IMG/VR virus record: IMGVR_UViG_3300030328_002903
Location: 1-55,724 of that record
Length of the DNA stretch: 55,724 nt
Reading direction: 5' to 3' (one strand)
Origin: a virus
Made by a program: the position numbers and the translations under genes. Of this stretch, positions 1-55,724 are shown one piece after another; position 1 is the stretch's first letter, and each line of letters begins with the position of its first letter. Below the pieces are notes generated by a model. It made no database searches. It was not told the DNA's origin and saw only the letters and a list, made by a program, of their open reading frames with translations.

Positions 1-172
1 CAGTAGCCGTTCCAACGGAACCTGTGCCCGCAAGACCCGTAACACTAACGGGTATACCAATAGCTGAAGTAGCCGTTCCAACGGAACCTGTGCCCGCAAG
101 ACCCGTAACGGAAGTACTTACTCCTGTTCCTTGAACAACAGTAACCGTTCCAACGGAACCTGTAGCTTCTGG
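1..172. repeat. Tandem repeat of about 37-bp coding units at the window start
   Basis: Near-identical blocks (plus-strand core GTTCCAACGGAACCTG followed by TGCCCGCAAGACCCGTAAC) begin near 9, 73 and, in diverged form, 149. Each encodes GLAGTGSVGT-type peptides on the minus strand. The same blocks occur at 55,390-55,715. The arms GTTCC and GGAAC in each block are complementary and could form a small hairpin. The repeat probably explains why the assembly stops here. Confidence 0.85.
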
Positions 173-253
173 GAGAGGTACTTCCGTACCCCAAGTACCC
201 GAGTTCCACGTACTGTACCCCCAACCAGAGAGAGGTACATGGATATCAGCCAT
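1..253 (-). CDS. Repeat-rich tail fibre or virion protein, 5' part (runs off the window start)
   Basis: This is the N-terminal 84 residues of a structural protein that continues past base 1. The ATG at 251-253 overlaps the stop of the upstream gene as TAATG. After a Trp/Gly-rich start (MADIHVPLSGWGYSTW) the protein consists of repeats built on the core VTGLAGTGSVGTVTV. The same repeats fill 55,230-55,724, so the two pieces are very probably one gene on a circular map. End-to-end joining is out of frame by one base, so bases are missing between the ends. Such GSVGTVTV repeats occur in marine phage structural proteins; a role in fibres or receptor contact is inferred from the neighbouring tail genes. 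Confidence 0.75.
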   Translation of the reverse strand, partial: MADIHVPLSGWGYSTWNSGTWGTEVPLPEATGSVGTVTVVQGTGVSTSVTGLAGTGSVGTATSAIGIPVSVTGLAGTGSVGTAT

Positions 254-687
254 TAGGCTATCCTGATTATAGCGTTACTTGCATCCGCTGTTGGAAACAC
301 TACCTTAAAATCTCCTGAACTAGAAGACTTATCAGCACCAAAATCTAAAATAACAATAGAGGGATCTCCTGAAGCAGAATCGTTAAAAATCATAGCTCCC
401 ATAGCCGTAATGGTAGAAGAACTCCACGTTGAATCTGCAAAGTCCGTATAAGCTGTGGTGCTACTAGTTGTAGGATCTACTCTAGTAAGCGTATTTCCTT
501 TTGCCGTATAGCCCGTTCCGCTTATTTCATTAGAGCTAGTGTACGCTGTAGTAGCCGCTGTAAAACTTGCACTATCCGTATACAAAGCTATTTGAAAAGT
601 ACTGCCCCCTGAGTTCTTAAAATTATGCACTCCTTCCAATAATTCTTTCTTGAAAGATGTACACATAAAGTTTCCGCTAAACGCCAT
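253..687 (-). CDS. Structural protein, 144 aa (neck or tail), conserved in marine phages
   Basis: A Ser/Thr/Ala-rich, probably all-beta protein that starts MAFSGNFMCTSFKKELLEG and continues with 'FQIALYTDSA' and 'GYTAKGNTL'. I recognise this small virion protein type from uncultured marine phages, where it sits between the adaptor genes and the fibres. Its function is unknown. It lies between the 98-aa gene and the repeat fibre and is overlapped 1 base by the fibre ATG (TAATG). AAGGAG lies just upstream of its ATG. Confidence 0.7.
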   Translation of the reverse strand: MAFSGNFMCTSFKKELLEGVHNFKNSGGSTFQIALYTDSASFTAATTAYTSSNEISGTGYTAKGNTLTRVDPTTSSTTAYTDFADSTWSSSTITAMGAMIFNDSASGDPSIVILDFGADKSSSSGDFKVVFPTADASNAIIRIA

Positions 688-688
688 T

Positions 689-985
689 TTATAATCTCCT
701 TATTAGTTCAGCCAGTTTTGGATGCCCCGCATCCTTGATTGCATTATACACAGTAGTTCTATCACTGCGTATAGCTTCCTTAATGTAATAGGTAACTATC
801 TTTTCTATGTTTTGGGCGTAGGTTCTAGCTTGGTCCCTTAGTACAGGATCTACGTTATCAGATACATGTATTATTTTTTTAACACAATCTTCAGCCACCT
901 CTTCTGGAGTAAAGCCTCTATTGTTCGTTGTCTTAACACCAACAATGGTTTTGTCTCTTGGTATGTCTAGTTTCAAATCAAACAT
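689..985 (-). CDS. Conserved small phage protein, 98 aa
   Basis: A soluble, mostly helical, charged protein (MFDLKLDIPRDKTIVG...). No enzyme motif is visible. Its ATG overlaps the stop of the 216-aa adaptor-like gene by one base and its stop is 1 nt from the next gene's start, so it is translationally coupled within the head-tail connector group. A role in connector or tail assembly is inferred from position only. Confidence 0.65.
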   Translation of the reverse strand: MFDLKLDIPRDKTIVGVKTTNNRGFTPEEVAEDCVKKIIHVSDNVDPVLRDQARTYAQNIEKIVTYYIKEAIRSDRTTVYNAIKDAGHPKLAELIRRL

Positions 986-1635
986 TAGTTCTTTTGCCTT
1001 ATTACTTTTCCAGTTCTATATTCATCTGTCGTATTTTTCGCTTCCCCAAGCATCTTAACCCCAGTTAATGCTTCTCCAAATTTTTGATTATACATGCTCA
1101 TTACATCTGCCTCGCCCTTCATAAAAGTATAAGCTTCTATTAGGGAACCATATAACATTGCTATCTCCGCATTTATACTTAACCATGTAGTTCCGCTTTC
1201 TGAACCGGCTGTTAAACTTGTAGGTCGATAGTAATAATGCAATTCTCCCGAATATACAACGTCTGGGGTAGGTGCCAATATAAAATGATCTACGTCAAAC
1301 ATACCATAGTATTTAGGGGTACCTGTCGTTGACGAAGAGGGAGTATATGTCTGAATAAAACTTACATCTTTAAATTCCACAAAAGACTTAGCTGTTTCTC
1401 CCGTTTTGGTGAAGCTCAAAGAAAAAGGAGCTAAGAAGTCTGAAGGAGTCGCATAGTATTGATTCCCTGTCGTATTTCCCGTTGCATTTTTTCTAAACAA
1501 CGTAAGTTGTACATTCTTCAATATACGTTCTTCTGTCAACCTAATAAACAAAGGGAGATTAGATACGAAACTAGTTTCCGTGTTTTCCGTATAATCTTGA
1601 ATGGCTTCCTTTAATTGTGCGTATGTAAAACTCAT
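985..1635 (-). CDS. Putative head-tail adaptor or neck protein, 216 aa
   Basis: It begins with a helical segment (MSFTYAQLKEAIQDYTENTE), followed by a beta-rich middle ('YYATPSDFLAPFSLSF', 'HFILAPTPDVVYSGELHYYY') and a helical C-terminus. This order matches the gp4/gp11-type adaptors of short-tailed phages. It is probably a second adaptor alongside the 222-aa protein at 1959-2627. The start overlaps the previous gene's stop by 4 nt. Assignment rests on architecture and position, not on a database match. Confidence 0.6.
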   Translation of the reverse strand: MSFTYAQLKEAIQDYTENTETSFVSNLPLFIRLTEERILKNVQLTLFRKNATGNTTGNQYYATPSDFLAPFSLSFTKTGETAKSFVEFKDVSFIQTYTPSSSTTGTPKYYGMFDVDHFILAPTPDVVYSGELHYYYRPTSLTAGSESGTTWLSINAEIAMLYGSLIEAYTFMKGEADVMSMYNQKFGEALTGVKMLGEAKNTTDEYRTGKVIRQKN

Positions 1636-1958
1636 GTTGTGCTCACCGTTACCGTTCCTACAGAACCATTTATTTCAAGGTTATTAGGAGGATTAATACC
1701 ATTAGTTGGAGCACCTCCAACTGGATTCCAACTCCATTGAATATTTCTTTCAGCCGAAAGGTTTGGTTCCGGCCTTGGATTTCTTAATGCTTGTGGATCT
1801 GGATATGTTTTTGGAGGTCTAAGTTGAGGTTGTTTAGGATCCCATTCATCTGGACCTACTAAAGCTCCCGTCCATTCCTTCTTCATTGACGCTAATCTAT
1901 AACGAAATCCTGACCTATCCGATATTCCCCATGCTTTCTTGGCACTTGCGTATGGCAT
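1632..1958 (-). CDS. Conserved virion protein, 108 aa, with a C-terminal GSVGTVTV motif
   Basis: A basic N-terminus with 'AWGISDRSGFRYRLASMKKEW' character is followed by 'GPDEWDPKQPQLRP' and 'DPQALRNPRPEPN', all recurrent in marine phage proteins of this size next to the adaptor genes. The protein ends NGSVGTVTVSTT, the same short beta motif that is repeated in the fibre gene. Function is unknown; the shared tail suggests contact or co-assembly with the fibre or tail. It lies between two adaptor-like genes and overlaps the following one by 4 nt. Confidence 0.65.
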   Translation of the reverse strand: MPYASAKKAWGISDRSGFRYRLASMKKEWTGALVGPDEWDPKQPQLRPPKTYPDPQALRNPRPEPNLSAERNIQWSWNPVGGAPTNGINPPNNLEINGSVGTVTVSTT

Positions 1959-2627
1959 CTAAACCCTCAAATAATCTAAACTAGGCTGAAGTTTAAGAGG
2001 GGTTCTTCCCTCATCCTCATCACCTGCACGTTGAAACTCTTCTTCATAAACAGCCTTTAACAACTGAAGTCTTTCAGGTGCTCTTTTCATAGCTATATAA
2101 TAAGATAATCCTGCTACCATAGCAGGATAAAACCTAAATGGCATATCCGTTGTATTAACTAAAGTATCCGCATCATCAATTCTTTGAACATAATAATAAA
2201 TTAACTGATCCGTAGAATTTTCTGGTGTTGCCCAAACATTAATAACTGGGGCAATTTGTCTGTCAAAATAATATTGACTTGGTCTACCTTGAGTTGTTTT
2301 ATTAGGTATCGTGGAATATTCCCCCCGGCTAAGTCTACCTAACTCATAGTCAGTTGAACTTCTGCGTAAGGTTACTTCTAGGATATCTACTACAGTATCA
2401 GCCGTAAGAGTATAAGCGGATGTTCCTTGAGTCAAATCTTGAGTTGCTTGCTTAACTGTCCAAAGATTCAATCCTCGATTTGCCCATTCAGCGAACATAA
2501 GATTCAAAGACCTACGAGCCGTCTTAGCATCATAGCCAGTTCGTACTTCTAAACCACATCTTTCATATGCTTCTTCAATAACTTCAGCTACATCTAAGTT
2601 AAAGTCTCTTGAATCAGAAACAGCCAT
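1959..2627 (-). CDS. Putative head-tail connector, P22 gp4-like, 222 aa
   Basis: An N-terminal helical domain ('VAEVIEEAYERCG', 'ARRSLNLMFAEWANRGLNLW') is followed by a beta section with 'GRPSQYYFDRQIAPVINVW' and 'QLIYYYVQRI'. This is typical of gp4-like adaptors that dock under the portal dodecamer. It follows the decoration and capsid genes, as expected in podovirus late operons. The start overlaps the preceding stop by one base (TAATG). Confidence 0.65.
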   Translation of the reverse strand: MAVSDSRDFNLDVAEVIEEAYERCGLEVRTGYDAKTARRSLNLMFAEWANRGLNLWTVKQATQDLTQGTSAYTLTADTVVDILEVTLRRSSTDYELGRLSRGEYSTIPNKTTQGRPSQYYFDRQIAPVINVWATPENSTDQLIYYYVQRIDDADTLVNTTDMPFRFYPAMVAGLSYYIAMKRAPERLQLLKAVYEEEFQRAGDEDEGRTPLKLQPSLDYLRV

Positions 2628-2857
2628 TAGAATATTCCTTTATACATCTTTCCTGATACTTGAATCTTGGGAGTACCCTGTATTTTCCCACCATCTCTAT
2701 AACCTATAGTTTCCTTAGTTGTTTCAGTAGATATTGTTTTTGGCATTCGATCAGAAACCATACCTCCACCCATCATACCTATTTCTTTTTTTGCTTTAGC
2801 AGCATCTTTCATTCCTTTTTTAGTATAAGGAAATTTCTTACCCGCAACATTTGGCAT
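2627..2857 (-). CDS. Small basic virion-associated protein, 76 aa
   Basis: A Lys/Gly/Met-rich protein starting MPNVAGKKFPYTKKG and ending 'YRDGGKIQGTPKI...KGIF'. Very similar small proteins are common in uncultured marine phages next to head-tail genes. No enzyme signature is present. The high positive charge would fit contact with DNA or the capsid interior, which is inference. Confidence 0.65.
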   Translation of the reverse strand: MPNVAGKKFPYTKKGMKDAAKAKKEIGMMGGGMVSDRMPKTISTETTKETIGYRDGGKIQGTPKIQVSGKMYKGIF

Positions 2858-2860
2858 TTC

Positions 2861-3097
2861 TTACTCCTTTTTATCTGATTTCTTACCACCTAAGTATTTA
2901 GGTGGTCTTCCTCTTTTCTTCTTAGGGGATGGGTGACGATCAATATGAAATGAGTCAGGGGGTGGTGTAACTATTTCCCCCATCGTAATATTTATATCTA
3001 CATCTTCTTTGTTTTTGGAACCATTAGGTAAAGACATAGCAATAAGGTGCAGGGAATCAGCCAACCAAAAAACTAAACTTTTAAAAATTCTTATCAC
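2861..3097 (-). CDS. Small protein with an AT-hook-like tail, 78 aa
   Basis: The N-terminus (MIRIFKSLVFWLADSLHLIAM) is hydrophobic and amphipathic. The C-terminus carries PKKKRGRPPKYLGG, a textbook AT-hook core (RGRPP flanked by lysines) that binds the minor groove of AT-rich DNA. It lies among head-completion genes 2 nt from its neighbour. A membrane-touching, DNA-binding virion protein is possible but unproven. Confidence 0.6.
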   Translation of the reverse strand: MIRIFKSLVFWLADSLHLIAMSLPNGSKNKEDVDINITMGEIVTPPPDSFHIDRHPSPKKKRGRPPKYLGGKKSDKKE

Positions 3098-3098
3098 T

Positions 3099-3299
3099 TT
3101 ATTCCCCTAGTTTAGAAACTTGAACCTGTGACCTCTTAATAAAGTCTTCCCATAAGGGTTTTATCATTTCATGGTTTGCGTTTACCTGAATAGCCATAAC
3201 TTCTGTCCTTTTGTCCACATTAATTAATGTGGCAACCATCCAGGCAATCGCACCAAAACTACAAGAAACCGTTATACCTATTATAATTTCTCTAGTCAT
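3099..3299 (-). CDS. Single-pass membrane protein, 66 aa
   Basis: One clear N-terminal transmembrane helix (about residues 4-26, IIIGITVSCSFGAIAWMVATL) is followed by a charged soluble tail. Size and layout resemble holin or antiholin accessories or tail-end membrane proteins, but it is far from the main lysis cluster at 8-10 kb. The ATG overlaps the stop of the preceding gene (TAATG). Confidence 0.55.
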   Translation of the reverse strand: MTREIIIGITVSCSFGAIAWMVATLINVDKRTEVMAIQVNANHEMIKPLWEDFIKRSQVQVSKLGE

Positions 3300-3568
3300 T
3301 ATCCAAAAAATCCCGTGATGGAATCAATGTTTGTTAACGTCACATGACATTCATCTGCAAAAATCATCCCATGATCTGGAATACTTATTTGAATATCAGT
3401 AGAAGCCGTGAAGACCATAGATAACAAAGTTGCACCACCACTTCCATTTTTAAAAACCACAGCCGGAGAACCAGATGCACACTTGGCGGTGAACCCTTTT
3501 AATCGGGTTCTACCAGCTTGAAGTGTTCCTGTTGACGTAGCTGTTTTTGCAAATATTGAAGCAGCCAT
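3299..3568 (-). CDS. Small structural protein, 89 aa
   Basis: An Ala/Ser/Gly-rich, beta-predicted protein (MAASIFAKTATSTGTLQAG...). It resembles the small head-decoration or tail-accessory proteins found after the major capsid gene in marine phages. No catalytic motif. It is preceded by AATAGGAGG-type ribosome-binding sequence and lies 12 nt after the 206-aa gene. Confidence 0.6.
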   Translation of the reverse strand: MAASIFAKTATSTGTLQAGRTRLKGFTAKCASGSPAVVFKNGSGGATLLSMVFTASTDIQISIPDHGMIFADECHVTLTNIDSITGFFG

Positions 3569-3580
3569 TATTACCTCCTA

Positions 3581-4201
3581 TTAAGATGCTACGTCATAAC
3601 CAAGAACTTCAATTAAGAAACGTCCTGCGGTATAAGCAGCGTGGCCTGTACCTTGGCTTACAAGATATAAGTATTGATCTGCTGTAACATCTCCAAAAGC
3701 CTTTATAGTTCCTACGGCAAAACCACCTGAGTTAATAATTTGAGTTTCAGTTAAATCAGCAATGGCTGTATCGTTAACACCAGTTCCTTCTGTCGCAGAA
3801 TAGAGATCAATGTCTGTAGAACCTCCCGCAGGAGTCTCTAAACAAGTCATTGTTCCACCAAATATAGTGCCTTGGTTTGCTGTGGTAACTCTACCAATAA
3901 AAGCAACCCCATCACCATCTTTACCTATGATATCTCCCGCAGTATCCCCATCTCTAAGGTCGGTTAGATCTATCATTATTGAAGTTTTTACAATATTTAC
4001 ATTAGTAGAAACATCACTTTTTAATCTATTAACTTGAGTTACATAAACAGCAGCTGTGCCTTCAATACCAGCACTGCCAGTGGCCTCTGTAGCCATTTTA
4101 TCACCACTGGTTACAGTTATAGTACCAGTAGTGGCATTCTTTGATACCATTTGAAACCCGTTTTCTGAACGGACGGGACCGTTAAAAGTAGTTGTACCCA
4201 T
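3581..4201 (-). CDS. Structural protein, 206 aa (probable capsid accessory)
   Basis: A beta-rich, Thr/Gly/Asp-rich protein (MGTTTFNGPVRSENGFQ...) of a type I recognise from marine phage virions. It is the first gene after the terminator that follows the major capsid gene, so it is either read through at a reduced level or has its own promoter in 4202-4280, where I find no convincing -35/-10 pair. AGAGGAG lies 8 nt before its ATG. Confidence 0.6.
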   Translation of the reverse strand: MGTTTFNGPVRSENGFQMVSKNATTGTITVTSGDKMATEATGSAGIEGTAAVYVTQVNRLKSDVSTNVNIVKTSIMIDLTDLRDGDTAGDIIGKDGDGVAFIGRVTTANQGTIFGGTMTCLETPAGGSTDIDLYSATEGTGVNDTAIADLTETQIINSGGFAVGTIKAFGDVTADQYLYLVSQGTGHAAYTAGRFLIEVLGYDVAS

Positions 4202-4274
4202 TATAAAACTCCTCTGTCTTTAATGTCAGCCACACCATGTAGCTGTCAGGGATAACTGAAGTATATACTATGAA

Positions 4275-4312
4275 TTAAAAAAAAGAAAGGGGTGTCTTTA
4301 AGGACACCCCTT
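4275..4312 (-). terminator. Intrinsic terminator after the major capsid gene
   Basis: Read on the minus strand, a perfect 10-bp stem (AAGGGGTGTC with GACACCCCTT, 6-nt loop) is followed by TCTTTTTTTT. It lies 31 nt past the capsid stop codon. It would limit transcription of downstream tail genes relative to the capsid gene. Confidence 0.9.
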
Positions 4313-4342
4313 CCAAGGGAGGAAATATTCCTATACCACAGT

Positions 4343-5254
4343 TTACGCTCCAGGGGAACCGTAAACACATCTTGGATCAGAAAAACCAAAGCTATATCTT
4401 TCTCTAGCTTTGTATCTCATGTTTCCTGTATCGAAATCTGCTTCCATGTTTGTAGATAAACCTAGACGTTCAAAGTGAATGAACCCTCTAGGAGCATCTG
4501 TAATAACGAAGAACGCATCCGTATCTGTTAAGAAGTCATTAACAGCATAACCATTAGGTAACATTCCCATAGACTTGATTGCGTTTGTATCGTTATCAGC
4601 AGTTCCTACTCTAAGATTAGAAACCATTAACCTTTCAGCTACAAACTGTAACTGTCTTGGAATAATGAGTTTCATTCCTCTTAAAGCAACTTTTAAACCA
4701 CGCTCATCAACAAAACCAGAAATATTGATAAGAGCATCTTCAAGAGATGTTTCATTCAAATCTGCGGCTGTTGATGGCTCATTTGCAAAGGTATTACCAT
4801 TGGTTAATGGATGATCCGTAGCACAAAGTGCCACACCATCACCACCTGCTGAAGCTCCTGCTGTGAACGCATTGTTCAAGATAGCAGCGGCTTTAACCTG
4901 CTTGGTATGTGCCATTGAACGAGCTAATGCTCGAGTGTACCTTGACCCAAGTCGGTCATATAGGTTGTCCTCTACTGCTTCTTCAGTAATTGAAAAAGCT
5001 AATGCAATAGTTTCGTGGTTGTAACGTGCTGTAAATGCTTCATTAGCATCGTCAAAATTTACGGCAGAACCTTCTGACTTAGTTGGTGCTGCTCCAAAAC
5101 CTGACAACATAACCTCTTCTTCAAACGCACGGTCTGAAGATTCAGTTGTATAGATTTCAGCATGTTGGTTATCGTACCGATCATACTCCATTCCAAACAG
5201 AGCGTTGAGACCGGGTTCTAGCTCTTTAGCTAGTTGTGCTCTTGATATAGCCAT
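4343..5254 (-). CDS. Major capsid protein, Mu gpT-like (HK97 fold)
   Basis: This 303-aa protein forms the head shell. It matches the Mu-like major head subunit pattern: N-terminal helix 'MAISRAQLAKELEPGLNALFG', a 'SITEEAVEDNLYDRLGSRYTRALARSM' spine-helix region (about residues 93-120), 'DHPLTNG', and a C-terminal 'RYKARERYSFGFSDPRCVYG' segment. It is preceded by scaffold and decoration genes and followed by a strong terminator, the expected place for the most abundant virion protein. The length is normal for the family. Confidence 0.9.
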   Translation of the reverse strand: MAISRAQLAKELEPGLNALFGMEYDRYDNQHAEIYTTESSDRAFEEEVMLSGFGAAPTKSEGSAVNFDDANEAFTARYNHETIALAFSITEEAVEDNLYDRLGSRYTRALARSMAHTKQVKAAAILNNAFTAGASAGGDGVALCATDHPLTNGNTFANEPSTAADLNETSLEDALINISGFVDERGLKVALRGMKLIIPRQLQFVAERLMVSNLRVGTADNDTNAIKSMGMLPNGYAVNDFLTDTDAFFVITDAPRGFIHFERLGLSTNMEADFDTGNMRYKARERYSFGFSDPRCVYGSPGA

Positions 5255-5265
5255 CAGTCAGTCTC

Positions 5266-5901
5266 CTATAAGCCTGTTGTCGATGGAGTACCAGCAACGA
5301 GTGCACCATTTGGTGACATGAAGCTATTATTCAATCGAACAATTAATGGGATACCAGCTGCTGTATAGTCCGCACTTGAAGGGTCGTCTTGAATCCCCAT
5401 AATTCTCAAGTGTAAGGCAGCAGTGGCTGCGATAGTTCCTACTGCTAGTGTCGCACTAGACATACCAGTTGTTGTAGAACCAGATTGCCCCGTAGCAAAA
5501 TTAGCATTCATAAAAACATGTGCTCTAGCAGTAGCTTCACTTGTAAGCGTACCATCAGAAGCAATAATATATGATTGCATAGGATTATCGTAAACGAAAG
5601 CTTTGACCGGATGATTAGAATCCGCTCCAGAACCGGGCCAATAGTTTGACCATATTTTTTCTCCACTAGTAGACGAGATATACTCACAACCCCAAAAAAC
5701 ACCAACGAGTCCTACCGTTCCACCAGCTGCTGCTCCAACCCGGTCAATAACACCGGCGGCTAGAGGAATAACAGGGGAACCTTGGTAAATTGCGTTACTA
5801 TTATCGTAAGCTATGCGATATTCGGTCATACCAGTAGTGTTTGCAGCCTGACCGACTACACCAATCGGACGTAGTCCGAAAGCACCATTAGCATTTGCCA
5901 T
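5266..5901 (-). CDS. Probable capsid decoration or stabilising protein, 211 aa
   Basis: The N-terminus MANANGAFGLRPIGVVG is a hallmark of a marine phage capsid-associated family. The rest is beta-rich and Ala/Gly/Thr-rich with no enzyme motif. It lies directly upstream of the major capsid gene (11-nt gap) and downstream of the scaffold group. A head-surface role is inferred from context and the N-terminal signature. Confidence 0.65.
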   Translation of the reverse strand: MANANGAFGLRPIGVVGQAANTTGMTEYRIAYDNSNAIYQGSPVIPLAAGVIDRVGAAAGGTVGLVGVFWGCEYISSTSGEKIWSNYWPGSGADSNHPVKAFVYDNPMQSYIIASDGTLTSEATARAHVFMNANFATGQSGSTTTGMSSATLAVGTIAATAALHLRIMGIQDDPSSADYTAAGIPLIVRLNNSFMSPNGALVAGTPSTTGL

Positions 5902-5923
5902 TTTAGTCTCCTAAAAATTAAAA

Positions 5924-6382
5924 TTAATCGGAGTCTCCTTTTGATCCTCCGAAGGTTACACGACTTTGCCGACTATTGTGAATCGGCATTGAAGGATGTT
6001 GTTCCTTCATTAAGTCCTGATCGACAGCTTTCATTTGTTCGCGGGTTCGGCCCCCGTAGTACTCGTGTCTTTCATGTACTGTTTCTTCAGGCATTCGACA
6101 AAGCATCAAACCGCCTTGTCCTATAACACCCTGATACTTACCATCATCAATAATAGGTGCTTCGTAATCTGGATATTCGTCAGCACGGACGGGTTCCCAT
6201 CCTTCACGTAACTTAGTATGGACATTCATCTTGTCCTCTTCGCCACGCATTGCCACTCTTATCCAACGATGCACATATCCCTCTGGAGGTCTTGGTGCAT
6301 CAAGCATCTGTGGTGGTGCCCAGGGTTTTCTGCGAGTTTCTTTTTCTCGAGTCTCTTTAGTTCTAACGGTTCTTTCAGCCAT
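5924..6382 (-). CDS. Conserved head-region protein, 152 aa
   Basis: A highly charged N-terminus (MAERTVRTKETREKETRRK) is followed by 'PEGYVHRWIRVAMRGEED', 'YEAPIIDDGKYQGVIGQGG' and 'RHEYYGGRTREQM'. This family recurs between scaffold and capsid genes in marine podovirus-like genomes. Function is unknown; it may act in prohead assembly. It is separated by only 3 nt from the scaffold gene, and CGGAG precedes neighbouring starts. Confidence 0.65.
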   Translation of the reverse strand: MAERTVRTKETREKETRRKPWAPPQMLDAPRPPEGYVHRWIRVAMRGEEDKMNVHTKLREGWEPVRADEYPDYEAPIIDDGKYQGVIGQGGLMLCRMPEETVHERHEYYGGRTREQMKAVDQDLMKEQHPSMPIHNSRQSRVTFGGSKGDSD

Positions 6383-6385
6383 GCT

Positions 6386-7288
6386 CTACTCCTTCACATG
6401 TTTAGCGTATTCTTCAAGAGGTACGCCAAGCTTTTTAGCAATAGCTACCTGAGAAGGTGACAGCTTGACCGTCCTACGCCCCTGTTTGTTGCGGGAAGCG
6501 GAATTACCAGCAGAAGCGACCTGGGTTCCACCCGTTTTCTTTTGCGTTGAGAATTTCTGTGGAAATTCTTTACGAATGCGTTTATCGATTTCATTATAGT
6601 ACTCTTCTGAGCTTGCGTCAAACCCTTCTTCATTCGTAAGAATATTATGTAGGGTAAAAGCTGCAGTAGTCATAATCTTATCTTGACCAAACCAATTATT
6701 GTCAGATGCCCATTTCTCGGCTCTAGCATCAGGTTTATGTTGTTGTGGAGCCTGTTGTTGTGGAGCCTGTTGTTGGGGAACTCTTGGTTGAGCTTTAGCC
6801 TGCTGTTCAACTCTAAGTTTAGCAGTATTATAATTTTGTTGTTCTACGGCAATAGCTGCCATAGCCTGTTGAGCTTCTGCCATCTTATTAGCATCGCCTG
6901 CTTCATAAGCTTCAGTATACATTTGTTTAGCTTGCTGTGATTGTGCTTGCAACCGTGTTCCATACTCACTTACATAACCTGTATCAAGATTCTTAACTCT
7001 AGTCTGAAGTTTTTTATTCTCTTCAATAAGTCTTCTGGAAAGAGTTACAGCTTCTTCTTTATCCCTTTCCTCTTGACGATACTTTTCCGTCAGCTTTTTT
7101 ATGCGTGATTGAACACTCTTACTATAGGATTCTAACTCATCTTCTGATGATGCTTCCTTTTTAGGTTCTTCTTGCTCCTTTGAAACTTCCTGTTTTTCAG
7201 GTTCTTGCTCAACGATAATCTCTTGTTTTTCTTCTTTCTCTACCGTTGCTTTCTTTTCTTTTTCTACTACTGCTTCTGCTTCTGTCAT
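6386..7288 (-). CDS. Capsid scaffolding protein, 300 aa
   Basis: The first third is an extremely Glu/Lys-rich coiled coil. A Gln/Pro repeat follows (QQQAPQQQAPQQ, about residues 172-183), then the conserved 'AEKWASDNNWFGQDKIMT' region and a basic C-terminus with 'GRRTVKLSPSQVAIAKKLGV'. This order and the position just upstream of the capsid genes fit phage scaffolds that bind the coat protein through a basic C-terminus. It is probably lost or cleaved during maturation; no protease gene is evident nearby. Confidence 0.8.
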   Translation of the reverse strand: MTEAEAVVEKEKKATVEKEEKQEIIVEQEPEKQEVSKEQEEPKKEASSEDELESYSKSVQSRIKKLTEKYRQEERDKEEAVTLSRRLIEENKKLQTRVKNLDTGYVSEYGTRLQAQSQQAKQMYTEAYEAGDANKMAEAQQAMAAIAVEQQNYNTAKLRVEQQAKAQPRVPQQQAPQQQAPQQHKPDARAEKWASDNNWFGQDKIMTTAAFTLHNILTNEEGFDASSEEYYNEIDKRIRKEFPQKFSTQKKTGGTQVASAGNSASRNKQGRRTVKLSPSQVAIAKKLGVPLEEYAKHVKE

Positions 7289-7298
7289 ACCTTACTCC

Positions 7299-7775
7299 TT
7301 AAATATGTGTTATATCATCAGGGTCTAAAACCGTGGCAATAACTTCATCATCATTGATAATACGGACTTCTCCACCATCAATTTTAAATCTGGAGCCAGA
7401 GTATCGTCCAATACAGACCCAACATTTTTCTTTACACCAAGGGGAGTCTCCAAAACGTTCTTTGTCTTGGTACGCTAATGGACCTAACTTTAGAACATAA
7501 GCAACAACTGTAGCCACAGATTCTCTTTCTCTAATTTCATCGGGAACGATAATTCCTCCAGAAGTCTGTGCCTTTCCTTGATATGGCATAACAAGAACCC
7601 TCCAACCAGTTGGTTGGGGTAGTCGGTCTAGTAAAGATTTTTGTAAGAGGGATGGGTCTAAAACTCTATTACCAGGATTAACCCAAGGACTATCTGAATT
7701 TTCTACTTTGTTTTTCTTTTCGATGTCCTTTTTTACATAGTCAGGAACGTAAAGTGTCTTTGTCATAATTTTCAT
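7299..7775 (-). CDS. GroES-like co-chaperonin (Cpn10 family)
   Basis: The C-terminal two-thirds follow the Cpn10 pattern: 'PTGWRVLVMPYQGKAQTSGG' with 'IIVPDEIRERESVATVVAYV', then 'LGPLAYQDKERFGD' and 'GSRFKIDGGEVRIINDDEV'. It would cap host GroEL in the cytoplasm to help fold virion proteins, as T4 gp31 does. I chose the ATG at 7773-7775 (MKIMTKTLYVPD) because GGAGAATA sits just upstream; a further ATG is at 7764-7766. It overlaps the preceding 70-aa gene by 35 nt and lies right before the scaffold and capsid genes. Confidence 0.8.
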   Translation of the reverse strand: MKIMTKTLYVPDYVKKDIEKKNKVENSDSPWVNPGNRVLDPSLLQKSLLDRLPQPTGWRVLVMPYQGKAQTSGGIIVPDEIRERESVATVVAYVLKLGPLAYQDKERFGDSPWCKEKCWVCIGRYSGSRFKIDGGEVRIINDDEVIATVLDPDDITHI

Positions 7776-7953
7776 TATTCTCCAGCATGGCCTTGATTTC
7801 CTCACGGGCAAGAGAAAGACCACGTATTTCTCCTACCGTCATTTTATACTCTTCCCAGTTTTTAACACCACCGGCTGAAAGAGCCGAGGAAAGATTTTCT
7901 TCCCTCTCTTTTAGTTTATTATATAAATATTTCGAGAAGTCAACAACATCCAT
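7741..7953 (-). CDS. Conserved small helical protein, 70 aa
   Basis: A charged helical protein (MDVVDFSKYLYNKLKEREENL, then 'NWEEYKMTVGEIRGLSLAREEIKAML'). I recognise this pattern as a widespread small marine phage protein of unknown function, usually near capsid genes. I start it at the ATG at 7951-7953; an in-frame TTG at 7968 would add five residues. It overlaps the start of the co-chaperonin gene. Confidence 0.6.
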   Translation of the reverse strand: MDVVDFSKYLYNKLKEREENLSSALSAGGVKNWEEYKMTVGEIRGLSLAREEIKAMLENNENYDKDTLRS

Positions 7954-7968
7954 ACATTTATCTTTCAA

Positions 7969-8190
7969 TTATATATCAATTTTGTTTACTTTTATCTTAT
8001 CTGGAATGATTTGGCAAGCCGGTCTTGCTTGATAAATAGCTGGATTCTTTAACAAAAAAAGAGCTTTATCATTTGCCTCTTCAAAACATTCTTCCTTAGT
8101 TTCTAAAAGTTCAAGTCCTGTAATAATATTACAGGACTCTACATAAGGGGCAGAACATACTAATATTAAAGGTATCCATAAACCTCCCAC
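7969..8190 (-). CDS. Small exported cysteine-containing protein, 73 aa
   Basis: A hydrophobic N-terminus (MGGLWIPLILVCSAPYV) resembles a signal peptide, followed by a short mature domain with cysteines ('SCNIITG', 'KEECFEEAN', 'ARPACQIIP'). It begins one base after the endolysin stop, so it belongs to the lysis group. A periplasmic role, for example as a spanin-like or accessory protein, is inferred; no lipobox is evident. The protein at 30572-30769 has a similar layout. Confidence 0.55.
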   Translation of the reverse strand: MGGLWIPLILVCSAPYVESCNIITGLELLETKEECFEEANDKALFLLKNPAIYQARPACQIIPDKIKVNKIDI

Positions 8191-8703
8191 TCAAACCATC
8201 TCCAAGGCTGTTTCTTTTGTTTCCTTATTGCGGCGGGTCCAGCCACGACCAAAAGTTGAAAACGTCTTTAAATTTTCATAAAACGCTTGTCTCTGTTCAT
8301 ACATCTTTTGAACAAGAACTTTTTGATCTTGACTTGCTATAGCCTTTAAAGTCATTGGGCCAATAGAACCATCTTGTGTAACCCCACAAATACGTTGGAT
8401 TGCTTTCGCCGGTCTTCCACTACCAGAATTAACACACCAATCAAAACAACTCCAATCGGTTCCACTTGGAAGGTTATCTCCTTTAACCTTATCCCAGTAG
8501 TTCTTTTTATAAATGGGAGCAACATCGTCCTGTGTCAAGGCTCTCATCTCCGCTTCTGTCGATTCTCTACCAATCCATTTATCATAGACAGCCTTGGTTA
8601 CCCCCAAATTAGTCATACCTCCTGGATCTTTTGGGTGATTTACGAAGCCGCCTTCGTGTTTTAAAAGCATTTTCAAACACTTATCAAAATTTTCTTTTGC
8701 CAT
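8191..8703 (-). CDS. Endolysin, GH108-type N-acetylmuramidase
   Basis: A 170-aa peptidoglycan hydrolase. The start of the GH108 domain is clear: 'LLKHEGGFVNHPKDPGG' with catalytic Glu17 in the EGG motif. The C-terminal half has 'PAKAIQRICGVTQDGSIGP', the PG_binding_3 signature. Full length for the family, with no signal peptide, so it depends on the holin encoded just upstream. It would degrade the cell wall at the end of infection. Confidence 0.9.
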   Translation of the reverse strand: MAKENFDKCLKMLLKHEGGFVNHPKDPGGMTNLGVTKAVYDKWIGRESTEAEMRALTQDDVAPIYKKNYWDKVKGDNLPSGTDWSCFDWCVNSGSGRPAKAIQRICGVTQDGSIGPMTLKAIASQDQKVLVQKMYEQRQAFYENLKTFSTFGRGWTRRNKETKETALEMV

Positions 8704-8706
8704 GAT

Positions 8707-8802
8707 CTATCTTGTTTCCCTTAGTTTGATTGCAAGACGAATGCAATTTACTAAGGTATTCAAGCAAACGGCACTCACAAGTATTAATTGCCAAGTTTCC
8801 AT
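8707..8802 (-). CDS. Tiny membrane protein, 31 aa (lysis cluster)
   Basis: A short frame, METWQLILVSAVCLNTLVNC followed by IRLAIKLRETR: one transmembrane helix and a basic tail. Its ATG directly abuts the stop of the 72-aa membrane protein, and its stop lies 3 nt before the endolysin start. Tight packing inside the lysis cluster supports it; otherwise it is a prediction from sequence alone. It could be a holin regulator or pinholin-like peptide. Confidence 0.45.
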   Translation of the reverse strand: METWQLILVSAVCLNTLVNCIRLAIKLRETR

Positions 8803-9021
8803 TTATTCACCACACTTACATTTTCCATTCTTCGCTGACACCCAACCGGCTACGATTCCAACGATACCTGTAATAGCCATTTGAAGTAGCTCTATGACTG
8901 ATTGATCTAACTTTCCACCATGAAGATTTGCCATAGAAAACTCATCATAGACGATTAATCCAAGTAGTACCATTAGAGATACTCCCATTAAACAAATTGT
9001 AATATCTTTTATATGTGACAT
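8803..9021 (-). CDS. Two-helix membrane protein, 72 aa (holin-like)
   Basis: Two hydrophobic segments (residues about 7-25, 'ITICLMGVSLMVLLGLIVY', and 46-63, 'LLQMAITGIVGIVAGWVSA') and a short tail ending KCKCGE. Its ATG overlaps the holin stop. Together with the 3-TM holin upstream and the endolysin downstream it completes a lysis cassette and may be a second holin or an antiholin. Confidence 0.6.
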   Translation of the reverse strand: MSHIKDITICLMGVSLMVLLGLIVYDEFSMANLHGGKLDQSVIELLQMAITGIVGIVAGWVSAKNGKCKCGE

Positions 9022-9422
9022 TATTTCGTAAGTCCCTTCTGTTTCTCATACGTCCGTAATCCTCCGATTCCAAGTAATCCGCCCAAAACCGTGAGGAGCG
9101 TATTCATGTTAAATTTTGGTAGGTCTGGTATATCCACTCCAACAATTGCAACCACAAAAATAATTAATGGCTGTAATACAAAGTGATATGCGAAAGCTAT
9201 CGCACAGATCCATCCTACAGCTGGCCTCCAGCCTCCCTTAAACAAACTTCCTGAAGCTGCTTCCGCTTTATTTATTTCCAACTGAGCGAGTAACGCTTCC
9301 TGGGCATGTTTGTCTGCCATCGTAGCTATCTCGTGAGAGAGCTTACGTTTTAAATCTTGATCAGGTATTACCTTATCTAAAAGATCTGTAGCAGGCCCCA
9401 CCAAGGAAGACAGTAAACTCAT
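9021..9422 (-). CDS. Holin, 3-TM gene-transfer-agent type
   Basis: A 133-aa protein with an N-terminal amphipathic helical part ('KRKLSHEIATMADKHAQEAL', 'NKAEAASGSLFKGGWRPAVG') and hydrophobic helices after it ('WICAIAFAYHFVLQPLIIFV', 'LLTVLGGLLGIGGL'). The KGGWRPAVGW hinge is characteristic of the Holin_3TM family (PF11351). It would permeabilise the inner membrane to release the endolysin encoded about 300 bp downstream. Confidence 0.8.
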   Translation of the reverse strand: MSLLSSLVGPATDLLDKVIPDQDLKRKLSHEIATMADKHAQEALLAQLEINKAEAASGSLFKGGWRPAVGWICAIAFAYHFVLQPLIIFVVAIVGVDIPDLPKFNMNTLLTVLGGLLGIGGLRTYEKQKGLTK

Positions 9423-9424
9423 TC

Positions 9425-9718
9425 CTAATTTCCCCTATCTGTTTTAGTTTCTTTATTTAACCACATGCCAAATGATCCCGTCAATGCTCCCATGCAAACA
9501 GACACTAAAGATGTGTTATACATATTAACTTGGTCATGAGGAATAGTCATAAACCAATGCACAGCTTGATAAGTTAACAACGTTACAACCCCCATCATTA
9601 TTCGAGGGAAAATCTTATATCTATCTATAATTGTTGCAGGAATATCACACTCTCCAATTTTATTTAATGAATAGCCATTTTGGAGGAAATATATTCGCCC
9701 AATACCATGCACATACAA
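9425..9718 (-). CDS. Small membrane protein, up to 97 aa (start uncertain)
   Basis: The conserved part is 'IDRYKIFPRIMMGVVTLLTY' followed by a second hydrophobic stretch ('SLVSVCMGALTGSFGMWLN'), a pattern I know from small pelagic phage membrane proteins of unknown function. No ATG precedes this region in frame: only TTG (9718) and GTG (9712) are available, both inside the overlapping 30-aa frame. A rare ATT start or a shorter protein is possible. It lies 2 nt before the holin gene. Confidence 0.55.
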   Translation of the reverse strand: MYVHGIGRIYFLQNGYSLNKIGECDIPATIIDRYKIFPRIMMGVVTLLTYQAVHWFMTIPHDQVNMYNTSLVSVCMGALTGSFGMWLNKETKTDRGN

Positions 9719-9752
9719 TAATTAATAAAAATATAAAAGTCTCAATTTGCAT
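9660..9752 (-). CDS. Tiny membrane peptide, 30 aa
   Basis: An ATG-initiated frame, MQIETFIFLLIIVCAWYWAN then IFPPKWLFIK, with one strongly hydrophobic helix. GGTAGG sits about 8 nt upstream and the start is 3 nt after the stop of the 163-aa gene. It overlaps the poorly initiated N-terminal end of the next frame, which makes it the better candidate for real coding here. Confidence 0.4.
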   Translation of the reverse strand: MQIETFIFLLIIVCAWYWANIFPPKWLFIK

Positions 9753-9755
9753 CGC

Positions 9756-10247
9756 CTACCTATAGTCGTGTTGCTGCTTCTTTAACCAGAAAAGAAATAG
9801 TATAAACCCAAATACAGTAAGTATCAACAAAGCAATAAAAAAATACTCAAGAATCTGCTGCTTTAATTGCTCTTTCTTATAGATCGCCTCTTGCCTTTCC
9901 TTACGGATCTTTCCTTCCATCCTTATTAAATCATCCCAGGCTTTAACCCCAAAGGTGAATTGAATATAATTTTGAAGTTCATATCGCTGTTTCTCAAGCG
10001 TCTTCTTAGCTATAACACTTTGAACAGCTGCTTGTTCTACGGAACTACCACTCAAGAATTTTTTATAAAAGGGTGGCTTCTTAGTTGACTTTACCGCTTC
10101 ATCTATATCGGAATTAGCCTTCATCCACCGGGAAAGATCATTCCCCATGCTTTCTATGTCACGACCAACAGCAAACGCTTTCTTTAAAGAATTAAACGCA
10201 GTACTACTAAGAGCCACCGCCGCTGATATACTAGCGGGATCCAGCAT
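9756..10247 (-). CDS. Membrane-anchored conserved protein, 163 aa
   Basis: An N-terminal region 'LDPASISAAVALSSTAFNSL' and 'GRDIESMGNDLSRWM', a helical middle ('AWDDLIRMEGKIRKERQEAI') and a C-terminal transmembrane helix ('FFIALLILTVFGFILFLFWL'). This family is common in pelagiphages and cyanophages near structural genes and has no established function. The long helix with a tail anchor could make it a virion or lysis-associated membrane protein. Confidence 0.65.
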   Translation of the reverse strand: MLDPASISAAVALSSTAFNSLKKAFAVGRDIESMGNDLSRWMKANSDIDEAVKSTKKPPFYKKFLSGSSVEQAAVQSVIAKKTLEKQRYELQNYIQFTFGVKAWDDLIRMEGKIRKERQEAIYKKEQLKQQILEYFFIALLILTVFGFILFLFWLKKQQHDYR

Positions 10248-10250
10248 ATA

Positions 10251-10370
10251 TTAGTCTTTAATAAACGCAATGTAGACACATAATGCAATAATAATTAATT
10301 TTCCATAGTCAAGATCCCACTTGGTTCCTTCACCACGTTCTGAAAAAAAAGTAATAATTCTACTAATCAT
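10251..10370 (-). CDS. Tiny membrane protein, 39 aa
   Basis: MISRIITFFSERGEGTKWDL continues to a hydrophobic end, 'LIIIALCVYIAFIKD'. AAGGAG sits 7 nt upstream of the ATG and the gene fills the gap between the 163-aa and 81-aa genes. Good ribosome-binding site and neat fit support coding; function unknown. Confidence 0.55.
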   Translation of the reverse strand: MISRIITFFSERGEGTKWDLDYGKLIIIALCVYIAFIKD

Positions 10371-10388
10371 TTAACTTCTCCTTTTCTC

Positions 10389-10634
10389 TTAAAATCTTTT
10401 TGAATTAAACCCCATGTAAGCTGCAACAATACCACTTCCGGAGAGATAAAATAAATTTGAAATATCTGACAAAGCATTTACTCGTTCAACAGACACAAAA
10501 AACATTGATGCAGTAAAAAGTCCCATAGACATTAATGTATACCTTGCCATTCTAAGTTGGGCAAGTTGTCTTCTTAAAGCTGCCTTGTCTTGATCTTGAA
10601 AATCCTCTTCTGTCTTCGCTTCTTCTTCTTTCAT
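10389..10634 (-). CDS. Two-helix membrane protein, 81 aa
   Basis: A charged coiled N-terminus (MKEEEAKTEEDFQDQDKAAL) is followed by two hydrophobic segments ('YTLMSMGLFTASMFFVSV' and 'ISNLFYLSGSGIVAAYMGF'). It lies 9 nt after the portal gene stop. No family is recognised. It may belong to the membrane/lysis group that fills 8.2-10.6 kb. Confidence 0.55.
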   Translation of the reverse strand: MKEEEAKTEEDFQDQDKAALRRQLAQLRMARYTLMSMGLFTASMFFVSVERVNALSDISNLFYLSGSGIVAAYMGFNSKRF

Positions 10635-10643
10635 ATCTTAAAG

Positions 10644-13091
10644 TTAATTTCTTCTTTGCATAGCTTGTCTTTGAACATCAATCCTTTCTCGATTAACTTC
10701 ATTTCTATTTTGAGCTATTTCTTCTTGACTCTCTATTCTAGCTGCATCGGAAACTGCACGTTGTTGTATTCGAGCCATATCCATTCCTATATCAGCTTGA
10801 TCTTCTTGTTGCTTACGAACTAAATCTTGTTCCTTCACAGCTAATTCTTTCATCCTAATTTGAACTAATGGATCAGACATTGGATCATTTGGTGGAGGCA
10901 TAAGTTCAGGCATAATCTGTTCAAGGATCTTTTCTTCCTGAATAGTTATTAGTTTCTCAATCTGTTCTGGATCTTGCATTTGCATCTGAAGTTTCTGAAC
11001 ATTTGGCTGTACTAATTGTGGATCGGCAGTGCTTTCATTCGCCATATCAATCAATCCTTCAAGCTCCTGCATTACCATCTTACGAGCTTTCTGTGAGACA
11101 TGCTCCATAATATGTGCATAAAAAATACCCATAACCTGTGGAGAAGTCATAACTAAAGGTGTCTTCATAAACATCAAGTGCATACGAATATGAACATCAT
11201 GGTCTTGTTCTGGAAAAGTAGTTAATACTTCGCTCATTAAAGCTCTAGCATTCTCAATGGCTGGATCCAAAGGTTCAGGTTGAGGAGGGGGAGGGAGTAC
11301 CTCATCAATATTCTGAACTTCTAGAGCCTGATACATTCTACGATACGCAGCATGTAGGTTATGTATTTGAGGGTTAGATTGTGCTAGTTGAAGTTGTGTT
11401 TGAGCCAAGGTCACCCTTTGAGCCATTGAGAATATATTTGGATCACTTACTGGAACTACATCTATACGATCATCAAAATCTTCTGCCTTAATAGTGCGTT
11501 CTGCACCAGCTACCTCATAAGGATACTCGGGAGGCAGATTTTCTTTAAAGATCCTAGCTAGGATTCTAAACTCTGTTTTTTGTGAATAATGTAAACGTTT
11601 ATGAATAGCAGACATAACCTTCATGCCACGCTCAAGCATAGCTACAGTTGTACCCACAGGTGCACTTGCGTTCATGTCTGACGTAGTTTGATCAGCAAGA
11701 GAAACAAACCTTCTACCACCTTCAATCAAAGACCCCAGTAATTGCGTCAAAGTTCCCGAAGGTTCTTTATAAGGAAGAGGAATGATAGAACTTTTTATAT
11801 CTCCTCCCGGTGCATCGATATCCCGCCACTCACCCGGTTGTAAAGGTTCATCATCGTTTCGTACCCTTACGCCCCTGGCCTTGAAACCGGCAGGCAAATT
11901 TGCCAAAGTACCTGCATCAATTAGCTGACGCAGTATACTTGTTGCTGCTCGTCCAAGACCTCCAATCATGTGAATGAGTCCAAATCCATAGAACCCTAAA
12001 CCTGGCATAAATCTGTAATGCACAAAGTATTGAGTCTTTTTGGACAATCCTGTCCCTTCATCGAAGTTTCTTCTTATCCCTAAAACTTCTCCAGAACCCT
12101 CATCTATCGTTACAATATAAGGTAAAGCAATACCCGTTGGTTCTCCAGTAGGAGACATATCTTCAAACCCTTCCAGATCCAAATCAACGTGCATTTCTAA
12201 TATGGTGTATATATCATCTGTATATGTCTTGGATGTTCCTTGTATCTCGTCAACTTTTTTACGAACTTCATTCTCTGTCTCGTCATACTTAATAATATCT
12301 ATATCCCGGTAAACTCCTGCAACCTGCATCTTACGAACTTCATTGGCATCCATACGAAGAACATGAGTAACTCTAGCAGCAGTTTGTAAATCGGAAGAAG
12401 CATAAGAAACTACTAAATCCTGTGCCGGAACAAATTTGGAAACGGCTCTTTGCCTTGTGTCATCAAAGTAAACCTTCTTAAAAGTCGAGCCGGATAATGG
12501 AAGATAAAATAATAACTGATCCATATCAGGATCAAATTCCTCCATGACTTCCATAATCTGATAATTCATAAAGTCTTTAACTCGGGCAGCTTGCTCCTCT
12601 CTCGAAGCATCCTGTAATCCAAGTACTTGTGTCTGAACAGGACCACCAGAAGGAAGAAGTTCTTTATAAGCTTGTGCTTGAAACTGAGTTACACTTTCTG
12701 CAATCAATGGGTGCGTAACCCCAGATGCCCCTTCAAATGGAGTTGACCTCTCCTCATGCTTTATTCCTAATTGGTCTAATCCTTTGGTATACGTTTCTTC
12801 CCACTCGGACCTTGATTCTAAATCTTCTTGATAAGAAGCCGTTAGATCAGTAGATATCTCTCCTCTGTATCCCTCATCTATAAGCTCCGCTAAATTTGCG
12901 TTATGAGGTATTTGTGGTTCTTGTTGTTGAGTAGCCATAGCGTTAGCTAAAGATTGAACAATTGCACCACCTTGTAGTCCTTCAAGAACCTCCGCACCTC
13001 CCTCAAAACTTTGAGGTTGAGGAACCGATACATCTACCGAAGCAGGCCCTCCCATCATGTCTTCAGGTTTTATTCTAGGTTCTATAGCCAT
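10644..13091 (-). CDS. Portal protein, 815 aa
   Basis: The DNA gateway and nucleator of head assembly. It shows the P22-type large portal layout: 'RSEWEETYTKGLDQLGIK', 'TPFEGASGVTHPLIAESV' (about residues 117-134), 'DPDMDQLLFYLPLSGSTFKK', and a long Gln/Glu-rich helical C-terminus ('MDMARIQQRAVSDAARIESQ') resembling the P22 barrel. It follows TerL and the 296-aa gene, the usual packaging order. The length suits a podovirus-type portal with a C-terminal extension. Confidence 0.85.
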   Translation of the reverse strand: MAIEPRIKPEDMMGGPASVDVSVPQPQSFEGGAEVLEGLQGGAIVQSLANAMATQQQEPQIPHNANLAELIDEGYRGEISTDLTASYQEDLESRSEWEETYTKGLDQLGIKHEERSTPFEGASGVTHPLIAESVTQFQAQAYKELLPSGGPVQTQVLGLQDASREEQAARVKDFMNYQIMEVMEEFDPDMDQLLFYLPLSGSTFKKVYFDDTRQRAVSKFVPAQDLVVSYASSDLQTAARVTHVLRMDANEVRKMQVAGVYRDIDIIKYDETENEVRKKVDEIQGTSKTYTDDIYTILEMHVDLDLEGFEDMSPTGEPTGIALPYIVTIDEGSGEVLGIRRNFDEGTGLSKKTQYFVHYRFMPGLGFYGFGLIHMIGGLGRAATSILRQLIDAGTLANLPAGFKARGVRVRNDDEPLQPGEWRDIDAPGGDIKSSIIPLPYKEPSGTLTQLLGSLIEGGRRFVSLADQTTSDMNASAPVGTTVAMLERGMKVMSAIHKRLHYSQKTEFRILARIFKENLPPEYPYEVAGAERTIKAEDFDDRIDVVPVSDPNIFSMAQRVTLAQTQLQLAQSNPQIHNLHAAYRRMYQALEVQNIDEVLPPPPQPEPLDPAIENARALMSEVLTTFPEQDHDVHIRMHLMFMKTPLVMTSPQVMGIFYAHIMEHVSQKARKMVMQELEGLIDMANESTADPQLVQPNVQKLQMQMQDPEQIEKLITIQEEKILEQIMPELMPPPNDPMSDPLVQIRMKELAVKEQDLVRKQQEDQADIGMDMARIQQRAVSDAARIESQEEIAQNRNEVNRERIDVQRQAMQRRN

Positions 13092-13095
13092 CGTT

Positions 13096-13986
13096 TCAAT
13101 CCTTTCCTATCAAGGAGACAATACCACCGTTTGAATATCTATACAATTCTTGTCTTTTTTGAGCAGGTTTTTCTTCTCCTTTAAACCATCTTATAACCAT
13201 ATCAACAATACTTTCTTCTGGAAGTTGTTCTACTTTGTTTTTTATCGTTGAGGGTCTTCCTCTTTTTCGTAATTCAGCTAAAGAATTATCATCAATCCAA
13301 TCAAGAAGTCTTTTATTAAGTCCTCTTTGTGTGTAATAATCATCCGCAGGGATGTTTGCTCGTGTTCTGCCTTCAAATACTTTCATCATGTCTTCTTCAA
13401 GATGTAAAGGATATTCAGGAATGCGATCCTCTTGCTCGAGAACTCTCATGCCTTTATGACCAAGTTCTTCTGCCATTGTTACTAAGGGATCTCCATAATG
13501 AGTAGATGCATAAGCACCACCTGGTATTCCAGGCCCAGATTTCTTACCAAAATATCTTTCATCTTTATCTGGAGAATAAAAACCTAATGCTGTTGATCCA
13601 TACATATCAACCTCGTCTGGCGTACCTTCATAAAAGATAATATTGTTTGGATCATCTTCACCTAAAATAACTTTCATACGTTGACCTATATCCCCGCCTG
13701 TTTCCCTATTAATCTCATCAAACCCAAGTAAACTTATAGGAGAACCACTAATAAAAGGATCTAAATCGGCTCTATACTCAACATCTGCTATACCCCTATT
13801 TGCATAATTGTCTTTATAGTCTTGCATAGCTTTTCTTAAACGTTCTATTTCGTTTAAGTTAGATTCTTCTTGTGTAGAACTTGTTTTATCTTCCAACTCT
13901 GTGGTATAAGGAGTACCCTCCCATATAAATTGAGAAAGACCCTCCTCTCTAGCTTCCTTAAATGCTTGTGAAAAACTTTTCGCCAC
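13096..13986 (-). CDS. Virion-associated protein, 296 aa, with a degenerate zincin-like motif
   Basis: The N-terminus 'SFSQAFKEAREEGLSQFIWE' plus 'GTPYTTEL' is shared with the 1453-aa protein. A middle segment reads 'TMAEELGHKGMRVLEQED' (about residues 171-188) followed by 'HLEEDMMKVFEGR'. This looks like the HExxH helix of small metallopeptidase-like phage proteins, but the first His is Glu (EELGH), so activity is doubtful. 'RKRGRPSTIK' resembles an AT-hook. It ends GGIVSLIGKD. It lies between TerL and portal with a 1-base overlap to TerL. Confidence 0.5.
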   Translation of the reverse strand: MAKSFSQAFKEAREEGLSQFIWEGTPYTTELEDKTSSTQEESNLNEIERLRKAMQDYKDNYANRGIADVEYRADLDPFISGSPISLLGFDEINRETGGDIGQRMKVILGEDDPNNIIFYEGTPDEVDMYGSTALGFYSPDKDERYFGKKSGPGIPGGAYASTHYGDPLVTMAEELGHKGMRVLEQEDRIPEYPLHLEEDMMKVFEGRTRANIPADDYYTQRGLNKRLLDWIDDNSLAELRKRGRPSTIKNKVEQLPEESIVDMVIRWFKGEEKPAQKRQELYRYSNGGIVSLIGKD

Positions 13987-15449
13987 TAGTAATACTCCCG
14001 CTTCCTGCGATAACTATACTCTTCTTCTTGCTCTCCTTCAAGTGAAACAAATCCACCTTGCCGAAAACGCATTAAAGCTAACGTCATACTATCACAAAAG
14101 TCATCATAATCCCCATTGGGAAATGAAACAACCTCTTCAATTACTTCATCAGCAAATTTCTTGTCACTTGGTGCCCAAACTACACCCGCTTCAAATAAAG
14201 GTGCAACCATGTGCATTCTTGTTACCTTATCATTTCCTTTGCCCGGAGAAAACCCCAAAGCAGGAATACCACGTAATCTAAGCTCATCTATAAGAGGTGT
14301 ACCCGTAGCTTTTGCCTCGATTAATACCATGTCAGGCTCCCAATACTCATGTTCCATATAGGCTTTTTCCTTTAATTCTGGAAAGTTCCACCTACCACGC
14401 TGTGCATCCAGTAAAACTATGTGATCGGGACCACCTTCTTCTGGATTAAAAATTCCCCATGTCGTAATTGCAGAATAATCTGCCGTTTCCTTCTTGGAAA
14501 ACGCTGTATCATAGGCTTGAAGTATGTATTTACAGGGGGGAATCTCCTCTTTTTCCCACATTTTCCACCATTCTTTCTTGACAATCGCAGCTTCTGCGTG
14601 TGTTGGCTGTTGTTGCCATTGTGCCGACCACTTTGCTACAGGTAAAGAAGCCTTTATCCCCAATAATGCTTGCTTATCCCAAAACTCAGGCCATAAAGGT
14701 TTATCTGAGGGCAAAATTGCAGGAAATTCTACCACATCCCACTTGTCTGCCATCACATCAGACCCTTGAGCCGCCAATAATCGCCCTGTCAAGTCTTTTT
14801 TCCCCCACCTTGTCATAACAATAATGATAGATCCACCCGGTTGAAGACGTTGACGAGGACCAGAAGTGTACCATTCATAAGCATGATCGAATGCAGACTC
14901 ACTTAAAGCGTCTTGTTCACTGTGGGGATCATCAATTACAAACAAATCAGCACCACGACCAGTAACCGCAGCACCTACACCCGCAGCAAAGTACTCCCCT
15001 CCCTTGTCGGTTTGCCACTTACCAGCACTTTTGTTGTCTTCTTTCAAGGATGTTGAAGGAAAAATGTCCTTATATTGTGGATCAGCAATTAGATCTCTAA
15101 CTTTTCTACCAAAACGTACAGCGAGTTCCGTGTTGTGAGTTGCTTGAATAATTTTTAACTTGGGGTTACGACCCAAAAACCAAGCAGGCATCAAGTAACT
15201 TGCAAACTCTGACTTAGAATGTCGAGGTGGCATGTTAATTATTAATCTTTTTAACTCGCCCCTCGCTACCTTTTCAAGTTTTTCTGCAATTATTCTGTGA
15301 TGCTTACCTTCAATAAAGTTTTCATAAACATGATGGGCAAAAGGCATGAAAAAGTCTTGAGCCTCTTCTCTTATGTCAAGTCTTTTTTTCGCCTCCGTAA
15401 GAGCTAATATTTCTTTTAAGGCTTCTTCTGGAAGCGTTTGTAAGTTCAT
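13986..15449 (-). CDS. terL: Terminase large subunit (packaging ATPase and nuclease)
   Basis: A 487-aa DNA packaging motor. The ATPase shows the Walker A variant 'NMPPRHSKSE' (71-80), Walker B 'LFVIDDP' (168-174) and coupling segment 'MTRW' (211-214). The RNase H-like nuclease shows 'AYDTAFSKKETADYSAITTW' from residue 311 (Asp313), 'MVLIEAKATG' and 'DYDDFCDSMTLALMRF'. The protein ends in a basic, Tyr-rich tail. The matching TerS is not next to it but about 9 kb away at 24563-25099. Confidence 0.93.
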   Translation of the reverse strand: MNLQTLPEEALKEILALTEAKKRLDIREEAQDFFMPFAHHVYENFIEGKHHRIIAEKLEKVARGELKRLIINMPPRHSKSEFASYLMPAWFLGRNPKLKIIQATHNTELAVRFGRKVRDLIADPQYKDIFPSTSLKEDNKSAGKWQTDKGGEYFAAGVGAAVTGRGADLFVIDDPHSEQDALSESAFDHAYEWYTSGPRQRLQPGGSIIIVMTRWGKKDLTGRLLAAQGSDVMADKWDVVEFPAILPSDKPLWPEFWDKQALLGIKASLPVAKWSAQWQQQPTHAEAAIVKKEWWKMWEKEEIPPCKYILQAYDTAFSKKETADYSAITTWGIFNPEEGGPDHIVLLDAQRGRWNFPELKEKAYMEHEYWEPDMVLIEAKATGTPLIDELRLRGIPALGFSPGKGNDKVTRMHMVAPLFEAGVVWAPSDKKFADEVIEEVVSFPNGDYDDFCDSMTLALMRFRQGGFVSLEGEQEEEYSYRRKREYY

Positions 15450-18400
15450 GTCTCAACTATCACCGGTGTCGATTCTGTTTTTTGAAGATCTACAGATCTT
15501 TGGCCTCTTCTATAACGGCTAGGATTAACTCGAGTATAAGCTCTCGTTCCTATACCCTTTCTCATACGTTGTTCTGTAGTTGTTCTAAAACATTGCATAC
15601 CATCCGCACCTTTTACAAGTTTATATCCCTCTGGACAACTATACACAGGATCGCCATTTTCATCTGTGGAAGATTCTGGAGGAACAATTGGACCAACAGG
15701 AGGAGTTTCATCATACGTTCCCGGTGGAACTGAAGGCGGTGGATCTGTAGTAACCTCATCTTCCTCCTCTGTCGTTTCTACGATTATTTCGTCTTCGTCT
15801 TCTTCAAAAGGTTGATCTGTTGTGATCATTGTAGAGGTTTCAGTTTCAGGGTTAACGTCAGTAGTAACGTCAGTAGTAACTCCAGGGTTAACGTCAGTAG
15901 TAACGTCAGTAGTAACTCCAGTAGTAACGTCTACATTAGGATCTACAGCTGCATCTACAGCTGCATCTACATTTACTGTGGTGTCTGCATTAGGATCTAC
16001 TGTAAAGTCTACTGTGGTGTCTGCATTAGGATCTACTGAAGCTATACCTGCTGGGTCTGTTCCAGCTGTGGCAAATTGTTGTTGTTGTTGTAAAGAAGAA
16101 TCAAAAGCTGATACAAGACTATCTCCACTATATACTTTAACATTACCAAACTCTTTTTTGGAACCAGGAGAAGTATCACCTGTTTTATGACCATCATAAC
16201 CTTGTTCTTGTAAATATGCCTGAAAATTTTCTGATTTGGCACCAGGAGCTTTCTCTCCAAAAGGATTTTCAAAAGCGTTATAATCACCTATCTTTATATC
16301 TTCCATGAAAGTTTTTTCCTGGTTATAATAAGAATTATCTATTTTCTTTTTATTCTTATTGTAAAAATCTTCAGCTACTTTTAAATCATTTTCACTTTGA
16401 TAATCAAAAAGTTTAGTTCCTTCTTTTAAACGAATTTTATAAACCATAGGATTGCCTGCTCCTCTAGCATTAGCAAACGTTGAAGCATAGTCTGGAGATT
16501 TTGTCATATAGATGCCATCTCCTTTTTCATCTAGAATGATGCTGCCATCAATTGGATCGGTGAAAGAAGTATCAGCATCAAATCCTTCTAGAGATCTACC
16601 ACTATCTTCTCCTCTAAAGAAAACATCGTCTGTAACTCCTATGTCCTTGGTTTTATAAACTTCAGCAGCAGGTATCTCTAGTCCTGATTCATCTAGTCCT
16701 TGATTTGCAGCTGCATCAACATCAGCGGCAACTGCACTTATATATGGAGCACCATTATTATTTGCTACAATATTATCAAGCTCGTTTTTAGACATCCCCA
16801 CATTATTCGCTAGTGTTGCTATCCCCGCCGTTTCTTCTGCGGAAGGAACCTTAAGACCAGACGCTTGATCCGTAGGAGATCCAGCAATAATGTTTGATAT
16901 TGTTTGTGCCACTGCCGCTTGATCCGTTTCTATTGGAGTAGTTAAATCTACAGTAAAACCTTTAGTTCTTATTATATTTTCAATTTGTTGTGCCGTTATT
17001 CCAGTTTGGTCTGAAATAGCTTTAAGTTGGTTTACTGTTTCACCTGATAACACTACATTTCCATCTGCATCAACACTATTTTCAATAATACTTCCAATCG
17101 CAGCATCCGCTATTATCATTTCTTGAGTACTAGCTGTATTAGGTGCTACAGGAAACGTTCCTGGACCACCAGTTTGTAAAAGAGTTGGAGGTGCTTGAGC
17201 CGCTGTACCTGCCGTTCCTAAATCTACAATAGGTGTAGTTGTATTGTCAGAAGTGGTAAATGCTCCCGGATCACCAGAAGGAGGAATAATATTTGTGATT
17301 CCACCCGGTGGACCATAGTTAGGAAAATTAGGAGAAATCGTAACTTGATTACCTATTGATGTAGGTAAAACTGATGCTACTCCTGTTGACACACTACCAC
17401 TGGTGCCTTGTCCTAACACTCCTTGTCCTCCTTGTGCGGCAGCTCCCTTTGTTAAATTAGCAACGGTAATTGGAATACCCAACGCACGATTAGCCGCAAG
17501 ATTTTCACCTACTTTTTCACCATATTCAGTTACACCACCAGTCCAACCAGCAAACATTCCTCCTGCTGGTACTTTTACAGCCTTGGGAAGATTACTTAAT
17601 CCTGTTGCAGTTGCTATCTTTCCTACCCCACTAGCAAGAAGTGTATCTCCTAAACCACCTACAGGTCCTGAAACTGCTCCAGCTATTAGATCAGCAGCAC
17701 CTCTTATTTCTTGTTCAGCAGCACCTCTATCTCCTCCGTGTTTTGACTCTGCTATCATTTGAATTACTTCTGGATTTTCGCTTACAAATTTTGACACCTC
17801 ATTCTGGGCACCTTCTGAAGCACTATTAAAAGCTTCTCCAGTTGATGCAGCCATAATAATTGGTATCGCTTTTTTACCTAAACCTAAACCTGATAAAACG
17901 TCTATTCCAGTGTCATAAGCATCTTCAAAACCTTTCACAACTAAAGCTCGAGGGTCATCAAACATACCACCCCCACCTACCATTTTAGCTTGACCAGTAA
18001 GTAGTTCTTTTAATGTAGTGTCTGGATGAAATGTTGCATTTTGATCTATTCTTTCCTCCATTCCAGGAGTCATAGAACTTCTTACATTTTGAGCCGTATC
18101 TTGTAAAAATTTTAATGCTCCTGTATCCTCTCCTGTATAACCGCCACTGCCAACTAGGTCTGAAAGAACAGTTACCTTGTCTCCTTTAGTTGGAGTCAAC
18201 GCACTAGCAAACATGTCTCCATATTTAGCTGACCCCTCCAGAGTATTCGATAACATATCCCAAAAACCTCCTCCCGCAGATTTATATATATCACCATAAA
18301 TCGATAACCCACTTTTTACATCATCAAAGAAAGTTGGATCTTTATCTGGGGTAACACCACTTGCAGCTTCTATTCCTGCCAAAGTAGAAGTATCTACTCC

Positions 18401-19807
18401 ACTACCACCAGTAGGTACAATTTGATTTCCAGTAGGTACAGTGGGGCCTAGATTTCTCATAATATCCGCACCATCCGCGGCATTTTGAGAAGCATATGGA
18501 ATAGTTGTTCCTGCAATATAAGGACTACCCAGACTGTCGTAAAATAAAGTTGAAGCCGTTTGCCCACCACCCGGTAAAGTTACAGTTCCATAATCATCCA
18601 TAACTCCAATGTTCCCCGGACCTTGACCACTTGGATAAGCTGAAGAGTCTATAGCATCATAGTTTGTAGTAGGAGGACCAGAAGTACCCGCTGCTTGTGT
18701 GGCTTGTTGAGCAAGAACATCATCAGAAACTCCTTGATAGTCATCTACCACATCTCCAAACATATTATAGGTTGCCAATTGTTCTGCAGGAGTTATCGCT
18801 CCATCACCATTCAAATCTAACGAAGCGTCATATGATGGGTTAACTATGGTTGTTTCAGTACCCGGTGGACCATAAGTAGGAAAATTAGTTGTTGATCCAT
18901 AACTTGCAGTAGTAGCACCACTTGCGTCTAAATAAGGATCACCACTTAATCCTTGGTTAGAACCAAATAGACCACCTGACGAATCATATAGTTCTTGTTG
19001 TTGTCGTTGTTGTTCCGGAGATAAAGGTATAGATGTTTGTGTAATTTCACCACCCGGTAAAGTTGCCGGACTTCCAGTACCCGGTGGACCATAATTAGGA
19101 TAAGTAGCAGTGGCAGCACCACTTGCGTCTAAATAAGGATCATCACCACTTACTCCACTTGGTGTGGAAGGAGCAAGTTCCGTGGTGTATTGATTTCCTT
19201 TCCAAGTAAAAGTTGATTGACCTGCTCCTCTAGCATCTCCAAAAGCTTGGTCAAAAGACTTACTATCCGTGGTTTTAGTTTTTCCTGTTTGACTACTACC
19301 TGTACCTAAAGGAACAAATCCAGTACCACCACCACTTAAATTAGCCATCGTATCATTAATAAGAGTAGAACCTTGCGACAATAAACCAGATTGATTAAGA
19401 TAATCGGCACGTTGTTGAGCAGCTTCCGGCCCCAAGTTATTAAAAGTAGTTATTACCTGGTCTGCGTAAAAACCCTCCGTTGGCTCAGTAAACCCAAGAG
19501 ACATAGATACGTTTTCACTAAAATTTGTGTGCTGTAAATTAGGAGTCCAATCAAATGCAGATGAGGTAGATGTACTAGATTTGTCTGTAGTTATAGCCGT
19601 GTCACTTACATTCGACATTTGTGCATCGTAGTCTTTATCAGCAAATTCTACTTTCTGTAGACCTTTACCCGCAATATTTACAGCTTGACCATGATAACCT
19701 GCAGCTGCGGCTTCATTTAAATTAGCAAACGTAGGCGTAGTATCTTTTTTCTTATCTTTATCTTTATCGCTACTGCCACCACTACTGCCACCAGAATCTG
19801 CACCCAT
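15446..19807 (-). CDS. Large modular virion protein, 1453 aa, with an ADP-ribosyltransferase-like region
   Basis: A low-complexity multi-module protein. Residues about 184-211 carry 'SFDQAFGDARGAGQSTF' then 'GNQYTTEL', also found in the 296-aa protein. 'DPYLDASGA' units recur and DLNGDGAITPAE (331-342) is a canonical EF-hand loop. A middle part is Gly/Ala-rich and hydrophobic. Residues about 1060-1240 ('VFFRGEDSGRS', 'GDGIYMTKSPDYASTFANA', 'NVKVYSGDSLVSAF') resemble a phage ADP-ribosyltransferase fold. The end has TTDVTTDV repeats, an acidic run, and 'CPEGYKLVKGADGMQC'. It is probably packaged and may be injected. Confidence 0.65.
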   Translation of the reverse strand: MGADSGGSSGGSSDKDKDKKKDTTPTFANLNEAAAAGYHGQAVNIAGKGLQKVEFADKDYDAQMSNVSDTAITTDKSSTSTSSAFDWTPNLQHTNFSENVSMSLGFTEPTEGFYADQVITTFNNLGPEAAQQRADYLNQSGLLSQGSTLINDTMANLSGGGTGFVPLGTGSSQTGKTKTTDSKSFDQAFGDARGAGQSTFTWKGNQYTTELAPSTPSGVSGDDPYLDASGAATATYPNYGPPGTGSPATLPGGEITQTSIPLSPEQQRQQQELYDSSGGLFGSNQGLSGDPYLDASGATTASYGSTTNFPTYGPPGTETTIVNPSYDASLDLNGDGAITPAEQLATYNMFGDVVDDYQGVSDDVLAQQATQAAGTSGPPTTNYDAIDSSAYPSGQGPGNIGVMDDYGTVTLPGGGQTASTLFYDSLGSPYIAGTTIPYASQNAADGADIMRNLGPTVPTGNQIVPTGGSGVDTSTLAGIEAASGVTPDKDPTFFDDVKSGLSIYGDIYKSAGGGFWDMLSNTLEGSAKYGDMFASALTPTKGDKVTVLSDLVGSGGYTGEDTGALKFLQDTAQNVRSSMTPGMEERIDQNATFHPDTTLKELLTGQAKMVGGGGMFDDPRALVVKGFEDAYDTGIDVLSGLGLGKKAIPIIMAASTGEAFNSASEGAQNEVSKFVSENPEVIQMIAESKHGGDRGAAEQEIRGAADLIAGAVSGPVGGLGDTLLASGVGKIATATGLSNLPKAVKVPAGGMFAGWTGGVTEYGEKVGENLAANRALGIPITVANLTKGAAAQGGQGVLGQGTSGSVSTGVASVLPTSIGNQVTISPNFPNYGPPGGITNIIPPSGDPGAFTTSDNTTTPIVDLGTAGTAAQAPPTLLQTGGPGTFPVAPNTASTQEMIIADAAIGSIIENSVDADGNVVLSGETVNQLKAISDQTGITAQQIENIIRTKGFTVDLTTPIETDQAAVAQTISNIIAGSPTDQASGLKVPSAEETAGIATLANNVGMSKNELDNIVANNNGAPYISAVAADVDAAANQGLDESGLEIPAAEVYKTKDIGVTDDVFFRGEDSGRSLEGFDADTSFTDPIDGSIILDEKGDGIYMTKSPDYASTFANARGAGNPMVYKIRLKEGTKLFDYQSENDLKVAEDFYNKNKKKIDNSYYNQEKTFMEDIKIGDYNAFENPFGEKAPGAKSENFQAYLQEQGYDGHKTGDTSPGSKKEFGNVKVYSGDSLVSAFDSSLQQQQQFATAGTDPAGIASVDPNADTTVDFTVDPNADTTVNVDAAVDAAVDPNVDVTTGVTTDVTTDVNPGVTTDVTTDVNPETETSTMITTDQPFEEDEDEIIVETTEEEDEVTTDPPPSVPPGTYDETPPVGPIVPPESSTDENGDPVYSCPEGYKLVKGADGMQCFRTTTEQRMRKGIGTRAYTRVNPSRYRRGQRSVDLQKTESTPVIVET

Positions 19808-19809
19808 AA

Positions 19810-20265
19810 CTACTCTCCTTTTAGTCTATACGTATATCCAACTTGATCATAACCAAGTTTCTTCATCATTCGATTAAACGTTTCGCCCCTTATATCAGTC
19901 GTGAATCCTAGTCTCGTTTCGGAAACTCCTCGATCCATCGCCCATAATTCAAACATATCCAAAAGTCTTAAAGACACTCTCGTTCCTCTTTTCTTAGGAA
20001 TAACATACCACGCAACATCATTTGCAACAAGCTCATCACTAAAAAAATATTTTGAAACAAATCCTGCATATAAACCTAATGGTTCCTCTTCTTCAACCGC
20101 CAAAAAAATAATATTGTTTAAATCTTCCACGTAATTTTTAAAAGTATATAAAAGCCTATCCTCACTAAACTTTAAATGAGAGTAACTACTCTCCTCATGC
20201 ATTAACCTTCCCAGTTTTAAAACCCTACCAAAATCAGAATCCGTAGCCTCCCTATATTCTATCAT
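19810..20265 (-). CDS. GNAT-family N-acetyltransferase, 151 aa
   Basis: It shows the GNAT order: an N-terminal 'YREATDSDFGRVLKLGRLMH', central strands 'NNIIFLAVEEEEPLGLYAGF', then 'VIPKKRGTRVSLRLLDMFEL' where motif A binds acetyl-CoA, and a C-terminal 'FNRMMKKLGYDQVGYTYRL'. The substrate is unknown. It overlaps the transglycosylase stop by 4 nt and precedes the large virion protein. Marine phages often carry such a gene near structural genes; it may modify a virion or host protein. Confidence 0.8.
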   Translation of the reverse strand: MIEYREATDSDFGRVLKLGRLMHEESSYSHLKFSEDRLLYTFKNYVEDLNNIIFLAVEEEEPLGLYAGFVSKYFFSDELVANDVAWYVIPKKRGTRVSLRLLDMFELWAMDRGVSETRLGFTTDIRGETFNRMMKKLGYDQVGYTYRLKGE

Positions 20266-21113
20266 ATTTTAGTTTGCTTCTTACCTTGATTATATAAACT
20301 CGCTACTCCACCCGGGGCAGAATATTTGGCAATGTTCCCTATACCGGGAATACCCATCTTGCTTAAAGGACTCGTATCACCCTTAGCCTTTATACCCATT
20401 AATGCAGGAGGTCTAGGCATGGGTCTTTTACTTCCACCAAATAAATCCTCAATCATCCGGTTGATCTGCTTCTGCGTTGTCGCATCTATTCCTCCACCAC
20501 CTGAACCAAGGTTCGAGGGGCGAGAAAGAGGAGCCGAGGTTCCATCCGTAGACTCCAAACCTAACTTGGATGCCTCGGCAAGCCTTGGATCAACCTGCCC
20601 ACCTTGATAACCAACCATAATATTACGAACATATCTTTGCGTCTCAGGATAATTAGGAATCTTGTTCCCCGCACCTTTAATCACGCCAGGTCCAGCATTA
20701 TACGCTGCCAACCCTAAAGGGTATCCTCCAAACTCATCAACCATAGCTTTCAAATATTGAGCACTAAATCTCAAATTCTCTATTGGATCATACCGATCCT
20801 CAATAGGCTTTACGCCATATCCCGGTTGAATCCCCGTTGGTTTAGTTATTTGACCAAGACCCACAGCTCCAGACTTCTTGTTCTTGGCATTAGGATTAAA
20901 ATTACTCTCCTGTTCTATCATTTTCTCAAAGATAATAGGGTCTACCCCATACCTCTCTGCCATACCTCTCGCCTGCATTCGTAACTGTTTTGACATATTC
21001 TCGCCCCACGCTCCTGATAAAAATCCCCAAATTAGCAGAAGTATAAGCCATTTCCAAATGAAAATACAGTTGAAATTTTTTTTAGGGTAAAAAATTACTT
21101 TATTTCCTTCCAA
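20262..21113 (-). CDS. Lytic transglycosylase (SLT domain), virion-associated
   Basis: A peptidoglycan-cleaving enzyme, probably used at entry. The SLT core is 'FEKMIEQESNFNPNAKNKKS' with catalytic Glu69, 'GAVGLGQI', and 'YPLGLAAYNAGPGVI'. From the TTG at 21113 the protein has a hydrophobic segment (about 17-37, 'IFIWKWLILLLIWGFLSGAWG') that looks like a signal or anchor. The ribosome-binding site for that start is weak; an ATG at 20996 (MSKQLRMQ) gives a soluble 244-aa form. The C-terminal third is Gly/Pro-rich. It overlaps the HNH gene by 19 nt if the long form is used. Confidence 0.8.
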   Translation of the reverse strand: MEGNKVIFYPKKNFNCIFIWKWLILLLIWGFLSGAWGENMSKQLRMQARGMAERYGVDPIIFEKMIEQESNFNPNAKNKKSGAVGLGQITKPTGIQPGYGVKPIEDRYDPIENLRFSAQYLKAMVDEFGGYPLGLAAYNAGPGVIKGAGNKIPNYPETQRYVRNIMVGYQGGQVDPRLAEASKLGLESTDGTSAPLSRPSNLGSGGGGIDATTQKQINRMIEDLFGGSKRPMPRPPALMGIKAKGDTSPLSKMGIPGIGNIAKYSAPGGVASLYNQGKKQTKI

Positions 21114-21478
21114 TGAAGAATCCGATGACAGTTGCTACAAAGAGGGATACACTTCTTTTCTATCTCTTCAGTCGCGGCAGAATACCTTCCATCTTTTACT
21201 AACTGATTTACTGCCCTATTGGAAGGATCCTTCTTTATGTGATGAAAGTCAATAGCAGCAGGATGAGAAAATCCACATTCCGTACAAGATAAAGTGGCTT
21301 TCCAAGTCATCCACTCCTTATGCCTCCTCTTTCGGTTTGCCCTTGTTCGAGCTTTGTGAACCTCTGCGTTCTTCTTGTACCACATTCGTTGGTATTCCCT
21401 TTTTCTCTCTGTAATTTCTACAAGGGTCCTCGCTTCTTGAATAATCTTTAGAAGTTTTTCTTTGCGTGGATTGCCCAT
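21095..21478 (-). CDS. HNH endonuclease, 127 aa
   Basis: A zinc-bound HNH nuclease: 'CTECGFSHPAAIDFHHIKKD' and 'CIPLCSNCHRILHWKEIK' give the two CxxC pairs and the DFHH catalytic His pair. The N-terminal half is very basic, typical of small HNH proteins. I start at the ATG at 21476-21478. It is the first gene of the late operon, next to the GAACA array. It could be a packaging-associated nuclease or a free-standing homing endonuclease; no intron is visible. Confidence 0.8.
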   Translation of the reverse strand: MGNPRKEKLLKIIQEARTLVEITERKREYQRMWYKKNAEVHKARTRANRKRRHKEWMTWKATLSCTECGFSHPAAIDFHHIKKDPSNRAVNQLVKDGRYSAATEEIEKKCIPLCSNCHRILHWKEIK

Positions 21479-21506
21479 TAAAATTATACCCAAATGAATT
21501 TATGGA

Positions 21507-21535
21507 ACTGTACTAAAAGGTGCTCGTAGATTCAA
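21507..21535 (-). promoter_or_regulatory. Candidate late-operon promoter
   Basis: On the minus strand, TTGAAT (21535-21530), a 17-nt spacer and TACAGT (21512-21507) would start RNA near 21500, upstream of the HNH gene. A perfect TATAAT also sits at 21488-21483 but has no good -35 and would give a leaderless HNH transcript. No other candidate was found for the long minus-strand operon. Confidence 0.35.
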
Positions 21536-21538
21536 TCC

Positions 21539-21612
21539 CCCCCTAATATATGGGGGTACCCCTATTGCATTGACCCCATGAACGCTTTCCATATGGCTCA
21601 GTAACCCCCAAA
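21539..21612. other. Intergenic stretch with a C/G-run hairpin
   Basis: This part of the 342-bp gene-free control region holds CCCCC-TAATATAT-GGGGG (about 21539-21556) followed by the palindrome GGGGTACCCC. The two overlap, so alternative hairpins are possible. The function is unknown. There is no T-tract, so it is not a standard terminator. Confidence 0.4.
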
Positions 21613-21738
21613 GAACAAAACGTGAACATGAGAACATAAGGAACATAAGGAACAAAACGTGAACATTAAGACTCAGAGAACATAAGGAACAAAAGGTGAA
21701 CATTAAGACTCAGAGAACATGAGAACAAAACGTGAACA
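21613..21738. repeat. Iteron-like array of twelve GAACA elements
   Basis: GAACA starts at 21613, 21624, 21632, 21641, 21650, 21661, 21678, 21687, 21698, 21715, 21723 and 21734. A 16-bp unit GAACAAAACGTGAACA (one copy has G for C) recurs at 21613, 21650, 21687 and 21723, a period of 36-37 bp. The array lies between the two divergent gene blocks and is followed by very AT-rich DNA, which fits a replication origin or a multi-site operator. Confidence 0.7.
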
Positions 21739-21768
21739 AATAAATATAAATAAATTGTATTTTAGTTG

Positions 21769-21797
21769 TTGACTATTTGTAAAAAGATAATTAAAAT
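21769..21797 (+). promoter_or_regulatory. Early promoter (sigma70-like)
   Basis: TTGACT (21769-21774), 17-nt spacer, TAAAAT (21792-21797). It lies immediately after the GAACA array, in AT-rich DNA, and would start RNA about 30 nt before the first early gene. Confidence 0.7.
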
Positions 21798-21835
21798 AAA
21801 TATATTATTTTAACATAACAAAGAAAGATTACATT

Positions 21836-22063
21836 ATGATAAATACAAATAGAATAGAAAAGTTCTTTTCAAATACAGATCTTGAACTTGACGAAGCAAA
21901 GAACAATCATAAACTTTTAAAAGAACTTATTAGAAACCTTCAAAAAACAGAGAAGGTTTTTAAAGAAGAAATGGTCAAAAAAGGTTTTGCTAATATCACA
22001 ACTCAAGAAGTTGATGGATATACAGTAAAAGCATTTACCAAAAAGATTTTCACATTTAAATAA
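21836..22063 (+). CDS. Small early protein, 75 aa
   Basis: The first gene of the early block, a charged helical protein (MINTNRIEKFFSNTDLELDE) with an N-terminal coiled part and a short beta-like end. I do not recognise a family. It lies about 30 nt past the start point of a good promoter with only a weak ribosome-binding site (AGAAAG). Position suggests a host-takeover or early regulatory role, which is inference. Confidence 0.6.
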   Translation: MINTNRIEKFFSNTDLELDEAKNNHKLLKELIRNLQKTEKVFKEEMVKKGFANITTQEVDGYTVKAFTKKIFTFK

Positions 22064-22068
22064 TTCAT

Positions 22069-22105
22069 TTGTGGCTAGATTGTATTCGTGTTACAATCTA
22101 GCTAC
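22069..22105 (+). promoter_or_regulatory. Promoter embedded in a 35-nt palindrome, copy 1
   Basis: TTGTGG (22069-22074), 17-nt spacer, TACAAT (22092-22097) preceded by TGT (extended -10). The same bases form a stem: GTGGCTAGATTGTA (22071-22084) pairs with TACAATCTAGCTAC (22092-22105) around a 7-nt loop. A near-identical copy is at 22492-22528. The palindrome probably acts as an operator. Confidence 0.65.
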
Positions 22106-22152
22106 TTTATAGCATTTTTTGAAGAGATGATAATCAAGGGAGGATTGCACAA

Positions 22153-22488
22153 ATGAGTAAGGAAGTAAGAAAAAATTCTAGGTATCAGTTCTGTCTGATA
22201 CCTAACGACGAGATGGGCAACGCATATATTAAGATGCTTAAGACCTATCTTAATAAAGATCGTTATTATATTACTGTTAAAGGCCAACATGTAGACAAAG
22301 AGAAGTTTCCAAACGCTTCTACTTATCATGGGGCTGCTCGCAAGGCATGTAAGTTTTTAAGAGTTTACATCAATGAAAGACAAGACGTTACCAAGAATAA
22401 TTACTTTGACTGGAAAGAAAACGCATTGAATGTAGCAATAACAGTACTAGAAAATGAAAGGAGGAAAGTAGAAAACTATAGAAGATAA
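22153..22488 (+). CDS. Early protein, 111 aa, unknown
   Basis: A basic protein ('NSRYQFCLIPNDEMGNAYIK', 'YYITVKGQHVDKEKF', 'ARKACKFLRVYINERQD'). No known domain is recognised. The gene has its own palindromic promoter upstream and is followed by a second copy of the same element, so it is a self-contained early unit. It starts ATG with AAGGGAGG about 10 nt upstream. Confidence 0.65.
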   Translation: MSKEVRKNSRYQFCLIPNDEMGNAYIKMLKTYLNKDRYYITVKGQHVDKEKFPNASTYHGAARKACKFLRVYINERQDVTKNNYFDWKENALNVAITVLENERRKVENYRR

Positions 22489-22491
22489 AAC

Positions 22492-22528
22492 TTGTAGCTA
22501 GATTGTATTCGTGTTACAATCTAGCTAC
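22492..22528 (+). promoter_or_regulatory. Promoter embedded in a 35-nt palindrome, copy 2
   Basis: TTGTAG (22492-22497), 17-nt spacer, TACAAT (22515-22520) with TGT before it. The arms GTAGCTAGATTGTA (22494-22507) and TACAATCTAGCTAC (22515-22528) are perfectly complementary, 14 bp. It differs from copy 1 at one base of the 35. It lies 28 nt before the next ATG. Confidence 0.7.
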
Positions 22529-22556
22529 TCAATAATTTAACAAGGAAGGATATATT

Positions 22557-22823
22557 ATGAGTAATCCATTTGGAAAAACTAGAAAAGAAAGTGAGCCATA
22601 TGCAATTTATGCGAACTCACAAGGTTGGATATGGAAAGTATTAAAGACCTACAAGAAACCAGAAAACGAGAAGAAAGATCAATACGCTCGTTGGTTTGTT
22701 TCTGCTACATCACCACTAATGCAAGGAGGAGGTTTTGAAATGGGGGATACATATGCCAAAGAGATCTTGTCATATGGCTCATTAATCGAAGCTTCTGACG
22801 AATGGAAAGAAGCTTATGCTTAA
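22557..22823 (+). CDS. Conserved marine phage early protein, 88 aa
   Basis: It starts MSNPFGKTRKESEPYAIY and has 'GWIWKVLKTYKKPENEK', 'YARWFVSATSPL' and 'MGDTYAKEI'. This pattern recurs in cyanophage and pelagiphage genomes, with no function assigned. It is preceded by AAGGAAGG and followed by a strong terminator, so it is probably a single-gene transcript from the palindromic promoter. Confidence 0.7.
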   Translation: MSNPFGKTRKESEPYAIYANSQGWIWKVLKTYKKPENEKKDQYARWFVSATSPLMQGGGFEMGDTYAKEILSYGSLIEASDEWKEAYA

Positions 22824-22826
22824 CCC

Positions 22827-22856
22827 AAAATGGGAGGTCGAAAGACCTCCCATTTT
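22827..22856 (+). terminator. Intrinsic terminator with GAAA tetraloop
   Basis: A 13-bp perfect stem (AAAATGGGAGGTC with GACCTCCCATTTT) around a GAAA tetraloop, ending in a T-rich stretch. It lies 3 nt after the preceding stop. The A/T flanks make it usable in both directions. Confidence 0.9.
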
Positions 22857-22884
22857 ATTTATAATATTTTATATAGAGTTATAG

Positions 22885-22956
22885 AGTCGCAAGGCCGCAA
22901 CGAGTCGCAAGGCCGCAACGAGTCGCAAAGCTGCAACGAGTCGCAAAGCTGCAAAG
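22885..22956. repeat. Four 18-bp tandem repeats (iteron-like)
   Basis: Four head-to-tail 18-bp units: AGTCGCAAGGCCGCAACG twice, then AGTCGCAAAGCTGCAACG and AGTCGCAAAGCTGCAAAG. Each is two 9-bp halves with a GCAA core, so eight cores are spaced exactly 9 bp. The array ends 28 bp before a promoter and sits upstream of the DUF7227 gene. Related CGCAAAG elements occur at 24264-24332 and singly near 30376 and 30980. Confidence 0.85.
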
Positions 22957-22984
22957 ACTAAACAAAACTAGGTAAAAAAATAAT

Positions 22985-23013
22985 TTGTAAATCTATATAA
23001 AATATTATACAAT
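22985..23013 (+). promoter_or_regulatory. Promoter upstream of the DUF7227 gene
   Basis: TTGTAA (22985-22990), 17-nt spacer, TACAAT (23008-23013), in very AT-rich DNA directly after the 18-bp repeat array. The hexamers closely match those of the palindromic promoters. Confidence 0.6.
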
Positions 23014-23048
23014 ATAACCACAAGTTAACTATCACAAGGAAGACAAAG

Positions 23049-23750
23049 ATGTTTAACATTCAGAAACAATCTGGAATAATTTATCAAGGACCAAGCGTCA
23101 TTGACCAAGAGCCTATTGTTGCAATTGCAATGTATTCTAAAGCCAATACAAAAACCGGTAACGTTTTGCAAACGTATATCTTGGTTGATGGTATACCGCC
23201 ACTTGAAGCAAGCAAAACCGGTGCAGACTTTTCTATTTGTGGTGACTGTATTATGCGAGGCGAGGCAAACAACGAGCCAGAACGCAAGCAAGCAAAAAAC
23301 CGGCGGTGTTATGTTAACCTTGGACAAGGACCAACCATCGTTTATAAATCTTACATTAAAGGAAATTATGAACCGGCCTTTTCTTCATTGGCTGCATTAG
23401 GTCGTAATCGTTTTGTTAGAGTCGGGACCTATGGCGATCCCGGAGCCGTACCCAATTATGTTTGGGATGAGCTATTAAGTGAGGCGGAAACTTGGACGGC
23501 CTATACACACCGAACAAACTGGCGACCAGATATTGCGATGCAATCCGCCGACAATTATTTACAAGCAACCATGCAATGGAAGCAACGCAATAGAACGTTC
23601 CGAGTTATTGCCGACCTTGGCGAATTAGATAAAAACAACGAGGCCTTATGTCCGGCATCAAAAGAGGCTGGTCGACGGGTTCAATGTACAGCTTGTAAAT
23701 TATGCAAGGGTAATAGTCTTGCAAAATCTATTGCAATAGTCGAGCACTAG
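23049..23750 (+). CDS. DUF7227-like protein, 233 aa
   Basis: I recognise the DUF7227 pattern found in many phages: 'YSKANTKTGNVLQTYIL', 'GADFSICGDCIMRG', 'RRCYVNLGQGPTIVY', 'RVGTYGDPGAVPNYVW', 'TAYTHRTNW', 'FRVIADLGELDKNNEALCPA' and 'CTACKLCKG'. The CxxC pairs suggest metal binding. Molecular function is not known. It has its own promoter and lies just after iteron-like repeats, which raises the possibility of a role in replication start; that is inference. AAGGAAG precedes its ATG. Confidence 0.8.
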   Translation: MFNIQKQSGIIYQGPSVIDQEPIVAIAMYSKANTKTGNVLQTYILVDGIPPLEASKTGADFSICGDCIMRGEANNEPERKQAKNRRCYVNLGQGPTIVYKSYIKGNYEPAFSSLAALGRNRFVRVGTYGDPGAVPNYVWDELLSEAETWTAYTHRTNWRPDIAMQSADNYLQATMQWKQRNRTFRVIADLGELDKNNEALCPASKEAGRRVQCTACKLCKGNSLAKSIAIVEH

Positions 23751-23759
23751 ATATATAAT
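23731..23759 (+). promoter_or_regulatory. Promoter with consensus -10
   Basis: TTGCAA (23731-23736), 17-nt spacer, TATAAT (23754-23759). The -35 lies inside the end of the DUF7227 gene. It would drive the two small genes that follow. Confidence 0.65.
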
Positions 23760-23796
23760 AAGTGACTAACAATTTTAATTATAACAAGGAAAAAAT

Positions 23797-23958
23797 ATGA
23801 AAAAGATAACACAAGAATTATTATCAAGAAAATTCATAAAAAACAATATCAAGCTGCAAAGCAAAGAATCAATCTTTGAATATGTATTTAACAATGCAGT
23901 ACAAGTAGCAAACAATAAAAAAGGGAGAAAAAATTATGTTAATAGAAAATCCAGGTAG
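23797..23958 (+). CDS. Small basic protein, 53 aa
   Basis: MKKITQELLSRKFIKNNIKL continues to a Lys/Arg/Asn-rich end ('NNKKGRKNYVNRKSR'). AAGGAAAAAAT precedes the ATG. It overlaps the next gene by 23 nt in a different frame. No family recognised; the high positive charge fits nucleic-acid binding. Confidence 0.55.
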   Translation: MKKITQELLSRKFIKNNIKLQSKESIFEYVFNNAVQVANNKKGRKNYVNRKSR

Positions 23959-24145
23959 ACCTGAAATACAAGCAACGTTTTTAATTTCACATCTTAAACT
24001 CATGCAGATTGGCATGAAAAACTCAAGACTTAGTGGAACAAAAATGTTAGAACTAGCAACCAACATTACCGGCAACAAATACAAGCGAGGACAATACATC
24101 CAAGCAATAGCCGATCTCGCAGAGTTTAAAAAAGCATATGCTTAA
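23936..24145 (+). CDS. Conserved small phage protein, 69 aa
   Basis: MLIENPGRPEIQATFLISHL is followed by 'LKLMQIGMKNSRLSGTKM' and 'ITGNKYKRGQYIQAIADL'. This pattern recurs in marine phages; function unknown. A GGGAG ribosome-binding site lies 9 nt upstream. It is followed by a terminator. Confidence 0.7.
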   Translation: MLIENPGRPEIQATFLISHLKLMQIGMKNSRLSGTKMLELATNITGNKYKRGQYIQAIADLAEFKKAYA

Positions 24146-24161
24146 AAAGTTTCTTCCTTGG

Positions 24162-24187
24162 CCCCGGTGCTTGCACCGGGGTTTTTT
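24162..24187 (+). terminator. Intrinsic terminator
   Basis: CCCCGGTG-CTTG-CACCGGGG followed by TTTTTT. It ends the transcript of the two small genes upstream and separates them from the convergent TerS/nuclease cassette. Confidence 0.92.
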
Positions 24188-24222
24188 ATTTCTGGACCTT
24201 GGACCTAAACTGGTTCTTGGTT

Positions 24223-24642
24223 CTAGTTTATTAGTTGTCTGCAATAATGATCCAGAACGAGAGGTCGCAGAGCCGCAAAGAAAGACGCAAAGTCGCAAAG
24301 TCGCAAAGTGTAAAAAGGAGACAAGTCGCAAAGTCCTTGTTCCAAGAGTCTTGCACCTTGATCCCCCCGAAATAAAAAAAGGTTCTTTGAAGAGAGGCTC
24401 TTCACCAAGAAGAAATTTAACCCACCTTTTAAGGAATATGAATAATTCCACGCTATTTGTTGAGGGGAGATTTTTACGCTATTGTTTTTTGTTGTTTTTA
24501 ATTCCATCCAAAAAGGTAGGCCATCCCAAAGAATATGAACGTCTGGAATACCACCACCAGTTCTATTTTCTATCCTCGTTGCTATCGTGTTGGAGGGTAA
24601 GTTCTTCTTTAGCTGGTGCCACAAGTTCGCTTCTTTTGTCAT
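24223..24642 (-). CDS. VRR-NUC-like PD-(D/E)xK endonuclease, 139 aa
   Basis: The nuclease core is 'ATRIENRTGGGIPDVHILWD' and 'GLPFWMELKTTKNNSVKISP' followed by 'QQIAWNYSYSLKGG', giving the GIPD...ELK catalytic signature. Phages use such enzymes as resolvase-like or recombination nucleases. The first 26 codons overlap the 3' end of TerS by 80 nt. The last 35 or so residues, including about 104-126, are encoded by a CGCAAAG repeat cluster and look unlike the family, as if the original 3' end had been overwritten. Confidence 0.75.
   Translation of the reverse strand: MTKEANLWHQLKKNLPSNTIATRIENRTGGGIPDVHILWDGLPFWMELKTTKNNSVKISPQQIAWNYSYSLKGGLNFFLVKSLSSKNLFLFRGDQGARLLEQGLCDLSPFYTLRLCDFASFFAALRPLVLDHYCRQLIN
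24264..24332. repeat. CGCAAAG repeat cluster
   Basis: TCGCAGAG, CCGCAAAG, ACGCAAAG, TCGCAAAG and TCGCAAAG occur in close succession from 24265 to 24308, with another TCGCAAAG at 24325-24332. They share the core of the 18-bp array at 22885-22956. The cluster overlaps the 3' part of the nuclease gene. Confidence 0.75.
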
Positions 24643-25099
24643 CTGTTACATCCTTATACTCTGCATCTATTACAAATGCTTGGGGGTATTTTTTTCGTAG
24701 GTCATCTAGTCTTGCAACAATTTCATCTCTGGATAATTGATCAAGACTATGAGTTGTTTCTCTTCTATCAATAGTAAGACCACCAAGTGCAGACCTAATC
24801 TTCTCAGCATTAATAGCTGCAGAAAATTGACCTTCATCTTCAGCCCCAAGAGAAAGTTTATGCAACCTTTCAAGTTGTCCAATCAAAGTGACTCCATACT
24901 TTCTTTCCTTTTCTTCTCGAAGTTCTGTTATGTATTCGAGAACGTGAGGGTAATCTCTTCCATTAAGAAGTCTGGAAGCATATTCATTTGCTCTTTCTTC
25001 TGCAAAACCAGAGAGCCTAGCACACTCTGCATTACTATAGATTCCTTCAACAATTTTTTGAGCAAAAGTTCTTTGTCTGTTCGTAAGTTTATTTTTCAT
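24563..25099 (-). CDS. terS: Terminase small subunit, 178 aa
   Basis: It begins 'LTNRQRTFAQKIVEGIYSN' then 'AECARLSGFAEERANEYASR', the helix-turn-helix pattern of Terminase_2-type small subunits that recognise the packaging site. A helical middle ('LIGQLERLHKLSLGAEDEG') fits oligomerisation. It lies on the minus strand inside the early block, about 9 kb from TerL, with its own promoter at 25127-25155. It is translated with the overlapping nuclease. Confidence 0.8.
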   Translation of the reverse strand: MKNKLTNRQRTFAQKIVEGIYSNAECARLSGFAEERANEYASRLLNGRDYPHVLEYITELREEKERKYGVTLIGQLERLHKLSLGAEDEGQFSAAINAEKIRSALGGLTIDRRETTHSLDQLSRDEIVARLDDLRKKYPQAFVIDAEYKDVTDDKRSELVAPAKEELTLQHDSNEDRK

Positions 25100-25126
25100 A
25101 GCAACCTCAGTTGTTCATTATCTACA

Positions 25127-25155
25127 ATATTATTACAAAAGAATATTTTTTTCAA
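25127..25155 (-). promoter_or_regulatory. Promoter for the terS-nuclease cassette
   Basis: On the minus strand: TTGAAA (25155-25150), 17-nt spacer, TAATAT (25132-25127), about 30 nt before the TerS ATG. It is divergent from the promoter at 25354-25382. Confidence 0.65.
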
Positions 25156-25188
25156 GATACCTCTTTTAAGGGTTTTAGGTACAAAAAG

Positions 25189-25267
25189 TGTAAACAACGT
25201 AAACCATTGTAAACACCCAAGGGCATGTTTGAGCCTTGATTTATTGGGGGTGTTTACGTTGTTTACA
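25189..25267. promoter_or_regulatory. GTAAAC palindrome region (operator or origin candidate)
   Basis: TGTAAACAACGTAAAC (25189-25204) is repeated as its exact reverse complement at 25252-25267. Nested inside, GTAAACACCC (25209-25218) pairs with GGGTGTTTAC (25248-25257). Further GTAAAC copies lie at 25342-25347 and 25365-25370, the latter between the -35 and -10 of the plus promoter. The 327-bp gene-free gap thus looks like a shared control region for two divergent operons. Confidence 0.7.
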
Positions 25268-25353
25268 AGATTTACAAGCAAAACCACTTCATTTTTTTTT
25301 TTTTTTATTTTTCTACAAAATACTGTAAATAGCGTAAATATGTAAACAAGGGG

Positions 25354-25382
25354 TTGACTTTCAAGTAAACTACAATTATCTT
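25354..25382 (+). promoter_or_regulatory. Promoter for the mid-early operon
   Basis: TTGACT (25354-25359), 17-nt spacer, TATCTT (25377-25382). A GTAAAC element lies in the spacer, so a protein bound there would block it. It leads a long run of closely packed genes from 25427 onward. Confidence 0.6.
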
Positions 25383-25426
25383 AGTTATATTGCTTTTAAT
25401 TATTACATTTAAACAAGGAGAAAATT

Positions 25427-25816
25427 ATGACAAAGATTACTAGCATAGATCGTGCAACATGTACCAAGTTGCGAGAATCTTTAAACGAGAAACTTTCTAA
25501 CATATTAAAAGAAGAACTAGGTATTACCTTAGACTTTGGTAATGCTTCTTTTGATAGTGACTCTGTTACTTTCAAGTGTCGTATTGCGATTGAAGGTGCG
25601 AGGAGCGAGAACGATAAGTCTTTGGAGTTCATTAAACCTTACATGTCTCATATTGATTTTGATAAAGAGGCAAGAATAGGGAAGTATTTATTTAAGATTG
25701 TAGGTTATCGAAACAAGGCAAGAACGAAACCTTGGTTATGTCGTAATGAGTTTGATGGCAAGAATTATGTTTTACCTCAAAGTGATATTGATGCTCACTT
25801 TAGGAAAGCGTCATGA
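25427..25816 (+). CDS. Conserved phage protein, 129 aa
   Basis: An alpha/beta protein (MTKITSIDRATCTKLRESLN) with 'LGITLDFGNASFDSDSVTFK' and 'GKYLFKIVGYRNKARTKPW'. I recognise it only as a recurring phage protein without known function. It leads an operon of overlapping small genes. AAGGAG lies 8 nt before the ATG. Confidence 0.65.
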   Translation: MTKITSIDRATCTKLRESLNEKLSNILKEELGITLDFGNASFDSDSVTFKCRIAIEGARSENDKSLEFIKPYMSHIDFDKEARIGKYLFKIVGYRNKARTKPWLCRNEFDGKNYVLPQSDIDAHFRKAS

Positions 25817-25983
25817 GGATAGTTCCTTGTGAGAATGGTATTGGTGAGTGGGAGATTGATCCCACTCACGAAACCTTTGACACTTATGCAGAGGCAGAGG
25901 AGCATTTGCGTAAGTTAGAAGACGAGATGTCTTTAGTGAATATTCAAATGGATTTATATAGATTATTAGAGGGGAGAGAATAA
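25813..25983 (+). CDS. Small acidic protein, 56 aa
   Basis: MRIVPCENGIGEWEIDPTHE is followed by a Glu-rich helical stretch ('YAEAEEHLRKLEDEMSL'). It overlaps the genes on both sides (ATGA at the start, TAATG at the end), which supports real translation. Function unknown. Confidence 0.55.
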   Translation: MRIVPCENGIGEWEIDPTHETFDTYAEAEEHLRKLEDEMSLVNIQMDLYRLLEGRE

Positions 25984-26249
25984 TGAAAACTAAAAATAAT
26001 TTATCTGGTGATATTACCTTATTAAAGGAAGATCGAATAGAACTACTAAGGCTTATTCATTTACTTGATAGCATGTTAGAAAATGCAAGTGAAACATTTG
26101 ATTTTCATTTATCTGATCTTAGAACTTTATCAGAACTGCAATGGACACTTATTCGTAAGTTAAATCTTGTACAAAATCATGAAAAAGAAACGAGATATAT
26201 AAGCCCATTTATATTAAGAGAGGACGAGAAGGGAGAAGGTAATGCCTAA
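25983..26249 (+). CDS. Small helical protein, 88 aa
   Basis: Charged and mostly helical ('LLRLIHLLDSMLENASE', 'LSELQWTLIRKLNLVQ'). It is coupled to its neighbours by TAATG and an 8-nt overlap. No family recognised. Confidence 0.55.
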   Translation: MKTKNNLSGDITLLKEDRIELLRLIHLLDSMLENASETFDFHLSDLRTLSELQWTLIRKLNLVQNHEKETRYISPFILREDEKGEGNA

Positions 26250-26640
26250 TCATTGTACAAACGAAGTGTATATAAGTTTCAAGGATCGAGCAGCGACAGA
26301 CGAGTTTCTTGAATTTGTAAAAGGTGTAGACCAAGAGGGAGATGAGTTACCCTTTACGTTCAACGCAATTAATCCATTACCAAATGGCAAGTGGGATTAT
26401 GATTGGTGTTGGAAGAATTGGGGAACGAAATGGGATGCCTACGATGTTGAGTTTGAAGATGAAGAAGAGGAGTTTTTACGCATAAACTTTTTAACTGCAT
26501 GGGGACCACCTACTCCTATTTTAGAAAGGATCATGGCAAATTCTGGAGATAAGATTGAATATGTCAGATGGTTTTATCGTGACGAGGCAGACATGTTTTG
26601 TGGTTATCTTGATGTAGATGTGGGGGTTAATGATGAGTAA
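26242..26640 (+). CDS. Api92-like protein (DUF1281 family), 132 aa
   Basis: It shows the pattern MPNHCTNEVYIS, 'FNAINPLPNGKWDYDW', 'NWGTKWDAYDVEF' and 'TAWGPPTPILERIM', characteristic of the Api92-like ferredoxin-fold family seen in phages and plasmids. Biochemical role unknown. GGGAGAAGG precedes the start. Its last codons overlap the next gene. Confidence 0.75.
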   Translation: MPNHCTNEVYISFKDRAATDEFLEFVKGVDQEGDELPFTFNAINPLPNGKWDYDWCWKNWGTKWDAYDVEFEDEEEEFLRINFLTAWGPPTPILERIMANSGDKIEYVRWFYRDEADMFCGYLDVDVGVNDE

Positions 26641-26800
26641 AAAGAAAAAATATTCTGATAATGAATCTTCCATTAATTTTCATTTAGATCATATGATAGC
26701 AGAGCATTTAGATATTACAGTAGATGAAGTTGATGAAATGGATTTGTATGTTGTCAAAAAATTAAGAGAATTTTTTAAAAATAAAAAGGGAGAAAAATGA
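26633..26800 (+). CDS. Small charged protein, 55 aa
   Basis: MSKKKKYSDNESSINFHLDH is followed by an acidic 'DITVDEVDEMDLYVV' and a basic end. I use the ATG at 26633, 6 nt after a GGGGG ribosome-binding site. Overlaps on both sides. Function unknown. Confidence 0.55.
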   Translation: MSKKKKYSDNESSINFHLDHMIAEHLDITVDEVDEMDLYVVKKLREFFKNKKGEK

Positions 26801-26988
26801 TGGGTAGAGTAAAAGAATTACTTATGGAAGGTGAAGATTTATTTTATGCTTCATTGGACGAGGGCATGACGAATGACCAAGCATTGGATCAAGTAGCAAG
26901 TGTTTTTGGCACGATGGTTCGAGATGGAGTGGAAGCCCAACATGAATTAGAATGTTCGATAGGTTATATGGAGAGAGAAGATGGATAA
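26797..26988 (+). CDS. Small conserved protein, 63 aa
   Basis: Helical and acidic ('RVKELLMEGEDLFYASLDEG', 'ALDQVASVFGTMV'). It starts ATGATG with GGGAG upstream, overlapping the previous stop by 4 nt. Known only as a small marine phage protein; no function. Confidence 0.55.
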   Translation: MMGRVKELLMEGEDLFYASLDEGMTNDQALDQVASVFGTMVRDGVEAQHELECSIGYMEREDG

Positions 26989-27193
26989 TAAAAGACATGG
27001 CTTTCCTTTTGATAGGGGAAGTGCAGACGCATATTATGGCAGACCTTTTGACCCTCACTATTGGAGTGAGGGTACTTATTATGGATCTCGAACTGAACTA
27101 AGCGACATGACACCAGAAGAGATTGTTTCTTACACTCGAGGTTACAACCAACAAGAAGATAGAAAAAATTGGGGAGATGAAGATGTCTATTAA
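26981..27193 (+). CDS. Conserved small phage protein, 70 aa
   Basis: A characteristic pattern, 'HGFPFDRGSADAYYGRPFDP' with 'GTYYGSRTELSDMTPEEI' and 'YTRGYNQQEDRKNW', recurs in many phage genomes. Aromatic-rich and probably soluble. No function assigned. Overlaps neighbours on both sides. Confidence 0.65.
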   Translation: MDNKRHGFPFDRGSADAYYGRPFDPHYWSEGTYYGSRTELSDMTPEEIVSYTRGYNQQEDRKNWGDEDVY

Positions 27194-27350
27194 TGACAAT
27201 GACATATCTTATGTAACTGTGAAGATAGTGCATAAGAAAGGTCAAGATATACAAGATATAATATCTGATTGTGATTATAATTTTAGTCACCAGGATATTA
27301 TTGATACTGAAATTTTAGAAGTATGGGAGGTTTATAGTGACAAGACTTAG
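27183..27350 (+). CDS. Small protein, 55 aa
   Basis: MSINDNDISYVTVKIVHKKG with 'IISDCDYNFSHQDII' and 'EILEVWEVYSDKT', a short alpha/beta protein. I use the ATG at 27183, 6 nt after GGGGAG. It overlaps the methyltransferase start by 14 nt. No family recognised. Confidence 0.55.
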   Translation: MSINDNDISYVTVKIVHKKGQDIQDIISDCDYNFSHQDIIDTEILEVWEVYSDKT

Positions 27351-28797
27351 ACATGTAGATTTATGTAGTGGGATAGGTGGTTTTAGCTTGGGATTTTCTT
27401 GGGCTGAACTATCTAACACTATTATGTTCTGCGACACAGAGAAGTGGTGCAGACAAATACTTAACAAAAATTTTCCAAACATACCTATAGCTACAGATGT
27501 AAAGGAGTTAGCTAATGACCCAGAAAGAAATGTTCCCAACCACGACATCCTCACGGCAGGATACCCATGTCAACCATTCTCAGTCGCCGGACTTAGGAAA
27601 GGCGAAAAAGATGACCGCCACATCTGGCCGTACATCTTTAGAATTGTTACATGCAAAAGACCATCTTGGTGCGTTTTCGAAAACGTTTATGGTCACGTTG
27701 CCTTGGGCCTCGACAAAGTGCTCGCTGACTTGGAAAGTGAAGGCTACGCCACAAGGACGTTTATTGTTCCAGCTTGTTCCAAAAATGCTCCCCATAGAAG
27801 AGATCGACTCTGGCTCATCTGCAAAAATGTGGAGGACTCCACTAGTGGACGACTCGAAGAACGTAACTCCAAATCCCAAGAGGCATCAAGGTCTGTACGC
27901 ACAAGTGCAAGAGACGGGGATGGAGAAACTTTGGGCGACTCCTCGTGTAGGGGGAGAGGAAGGCTTCGAGTCAGTAGAGAAGAGATTGGGAACTCAAGCA
28001 GCCAAGAAGCACAATCTGTACTCGCAAGTTCAGTACGAGGAGATGTGGGCGACACCAAACACAATGGATCATCTACCCCCAAGATCAGAGGAAGCAACGA
28101 AGAAGATGCAAGAAGGTCACAGAAAGGGGAGATCGAAACCAAGCAATCTGAGGGAGCAAGTGGACGAGCAGACCATGAAACTATGGCCTACACCAAATGC
28201 TTGGGATGGGAACAGAGGTCCGAGGAGCAAGGAGAATTTGATCGAGAAGAACCATCAGATCAACTTGATTTCAGCAGTGAAGGACGCACAAGATCCAGAT
28301 CCGGTTCACATGTGGCCTACACCTCGAGCGAGGGATTACAAGGACGGAACTTCGATACCACCTTCAATCAAGGAAGGGAAGAGGAGTCACAACTTGGGAA
28401 CGAAAGTTCAAGAACAAGAGAAGATGTGGCCGACACCAGATGCGAACATGGGAGCAAGGGGAACACAACCGACTTGGACAAAGACACGGCCAAGTGGTCA
28501 TCCAGCACAGTACACGATCAATCAAGCAGTGCGAGACAACCCAACGCAAGAGAAGATGTGGCCGACACCAACAGCCAACGAGCATCACGCGGGGCAACCA
28601 ACGGGAAACATGCAAAAGATGTTAGGCAATCATCAAGACTTGGGGAAGACGAAGGCATCTGGTTCGCTGAACCCAACATTCGTAGAGTGGCTCATGGGAT
28701 ACCCAAAAGGGTGGACAGACTTAAAGGACTAGGCAATGCCATTGTTCCACAAATTGCCATGCAAATTGGATTAGCGATTAAGGCGGAATTAGAATGA
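27337..28797 (+). CDS. C5 cytosine DNA methyltransferase, 486 aa
   Basis: It transfers a methyl group from SAM to cytosine, probably to protect phage DNA from host restriction. Motif I is 'DLCSGIGGFSLGF' (8-20), motif IV 'GYPCQPFSVAG' with catalytic Cys78, motif VI 'ENV' (115-117), motif VIII 'RRDRLWLI' (154-161), and the end has 'RVDRLKGLGNAIVPQ' (motif X). The target-recognition region (about 164-440) is Ser/Arg/Gly/Glu-rich with seven repeats such as 'VADTNSQR', 'VGDTKHNG' and 'MAYTKCLG'. Nearly all of it is overlapped by a second long frame. Confidence 0.88.
   Translation: MTRLRHVDLCSGIGGFSLGFSWAELSNTIMFCDTEKWCRQILNKNFPNIPIATDVKELANDPERNVPNHDILTAGYPCQPFSVAGLRKGEKDDRHIWPYIFRIVTCKRPSWCVFENVYGHVALGLDKVLADLESEGYATRTFIVPACSKNAPHRRDRLWLICKNVEDSTSGRLEERNSKSQEASRSVRTSARDGDGETLGDSSCRGRGRLRVSREEIGNSSSQEAQSVLASSVRGDVGDTKHNGSSTPKIRGSNEEDARRSQKGEIETKQSEGASGRADHETMAYTKCLGWEQRSEEQGEFDREEPSDQLDFSSEGRTRSRSGSHVAYTSSEGLQGRNFDTTFNQGREEESQLGNESSRTREDVADTRCEHGSKGNTTDLDKDTAKWSSSTVHDQSSSARQPNAREDVADTNSQRASRGATNGKHAKDVRQSSRLGEDEGIWFAEPNIRRVAHGIPKRVDRLKGLGNAIVPQIAMQIGLAIKAELE
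27515..28732 (+). CDS. Overlapping-frame WPTP-repeat protein, 405 aa, inside the methyltransferase gene
   Basis: An open frame of 405 codons, shifted +1 relative to the methyltransferase and wholly inside it. It is not random: 'TSGRTSLELLHAKDHLGAFS', 'STKCSLTWKVKATPQGRLLF', seven W-[PAR]-T-P units (Trp codons at 27830, 27932, 28046, 28184, 28313, 28427, 28559) and the ending 'SLNPTFVEWLMGYPKGWTDL'. I have seen this pattern in phage and bacterial proteins next to cytosine methyltransferases. Whether it is translated here is unproven; no strong ribosome-binding site is seen. Confidence 0.55.
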   Translation: MTQKEMFPTTTSSRQDTHVNHSQSPDLGKAKKMTATSGRTSLELLHAKDHLGAFSKTFMVTLPWASTKCSLTWKVKATPQGRLLFQLVPKMLPIEEIDSGSSAKMWRTPLVDDSKNVTPNPKRHQGLYAQVQETGMEKLWATPRVGGEEGFESVEKRLGTQAAKKHNLYSQVQYEEMWATPNTMDHLPPRSEEATKKMQEGHRKGRSKPSNLREQVDEQTMKLWPTPNAWDGNRGPRSKENLIEKNHQINLISAVKDAQDPDPVHMWPTPRARDYKDGTSIPPSIKEGKRSHNLGTKVQEQEKMWPTPDANMGARGTQPTWTKTRPSGHPAQYTINQAVRDNPTQEKMWPTPTANEHHAGQPTGNMQKMLGNHQDLGKTKASGSLNPTFVEWLMGYPKGWTDLKD

Positions 28798-29141
28798 CAG
28801 TTCCTTTAACAAAGAAACAATTTTTAACTCTGGGGTATACTCTTTTAGCTAAGAAGAAAGGCATCGATCCTACTTGCCGGAATGTTTTGGAATTGATGAA
28901 AGAACACAAGGCTTTTAGAACGGAAAAATGTTGTCGAGAACTTAGTGAGAACGCAAAGGGAAAAGAGTATGGTGAGTATCAAAATATGAGAAGTACCTTT
29001 GCCCAATTGGAGCACTATCATAAAGTTGTGATTGGTAAACCCATTGCTTGTTTTGTTCCATCTAATGGTAGACCAAGCAATGGTTTCTATCCTACGGAAA
29101 AAGGTATGAATATTTTAAAGGAGAGAATTAATGACACTTAA
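28794..29141 (+). CDS. Unknown protein, 115 aa (possible winged helix)
   Basis: A basic protein, MTVPLTKKQFLTLGYTLLAK with 'TFAQLEHYHKVVIGK' and 'GFYPTEKGMNILKERI'. The last part resembles the wing and final helix of winged-helix proteins, a weak inference. It overlaps the methyltransferase stop by 4 nt and the next gene by 11 nt. Confidence 0.55.
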   Translation: MTVPLTKKQFLTLGYTLLAKKKGIDPTCRNVLELMKEHKAFRTEKCCRELSENAKGKEYGEYQNMRSTFAQLEHYHKVVIGKPIACFVPSNGRPSNGFYPTEKGMNILKERINDT

Positions 29142-29415
29142 AAGAAAATGGTGGATATACCACAATGAAAATCCTCATGTTTATGAGCTTGTCGAGCGTT
29201 TCACATTTGAAGTTATCAAACGAGGGTTTGAGCATTACTCAATCAATTCAGTTTTTGAACGCATTAGGTGGCACACGGATGTGGAAACTTATGGTGAGGA
29301 ATTTAAGTTATCCAACAACCATCGTGCTTACTATGCTCGGTACTTTATGCACAACCATCCAGAGTACAAAGGATTTTTTAGAACTAAGGAGATTACTAAT
29401 GAAAAACAACTGTGA
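29131..29415 (+). CDS. Conserved phage protein, 94 aa
   Basis: 'ENPHVYELVERFTFEVIKRG', 'NSVFERIRWHTDV', 'FKLSNNHRAYYARYFM' and 'HPEYKGFFRTKEI' form a pattern I recognise from many phage genomes. No function is known to me. AAAGGAG lies upstream of the ATG. It overlaps the following gene by 17 nt. Confidence 0.7.
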   Translation: MTLKRKWWIYHNENPHVYELVERFTFEVIKRGFEHYSINSVFERIRWHTDVETYGEEFKLSNNHRAYYARYFMHNHPEYKGFFRTKEITNEKQL

Positions 29416-29566
29416 TTTTTTAAGAGAAAGTTTGTCTAAGTTTTGGGATAAACTGGATAGAGAAGCAGATGATGCCAAAGATATCATACAAACTCTGAGG
29501 TCTGTATGTGAATACAACATTAAGATATGGGAAAGAAAACGTGGTAATGAAGATAAAAAGAATTAA
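29399..29566 (+). CDS. Small helical protein, 55 aa
   Basis: MKNNCDFLRESLSKFWDKLD with 'DAKDIIQTLRSVCEYN', predicted helical. AAGGAG lies about 7 nt before the ATG at 29399. It overlaps the next small gene by 20 nt. Function unknown. Confidence 0.5.
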   Translation: MKNNCDFLRESLSKFWDKLDREADDAKDIIQTLRSVCEYNIKIWERKRGNEDKKN

Positions 29567-29687
29567 TCCAGTTGCCAAGGTTCTTAGGAGTGATCCTCGA
29601 TTTAAATCCAGGGTCATTCCAAATAAAAAGAAAGAAGAACAGAAGGTTAGAAACAAAAAACGAGGGCAAGATTATGAACGTATTTAA
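29547..29687 (+). CDS. Small very basic protein, 46 aa
   Basis: MKIKRINPVAKVLRSDPRFK with 'SRVIPNKKKEEQKV' and a basic end. The 'NPVAKVLR...RFKSRVIPNKK' pattern matches a tiny conserved phage protein of unknown role. It overlaps genes on both sides; high charge fits RNA or DNA binding. Confidence 0.6.
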   Translation: MKIKRINPVAKVLRSDPRFKSRVIPNKKKEEQKVRNKKRGQDYERI

Positions 29688-29865
29688 ATCTTATTCTTTA
29701 AGTAAGTTCGATTTAAAAAAAGGAAACATCTATAAGTATGTAGATAAAGAGACATTTAATTGGCTTATTGATGAAGCTATTACCAATAGGGTAGATAATC
29801 TAGGTATTATAATCGCAGCTATTATAAAGGATGCACATTATGAAGGACGAGATAAGGAGCATTAA
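29674..29865 (+). CDS. Small protein, 63 aa
   Basis: MNVFKSYSLSKFDLKKGNIY with 'TFNWLIDEAITNRVDNLGII'. Mostly helical, no family recognised. Start at 29674, 7 nt after GAGGGCAAG. Overlaps neighbours by 14 and 26 nt. Confidence 0.5.
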   Translation: MNVFKSYSLSKFDLKKGNIYKYVDKETFNWLIDEAITNRVDNLGIIIAAIIKDAHYEGRDKEH

Positions 29866-30034
29866 TCCGGCAGAAGAATATGAATTGAACTTTTTGAGAA
29901 ATCGAGTGGATGCATTACAGGAAAGAAGCTATCTCGATGCAACACACCATGACCTTTCCAATGATGCCAAGAAAGCACGGAAAGAATTAAAAGAATTTGT
30001 AATTAAACTTAGGAAAAAAGGAGTCAACATATGA
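29840..30034 (+). CDS. Small coiled-coil protein, 64 aa
   Basis: MKDEIRSINPAEEYELNFLR then 'NDAKKARKELKEFVIKLRKK', a charged helical protein likely to form a coiled coil. I prefer the ATG at 29840; an in-frame ATG at 29831 is also possible. Overlaps the next gene by 4 nt. Confidence 0.5.
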   Translation: MKDEIRSINPAEEYELNFLRNRVDALQERSYLDATHHDLSNDAKKARKELKEFVIKLRKKGVNI

Positions 30035-30339
30035 CAGATGAATTAGATGAACACGGGAACTTAAAACCACCAGTATCTTTTTATACTAATCCAAAGGATC
30101 AGATTAAGCAGATACTTGTAGAGTATTTGACGGATACTGGTAGTGGATTTGCAGTTACTGAACAAGGGGATCAAGTCTTCCTTAATGAGAGGATTGTATC
30201 TCGTATGGATGTTCAACCAGGAGATGTGTTTGACGCACATGTACTCCTAAACTACGCAGACAAGAGAGATAAGATCAAGTACCGAGCCATGAGAGTCGTA
30301 GCCCCGGATGTAATTGCACCCATCTTTCAAGATACTTGA
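30031..30339 (+). CDS. OB-fold/cold-shock-like protein, 102 aa
   Basis: 'GSGFAVTEQGDQVFLNERIV' then 'QPGDVFDAHVLLNYADKRD' and 'YRAMRVVAPDVIAP' resemble a cold-shock-like OB-fold, a type often carried by marine phages to bind RNA or ssDNA. The N-terminal 40 residues are extra. AAGGAG lies upstream of the ATG. The stop codon lies inside the -35 of the next promoter. Confidence 0.5.
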   Translation: MTDELDEHGNLKPPVSFYTNPKDQIKQILVEYLTDTGSGFAVTEQGDQVFLNERIVSRMDVQPGDVFDAHVLLNYADKRDKIKYRAMRVVAPDVIAPIFQDT

Positions 30340-30364
30340 CGTTTAGAAACAATTTTTATATAAG
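30336..30364 (+). promoter_or_regulatory. Promoter for the ribbon-helix-helix cassette
   Basis: TTGACG (30336-30341), 17-nt spacer, TATAAG (30359-30364). It drives three small genes that end at the terminator at 30990-31031. A single GTCGCAAAG element sits between the -10 and the gene (about 30375-30383), overlapping the untranslated leader. Confidence 0.65.
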
Positions 30365-30392
30365 AATATTGTAAAGTCGCAAAGGAGATAAG

Positions 30393-30575
30393 ATGAGTGA
30401 TAAGTTTTTAAATTTAAGTACTTTAAAAGTGGAGCAACCATTTAAAAATGTAGCACTACTTCCAGAAGATCATGCAATGCTAAAGAAGATAGCAGATGCA
30501 GACCAAAGAACCATGACAAGACAGTTATCGGTTATAATACGAAATGAATTTGACAAGTGGTCACTAGAAAAATGA
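30393..30575 (+). CDS. Ribbon-helix-helix DNA-binding protein, 60 aa
   Basis: The region 'FKNVALLPEDHAMLKKIADA' then 'DQRTMTRQLSVIIRNEFDKW' gives the beta-strand and two helices of an Arc/CopG-like dimer. It is the only clear small regulator in the early block besides the AlpA-like protein, and may bind one of the repeat arrays; that is inference. AAGGAGATAAG precedes its ATG. Confidence 0.6.
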   Translation: MSDKFLNLSTLKVEQPFKNVALLPEDHAMLKKIADADQRTMTRQLSVIIRNEFDKWSLEK

Positions 30576-30769
30576 AACAAATTATGTTGTTTAGTATGCT
30601 AGCGGTGTTTTCTTTTGATACGGAACAACAATGCGAGGAAGCCGCAAAGCATTTTCATAAACATGAATATGTTGAGGGTGGATGTTGGAAGAGTTTTGAA
30701 TATGTTATGGAAGCTCCACTTCCACGACCCAAGGATTTATTTAAATCAGTAAGTGGAGGTAGAGAGTGA
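30572..30769 (+). CDS. Small exported protein, 65 aa
   Basis: MKQIMLFSMLAVFSF looks like a signal peptide, followed by 'DTEQQCEEAAKHFHKHEYVE' and 'GGCWKSFEY' with two cysteines. ATGA overlap with the preceding stop. Layout resembles the 73-aa protein next to the endolysin. Periplasmic location is inferred. Confidence 0.5.
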   Translation: MKQIMLFSMLAVFSFDTEQQCEEAAKHFHKHEYVEGGCWKSFEYVMEAPLPRPKDLFKSVSGGRE

Positions 30770-30930
30770 TGCTATGCTATAGATGTGGTAGCGAAAGTGA
30801 ACCATTATATGTTCATGGACATATACAATGTTCTATCTGTAATCAAGTTATAGATGATTGTTGCCAAGGAGAAATGTGTGAAAAAGAGGTGACAGAAGAT
30901 GAGATCCGTGATAAAATAGAACCATTGTAA
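30769..30930 (+). CDS. Zinc-ribbon miniprotein, 53 aa
   Basis: MLCYRCGSESEPLYVHGHIQ continues with 'CSICNQVIDDCCQGEMC'. The CxxC...CxxC spacing predicts a zinc ribbon. It overlaps the preceding stop (TGATG) and is followed by a terminator. Function unknown. Confidence 0.55.
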   Translation: MLCYRCGSESEPLYVHGHIQCSICNQVIDDCCQGEMCEKEVTEDEIRDKIEPL

Positions 30931-30989
30931 ACCATCTTGTAAATCATGGTTTTCTCCCAAGACTCCATAGCCTGTGGAGTCGCAAACTC

Positions 30990-31031
30990 GGGGGGTAAAA
31001 GGTTAAAGATAATTTACCTCCCATTTTTTTT
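30990..31031 (+). terminator. Intrinsic terminator
   Basis: GGGGGGTAAA (30990-30999) pairs with TTTACCTCCC (31013-31022), one G-T pair, then ATTTTTTTT. A second small hairpin, GACTCCA...TGGAGTC, lies at 30961-30981. It separates the plus-strand RHH cassette from the convergent helicase cassette. Confidence 0.85.
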
Positions 31032-31233
31032 ATATAGATCCCCACCTGATTCTTTTTTCTTCAATAATTAAATGAGAGGGTATTCTAGGTAAGGTTATTT
31101 TCTTCCTACTTTGTGGCCTATTGTATAATTCTCTGCATAAAGTTGAACAATATTTTTTCCCTGCTTGTTTATAAAGCATCTCTGTTCCACAGGCTATACA
31201 ATTACTTTTACCTTTATATTTATTAACTCTCAT
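31030..31233 (-). CDS. Zinc-finger miniprotein, 67 aa
   Basis: 'CIACGTEMLYKQAGKKYCST' then 'LCRELYNRPQSRKKIT': CxxC...CxxxC zinc-binding pattern followed by a basic tail. Last gene of the minus-strand helicase cassette, 1 nt after the preceding gene. It may help the helicase bind DNA, an inference. Confidence 0.55.
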   Translation of the reverse strand: MRVNKYKGKSNCIACGTEMLYKQAGKKYCSTLCRELYNRPQSRKKITLPRIPSHLIIEEKRIRWGSI

Positions 31234-31234
31234 T

Positions 31235-31480
31235 TTATTTCCTTTTAAGTTCGTTAAATTTACCCCTCTTACCTTTCAATAATCTTTCTGGCTCCTTCGA
31301 GTAACCACGTATCTGTGTGACGTTGTCACGTTTCATATATTTTAAAAAAGTTTCTGCTATCTCTGGTGATAAACCACTAATTTGTGATATGGCAGTGGAT
31401 GCGTTCTTTAAATTGGTCCAACCTTTTTTATAGTCGCATACTGCTTCTATGAATTGTTCTTGGGTTTTAAACTTAGCCAT
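31235..31480 (-). CDS. Small protein, 81 aa
   Basis: A helical, basic protein ('KFKTQEQFIEAVCDYKKGWT', 'GLSPEIAETFLKYMKRDN'). It overlaps the helicase 3' end by 34 nt, so it is translated with it. The helical pattern could be a small DNA-binding domain. No family recognised. Confidence 0.55.
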   Translation of the reverse strand: MAKFKTQEQFIEAVCDYKKGWTNLKNASTAISQISGLSPEIAETFLKYMKRDNVTQIRGYSKEPERLLKGKRGKFNELKRK

Positions 31481-32919
31481 TGTCTCGCTTCCTCTCCTAA
31501 TACTTTTGCACTTAAATTAATTTTATTTCTTAATGACTTCACAATCTGTTCATCAATCGTTCCTTCAGATATTAAGTCAACATAAGTTACAGGATTATTT
31601 TGTCCTATTCTGTGGCATCTATCTTCTGATTGCATTCTCGTATCCAAATTAAAATCGTTGGCATAGTATACAACTAAGTTAGCTTCAGTTAAAGTTAAAC
31701 CATATCCAGCAGTAGCCGGATTACCAACAAAAAATCTTGTTGTATGATCTGGATTTTGAAAGTTCTCAATAATTCTTTGTCTTTTTTCATCTGGTGTGTC
31801 ACCAAAAAAAGATGCAGCAGAAGCAGGTCCAAACTTTTCATTCAGAACCTTAGTGATTTGTATAATATCGTATCTGAATCTGGACCAGATGATCGCTTTA
31901 CCATCATGTTCTTGTAGTATTTCTTCTAGGGCCTCCATTCTTTTTGATGGGAAGTAAACCATTTCACCATCATCTGTTTTCAAATGACCAGACATAACCT
32001 GTTGCAACCTCAACATCTGTGTAATAACGGCGGGGGCTGTAACCAATTCACCATTGTCAAGAAGAAGCATAGCTTTTCTCTTTAAATCTTCATACATTTT
32101 TAATTGTTCTAACGTAAGAGTTACATATCGAGCCGTGTAAAGTTTATCCGGTAAGTCAAGACAATCTTTTTTTAATACACGATAAGAATATAAATCAAGG
32201 AGCGAGGTTAAAGAATCAAGTTGCCTATACCCTACAACTTGTTGAAAGGAGTGTGCTCCCATTGATCTTCTATTTATAACTGCATACTTACCTTGAAAAC
32301 TGTAGTATGATTCATGCCCTAATAATCCTGGTCTAAGGAACTCACATTGCTGATAGATATCTAGTGGTGATCGTGTCACAGGTGATCCAGTTAATATTCT
32401 TTTGTACTTGAAACCTTGCGAAATCTTCACTAAATTTTTAGAGCGTTTGGCCTTGTGGTTTTTTATGGTGGTTGATTCGTCAATGGCTATTAGACCAAAG
32501 CTGCCAAACGCACCAGACAACCATTCCCCTGCTTTTTTTCCTTTAATCGTGGAGAAAGATTCAACGTTCATAACGAAGATAGTTAACCCGGAAAAAGATT
32601 CTTTAATAGAACGCATCTCTTTTTCTTGTGACTTGCTTGGAGATGCTGTCCAACGAATCACTCTATGAGGTACTTCTGGAGACATGTGCTCCGGGATTTC
32701 TTTAGCTACCCAATTCCGGTATACTCCCTTTGGTGCTATGATGAGAGCGAAATTTACTTTTGCCTCGAGGAACATCATACCAAGTTCATCGATAAGAACT
32801 TTAGATTTACCAGTTCCCATTTCCATAAAATAACCATATTCTTTTTTGCCCCAGGCTTTATCTAAAGCAACTTGCTGATGCTCATATGGTTTTGTTTTAA
32901 ATTTATACTTGACAGTCAT
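31447..32919 (-). CDS. SNF2-like superfamily 2 helicase, 490 aa
   Basis: A DNA-dependent ATPase. Motif I 'MEMGTGKSK' (32-40), Ia 'IIAPKGVYRNWV', II 'IDEST' (146-150), III 'RILTGSPVTRSP' (about 175-186), V/VI 'NPATAGYGLTLTEAN' and 'QSEDRCHRIGQNN'. Start ATG 32919 is set by AGGAGG 6 nt upstream. It lies antisense to the replication genes on both sides and has its own consensus promoter. Roles in replication restart or recombination are likely for the family. Confidence 0.9.
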   Translation of the reverse strand: MTVKYKFKTKPYEHQQVALDKAWGKKEYGYFMEMGTGKSKVLIDELGMMFLEAKVNFALIIAPKGVYRNWVAKEIPEHMSPEVPHRVIRWTASPSKSQEKEMRSIKESFSGLTIFVMNVESFSTIKGKKAGEWLSGAFGSFGLIAIDESTTIKNHKAKRSKNLVKISQGFKYKRILTGSPVTRSPLDIYQQCEFLRPGLLGHESYYSFQGKYAVINRRSMGAHSFQQVVGYRQLDSLTSLLDLYSYRVLKKDCLDLPDKLYTARYVTLTLEQLKMYEDLKRKAMLLLDNGELVTAPAVITQMLRLQQVMSGHLKTDDGEMVYFPSKRMEALEEILQEHDGKAIIWSRFRYDIIQITKVLNEKFGPASAASFFGDTPDEKRQRIIENFQNPDHTTRFFVGNPATAGYGLTLTEANLVVYYANDFNLDTRMQSEDRCHRIGQNNPVTYVDLISEGTIDEQIVKSLRNKINLSAKVLGEEARQWLSLKPKNNS

Positions 32920-32940
32920 AACATACCTCCTATATACCAA

Positions 32941-32969
32941 TATATACGGATGACGAAATGACTTGTCAA
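32941..32969 (-). promoter_or_regulatory. Consensus promoter of the SNF2 cassette
   Basis: Minus strand: TTGACA (32969-32964), exact 17-nt spacer, TATATA (32946-32941). The transcript would start about 15 nt before the helicase ATG, just upstream of AGGAGG. The best sigma70 match in the window. Confidence 0.8.
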
Positions 32970-33003
32970 TCCTTATCTGAACAAAAAAACAATGGAGGTT
33001 TAA

Positions 33004-33591
33004 ATGACAGATACAGTAAAAGTTAATATGTCAAAAGAAATATTTGACGAAGTCTTTGATGTTGCTGGTGCATTAAAAGATGTTAATGTTGAAACCAGTA
33101 AAGATCTTAGTTCTCTGGTTTCTCAAGTCCAGGAAGTAAATGATCAGATTGCAGACGTTGAAAGAGAGTTGAAGCGTCTGAATCAAATGAAACATAAACT
33201 TGAGTCAGAGCGTATCCCGGCTCTAATGGAAGAAATGGGTCAGACTAAAGGCACTTGGAATGGTGTGGAAGTAAAACTTGTACAGAAGATTGATGCAAAG
33301 ATTACGGAAGCAAACAAAGATCTTGCCTTTGCATGGCTTCGGGAGAATGGACATGATGGCATTATAAAGAATGATGTTTCCATGTCTTTCGATAAGGGTC
33401 AGGATAACTTGGTAGGAGATGTTATACATATCTTACGTGAGAAGGGGTTTGATCCTAAACAAAGAACCACTGTACATGGAAATACTTTAAAGAGTTTTAT
33501 AAGAGAGGGTCTTGAAAAAGGTATCTCTTTAGATCTCGATTTGTTAGGTGGATATGTTCGTAACGTTGCTACAATAGGGAGGAAAGCATAA
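33004..33591 (+). CDS. Phage replication-region protein, 195 aa
   Basis: An N-terminal coiled coil (about 40-75, 'SLVSQVQEVNDQIADVEREL') is followed by 'IPALMEEMGQTKGTWNGVEV', 'AFAWLRENGHDGIIKNDVSM' and 'TVHGNTLKSFIREGLEKG'. I recognise the pattern from a widespread family that sits next to phage ssDNA-binding proteins; its function is not known to me. GGAGG precedes the ATG. It is coupled to the next gene by TAATG. Confidence 0.7.
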   Translation: MTDTVKVNMSKEIFDEVFDVAGALKDVNVETSKDLSSLVSQVQEVNDQIADVERELKRLNQMKHKLESERIPALMEEMGQTKGTWNGVEVKLVQKIDAKITEANKDLAFAWLRENGHDGIIKNDVSMSFDKGQDNLVGDVIHILREKGFDPKQRTTVHGNTLKSFIREGLEKGISLDLDLLGGYVRNVATIGRKA

Positions 33592-34382
33592 TGGCAAACG
33601 CAGTAGCAGAACAAAAACAAACTGGAGTTTCGGTTGAACTTGTCGATGATATTTTTAACATGGCAGGTGCAGGAGCCGATTTCAGTAGTGATGAAATGCA
33701 AATGCCTTTCATTCGTATCGCACAAGCTATGTCTCCAGAGATAAAGAAGTCCGATGCAAAGTTCATAGAAGGATGTGGACAGGGTGATATCTTTAATAAC
33801 TTAACTCATGAGTATTGGGGTGAAGGTGTTGAAGTAATACCATGTTACGTTCAGACCAAGTACACCGAGTGGGTACCTATTGACGATGGTGGTGGATTTG
33901 TGGGAGAGATTGCACCGGGTGATCCTGTCCTTACCACAACAACTCGAGAAGGATCTACTGAAACTTTACCAAATGGGAACGAAGTAGTTAAAGCAGATCA
34001 CTATGTTGTTCTTGTAAAGTCTAACGATGGAAGTTGGTCACCAGCTGTTCTAGATATGAAGAGTACAGGACTCAAGATTAGTCGTAGATGGAAGACTCAA
34101 ATCAATTTACAGACAATCACTCATCCAAAAACAAAAAAGATTGCGAAGTGTCCTATCTTTGGGAACATTTGGAAGATGACTACGGTCGAGGAAACCAACA
34201 AGAACAATCAGACTTACTTTAATTATTCCGTTACTAAGGTTGGATTAATTCAGGATTCTGATTTGTTTACTCAAGCAAAGACTCTGCATGTGTCGAGTGC
34301 CAAGGGTGAGGTGAAAACCGAAGCTCCAGAACAGGCACAGGATGTTAAGTCAACAGAAGACTCTGACGAAATTCCATTCTAA
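33591..34382 (+). CDS. Probable ssDNA-binding protein, 263 aa, with SSB-type tip
   Basis: The body has 'MQMPFIRIAQAMSPEIKKSD', 'GEGVEVIPCYVQTKYTEWVP' and 'AVLDMKSTGLKISRRWKTQI', a layout common for a phage ssDNA-binding family. The last residues are acidic and end DSDEIPF, very like the DDDIPF tip by which bacterial SSB recruits partners. It lies directly before the primase, which ends the same way. Role: coats ssDNA at the phage fork; inferred from the tip and neighbours. Confidence 0.7.
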   Translation: MANAVAEQKQTGVSVELVDDIFNMAGAGADFSSDEMQMPFIRIAQAMSPEIKKSDAKFIEGCGQGDIFNNLTHEYWGEGVEVIPCYVQTKYTEWVPIDDGGGFVGEIAPGDPVLTTTTREGSTETLPNGNEVVKADHYVVLVKSNDGSWSPAVLDMKSTGLKISRRWKTQINLQTITHPKTKKIAKCPIFGNIWKMTTVEETNKNNQTYFNYSVTKVGLIQDSDLFTQAKTLHVSSAKGEVKTEAPEQAQDVKSTEDSDEIPF

Positions 34383-35918
34383 ATGTCACATGCACAAAGC
34401 ATACTTGCCACCTTCGAGGGATCGAGGGTGGCACATGGAACTACTGTCGTAGGCAGAATCGGTAGGAATGGCAAGGCTGATGCCGATAGTCGTATCGTGC
34501 GTGAACCTTTGACCGAGGAAAAGATACAGGCACACCTTGATGGAAAGAATGGTGTGGGTGCTATCCCAATAAATGAGAAGAACGAGTGTAAGTGGGGGGC
34601 ATTGGATCTGGATGTATATGATTTAGATCATCAAACACTGCAGCAAAAAATCCAAAGTTTAAAACTACCCTTGGTACACTGCCGGTCTAAATCCGGGGGA
34701 GCACATTTATTTTTATTTCTTACACATTATGAACAAGCCTCAGTAGTGAGAGAATACTTATTGGAAATGGCAGTGGCTATAGGGCACAGTGGATGTGAGA
34801 TTTTTCCAAAGCAAGATAAGATATTATCAGAGCGAGGGGATGTAGGAAACTTTATTAATCTCCCCTATTTTAATTCTGATTTACCTCAACGGTATTGTTT
34901 TGACAAAAAAGGAGAAGCAATGGAACTTGAGGCATTTGTACAATTTATACAGAAGAGCAAGGTATCTCTTGACAAATTAGAGAAGACTTCCGTATCGGGA
35001 AAAAGGAAATACTTTACAGATGGACCACCATGCCTGGAACATTTATTTGCTAATGGTCCGAGTAGCGAGGATCGAAATAAAAAGTTATTTATGTGTGGTG
35101 TATACTGTCGATTGAAGACACCGGATGATTGGGTCAAGCAATTTGAAACAATGAATAGGCAGATGTTTACGACTCCACTAGATGCGAAGGAAGTTATGAA
35201 CTTACAGAAATCCTTAGACAAGAAGGAATATTTTTATACGTGTGAGCAAGAACCATTTAAGAGTTATTGTGACAAACAACTTTGCGTGACACGTAAGTAT
35301 GGAGTGGGAGATCAAGGAGCCGAGATGCCGCCAATAGGTAGCCTTACCATTATGTTATCGGAACCTCGATTATATTTTTTAGATGTAGCAGGACACAGAG
35401 TTCAGCTATCTACTGAACAATTACAAAATCAAACGTTGTTTCAACGGGCATGCATGGAACAGATACTGGTGATGCCTCCAACCATGCGTCCAAACAAATG
35501 GCATCAAACTATATCGCAGTTATTAAATGATTCGACAAAGCTAGAAGTTCCAGAAGAACTAAAAGTTTCGGGTCAGTTTTCAGAATTATTAAGGCAGTAT
35601 TGTACGAGTAGAATAAGAGCCATGCACCCTGAAGAATTGATACATGGAAAGCCTTGGACGGATGAAGGGTTAACCATGTTTACCATGTCAGGACTTGTTG
35701 AGTTTTTAAACAATAGGAAGTTTACTAATTTTACTAGGGCACAGGTTCAAGAGCAGCTGAAGAAATTCAACAGTGACCAGGATTGTAGTGGTCATAAGAG
35801 TATAAGGAAAGAGTCAGGGGAAAGAACTACCATTCGAGTATGGTGGGTCCCAGAGTTTAAAGGAGAGGAAGTGGAATTAAAAACAGAGGAATTTGATTAT
35901 GACGAAATACCATTCTAG
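34383..35918 (+). CDS. Archaeo-eukaryotic-type primase (AEP), 511 aa
   Basis: It makes primers for phage DNA synthesis. The AEP core shows 'WGALDLDVYD' (metal Asp75 and Asp77), 'SKSGGAHLFLF' with His108, 'GCEIFPKQ' and 'GNFINLPYF', like the TOTE-type primase domain. The C-terminal half is helical and has cysteines ('CEQEPFKSYCDKQLC'). The protein ends FDYDEIPF, the same tip as the preceding ssDNA-binding protein. No DnaG-type zinc finger or toprim is present. The start abuts the upstream stop. Confidence 0.75.
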   Translation: MSHAQSILATFEGSRVAHGTTVVGRIGRNGKADADSRIVREPLTEEKIQAHLDGKNGVGAIPINEKNECKWGALDLDVYDLDHQTLQQKIQSLKLPLVHCRSKSGGAHLFLFLTHYEQASVVREYLLEMAVAIGHSGCEIFPKQDKILSERGDVGNFINLPYFNSDLPQRYCFDKKGEAMELEAFVQFIQKSKVSLDKLEKTSVSGKRKYFTDGPPCLEHLFANGPSSEDRNKKLFMCGVYCRLKTPDDWVKQFETMNRQMFTTPLDAKEVMNLQKSLDKKEYFYTCEQEPFKSYCDKQLCVTRKYGVGDQGAEMPPIGSLTIMLSEPRLYFLDVAGHRVQLSTEQLQNQTLFQRACMEQILVMPPTMRPNKWHQTISQLLNDSTKLEVPEELKVSGQFSELLRQYCTSRIRAMHPEELIHGKPWTDEGLTMFTMSGLVEFLNNRKFTNFTRAQVQEQLKKFNSDQDCSGHKSIRKESGERTTIRVWWVPEFKGEEVELKTEEFDYDEIPF

Positions 35919-36153
35919 TCCAAGCGGTTATCCCCCCATGAGCAATTCACCACTAATGAAAATTGGTGAGATAACCGAGTGGCTTTCTGTTTCAGAGTCA
36001 GCCATTTATAAATGGGTGGATCAAGAACGTTTTCCAAAACCAATTAAGTTTGGTGGCCCGGATACAAAGAGAAAATCTAGTAGATGGGTGCGAGAAGAAG
36101 TAGAAACTTGGTTTCAGAAGCATGCAACGAAGAGAGAAGATGATAGAAAATAG
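35899..36153 (+). CDS. AlpA/excisionase-like helix-turn-helix protein, 84 aa
   Basis: 'LMKIGEITEWLSVSESAIYK' then 'WVDQERFPKPIKFGG' and 'SRWVREEVETWFQKH' is the MerR/AlpA-type winged helix that binds DNA. It overlaps the primase end by 20 nt with the ATG at 35899 (GAGGA upstream); a second ATG is at 35938. With no integrase present it is more likely a transcription regulator or replication initiator than an excisionase. Confidence 0.75.
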   Translation: MTKYHSSPSGYPPMSNSPLMKIGEITEWLSVSESAIYKWVDQERFPKPIKFGGPDTKRKSSRWVREEVETWFQKHATKREDDRK

Positions 36154-37669
36154 TAGACTTATACTAGGACCACCGGGTTGTGGAAAAACTTACTCTTTAA
36201 TTCAAGAGGTGAAGGATGCTATTGCCAATGGTGTTAGTCCTTCTCGTATTGGAGTTGTGTCTTTCACAACGAAAGCTATCAGGGAGTTTATAGATAGGGC
36301 ATGTTCCGAATTTAAATTAACCAAGGATGACTTCCCACATTTTAGAACGCTCCATGCTACCGGGTTTCATGGATTAGGTTTAGATGTGGGTGATGTAATG
36401 GGGAGAGAAGATTATAGATCTTTAAGTAGAATGCTTGGGGTTGACTTTGATGGTTCGGATTCAACATCACCAGATGAAGGTATCCTTATTCCTACGGTTG
36501 GAGGTTCGGGAGCCAAGTACCTACAAATGATAATGAGAGCAAGGTACCGAGAGGTTTCTCTTGACAAGGAGTACAATGCAACCAAGGACTATAGCTTACA
36601 TTTTGAAAAGTTAGATCAGATAGATAGACAGTTAGTAATATATAAGAGTAATGCCAACAAACTCGACTTCTCTGACATGATAGCCAAGTATATAGAGGAT
36701 GTTGATCCTCCCTATCTTGATCTCTTGATTGTTGATGAAGCACAGGATTTAACACCATTGCAATGGACGATGGTTGAGAAGATGGCACAGAATACAGATC
36801 AAGTTATTATTGCAGGAGATGATGACCAAGCTATTCATAGGTGGACGGGTGTGAACGTTCGGAGGTTCTCTGATTCTTCTAATAGTATAAAGGTACTTAA
36901 CAAGTCTTATCGCCTACCACGTAGTGTCTGGGAGCTATCTGAACGCATTTCTAAACGCATTCCGGGTAGGATAGAAAAAGAGTTTTATCCTAGAGAAGAA
37001 GAGGGAAAGGTTAGTTGGGTGTGGAGATTAAGTGATCTTCCCCTGGACCAAGGTTCATGGACCATTATGGCGAGAACGAATAGCTTTGTTAAGGATATGG
37101 CAGAGGAACTTAGATCCTTGGGATATTTTTATTCTATTAAAGGAAGGCCTGCTATTTCTAAGGAACACATAGATACCATGTCTACGTGGAAAGATCTGCA
37201 GCTTGGTTATTCTTTATCGGTTGATGCTATAAAAAGATTTTATAAAGCTGTTCCAAAGACAAAGCAGAATGCAGTAGTGGCAAGGGGGTCAACATCTTTA
37301 CTTGATATGTTGGAACCAGATGCTACTGTAGATTATTGGGAATTAGTTAAAGACTTTGGGATGCTTGCTCCTTTGGAGCGAGATGCAAAGGATATAGTTA
37401 AGTTGAGTGATGATGAAAAATTGTATATCGCCACACTTGAACGAAGAGGCGACTCTATTAATGGAGAACCTCGTATTAAATTGTCTACTATTCATGCCAT
37501 GAAAGGAGGAGAGGACGACAACGTAGCTGTCTACATGGGGTCAACGCAATCTTGTGTGGAGGGCAACCATCCGGAGGATGAACATCGGGTATTTTACGTA
37601 GCAGTTACCCGAGCGAAACAAAATTTGTTTTTAATTGAGTCAAGTAAAAAGTACAGGTACATAATATGA
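36140..37669 (+). CDS. UvrD/Rep-like superfamily 1 helicase, 509 aa
   Basis: A 3'-5' type DNA helicase. Motif I 'LGPPGCGKT' (9-17), Ia 'VVSFTTKAIREF', II 'DEAQD' (199-203), III 'GDDDQAIHRWTG' (226-237), and VI 'VFYVAVTRAKQNLFL'. The 2B region is short, so it is a compact member. It is probably the replicative or recombination helicase because no DnaB-type helicase is present. It overlaps the HTH gene by 14 nt. Confidence 0.9.
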   Translation: MIENSRLILGPPGCGKTYSLIQEVKDAIANGVSPSRIGVVSFTTKAIREFIDRACSEFKLTKDDFPHFRTLHATGFHGLGLDVGDVMGREDYRSLSRMLGVDFDGSDSTSPDEGILIPTVGGSGAKYLQMIMRARYREVSLDKEYNATKDYSLHFEKLDQIDRQLVIYKSNANKLDFSDMIAKYIEDVDPPYLDLLIVDEAQDLTPLQWTMVEKMAQNTDQVIIAGDDDQAIHRWTGVNVRRFSDSSNSIKVLNKSYRLPRSVWELSERISKRIPGRIEKEFYPREEEGKVSWVWRLSDLPLDQGSWTIMARTNSFVKDMAEELRSLGYFYSIKGRPAISKEHIDTMSTWKDLQLGYSLSVDAIKRFYKAVPKTKQNAVVARGSTSLLDMLEPDATVDYWELVKDFGMLAPLERDAKDIVKLSDDEKLYIATLERRGDSINGEPRIKLSTIHAMKGGEDDNVAVYMGSTQSCVEGNHPEDEHRVFYVAVTRAKQNLFLIESSKKYRYII

Positions 37670-37821
37670 AAAAAAATAAAAGTAGAGTTCAGAAACCTAA
37701 GTTTCTTTTGAACTATGAATGTCCTTGTGGATATACATGGAAGACCTATTGGGAAAAATATTCTAAAGACCAATGCAGAGAATGTGGAAGACATGTAGAT
37801 CCAAAGGAGAAGATACAATGA
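37666..37821 (+). CDS. Zinc-ribbon miniprotein, 51 aa
   Basis: MKKNKSRVQKPKFLLNYECP then 'CGYTWKTYWEKYSKDQCREC': CxC...CxxC, a rubredoxin-like zinc ribbon after a basic N-terminus. ATGA overlaps at both ends tie it to the helicase and the DUF6378 gene. A DNA-binding helper for replication is possible. Confidence 0.6.
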   Translation: MKKNKSRVQKPKFLLNYECPCGYTWKTYWEKYSKDQCRECGRHVDPKEKIQ

Positions 37822-38090
37822 AGAGAGAAGATATTTTAAAGGAAGCGGAGAGTCTCATCAATGGAGATCGAGCAAAAGATTATGGTGATGCTTATGTTAA
37901 CCACAAAAGGATTGCTGATCTATGGTCGGTTGTCTTGGGTAAAGAAGTAACAGTGAAAGAAGTTGTTCTTTGTATGATTTGCATGAAGGTCGCTCGGTTA
38001 GTTCATATGGATAAGGAGGATTCTTGGATTGATATTTGTGGATATGCAGGATTAGCAGGTGAATTTAGGGGGGATCATGGTAAGGGATAG
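37818..38090 (+). CDS. DUF6378-like phage protein, 90 aa
   Basis: 'ILKEAESLINGDRAKDYGDA' then 'HKRIADLWSVVLGKEVTV' and 'VLCMICMKVARL...DSWIDICGYAGLA' match the DUF6378 pattern, common in phages near DNA polymerase or nucleotide genes. Function unknown. AAGGAGAAG lies before the ATG at 37818. Confidence 0.75.
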   Translation: MKREDILKEAESLINGDRAKDYGDAYVNHKRIADLWSVVLGKEVTVKEVVLCMICMKVARLVHMDKEDSWIDICGYAGLAGEFRGDHGKG

Positions 38091-39984
38091 GAAGGACAAA
38101 AGCACCATATCTTTCATGGAAAGAATGGATATTGATGTGCTTGATAAGGATTGGAATATACCTTGTGTCTTCCCAGACTTAACACAGTATAGGCAAGTCG
38201 CTGTTGATTTGGAAACATGTGATCCTAATATCAAGGATCAAGGTCCGGGATGGGCAAGGAAGGAAGGTTTCATTGTTGGAATAGCTGTAGCGGCAGGAGA
38301 TTATTATGGATACTTTCCTATCCGTCACCAGAATGGACACAACTTAGATCCAAAGATAACGCTTCGTTGGTTTAAGGAACAAATGAAAACTCCTAATGTT
38401 GATAAGATTATGCACAATGCTACCTATGATTTGGGTTGGCTACGAGCCGAAGGGATCGAGGTGCAAGGTAGGATAATCGACACTATGATAACGGGTGCAG
38501 TAGTGGACGAGAACCGATGGTCATATAGCCTAGATAATCTTGGGCGGGATTGGATTAACATGCGTAAGGATGAAAAGTTATTACGTGCTACTGCGAAGGA
38601 TTGGGGGATAGATCCAAAGGCAGAGATGTATGTTCTTCCACCTTCTAAGGTTGGTGCATACGCAGAACAAGATGCCGTGATGACTTTGAAATTGTGGGAA
38701 AGACTAAAGCAGGAACTTGATAAGCAGGACCTCTGGAACATTTGGAAACTAGAAACAAGTCTTATACCTACCATGTTGGATATGAAAACTAATGGAGTAC
38801 CCGTTGACTTAGATAAAGCAGATCAAATTGAAACGTCCTTGGCTAAGAAAGTTAAAGAATTAAAAGCCTGGATAAAGAAAAAAACGAGTATTGATATCAA
38901 ACCCTGGGCAAGCGAGTCAGTTAAGGAAATATTTGAAAGTCTTAATTTACAATATCCAAAGACAGAAGCTGGTGCTCCTTCTTTTACAAAGCAATTTTTA
39001 TCGAATCACCCTCATGAGGTATGTCAGACCATTGTTAAGCTAAGAGAGTTTGATAAAGCCGGGTCTACTTTTATAAAGACTATTAAAAAACATGCCTACA
39101 AAGGACGTATCCATGCAGAGTTTCACCAACTACGAAGTGATGATGGTGGCACTGTAACCGGAAGGTTCTCTTCATCTAACCCTAATCTGCAGCAGATCCC
39201 TGCTCGAGATCCAGACATTAAGAAAATGATACGAGGACTTTTTGTTCCAGAAGAAGGAACCAAGTGGGGGTCTTTCGATTACTCGAGCCAAGAACCAAGG
39301 CTCTTGGTTCATTTCGCTGCGAGTCTTGGCAAAAGAAAACATGAGATGGTAGATAACATTGTAGAAGAATATCAGAATGGAGATGTGGATTTACATCAGA
39401 TGGTAGCTGATTTTGCAGGCATCAGTAGGAAAGAAGCAAAGACGGTAAACCTTGGTATTATGTATGGAATGGGTAAGGGTAAGTTAGCAAATCAACTAGG
39501 TGTATCTATGGAGGAAGCGTCAGAAATATTAGAGACACATAAATCTAAGGTACCTTTTGTTAAGGACTTAGCCAACATAGCATCTAAGCAAGCTGCAGAT
39601 TTTGGAGTGATCCGCACCTTGTTAGGAAGACGTTGCCATTTTCATTTATGGGAACCAAAAACTTTTGGTTATAATAGACCTTTATCTTATGAAGATGCTA
39701 TGAAAGAATATGGACAACCACTTAGAAGAGCCTTTACATACAAGGCTTTGAATAAACTTATTCAAGGTTCGGCGGCAGACCAAACAAAAAAAGCCATGTC
39801 AGATTGTTACAAAGCTGGCCTTGTTCCTATGCTAACAGTGCATGATGAACTATGTTTTTCAGTGCAAAGTAAAGAACAATCTGATACAATAAAAAATATT
39901 ATGGAGAATGGATTGAACGATATATTAAAAGTACCATCTAAAGTAGATGATGTCCTCGCTAATAATTGGGGAGAAGTAGATTAA
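38077..39984 (+). CDS. Family A DNA polymerase with 3'-5' exonuclease, 635 aa
   Basis: The replicative polymerase. Exo I 'VAVDLET' (Asp44, Glu46), Exo II 'HNATYDLGW' (Asn114, Asp118), Exo III 'YAEQD' (Tyr195, Asp199). Polymerase motif A 'FDYSSQEPRLL' (Asp401), motif B 'RKEAKTVNLGIMYG' (Lys455, Tyr463), motif C 'VHDE' (588-591). All catalytic residues are present and there is no DnaJ-like insertion. I use the ATG at 38077 behind AGGGGGG; an in-frame GTG is at 38059. No 5' nuclease domain. Confidence 0.93.
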   Translation: MVRDRKDKSTISFMERMDIDVLDKDWNIPCVFPDLTQYRQVAVDLETCDPNIKDQGPGWARKEGFIVGIAVAAGDYYGYFPIRHQNGHNLDPKITLRWFKEQMKTPNVDKIMHNATYDLGWLRAEGIEVQGRIIDTMITGAVVDENRWSYSLDNLGRDWINMRKDEKLLRATAKDWGIDPKAEMYVLPPSKVGAYAEQDAVMTLKLWERLKQELDKQDLWNIWKLETSLIPTMLDMKTNGVPVDLDKADQIETSLAKKVKELKAWIKKKTSIDIKPWASESVKEIFESLNLQYPKTEAGAPSFTKQFLSNHPHEVCQTIVKLREFDKAGSTFIKTIKKHAYKGRIHAEFHQLRSDDGGTVTGRFSSSNPNLQQIPARDPDIKKMIRGLFVPEEGTKWGSFDYSSQEPRLLVHFAASLGKRKHEMVDNIVEEYQNGDVDLHQMVADFAGISRKEAKTVNLGIMYGMGKGKLANQLGVSMEEASEILETHKSKVPFVKDLANIASKQAADFGVIRTLLGRRCHFHLWEPKTFGYNRPLSYEDAMKEYGQPLRRAFTYKALNKLIQGSAADQTKKAMSDCYKAGLVPMLTVHDELCFSVQSKEQSDTIKNIMENGLNDILKVPSKVDDVLANNWGEVD

Positions 39985-40193
39985 TGGATTTTATGGAAGA
40001 AGATTTTAATTCGGTTGGAATAAAAGAGATGCATCCTTTACAGGTCAGAGCACTTATGGAGTTTATTGGATTAAGTCTTAGTATCGCAGCGGCTAATAAA
40101 AATCCTCATGCTCTTGAGGACGTTAAGCATTGTGCCGATGATCTAATTCATATGCTTGGTGGCAATGGAATCAAGGTAGAGACAAGACACTAG
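39984..40193 (+). CDS. Small protein, 69 aa, last early gene
   Basis: MDFMEEDFNSVGIKEMHPLQ then 'LMEFIGLSLSIAAANKNPHA', an acidic helical protein. It overlaps the polymerase stop as TAATG. Its stop TAG shares the CTAG at 40190-40193 with the stop of the converging late gene. No family recognised. Confidence 0.6.
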   Translation: MDFMEEDFNSVGIKEMHPLQVRALMEFIGLSLSIAAANKNPHALEDVKHCADDLIHMLGGNGIKVETRH

Positions 40194-43100
40194 GCTCTGC
40201 CAAGCCTTTGTGCCAGCTGTATATTCGCAGGATTATTACCTAGTAAATTGGGATTGACCGGTCCCGGTTGCACGTTCATTGATGCAAGGTTCATGTTAAC
40301 AGGAGCAGGAGCCGGGATACTTGATTGAGGTGGATTTGGAGTTAACCCCGGAGGTGGATTTGGAGTTAACCCCGGGGGTGGACTTAGTTCATTTGTTGTG
40401 GGTTCATTTGACATTACTCCAAATTGTCTATCTCTTTGACCTTTTATATAAGACCTAATTTCTTGTCTTGGTAATAAATCTAGTGTTCCGTTTCTTCTCA
40501 TCTCACCAATTTTGTCAGTAGATGGAAAGGGTAATGGAACATATCTTCCTCGCAACAATTCCTTAAATCCAGAAATGTTTTCATCCTTAAATAGCCTTTT
40601 AATTTTTGAATTAGAAAACCCTAGTTTTTTGTAGTCCTGTAATACGTTATAAAATTTATTGTAAACTCTAAACCTATCTTCGTTTGCTTCTATAAAAGTA
40701 TTAAGTAAGTCTGACCTTGTAGTATTAGGTCTTCCAAGTTCTCTATTAAATTTACTTGATGAACTACTTCTTCCAGACGTAAATTCATATCCTTTAAAAG
40801 TTAAACTTGTATCCAACGTTCCTTCTGATTCTGTAATTCCACTAAACGCTCTAGCAAGTTCTTTTGTTAGATCTCTTTCAATTCCTTTTGTATCTACTCT
40901 TGATATACCAAGTTCTTCATTTAAATCTAAAGAATTAACTAATCCTCTAGCAAATCTACTTGCTTGGAATTGACCACTTCTAACATCCACAGGAACTATA
41001 CTTGGGATAAGAGCATCCATCATATGATTAAAACTATTTGCAATTTTTCTACCTGCACTATCTGTGTCTCTATACACTTTAGCACCGGTTACCGTTCGAC
41101 CGCCTCTTCCACCTGCAACGTTTGCTAATGACTTAAGGACTGGAACATTCGTAGTAGGGTCAAGAACATCTCTCAGTTTTGCACCGGCAATAGACTCTTC
41201 TGTAAATGGAGCGAACAATTCAGATAAAGATTCAAACCCTGCCTCTGTTACGATTTGTGCTCCCGGTTTACCAAGCCTTTGGCCTTCATCAAATTTATTT
41301 AATGCAGCAATAATTGTTTTTTCTATTATGTCATAAGGATTTGAATAACTAAAGTTAATGTATCTTGGAGTACCATCTTCGTTACGTCCAGTAGGAATCA
41401 ACCTTGCATTTTTTTCCCAAGGAGGAACACCAGATCTTTGTAAAGCGTCCATTTCTTCCTGTGAAACACCAGAAAGTTCTTGCCCAAGTTTAGTTAATGT
41501 AACGGGCAAAATTGTAGTTGTAGATAAAGCACCTGTTAATCTTCTTAATCCAATTTTTTGTATCTCTACATTAGCGTCTGCAAGTTCGTCTATTCCTCGA
41601 GCTACCGTATTCATTCCTGTTCTTAAAATTTCATAAGGAAAAGCTATAAAGTTACCAACAGGAAGTTTTCTTAAAGCCTTTATAGCTTCAGGTGCAAGGT
41701 TGTAATTAGGTACTGTGTTTCTTACAATTCTTGCAGCCTCATCATCAATAAACTCATTTATAAAATTAGGTTTTGCTTCCTTAATTGGAACACCTGTTTT
41801 CTTTCGGATAAAAGCTGCTTTGTCTTCAGATGACATTTTGTTTAAAGCGTTAGCTAATTTACTTTTTTCAAACTCAAAGTTATATATCTTCCATATGTCA
41901 TCACCACCTTGATACAAGTCTTCAGCTTTTGTACCTACTCCTCTGACAAATTTTCCTATAGGATTATCTGTAATCTTAGATCCAAATTTTCTAGTGGTTG
42001 CCAATCCATCAATAGTAGTTTCTTCTGTATATCCAATACCTTTTTTAATTAAAGATTGAAGTTCTTTTAATTCTGCTTGACTATTAATAACACCTAGTCT
42101 TTGTAGCTTTTGAAGTTCTTCTAATGAGTTTGGTTTACTAAGAATGTTATCATAAACAAGTCTCATTGATTCAAAAAGATTAGCTCCTCTACCTATATTC
42201 CCTTGCATCATAGCAAAGGCAGCAGCAGTTGATACGTTTCGTACCTGTGTTACTGGGGATAAAACTGTTTTTCCATATTGAGCAAAACCTTTAGCTTTTA
42301 AAAACCCACTATATAAAGAACGTGCGGGATTCATAACACCTAAATCACCTAAAACAATCCTTGTTAAATCTTCATATACACGATTAGGCACAGCGTATCC
42401 ATTTAAGGAACCCCAACCAGAGGTTCTTATGTCATCCGCTTCTCCTTTTCTTGTACTAGATCCTTTTGATCCACCTAAAATAGTGTATCCTTCTTCTTCT
42501 AAATCAGCTTTGGCGGCATCGTCCATTCCTTCTGTAGATCTAAACAGTTTAGCTATACCTGGATTTGTTTCAGAAAGTTTTCTTATCTTACCAAAGTAAT
42601 TATCAACAGCTGAAAACTCTGCCAAATCTGCCACTGTAGATACATAGTTTTCTAAAGGGTCATCAACTCTCCCTAACAAAGCTTCTTGATACTTTGTTAA
42701 GTTCTTTCTATCTACAAATAATCCCGGGTTTAATTTAAACTCTGGAGTTCTACCTATATATTCATTTCTTCTTTTTCTATGACGTTTATATTTACGTAAG
42801 AATGCATCGGCAGCTTCTTGAGCTAACTCATCTGTTACTGGGCCATCTCCAATAGGTCTTTTAAGAATTTCTTCTACTGATTTTTTATCTCCTTTAAAAC
42901 CTCTTCTTGCTATTGCAAAAACTTGTTCACTTGGAGTGTAATCAGCATCTTCAAAAACTTGATAACGTTTACGCATGTAAGAACCAAGGTTCGTGCGTAT
43001 AGTTTCTTTTAAACTTTTTTCAGTTTCTTTTACTGGAATAAAATCATTCTTCTTTATGAAATCGCTATCCATAATTTTTTTACTAAGAGAATCAATTTGT

Positions 43101-44191
43101 CCTCTCATTAAATTTAAGTCATTGTGCAATATTTTAGGAATAAATTTAAGAGCTTGCTCTTTTCCTAAAGCATCCGTTGTTAAATACTTATCAATAGTAT
43201 TGAGCATATTTTTCCTAGTTAAAGGAGTACCACTATCTGTGGCTTGAAGACCTTGATCTACAATTTTAGTTAGGTTTTTATCTAGTCTATCTATAATTTG
43301 TTTAGCACCTTTAGCTTCTGCTTCAATAAATCCTTCTATTAAAGATTTAGATTCTCCTATTTCTTGAGGAAGAACACCTCTATATCTTAAATATCCTAAC
43401 GTGTTTCCAAGAGCATTTTCAAAAACATTAGATTCATCAAACCTAACTTTATCTTCTACTGTTTTAAGATAGTCACCAATCTTTGCTCCTCCTGCCTTAA
43501 CGGCACGGGCAGCTTGAGGTAAACCAGGAATATATCCTGCCGCATCAATAGCTTCAGAGGCCGCTGCTCCAATTCCTTTTGCTACAAAAGGTGCAGCGAT
43601 AAGTCCTAATCCACCTTCAAAACCAACTTTTACTTTATTTAAAAGTCTTCTAGATGCTTCTTCATCTCCTTGTAATCCAATGTCCTCTTGCGTGGCTGTC
43701 CAACCACCTTCAAAAAAATCTCCTAGTGTAGTTGTATCGTTGGTAGCAACCACCGCATCTGTAGTTGCCGCTGCTCCTAATTGTCTTGCAAAAGTTCCTA
43801 ACCTTCCTGCCTTACTAGCTGCACCAACAAGTCTAGCTGCTGCTAAACCAGGTAAAACAAACTGTACACCAACTTCACCTATCGCACCCGCTACTCCTTC
43901 TGGATCTATACCCGCTTTGTTTCTAATTTCTTCCCAAAATTCTGTAACATCTGAAGCGTAATCTGTACCACCAAAATAATCTGGAACTAAAGCAGCTGTT
44001 TCTAGAATACCTTGTATCATTTTTATTCCACCAGAGGCTGCTCCCTCTGCAAACTCTTGAACAACACCCTCTGACGTTGGAGGTGGAGTGGGTGAAAGAC
44101 CTTTAGGTGGAGTGGGGAAAAGACCTTCAGGTGGATTAGCACTTAACCCTTCAGGTGGAGTGGGTGAAAGACCCAGAGGTGTTTTAACCAT
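40190..44191 (-). CDS. Large internal virion (ejection) protein, 1333 aa
   Basis: The last gene of the late operon. It has Pro repeats at both ends (N-terminal 'GLSPTPPEGLSANPPEGL' type; C-terminal 'PPPGLTPNPPPGLTPNPP') around a long helical body with hydrophobic glycine-rich parts near residues 90-250 ('VQFVLPGLAAARLVGAASKA'). I find no clear lytic or polymerase domain. Size, position next to three other small-to-mid virion genes and composition fit T7 gp16-like or P22-like ejection proteins that cross the cell envelope with the DNA. Confidence 0.7.
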   Translation of the reverse strand: MVKTPLGLSPTPPEGLSANPPEGLFPTPPKGLSPTPPPTSEGVVQEFAEGAASGGIKMIQGILETAALVPDYFGGTDYASDVTEFWEEIRNKAGIDPEGVAGAIGEVGVQFVLPGLAAARLVGAASKAGRLGTFARQLGAAATTDAVVATNDTTTLGDFFEGGWTATQEDIGLQGDEEASRRLLNKVKVGFEGGLGLIAAPFVAKGIGAAASEAIDAAGYIPGLPQAARAVKAGGAKIGDYLKTVEDKVRFDESNVFENALGNTLGYLRYRGVLPQEIGESKSLIEGFIEAEAKGAKQIIDRLDKNLTKIVDQGLQATDSGTPLTRKNMLNTIDKYLTTDALGKEQALKFIPKILHNDLNLMRGQIDSLSKKIMDSDFIKKNDFIPVKETEKSLKETIRTNLGSYMRKRYQVFEDADYTPSEQVFAIARRGFKGDKKSVEEILKRPIGDGPVTDELAQEAADAFLRKYKRHRKRRNEYIGRTPEFKLNPGLFVDRKNLTKYQEALLGRVDDPLENYVSTVADLAEFSAVDNYFGKIRKLSETNPGIAKLFRSTEGMDDAAKADLEEEGYTILGGSKGSSTRKGEADDIRTSGWGSLNGYAVPNRVYEDLTRIVLGDLGVMNPARSLYSGFLKAKGFAQYGKTVLSPVTQVRNVSTAAAFAMMQGNIGRGANLFESMRLVYDNILSKPNSLEELQKLQRLGVINSQAELKELQSLIKKGIGYTEETTIDGLATTRKFGSKITDNPIGKFVRGVGTKAEDLYQGGDDIWKIYNFEFEKSKLANALNKMSSEDKAAFIRKKTGVPIKEAKPNFINEFIDDEAARIVRNTVPNYNLAPEAIKALRKLPVGNFIAFPYEILRTGMNTVARGIDELADANVEIQKIGLRRLTGALSTTTILPVTLTKLGQELSGVSQEEMDALQRSGVPPWEKNARLIPTGRNEDGTPRYINFSYSNPYDIIEKTIIAALNKFDEGQRLGKPGAQIVTEAGFESLSELFAPFTEESIAGAKLRDVLDPTTNVPVLKSLANVAGGRGGRTVTGAKVYRDTDSAGRKIANSFNHMMDALIPSIVPVDVRSGQFQASRFARGLVNSLDLNEELGISRVDTKGIERDLTKELARAFSGITESEGTLDTSLTFKGYEFTSGRSSSSSKFNRELGRPNTTRSDLLNTFIEANEDRFRVYNKFYNVLQDYKKLGFSNSKIKRLFKDENISGFKELLRGRYVPLPFPSTDKIGEMRRNGTLDLLPRQEIRSYIKGQRDRQFGVMSNEPTTNELSPPPGLTPNPPPGLTPNPPQSSIPAPAPVNMNLASMNVQPGPVNPNLLGNNPANIQLAQRLGRA

Positions 44192-44202
44192 ATGTTATAC
44201 CT

Positions 44203-45261
44203 CTACGTAGTTGTTGGTGGAACGTAAGGATTGCCATCTGCATCTACGTAGTTAGTGCCATCAGTAGAATAAAAAGGTTTACCTGTGCTATCATACATAG
44301 TAATTACATTTTTAGGTTGAGGAGAAGTAGTATCGCTAGGAGTACCTCCTCCTACTGGATATAAAGGTTTAAGCAATCTTTTTGCTTCAGCCATAGCGTC
44401 AGATGCATTATCAAACTGATTAGTAGAAAGTAACTTTTCTGCAAACTGTCTTATAGCATCTGATCTATCTTCTCTAGGAGAAGTACCAGACCTTGTACTT
44501 TTTGAATATTTAGTAGCAAGTTCGGTTGATAACCCTAACAAAATAGCTTTACCAAATCTTTCTGCAAAACTACCGGGATCAGCCATAGCTGTGTTCTTAG
44601 CTACTCGCATAAATTCTGTAGTTAATTCACCAACTGTCATGTTTTTTGGAACAGGTCCAATACTGGTTTCATAATTTTCTTGTATGCTTTTATCGGTAAC
44701 GTCCTCTATTTTGTCTCTTGTATCTTTTTTATCCTTACTGTCATCATTTTTGTCAGTTTCTTCTATATCTTTTAAAGTATCATCTAAAGCTTGTTTTGCT
44801 GCAGTAAGAGTACCAAACTTTTTTAACATATCAGATTTAAAAGCTTGTGCTGGTTTAGTAATATCAACTGTGCCATCAGCTTTAATGGTTGGTTTATTCC
44901 TCCTTCTAAATTTTTCAGTTCCTATAAACTTTTCAAATTTTGGTGAAAAAATTCCATCTTTAGGAGTAGTCATACCTGGCTTAACTTTTGAAAGCAAAGG
45001 ATTTAAACCTTTTGCTATTACATTGCTTGCAAGGTTAGGTACATAATTAAGGGCCGCTTGCCCTAGTCTTACGGCTCCTCCACCCCAAAACTCTTGTGGA
45101 TCTTGTGGAGATGGTTCCATAACCTTTTCTACAATAGGCATTGCCATGTTCATCAACTCTTCAGAGGATGACATGATCCCACCTATTTTATTCAGTTGAT
45201 CCCGAGCAGCACGATCATTACTATTCATAAAAACCATAGTGATTCCACCGTTATTATGCAT
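44203..45261 (-). CDS. Internal virion protein, 352 aa
   Basis: A helical, Lys/Asp-rich protein with 'DDTLKDIEETDKNDDSKDKK' and 'AMAEAKRLLKPLYPVGGG'. It ends 'NYVDADGNPYVPPTTT', sharing the DADGNP unit with the upstream 419-aa protein. The start is coupled by TAATG. Probably a second ejection protein; no enzyme motif seen. Confidence 0.65.
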   Translation of the reverse strand: MHNNGGITMVFMNSNDRAARDQLNKIGGIMSSSEELMNMAMPIVEKVMEPSPQDPQEFWGGGAVRLGQAALNYVPNLASNVIAKGLNPLLSKVKPGMTTPKDGIFSPKFEKFIGTEKFRRRNKPTIKADGTVDITKPAQAFKSDMLKKFGTLTAAKQALDDTLKDIEETDKNDDSKDKKDTRDKIEDVTDKSIQENYETSIGPVPKNMTVGELTTEFMRVAKNTAMADPGSFAERFGKAILLGLSTELATKYSKSTRSGTSPREDRSDAIRQFAEKLLSTNQFDNASDAMAEAKRLLKPLYPVGGGTPSDTTSPQPKNVITMYDSTGKPFYSTDGTNYVDADGNPYVPPTTT

Positions 45262-46520
45262 TATGTCGCTCCACTTCCTTTTGCCTTTTCACCCAATGTG
45301 GGTTTATAAATATTAGCAGCAGTACTAAATACATTTCCTATGGGATTTAGATTGGGTGTATATGTAGCAGCAGAACCAGTAACACCACTAGGAATACCTG
45401 ATACAATATCTCTCATAAATCCAAATCTTGAAAAGGGTTCATAGGCTTCTTCAATTTGTGATGCTCGATCAGCATCGTACTGTGCTTGAAGTTGCTGCTG
45501 TTCTAATGCACCAGTATTAAATAATGCATTAATATCTTTCAACAATGCACCTTGTGCCGACTCTCCTAATGCACCTTGTTGCGTGGCTAACGAGCCTATA
45601 CCTTGTCCTAAACTACCAAACAAGTTCGCTGCATTCTGACCCATCTTAATGGAGTTCTCAAATGCTCTTGATCTAAGTTCACCACCCGTCTTAGCTTTTT
45701 GGGCTTCTACATTTCTTTGAACTTCCTGTTCTGTTACCGCCTGTCGGGAGCCGCCAAACGCACCTGATGCCACCATCTGTGCCCTTTGTCCAATGCCTTC
45801 AATATCACCTGCCCTTTGAATGTCGGCCTGTGTTGTGTCAATAACCTGTTCAACATAAGGATCATAGAATTGTTTATAAGAAGAAGGATCCCCATATCCT
45901 CCACTCATCATTTGCATTGGATTACCATCTGCATCATACATGGTATTTCCTGCAGCATCTGTCTGATAAACAGGATTGCCCTCTGCATCAAAGACAGCTT
46001 TACCTCCAGCTTTCTCAAAGTAAGATCTTCCAAGATCCATTAACCCTTGAGATTTATCGAGATATTCTTGGTATGCTCCCGTACCACCAGTACCTTCTAT
46101 ATAATTACCATCTTCATCATACTTCCCACCCATCATTTCTAAAGCTCGAATCTGTGGATCTGTCATTCCAATAATATCTGGAGGAGCCACTCCACCTAAT
46201 ACTTCTTGAATACGATTACCATACTGGTCTAACTCGTCTTCCATAATCATATTACCATCTGCATCTAGCATAGGATTACCATCTGCATCTAGCTTTGGTA
46301 TTTGTTGATAAATAGGAATAGGATTACCATCTGCATCGAGTACTTGATTACCTTCTGCATCTAATTCAAACTGTGGTTGACCATACAAAGGAGACTCAGC
46401 AGCAATACCCGTAACTTCTCCTGTATCGGGATCTACGTTATAAATATTTGAGAGTAAATCTTTTAGATAGTTTTCTATGTACTCCGGTTGGAGTTGCATA
46501 GTTTTTTGGACTTCACCCAT
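45261..46520 (-). CDS. Internal virion protein with DADGNP repeats, 419 aa
   Basis: The first half has seven or more units such as LDADGNPI, LDADGNPM, DEDGNYI, FDAEGNPV and YDADGNPM, acidic loops that could bind calcium. The second half is helical and Ala/Gly/Gln-rich ('GAFGGSRQAVTEQEVQRNVE', 'QNAANLFGSLGQGIGSLATQ'), typical of ejection proteins. It is coupled to the preceding gene by TAATG. Confidence 0.7.
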   Translation of the reverse strand: MGEVQKTMQLQPEYIENYLKDLLSNIYNVDPDTGEVTGIAAESPLYGQPQFELDAEGNQVLDADGNPIPIYQQIPKLDADGNPMLDADGNMIMEDELDQYGNRIQEVLGGVAPPDIIGMTDPQIRALEMMGGKYDEDGNYIEGTGGTGAYQEYLDKSQGLMDLGRSYFEKAGGKAVFDAEGNPVYQTDAAGNTMYDADGNPMQMMSGGYGDPSSYKQFYDPYVEQVIDTTQADIQRAGDIEGIGQRAQMVASGAFGGSRQAVTEQEVQRNVEAQKAKTGGELRSRAFENSIKMGQNAANLFGSLGQGIGSLATQQGALGESAQGALLKDINALFNTGALEQQQLQAQYDADRASQIEEAYEPFSRFGFMRDIVSGIPSGVTGSAATYTPNLNPIGNVFSTAANIYKPTLGEKAKGSGAT

Positions 46521-47299
46521 TACGCTCTCCCTTCTAACTGATTCATCATTCGATACATCTGGGCAGCACCTCTCGCTCTATCTCCTCCTCCTGCACCTCG
46601 TACAGCATCAGCGGTCATCACAAACTCTCCGTCCGAGAGCCGAGCTTCTTGGACCGGTCCACCATTCTGATAAATCGTTGCGGGTATTGAATCACTTTTC
46701 CCGGTTCCCGGACCTCGGATCAAGCCTCCTTGTGCGACCCTCATGGTTGGCGTGTATCTATAATCAGGAACTGGAGTTCCTTGATAATCTGGATTTCTTT
46801 CTCCCGTAACATACTGCTGTTGTTCTAGTTTAGACCAAGGATTTTTATTCTTAGTCATTTGATTCATAAGCAATCCCGCCATAAGAGCTTGCATTGGGTT
46901 GCCTGTTTGTTGAGATATCATAGTATTAAACAATCCTGCTGCCCCACCTTGCATGGCTCCCGGAATCCCTAATGCTTGACCTAAAGGATTTGATGCCCAA
47001 GATGATCCTGCATTAGCTGCTGGCAGTCCTCTCCCAACAGGAACATTTCCAAAACTCATTTGTCCTTTTGACGAACCTGCTCCTCCTCCACCACCACCCA
47101 TGTTCATCATTTGTGACATTAGGTTAAGTTGGGGGTTTGTATTAAACAAAGTTCCAATCCCACTTTTAAAAGCGTCTTGAAGATTGTTCCCTCCTAAGAG
47201 ACTACCTATAAGAGCACCTCCAGCGGCACCTCCAGGTCCCCCTGTAACAAGTCCAAAGATTGTTCCTATGGTTTCTAATATTCCAGTTTCTTTTGCCAT
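46520..47299 (-). CDS. Internal virion protein, 259 aa
   Basis: A hydrophobic, Gly/Ala/Met-rich N-terminus ('TIFGLVTGGPGGAAGGALIG') and a C-terminal motif 'GLIRGPGTGKSDSIPATIYQ' then 'EARLSDGEFVMTADAVRGAG' and 'RARGAAQMYRMMNQLE'. I recognise this ending from many marine phages. The membrane-like N-terminus suits a pore-forming ejection protein. AAGGAGATG precedes its ATG, in a 62-bp gap without clear promoter. Confidence 0.7.
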   Translation of the reverse strand: MAKETGILETIGTIFGLVTGGPGGAAGGALIGSLLGGNNLQDAFKSGIGTLFNTNPQLNLMSQMMNMGGGGGGAGSSKGQMSFGNVPVGRGLPAANAGSSWASNPLGQALGIPGAMQGGAAGLFNTMISQQTGNPMQALMAGLLMNQMTKNKNPWSKLEQQQYVTGERNPDYQGTPVPDYRYTPTMRVAQGGLIRGPGTGKSDSIPATIYQNGGPVQEARLSDGEFVMTADAVRGAGGGDRARGAAQMYRMMNQLEGRA

Positions 47300-47361
47300 C
47301 TCATCTCCTTTGAACTATAATAACAAAAATTGTTTAAAATTACTATAGTCTTATTATAAAG

Positions 47362-47655
47362 TTAAACTACTACTGTCACCGATCCTACGTTTCCTGTTCC
47401 AATAGAACCTCTAACATGAGGTCTATTACTTAAAGGTATTTTAACAAATCCATCGTGAGCGAACAATCCCCCGTCTTCCAATCCAGAATCATCTGTTTGT
47501 AAATTAGTAAGTACAAAACTAGAAGCTCTACCTTCACCAGGGTTCTGTATTTGATCAAGATATACAGCAAAGTTACGAACTAGTGTGGCAAAATATTGTT
47601 GATCATACTGCCCAGGAGGTATTGGAAAAAAAGGTAATACTAAGTTTCTAGACAT
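47362..47655 (-). CDS. Small virion protein, 97 aa, with C-terminal GNVGSVTV motif
   Basis: MSRNLVLPFFPIPPGQYDQQ then 'YFATLVRNFAVYLDQIQNPG' and an end GSIGTGNVGSVTVVV. The family occurs next to the large hub-like gene in marine phages. Its ending is the same short beta motif as in the fibre and in the 108-aa protein. Overlaps the upstream stop by one base. Confidence 0.65.
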   Translation of the reverse strand: MSRNLVLPFFPIPPGQYDQQYFATLVRNFAVYLDQIQNPGEGRASSFVLTNLQTDDSGLEDGGLFAHDGFVKIPLSNRPHVRGSIGTGNVGSVTVVV

Positions 47656-49562
47656 TATCTTCTCCCATCTGGTCTAATATCTATTCTGGGTGACCCCAAT
47701 CTCCATCCCACTCCTGTAGTGTCAGATTCCACCCTTAATGCAAAGCTCCTACCTCTTAACCGAATATTCGCCTCTTGTGTAAATTGTTCTACTGGTACCG
47801 AAGCTGATTTTGTAATCTCTGTCGAATTAGATTGAAGGTAATTCCCACCTGGTGCATTCCTAGTTTTAATCGTCATAGTTGCAGCCGTTCCATTGGCAGA
47901 GCTAAAGGTTAAATCCGGAATAATACGGCTAATAAAACTAAACCTATCACCCTCTCCTATATCTATTTGACTTGATTCAACATGTGCAGAGATAGCACTT
48001 ACGGGATTTGTGCTTCCATCGTCATCCCCTGTCTCATGATTATAAAGATAGCCATCTGTACTTGCAGCTATTGGTAATTCACTTACTCCACGATCCATCC
48101 AAGCAGTTCGGACAAGAGATCCAACATACCATACTTTTTGCTCATAGTTAAACACTACATATTTATCAAGCTCATCGGAACTTGCGGAACAGTAAAACCA
48201 CCATACCTCTGAAAATCCTGCATTAGCTGCGGAAAAAACTTTCTGTGCCTGTGCTACATTTAAATCGGAAAACACGTAATCCCTTACAGTGCAGGGAAGT
48301 TTTTGCACAGCACCATTATAAAAGTAAAAATCATTTATCCCCATCCAGAATACAGTATCTTCAATTGCAATGGATGCTTTAGGACTACGGATAGAAATAT
48401 TTTCAGATATTAAATTAACACCAAATGTAATAGGTGGTCCTAAAAACTGTAACGTATAAAGGGAAGTGTCAGTATAAACTAAAACTTGCTGACGAGTCTC
48501 TACTGCACAAACAATTTCAGATCCAGAACCAAGCCTTAATTCACCTGCAGTATTTGTTGCTGTTGTTCTCCAATCCGTTAAAGATTCTTGACTCGAAAAA
48601 CGTATAAGTAATGGATCTTGTGTTCCTATATCTGATTCTGGATCACACCCAAAAGCAATAATATGTCTATCTCTGTCAGAAACTAAAACTTGTGTGGCAA
48701 CGGTTGGAGCGAGATCCGAATTAGTTAATGAATTAAGTTCTACTGCCCTAGCGGTAAGTCCATTTGTTTTATCCCAATAATAAATACCTGCGTTTCTAAC
48801 ATTAATTAACAAATCCTCTCCAAAGTTATCGTGTGACCACAAACGTAAAACACCTGTTGTAGTAATAGTAGCTCCACTACCCCACGTTAATCGACCAAAG
48901 GTTCCTGCTCCCCAACCATTTCCTCCAACACCTGTATTCAAACCTTGACTAATTTGATATTTTCCTACAACAGAACCACCACCATTACCTGAGTCAGATG
49001 AAGTGGCATTTACTTGTGTAGGAGTGTATGTTCCATCTACAGTAATACTATTCAAAGTAGCAACTTCTCTAGCTAAAATAGTATAAGTATTGGCATCTGT
49101 TACAGAATTAATTTCGTATTCTTGATTTAAAATGTTAGCGGTAATAGCATCACCTAAAGAAACAGCTCCACTAAATGTAACAAAGTCACCTGCAATTGCA
49201 CCATGACTTGTATCTGTTACTGTTATAGTAGAAGTAGTTCCACTTCTGGCAAAAGTTACATCTCCGGCAGCTGTTGTAGATCTTAAAGGCGTTATATCAT
49301 AATAAGCCTGACCTTCTTCTATATAATATTTTTTGTTTGTTCCTAGACCCATAAATTTTTCAAGTGCTAAAGTCTGCCAAGGATGTAATGCTCTGCAAGT
49401 ACCAAGAAACGAGTTGCTACCTATCTTAGTCCAACCTCCTATTTTCTCTGGGAAACCAAATCTAAATCTAATTTTGTCACAATCATTCCAACCCCCTTCA
49501 TTAGAATAAGAAGTAACTTCTTTATTAATCCCTGGTCTAAACTGTAACTTTGTTAAAGGCAT
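47655..49562 (-). CDS. Tail hub or DNA-stabilising structural protein, 635 aa
   Basis: It starts 'LQFRPGINKEVTSYSNEGGW' then 'CDKIRFRFGFPEKIGGWTKI', a strong signature of a widespread short-tailed phage protein analogous to P22 gp10 or T7 gp12 (tail nozzle). The body is beta-rich with repeats of propeller type ('DRDRHIIAFGCDPES', 'QVLVYTDTSLYTLQFLGPP'). The exact equivalence is inferred. Coupled to both neighbours by one-base overlaps. Confidence 0.75.
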   Translation of the reverse strand: MPLTKLQFRPGINKEVTSYSNEGGWNDCDKIRFRFGFPEKIGGWTKIGSNSFLGTCRALHPWQTLALEKFMGLGTNKKYYIEEGQAYYDITPLRSTTAAGDVTFARSGTTSTITVTDTSHGAIAGDFVTFSGAVSLGDAITANILNQEYEINSVTDANTYTILAREVATLNSITVDGTYTPTQVNATSSDSGNGGGSVVGKYQISQGLNTGVGGNGWGAGTFGRLTWGSGATITTTGVLRLWSHDNFGEDLLINVRNAGIYYWDKTNGLTARAVELNSLTNSDLAPTVATQVLVSDRDRHIIAFGCDPESDIGTQDPLLIRFSSQESLTDWRTTATNTAGELRLGSGSEIVCAVETRQQVLVYTDTSLYTLQFLGPPITFGVNLISENISIRSPKASIAIEDTVFWMGINDFYFYNGAVQKLPCTVRDYVFSDLNVAQAQKVFSAANAGFSEVWWFYCSASSDELDKYVVFNYEQKVWYVGSLVRTAWMDRGVSELPIAASTDGYLYNHETGDDDGSTNPVSAISAHVESSQIDIGEGDRFSFISRIIPDLTFSSANGTAATMTIKTRNAPGGNYLQSNSTEITKSASVPVEQFTQEANIRLRGRSFALRVESDTTGVGWRLGSPRIDIRPDGRR

Positions 49563-50404
49563 TAATGTTTCTTTCTGTTTTCCAATTTCTTAGTGTTCGT
49601 TAAAGATTGTTTGTCTAATAAAGTAAAACCTCTACGTTCTGCAAACTTCTGGGGATCTTTTTCCCATTTATCGGCACAAGATTCTAAAAAACGCATAGTC
49701 ATTTCGTGTGTCGGTGCTTTGCCATTCTTCATCATTTCATTTTCCATTTGGAGAAAAGCAAAAACTTCAGCTTGAGCTTGAGCACCACTGATACCTAAGT
49801 CAAAGATATAGATCATATTCCCTTCATCTATAATGCCACCTCTAGGTCTAGCACTGGTTAAAGCTTGCTTCATGGCTGTCATTATATGATATCTATTTTC
49901 TTCTCTTTCATACATTTCCTCTGTTATTTCATCTACCCCAAGATGTTTTAACAAAGAATTATATTGATTAACAAAAAAATTAAGTTTTCTTATGGCAGCT
50001 TGAACAGAATTTTGAGAATTTACAGAATGTGTTTGTATTTCTAGGATTTCCACTTCAAGCATTTCTCTTTCTAAATCATCTTGACATTCAAGCAGATCCC
50101 TCTGCTTCATCTTGAGTTCCACAGATTTCTTTTGCATTCTAATTTGAGCTTCTTGCAAAGCACTTTTTGTTTTATCAACTTCAGCTAAAGTATGCTTAAT
50201 AGAACGAATAGGTGTAATAGCCGTCACATCCAAAGTAACCCCCATAAACTGCGAATGCGACTTATAAAAATTACTAGATGCCTGTTGAACCATAGGCATA
50301 TTTTTTTCTATATTGTTCAACATGGTTTTGTACTCTGGCTTAATTTCCACCAAAGAATTTTTTATATTTTTTACAACTAAATCAGTTTGCAAACTAACCT
50401 CCAT
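49562..50404 (-). CDS. Coiled-coil virion protein, 280 aa
   Basis: Two long coiled coils (about residues 70-130, 'ALQEAQIRMQKKSVELKMKQ') and a C-terminal helical domain with 'RPRGGIIDEGNMIYIFDLGI' and 'FAERRGFTLLDKQSLTN'. I recognise it only as a recurring marine phage gene upstream of the hub-like protein. A fibre-attachment or internal structural role is inferred. Confidence 0.6.
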   Translation of the reverse strand: MEVSLQTDLVVKNIKNSLVEIKPEYKTMLNNIEKNMPMVQQASSNFYKSHSQFMGVTLDVTAITPIRSIKHTLAEVDKTKSALQEAQIRMQKKSVELKMKQRDLLECQDDLEREMLEVEILEIQTHSVNSQNSVQAAIRKLNFFVNQYNSLLKHLGVDEITEEMYEREENRYHIMTAMKQALTSARPRGGIIDEGNMIYIFDLGISGAQAQAEVFAFLQMENEMMKNGKAPTHEMTMRFLESCADKWEKDPQKFAERRGFTLLDKQSLTNTKKLENRKKH

Positions 50405-50738
50405 TCAGAGTTGTTAAATCATCCCATATTTTTGTAGCATGAGTTGCAGGCACAAAAGCTTCTAATGTTTTTCCATCCGATGCAAGTTGCGTCCAGTTAT
50501 TACCACTGCTTACACTTGTGAGGTACGTTGTAAGGTCATTTTTACTTGCAATTTCACCTTCGGAGCCAGATATATCTGCCCCATCATCAGCAATACCAAG
50601 CATTACATGATCTCTTGGACTTGCTGTGCTATCCTTAACTGGGTACATTCCACCTGTTCCTTGAGGTACACCAAACTTTAAAAATGTAGGTATTGTACCT
50701 TCCGCTGTTAATCTATATTTTATTACTTTATAAGCCAT
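50394..50738 (-). CDS. Small structural protein, 114 aa
   Basis: MAYKVIKYRLTAEGTIPTFL with 'GVPQGTGGMYPVKDSTASPR' and 'ATHATKIWDDLTTLNGG'. The start at 50738 is set by AAGGAGATAATA upstream; a longer frame exists but lacks a ribosome-binding site. It overlaps the next gene by 11 nt. Probably a tail accessory protein. Confidence 0.65.
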   Translation of the reverse strand: MAYKVIKYRLTAEGTIPTFLKFGVPQGTGGMYPVKDSTASPRDHVMLGIADDGADISGSEGEIASKNDLTTYLTSVSSGNNWTQLASDGKTLEAFVPATHATKIWDDLTTLNGG

Positions 50739-50754
50739 TATTATCTCCTTAAAA

Positions 50755-51789
50755 TTATTGTAATCCTCCATGAGAGGTAGACGCACAAGAAACTCCATTT
50801 GTTTCAGCGTTGGTTAAATCGCCAAAGTCACTAGCATTTCCTGCTGATGCTATCGTTATATAATCCATATTAGTAGCACCTCCAGTAAATTCACCTGCAA
50901 ATAAACCCCTCGTTTCTGAACAACCTGCACCACCATAACGTACACCACTAGTTAAATCTCCAAAGTCAGTAGTGTTTCCTGCTGATGCTATCGTTATATA
51001 TTGGATCGTGTTTGACTGACTAGGATCTCCGCCTGCAATTATACCTCTTGTTGAACTTGAGCAACTAGACGTACCATTTTTACCGGTATCCAAATTCCCA
51101 AAGTCGGTTGCATTACCTGCTGATGCTATGGTTACATAATCTATGGTATCGAAGTATGTGGAAGACCCCATCCCAGAATTAAATACTCCTCTTGTTGGAG
51201 AAGCACATGCTGAACCTACCGCTCTTGCTACAGTTAAATCTCCAAAATCTGTACCATCCCCTGCACTTGCTATAGTAACATATTCGATAACATTTGAATA
51301 AGCAAAAGGATAACTATAACCTTGAGTAAATATACCTCTTGTTGCATTACCACAACCCATATTTCTTTGAGCACCAGATACACTTAAATCACCAAAATTT
51401 GTACCTGCTCCTGCACTTGAAAGATTTAATTGTTCAATGTTACTAGACCTTGCTTGAGAAGGATCATATTCATAACCACATTGAACTGCCCTAGTAGCTG
51501 ATGATGCAGTGCCAGTATTATAATTAGCACGATCAGTTCTCATGCTATAACCCCAATCAGTAGTATTGCCTAGAGTAGTAATGTCTGAGTAAAAAACATT
51601 AACTGTTGTTCTACCAAACCAAAATGCTCTTGTAATAGTATTACCCGCTGTAGGCCACTTACTTTGTTTTATTAACATTTCAGCTTCAGCTAACGTCCAT
51701 ACTCCGGGGGCAGAAGTGCCTTCATAGTTATCAGCAGGAATAACCTGAGTTTCATCTGCTGTAATTAATCCACCTAAGTATCTAGTCAC
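50755..51789 (-). CDS. Six-repeat propeller-like tail protein C, 344 aa
   Basis: A unique N-terminus ('ITADETQVIPADNYEGTSAP', 'VWTLAEAEMLIKQSKWPTAG') is followed by six repeats of about 48 residues of the form TRG-hh-GG...NxIxYVTIxSxGNxTDFGDL. The GG and aromatic/hydrophobic spacing resemble Kelch beta-propeller blades. It ends SHGGLQ, as its paralogues do. Third of three tandem paralogues. Likely a tail-tip receptor-binding protein. Confidence 0.7.
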   Translation of the reverse strand: MTRYLGGLITADETQVIPADNYEGTSAPGVWTLAEAEMLIKQSKWPTAGNTITRAFWFGRTTVNVFYSDITTLGNTTDWGYSMRTDRANYNTGTASSATRAVQCGYEYDPSQARSSNIEQLNLSSAGAGTNFGDLSVSGAQRNMGCGNATRGIFTQGYSYPFAYSNVIEYVTIASAGDGTDFGDLTVARAVGSACASPTRGVFNSGMGSSTYFDTIDYVTIASAGNATDFGNLDTGKNGTSSCSSSTRGIIAGGDPSQSNTIQYITIASAGNTTDFGDLTSGVRYGGAGCSETRGLFAGEFTGGATNMDYITIASAGNASDFGDLTNAETNGVSCASTSHGGLQ

Positions 51790-52757
51790 TATAATCCTCC
51801 ATGTGCACCACCAACCATTCCTACATACATTTGTTGCCTCGTTACAGTTAAATCGCCGAAGTCGGTGGCATTGCCAGTACTAGATATGGTAATATAGTCG
51901 ATAACATTTAGTCTACCACCATCATTAACACCCCCTGCAAATAATCCCCTAGTAGTATTTGCTGCTCCTCCTCCTCCGAACCAATATGCGTTATTTAAAT
52001 CACCGAAGTCTGTAGTATTTCCTGTTGAAGCAATCGTAACATACTGCATAACATTAGTATAAGCAGCATTACCTCTCCATCCTGAACCGACAACTCCTCT
52101 GGTGTTATTGCTTAAACCACTAGTGCCAGCAAGAATTGCCTCTAAGTCACCAAAGTCAGTTGCATTTCCTGCTGAAGATATGGTAATATAGTCGATAACA
52201 TTTGACCCTCCTCCACTTGAAGGTTCACCACCTGCCCATACTCCTCTTGTTGTAGATTGAAAAGATGCATCGCCAAATCTAGCTACTGTTAAATTTCCAA
52301 AGTCAGTCATGTTACCTGTTGAAGCTATTGTAACATACTCCATAATATCTAAATTAGCAGTAGAGTTACTTACACCACCACCAACAACACCTCTTGTAGC
52401 ATTGCTTAATCCTGCAAGATTATTCCTTCCTGCACTTAAATCACCAAAATCACTAGCGTTTCCTTCTGTAGCTATAGTAACATACTGTATTTCATCCATC
52501 CTACTGGTGTCATAACCTCCTGCAAAGACTCCTCTTGTTGAAGAAGAAAAAGCTCCACCACTACTAGAAGCACTAGCTAAATCGCCAAAATCGGTAGCGT
52601 TACCTGTGGTATCTATAACAACAAAATCGATTACGTTTGTCCCACTTCCAGTATAACCCCCTGCAAACAATCCTCTAGCAGGTAAGGCTTGCCACAAACC
52701 ACCTTTTACAGCTACACCCTGTTGTCTTAAATCCCAAACTCCAGAATAATTAGGCAT
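51789..52757 (-). CDS. Six-repeat propeller-like tail protein B, 322 aa
   Basis: MPNYSGVWDLRQQGVAVKGG leads into six repeats such as 'RGVFAGGYDTSRMDEIQYVT' and 'IDYITISSTGNATDFGDL'. Same blade pattern and HGGL ending as its neighbours. One-base TAATG-type coupling on both sides. It is the shortest of the three and lacks the fibronectin-like head of protein A. Confidence 0.7.
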   Translation of the reverse strand: MPNYSGVWDLRQQGVAVKGGLWQALPARGLFAGGYTGSGTNVIDFVVIDTTGNATDFGDLASASSSGGAFSSSTRGVFAGGYDTSRMDEIQYVTIATEGNASDFGDLSAGRNNLAGLSNATRGVVGGGVSNSTANLDIMEYVTIASTGNMTDFGNLTVARFGDASFQSTTRGVWAGGEPSSGGGSNVIDYITISSAGNATDFGDLEAILAGTSGLSNNTRGVVGSGWRGNAAYTNVMQYVTIASTGNTTDFGDLNNAYWFGGGGAANTTRGLFAGGVNDGGRLNVIDYITISSTGNATDFGDLTVTRQQMYVGMVGGAHGGL

Positions 52758-53962
52758 TATTGAAGACCTCCATTACCATTTGAAAACCCTGCCAATTGTG
52801 CTCTTCCCACCGTTAGGTCACCGAAGTCGGTGGTGTTCCCGGTGCTGGCTATGGTAATGTATTGAATTACATTACTAAATCCAGAAGCAGGTCTTCCTCC
52901 TGCAAAACAACCTCTAGCTGCACTATTTGAACCTGCTAACATTTTTATAGCAGCAGCTAAATCACCGAAATCTGTAGAATTTCCTGTGCTAGCAATGGTA
53001 ACATAATCCATAACATTTACAGGACTTGTACCATCAGGGTCTCCACCTGCTGTCACTGCCCTTGTCCCACTGCAAACTGAACCTGTATCAGTCCTTGCTT
53101 GAGTTAAATTTCCAAAGTCAGTGGCATTACCAGTAGAAGCTATAGTGACATAATCAATTTCATTTTTATAAGAACTACTGGCTCTGCCTCCACAAGTGAT
53201 GCCTCTAGTACCAGAAGATGTTCCTGATACTCCGTATCTAGCAACACTTAAATTTCCAAAATCGGTTGTATTACCTGTTGAACCTATGGTGATATATTCC
53301 ATAATATCGACTTGACCACTTGAACTACCTGTTGAACCTCCAGTAAATACTCCTCTTGTAGTATTATTAAAAGCACCTAAATATAATCTGTTCGCACTTA
53401 AATCACCGAAATCCGTACCATTGCCAGTAGACAAAATAGTAACATATTCTATAACATTTGTCGCATAACCACCTGCAACTACTCCTCTTGTTGAAGAGGC
53501 TAGACCTGCATTATCACTATCTGCTTTTGTGGCATCGCCAAAATCGGTGGCATTCCCGGTAGATTCAATAGTAATGTAATCGATTACATCTGAAATTCCA
53601 GAACCTGCTGCCTGTGTACCTTGATAAAAAATTCCTCTAGTTGCAGAAGGAGTCACAGAAGAAGCATCACTAATAGGACTTACACCATAAGCATTAGCCA
53701 CAGAACCTGTGACTGAATAACTTGTGCCATTAGTTAGACCTGTAATAGTTACTGGACTTGATGCACCAGAAGCTCCTGTCGAGACACCACTAGCTATAGC
53801 TGTTGCAATATAGGTTGTGACTTCACCACCACCAGTATTAGAAGGGTCTGTTATTGCTACAGAAACCTCTTCACTTCCTTTTGTAGCACTTATAGTGGGA
53901 GCATTAGGTGCTCTCAGTTGGTCAAAGCCACCAATGTAACCACCTTTATTACGAGTACCCAT
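52757..53962 (-). CDS. FN3 plus six-repeat propeller-like tail protein A, 401 aa
   Basis: Residues about 18-105 look like a fibronectin type III domain ('PNAPTISATKGSEEVSVAIT', 'VTITGLTNGTSYSVTGSVAN'). Six repeats follow ('TRGVVAGGYATNVIEYVTIL', 'GNTTDFGNLSVARYG'), ending GNGGLQ. Ig/FN3-like domains often decorate phage tails and bind surface sugars weakly. The set of three paralogues suggests a hetero-assembled or alternative tip. Confidence 0.72.
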   Translation of the reverse strand: MGTRNKGGYIGGFDQLRAPNAPTISATKGSEEVSVAITDPSNTGGGEVTTYIATAIASGVSTGASGASSPVTITGLTNGTSYSVTGSVANAYGVSPISDASSVTPSATRGIFYQGTQAAGSGISDVIDYITIESTGNATDFGDATKADSDNAGLASSTRGVVAGGYATNVIEYVTILSTGNGTDFGDLSANRLYLGAFNNTTRGVFTGGSTGSSSGQVDIMEYITIGSTGNTTDFGNLSVARYGVSGTSSGTRGITCGGRASSSYKNEIDYVTIASTGNATDFGNLTQARTDTGSVCSGTRAVTAGGDPDGTSPVNVMDYVTIASTGNSTDFGDLAAAIKMLAGSNSAARGCFAGGRPASGFSNVIQYITIASTGNTTDFGDLTVGRAQLAGFSNGNGGLQ

Positions 53963-53972
53963 TTAAAAACCT

Positions 53973-54347
53973 CTAGCTTAATTCCTCATATGTAATCGTA
54001 CAAGCTAGATCATTCGCTGCACTTGCCGTTACTCCAATAGAAGTATCTTCTTCTAAATATAAACCCATGTTTTTATCAATGACGACTAATGAAGCATCAG
54101 CAGGAACTGAAATTGTAGAAGCTAATAAAACAGCAGTTCCACCAATATCATCTTGAGGATATATGCCCACTGTTATTGTGGCTGCACTTGTACCATCTAC
54201 ATTTGCTACTACTAATGAATTTACTTTTATTACTTTACCAGACGATGCTGCATTTTCCAACAATTGAACTGCACTTGTGCCAGAAAGCAAAAGTGTATCT
54301 GTTTTTGCTGTAATTGTTGCAACATTTACTATATTAGGTGCTGTCAT
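53973..54347 (-). CDS. Small beta-rich tail protein, 124 aa
   Basis: MTAPNIVNVATITAKTDTLL then 'VIKVNSLVVANVDGTSAATI' and 'DDIGGTAVLLASTISVPADA', a Ser/Thr/Val-rich beta protein common next to marine phage fibres. AAGGAGATAA precedes its ATG. No enzyme signature. Confidence 0.6.
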   Translation of the reverse strand: MTAPNIVNVATITAKTDTLLLSGTSAVQLLENAASSGKVIKVNSLVVANVDGTSAATITVGIYPQDDIGGTAVLLASTISVPADASLVVIDKNMGLYLEEDTSIGVTASAANDLACTITYEELS

Positions 54348-54358
54348 TATTTATCTCC

Positions 54359-55219
54359 TTATCCAAATACCATTGCCATTGCGATTGCTTTTCCTGTTGT
54401 GGCTGCCCCATTTATTTCAGCAGCCGTGGCAGTTACAAGCGTACCACCCAATTTTAAACCAACACTACCATTATGACCAACAATATCAACATTTTTTGAA
54501 GAGTCTATAGATAGCATTGTATCCGTGCCAATAGCTGTACTTCCTACTTTAAACACATCACTAGCACCATCATCAACACCCATCGTGAATGTTTGAGTAC
54601 CGCTTAGGGCAAAAGATATGAAAGGATCACCATCCGTGGCTGTATTATTGACTATTAAACCCGTAGTGCCTCCTGCTCCTCCAAGTGTTAAACTTGTATC
54701 AGCTGCGTGTGTTAAACTAATATCACTATCGGCTCCAAAATTAAGAACCGCTCCATCTGATTGTAAACTTAAATCATCATCTACAAATAAATCTGGAACC
54801 GCTAAATCTTGAAATAAATCATAAACAGCAGCTCCCGATCCTTGACCGTCGGTGGCAATGGCTTTTATCTGACCCGCTAAAACAGCAACATTAGCTCCCG
54901 ATCCTTGACTAAAAGTCAAAGTATAACTAGTCGTGTTTTCAATAATCCAAACTTTAGATACGGTATTAGGAGCTAATGTGACCGTACAAGCTTGACCACC
55001 GCCCGTACATTTTAAAAACATACAACGGGCTTGGTCTGCCGTGGCATCCGCCATAGTTATTGTATGAGTAGAAGCGTTGGCTATTGCTTCACCTGTAGCA
55101 CTATAGGCAAGAGCTTCCCCTATCAACTCCAAGTTTGTGTTGGTTTTAGTGCCCCACGTACCCGAAGCCTCTCCGGTTCCTATCTCTTCTAACCTTAAAT
55201 TGTTTACATATGTACTCAT
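54359..55219 (-). CDS. Tail fibre protein, 286 aa
   Basis: It starts 'YVNNLRLEEIGTGEASGTWG' then 'TKTNTNLELIGEALAYSATG', a well-known N-terminal pattern of marine phage fibres, and continues with beta-repeat segments ('LNFGADSDISLTHAADTSLT', 'LSIDSSKNVDIVGHNGSVGL'). It follows the repeat fibre by 10 nt. It ends 'TGKAIAMAMVFG'. Host attachment role inferred. Confidence 0.75.
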   Translation of the reverse strand: MSTYVNNLRLEEIGTGEASGTWGTKTNTNLELIGEALAYSATGEAIANASTHTITMADATADQARCMFLKCTGGGQACTVTLAPNTVSKVWIIENTTSYTLTFSQGSGANVAVLAGQIKAIATDGQGSGAAVYDLFQDLAVPDLFVDDDLSLQSDGAVLNFGADSDISLTHAADTSLTLGGAGGTTGLIVNNTATDGDPFISFALSGTQTFTMGVDDGASDVFKVGSTAIGTDTMLSIDSSKNVDIVGHNGSVGLKLGGTLVTATAAEINGAATTGKAIAMAMVFG

Positions 55220-55229
55220 CTTTTATCCT

Positions 55230-55724
55230 TTATGCTGCTATATCTTCCCAAGTATTACCCGGATTAGGTGTTATATTATTCCAAGTATTACCCGGATTAG
55301 GTATAATATCTCCCCAAACTAACACATTTCCTACCGATGTACTAGCAGAAATTCCCTGTACAGATACATCTGTTCCAGTACTTACAGTAACGACTCCCTC
55401 GGAACCTGTAGCCGCTAAACCCGTGACAGAAGTACTTACTCCTGTTCCTTGGGCAACCGTGACAGTTCCAACGGAACCTGTACCCGCTAGGCCTGTAACA
55501 GAAACACTGAAATCATACTGAACCGTGACAGTTCCAACGGAACCTGTGCCCGCTAAACCCGTAACACTAACGGGTATACCAATAGATGAAGTAGCCGTTC
55601 CAACGGAACCTGTACCCGCTAAACCCGTAACAGAAGTACTTACTCCGGCTCCTTGGACAACAGTAACCGTTCCAACGGAACCTGTGCCCGCAAGACCCGT
55701 AACGGAAATACTGGCACTTTCCTG
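55230..55724 (-). CDS. Repeat-rich tail fibre or virion protein, 3' part (runs off the window end)
   Basis: The C-terminal 165 codons of the gene begun at 1-253. Repeats of SVTGLAGTGSVGTVTV with variable linkers (VQGAGVST, SSIGIPVS, QYDFS, AQGTGVST) give way to a diverged unit and a distinct end, 'VWGDIIPNPGNTWNNI' and 'TPNPGNTWEDIAA', where the NPGNTW unit is repeated. Stop TAA at 55230-55232. At least nine repeat cores exist over both pieces. Confidence 0.75.
   Translation of the reverse strand, partial: QESASISVTGLAGTGSVGTVTVVQGAGVSTSVTGLAGTGSVGTATSSIGIPVSVTGLAGTGSVGTVTVQYDFSVSVTGLAGTGSVGTVTVAQGTGVSTSVTGLAATGSEGVVTVSTGTDVSVQGISASTSVGNVLVWGDIIPNPGNTWNNITPNPGNTWEDIAA
55385..55715. repeat. 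Tandem fibre-gene repeats at the window end
   Basis: Blocks related to GTTCCAACGGAACCTG plus a TGCCCGC(T/A)A(A/G)ACCCGTAAC-like part recur at about 55466, 55529, 55594 and 55667, with a diverged copy near 55398. Spacing is 63 to 73 bp, all close to 21-24 codons. They match the blocks at 1-172. Confidence 0.85.

Follow-up and report, generated by a model that had tools for sequence, protein, structure and literature searches.

Why does the cytosine methyltransferase gene of a phage hold a second, full-length reading frame, and what does this frame encode? The question is raised by a locus in the 55,724-nt IMG/VR record IMGVR_UViG_3300030328_002903, which was analysed over its whole length (the window) and in which genes for portal, large terminase, primase, helicase and DNA polymerase indicate a tailed-phage contig. 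We propose, with good confidence, that the locus encodes a two-subunit C5-cytosine methyltransferase, in which a catalytic chain (alpha) works with a second chain (beta) that carries the target-recognition region, built of modular units, and motif IX.

Structure of the locus

An earlier sequence-only reading had described a methyltransferase frame at 27337-28797 and a 405-codon frame, shifted by +1, at 27515-28732. Both are open at exactly these coordinates, and the elements of the locus are as follows.

27325..27330, plus strand: ribosome-binding site of alpha, GGGAGG, read from the sequence, 6 nt upstream of the GTG start
27337..28797, plus strand: alpha, the C5-cytosine methyltransferase frame (frame 0), 486 aa, GTG start
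27358-27387, plus strand: motif I of alpha, DLCSGIGGFS
27501..27507, plus strand: ribosome-binding site of beta, AAAGGAG, separated from the ATG by 7 nt and within the alpha codons V-K-E
27515..28732, plus strand: beta, in the +1 frame relative to alpha, 405 aa, ATG start
27559-27591, plus strand: motif IV of alpha, GYPCQPFSVAG
27673-27687, plus strand: motif VI of alpha, VFENV
27719..27781, plus strand: hairpin-like element of beta, CSLTWKVKATPQGRLLFQLVP, over the alpha codons between motifs VI and VIII
27787-27813, plus strand: motif VIII of alpha, APHRRDRLW
27830..28666, plus strand: array of seven WxTP units in beta, proposed target-recognition modules
28667..28723, plus strand: motif IX, LNPTFVEWLMGYPKGWTDL, encoded in beta
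28717-28758, plus strand: motif X of alpha, RLKGLGNAIVPQIA

In the window beta is nested wholly inside alpha, and motif X lies in alpha. All seven Trp codons that open the units (27830, 27932, 28046, 28184, 28313, 28427 and 28559) stand in the +1 register, as the earlier reading had it, and the corresponding words of alpha are VEDS, LGDS, VGDT, MAYT, VAYT, VADT and VADT. According to our unit parser, the units are 34, 38, 46, 43, 38, 44 and 36 aa long. The C-terminal end of beta is LNPTFVEWLMGYPKGW, which contains motif IX, and the 3′-end of this element just overlaps motif X of alpha, again as had been described.

Three other frames of the window were noted. A 1453-aa ORF (15446-19807, minus strand) beside the terminase gene is without a PHROG match, and a 497-aa open frame with a TTG start (31447-32940, minus strand) adjoins gene blocks on the opposite, plus strand. 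A 133-aa frame (29165-29566, plus strand) overlaps a 94-aa ORF (29131-29415) on the same strand and is probably a downstream gene with an over-long start.

Origin of the open frame

As a null model we used 20,000 synonymous-codon shuffles inside alpha. About 11 stops are expected in the overlap from these shuffles, since the codon choice of alpha itself cuts the expected number from 17.6 to 10.8; nevertheless, the longest +1 frame among all shuffles had 326 codons and none reached 405. When the codon usage of the other window genes was used for shuffling, the longest +1 frame had 244 codons. Seven WxTP words are observed against 0.27 expected from the synonymous shuffles of alpha. Moreover, for 61 relatives the shuffles predicted 401 stops in the span of beta, and none was observed, and same-strand alternative frames in 11 further large genes of the window reach at most 81 codons. 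Hence, the open +1 frame is not a product of chance, and shuffles and relatives agree with the proposal of the sequence-only reading that the double coding on this strand is long-lived.

Conservation of both frames

Relatives were collected with residues 1-59 of alpha only, which lie outside the overlap, so that sampling was not biased towards beta. The earlier reading had named frequent stops in the second frame of homologous genes as the observation that would speak against it. Our sample comprised 69 distinct, non-truncated loci, and in 66 of them beta is open. Sixty-one of the 69 passed a strict test for two chains, and five more failed on the motif X pattern only; the remaining three comprise two disrupted loci (L061 and L069, by indels or deletion) and one fragment (L100). 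In L069 (3001-4200), a natural deletion fuses the first ~65 residues of alpha to beta in one frame, removes motif IV and leaves the remainder of alpha in another register. This locus is either a decayed copy or a natural fusion.

The start signal of beta is conserved as well. AAGGA and the ATG of beta are invariant in 33/33 distinct upstream sequences of relatives, and the Lys codon of alpha at this ribosome-binding site is always AAG, although AAA makes up 43 of the 162 Lys codons elsewhere in the alpha N-terminus.

Selective constraint

Selection was estimated by a simple pairwise count of site classes in the style of OLGenie, with a bootstrap over columns. In beta, dN/dS was 0.47 (0.33-0.67) over motifs IV-VIII of alpha and 0.41 (0.34-0.49) over the repeats, where these and the following confidence intervals are approximate because the pairs share ancestry. 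Outside the overlap, the +1 frame gave 0.93 (0.61-1.33) and 0.85 (0.42-2.56), and the +2 frame was never below 1. For alpha the ratio was 0.20 over motifs IV-VIII and 0.99 (CI 0.84-1.14), that is neutral, over the repeats. Judged from these substitution patterns, beta is under selection as a protein, and both frames are conserved.

In a +1 layout, the third codon position of alpha is the second position of beta. Divergence at third positions of alpha is ~0.57 outside the overlap and decreases to 0.35 inside, which is the constraint at synonymous sites that the sequence-only reading had proposed to look for. In the C-terminal overlap, the most variable position is the first of alpha, which is the third of beta. 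Since beta is constrained over the repeats and alpha is neutral there, the VADT-like words of alpha can be understood as by-products of selected WxTP words. Just before motif X, over motif IX of beta, alpha holds EPNIRRVAHGIPKRVD (28669-28716), which is well conserved among relatives; the C-terminal overlap that contains it has no constraint of its own in alpha (dN/dS ~1.05). This familiar-looking signature may thus be a shadow of motif IX.

Identity of the two chains

Alpha matches PF00145 (E 3e-37) and PHROG 363 (E 3e-63), exceeds the cut-off of TIGR00675, and aligns with residues 9-171 of M.HhaI (E 1e-17). Motifs I, IV (PCQ), VI (ENV) and VIII (RRxR) are present in order, which places alpha among the C5 methyltransferases, and they are invariant or almost so in alignment A2. 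Motif IX was not found in the alpha chain that carries motif X; it sits in the +1 frame instead. A structural model of alpha from a relative has a Rossmann core whose fold matches HhaI, HaeIII and DNMT1, and its pLDDT is ~30 at residues 164-262. The sequence-only reading had assigned the target-recognition domain of the enzyme to the alpha frame. Such a region does seem to be involved in the double coding, but, because alpha is neutral and modelled with low confidence there and beta is constrained, it appears to be located in beta.

When the 405-aa frame was searched against viral protein profiles, as the earlier reading had suggested, beta matched PHROG 1008 (E 1e-37), a family that already bears the label DNA methyltransferase. 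Nothing above cut-off was found for beta among Pfam and NCBIfam profiles, and a PDB sequence search with beta gave no match. Columns of the beta hairpin are near-invariant in alignment A1, and in a relative two strands are predicted there with low confidence. The AlphaFold model of beta alone (L063, 54 sequences) had a mean pLDDT of 46, too low for a fold search.

Natural arrangements of the two halves

Single-chain enzymes can help to understand what beta is. In gp65 of Mycobacterium phage Phasih, one chain holds motifs I-VIII, LPTP units, HPAFPEWMMGWPAGW and motif X, and PHROG 1008 covers its residues 249-407 (E 2e-48). ShiLan gp70, also from a Mycobacterium phage, has the same order with several LPTP units. 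In both enzymes the motif IX element of beta is in frame with motifs I-VIII and X. By sequence comparison, the units and motif IX of beta are equivalent to the C-terminal part of single-chain methyltransferases. The assignment of motif IX agrees with canonical enzymes: the segment of Camerico gp39 with LSPEFVEWMMGLP aligns to positions 442-484 of PHROG 116, and the canonical single-chain enzyme of Klebsiella phage Roth27, which spans positions 208-498 of PHROG 116, has its motif IX LSPRECFRLQGFP in the corresponding region. Because units and motif IX sit in frame in the Phasih and ShiLan enzymes, beta is best interpreted as the half of a C5 methyltransferase that holds the target-recognition region and motif IX.

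The same halves also occur as two chains. Camerico 38/39, Peaches 77/76 and the viral contig L250 are adjacent split pairs, and in L250 motif X is carried on beta. In L139, a Flavobacteriales record, beta has an ORF of its own, located downstream of an alpha that is complete, and this standalone beta keeps the hairpin, the xTP units and motif IX (HMM E 2e-26). An automated list of 19 'non-overlapping' betas was discarded as mostly an artefact, in which overlap had been measured on the hit to a short C-terminal domain; L139 alone is fully decoupled, and L110, L111, L242 and L250 are adjacent or partly overlapping. The nested +1 layout was found in 79/79 viral loci collected via alpha, which were ranked on the whole of alpha and are not fully independent of the overlap. 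Among bacterial-genome loci found via beta and classified with alpha, 37 of 43 have beta nested at +1 and ending inside alpha. These records are from proteobacteria, acidobacteria, Bacteroidetes, Firmicutes, Verrucomicrobia and others, many of them metagenome bins, and the nested loci are perhaps prophages. When stops in the alpha register were counted over the units and motif IX, four nested loci had none and six non-nested loci had 3-10; on this comparison, which serves as the control for the overlap hypothesis, the register is kept open only if translation of alpha has to continue as far as motif X.

Two loci flagged as fused, L136 (1682-2665) and L161 (1125-2156), have motif IX in the alpha frame and xTP units in +1. 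They could be real rearrangements or frameshifts of metagenome assembly, and were left out of the evidence.

The order of the single-chain enzymes would also be restored if a ribosomal frameshift joined the N-terminal part of alpha to beta as one chain without independent initiation of beta, and the fusion created by the L069 deletion is in line with this. We consider it very unlikely, however, since an invariant ribosome-binding site and ATG precede beta, motif X is back in frame 0, and the selected region of beta starts upstream of motif IV and would be skipped by any shift that keeps motifs IV-VIII. A separate repeat protein with a role of its own, overprinted on an alpha frame that retains the target-recognition domain, was the interpretation of the sequence-only reading. 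It accords with two open and conserved frames, with purifying selection on beta and with the correctly identified register of the repeats, but it is highly improbable: single-chain enzymes hold the units and motif IX of beta in frame with motifs I-VIII and X, and there is no motif IX in alpha, whose amino acid sequence is free of constraint across the repeats. What had been called a second repeat protein is better understood, from these homologues, as the other half of the enzyme.

One observation limits the use of profile matches. The beta profile is matched in its N-terminal half by the +1 frame of the single-chain Phasih enzyme too, so a resemblance confined to this half can be a shadow of conservation in alpha. 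The N-terminal half of beta reflects, in part, conserved motifs of alpha; a profile match to it is therefore weak evidence when taken alone, and for this half the point is carried by the selection test and by the standalone beta. That the whole +1 frame codes for nothing and only reflects how alpha is conserved and composed is scarcely credible, because, although this Phasih match and the reduced stop expectation from alpha codon choice favour it, synonymous shuffles never reproduced the frame, beta is constrained where alpha is neutral over the repeats, and beta exists on its own in L139.

Exchange of WxTP units

Units have a median length of 41 aa (middle half 35-44), and relatives carry 0-7 of them. 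At 60% identity they fall into 109 types. Only 2/497 pairs within one protein are of the same type, so the array is not a simple tandem duplication. Types recur across many carriers, with changed neighbours and positions, and units can be 84-100% identical even where the preceding beta core is only 40-60% identical. In C5 enzymes, target-recognition domains are located between motifs VIII and IX. Since the units lie between these motifs and are shuffled, they are most simply read as target-recognition modules, and distinct modules at this place that are exchanged between enzymes are the mark of multispecific methyltransferases. The TL motif of C5 target-recognition domains is P(STCA)PT(ILV)(TASV) (PMC2413257). 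This strict motif was not found in the units, where W[PAR]TP is followed by variable residues, and we therefore rejected WPTP as the TL motif of known domains.

Proposed split enzyme

According to our model, alpha would supply S-adenosylmethionine binding, the catalytic Cys, motifs I-VIII and the C-terminal motif X, and beta, started from its own ribosome-binding site and ATG, would supply the target-recognition region (hairpin and WxTP units) and motif IX. The two chains would then assemble into one enzyme that modifies phage DNA, and the modification probably guards against host restriction. Between motifs VIII and X, alpha would be an unconstrained linker that need only lack stops, and each ~41-residue unit is probably a target-recognition module that phages can acquire, lose and exchange with one another. 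What we infer for this enzyme is that its chains assemble, that it methylates DNA, that it gives protection and that each unit has a specificity of its own. Furthermore, specificity may be set by a combinatorial array of 0-7 swappable modules, encoded in a frame that overlaps the catalytic subunit and protecting several targets, a tentative proposal to which we give somewhat less than an even chance. If it is true, each exchanged module must be free of stops in two registers at once; and if each unit sets a specificity, the units would amount to a natural code in which C5 methylation targets are written, and methylome sequencing could decipher it.

Our reading would identify PHROG 1008 as the missing motif IX and target-recognition chain of a split enzyme. 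It also makes 1.2 kb of double coding on the same strand mechanistically understandable, in that over most of the overlap one frame is neutral and one selected, and the natural series of single-chain, adjacent split, nested and decoupled forms allows the effect of overlap on sequence evolution to be measured. For annotation, beta would be lost with gene callers that do not allow long overlaps, and the neutral linker of alpha could be mistaken for a target-recognition domain.

Relation to known methyltransferases

Both nested ORFs of Paenibacillus phage Tadhana (gp54/gp55) are already annotated as methyltransferases. Among the annotations of PHROG 1008 and of such phage pairs, we saw none naming the second ORF as a motif IX or target-recognition subunit, and a literature search found no earlier description of this overlap in phages.

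Multispecific methyltransferases of the SPR and H2 type are single chains. The array of the window would resemble them as tandem modules in a phage C5 enzyme, if the units have the recognition role that we infer, and differs from them in being encoded in an overlapping frame. In the enzymes of Bacillus phages (SPR, H2 and others), several target-recognition domains stand in tandem (PMC8936443). The second chain of M.AquI holds motif IX and part of the variable region (PMC3404938), an arrangement that the pairs Camerico 38/39 and Peaches 77/76 and the contig L250 seem to share. This chain of M.AquI also carries motif X, however, which in the window belongs to alpha, with beta wholly nested.

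In M.EcoHK31I, the gene of the large subunit also encodes the small one in an alternative frame and, if this holds, the window shares the arrangement, as its small subunit is read from a second frame within the large-subunit gene. M.EcoHK31I is a two-polypeptide C5 methyltransferase for YGGCCR (Lee, Kam and Shaw 1995, cited in PMC3404938); its larger chain has motifs I-VIII and X and a predicted target-recognition domain, and its smaller chain has motif IX alone (PMC3404938). The window likewise has a large subunit with motifs I-VIII and X, and motif IX on the small subunit. The published prediction puts the target-recognition region of M.EcoHK31I in the large subunit, and this placement counts against our reading of beta, to which the region of the window appears to belong; we regard the discrepancy as one of detail, since the placement is not an established hallmark of this enzyme type. 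A plasmid search returned four distant matches, EcoHK31I not among them, and M.EcoHK31I was compared by description only; on that comparison, the modular array of 0-7 shuffled units in beta is a further difference. In summary, the double coding is real, and the type of split enzyme that it suggests resembles a rare known kind, that of M.EcoHK31I.
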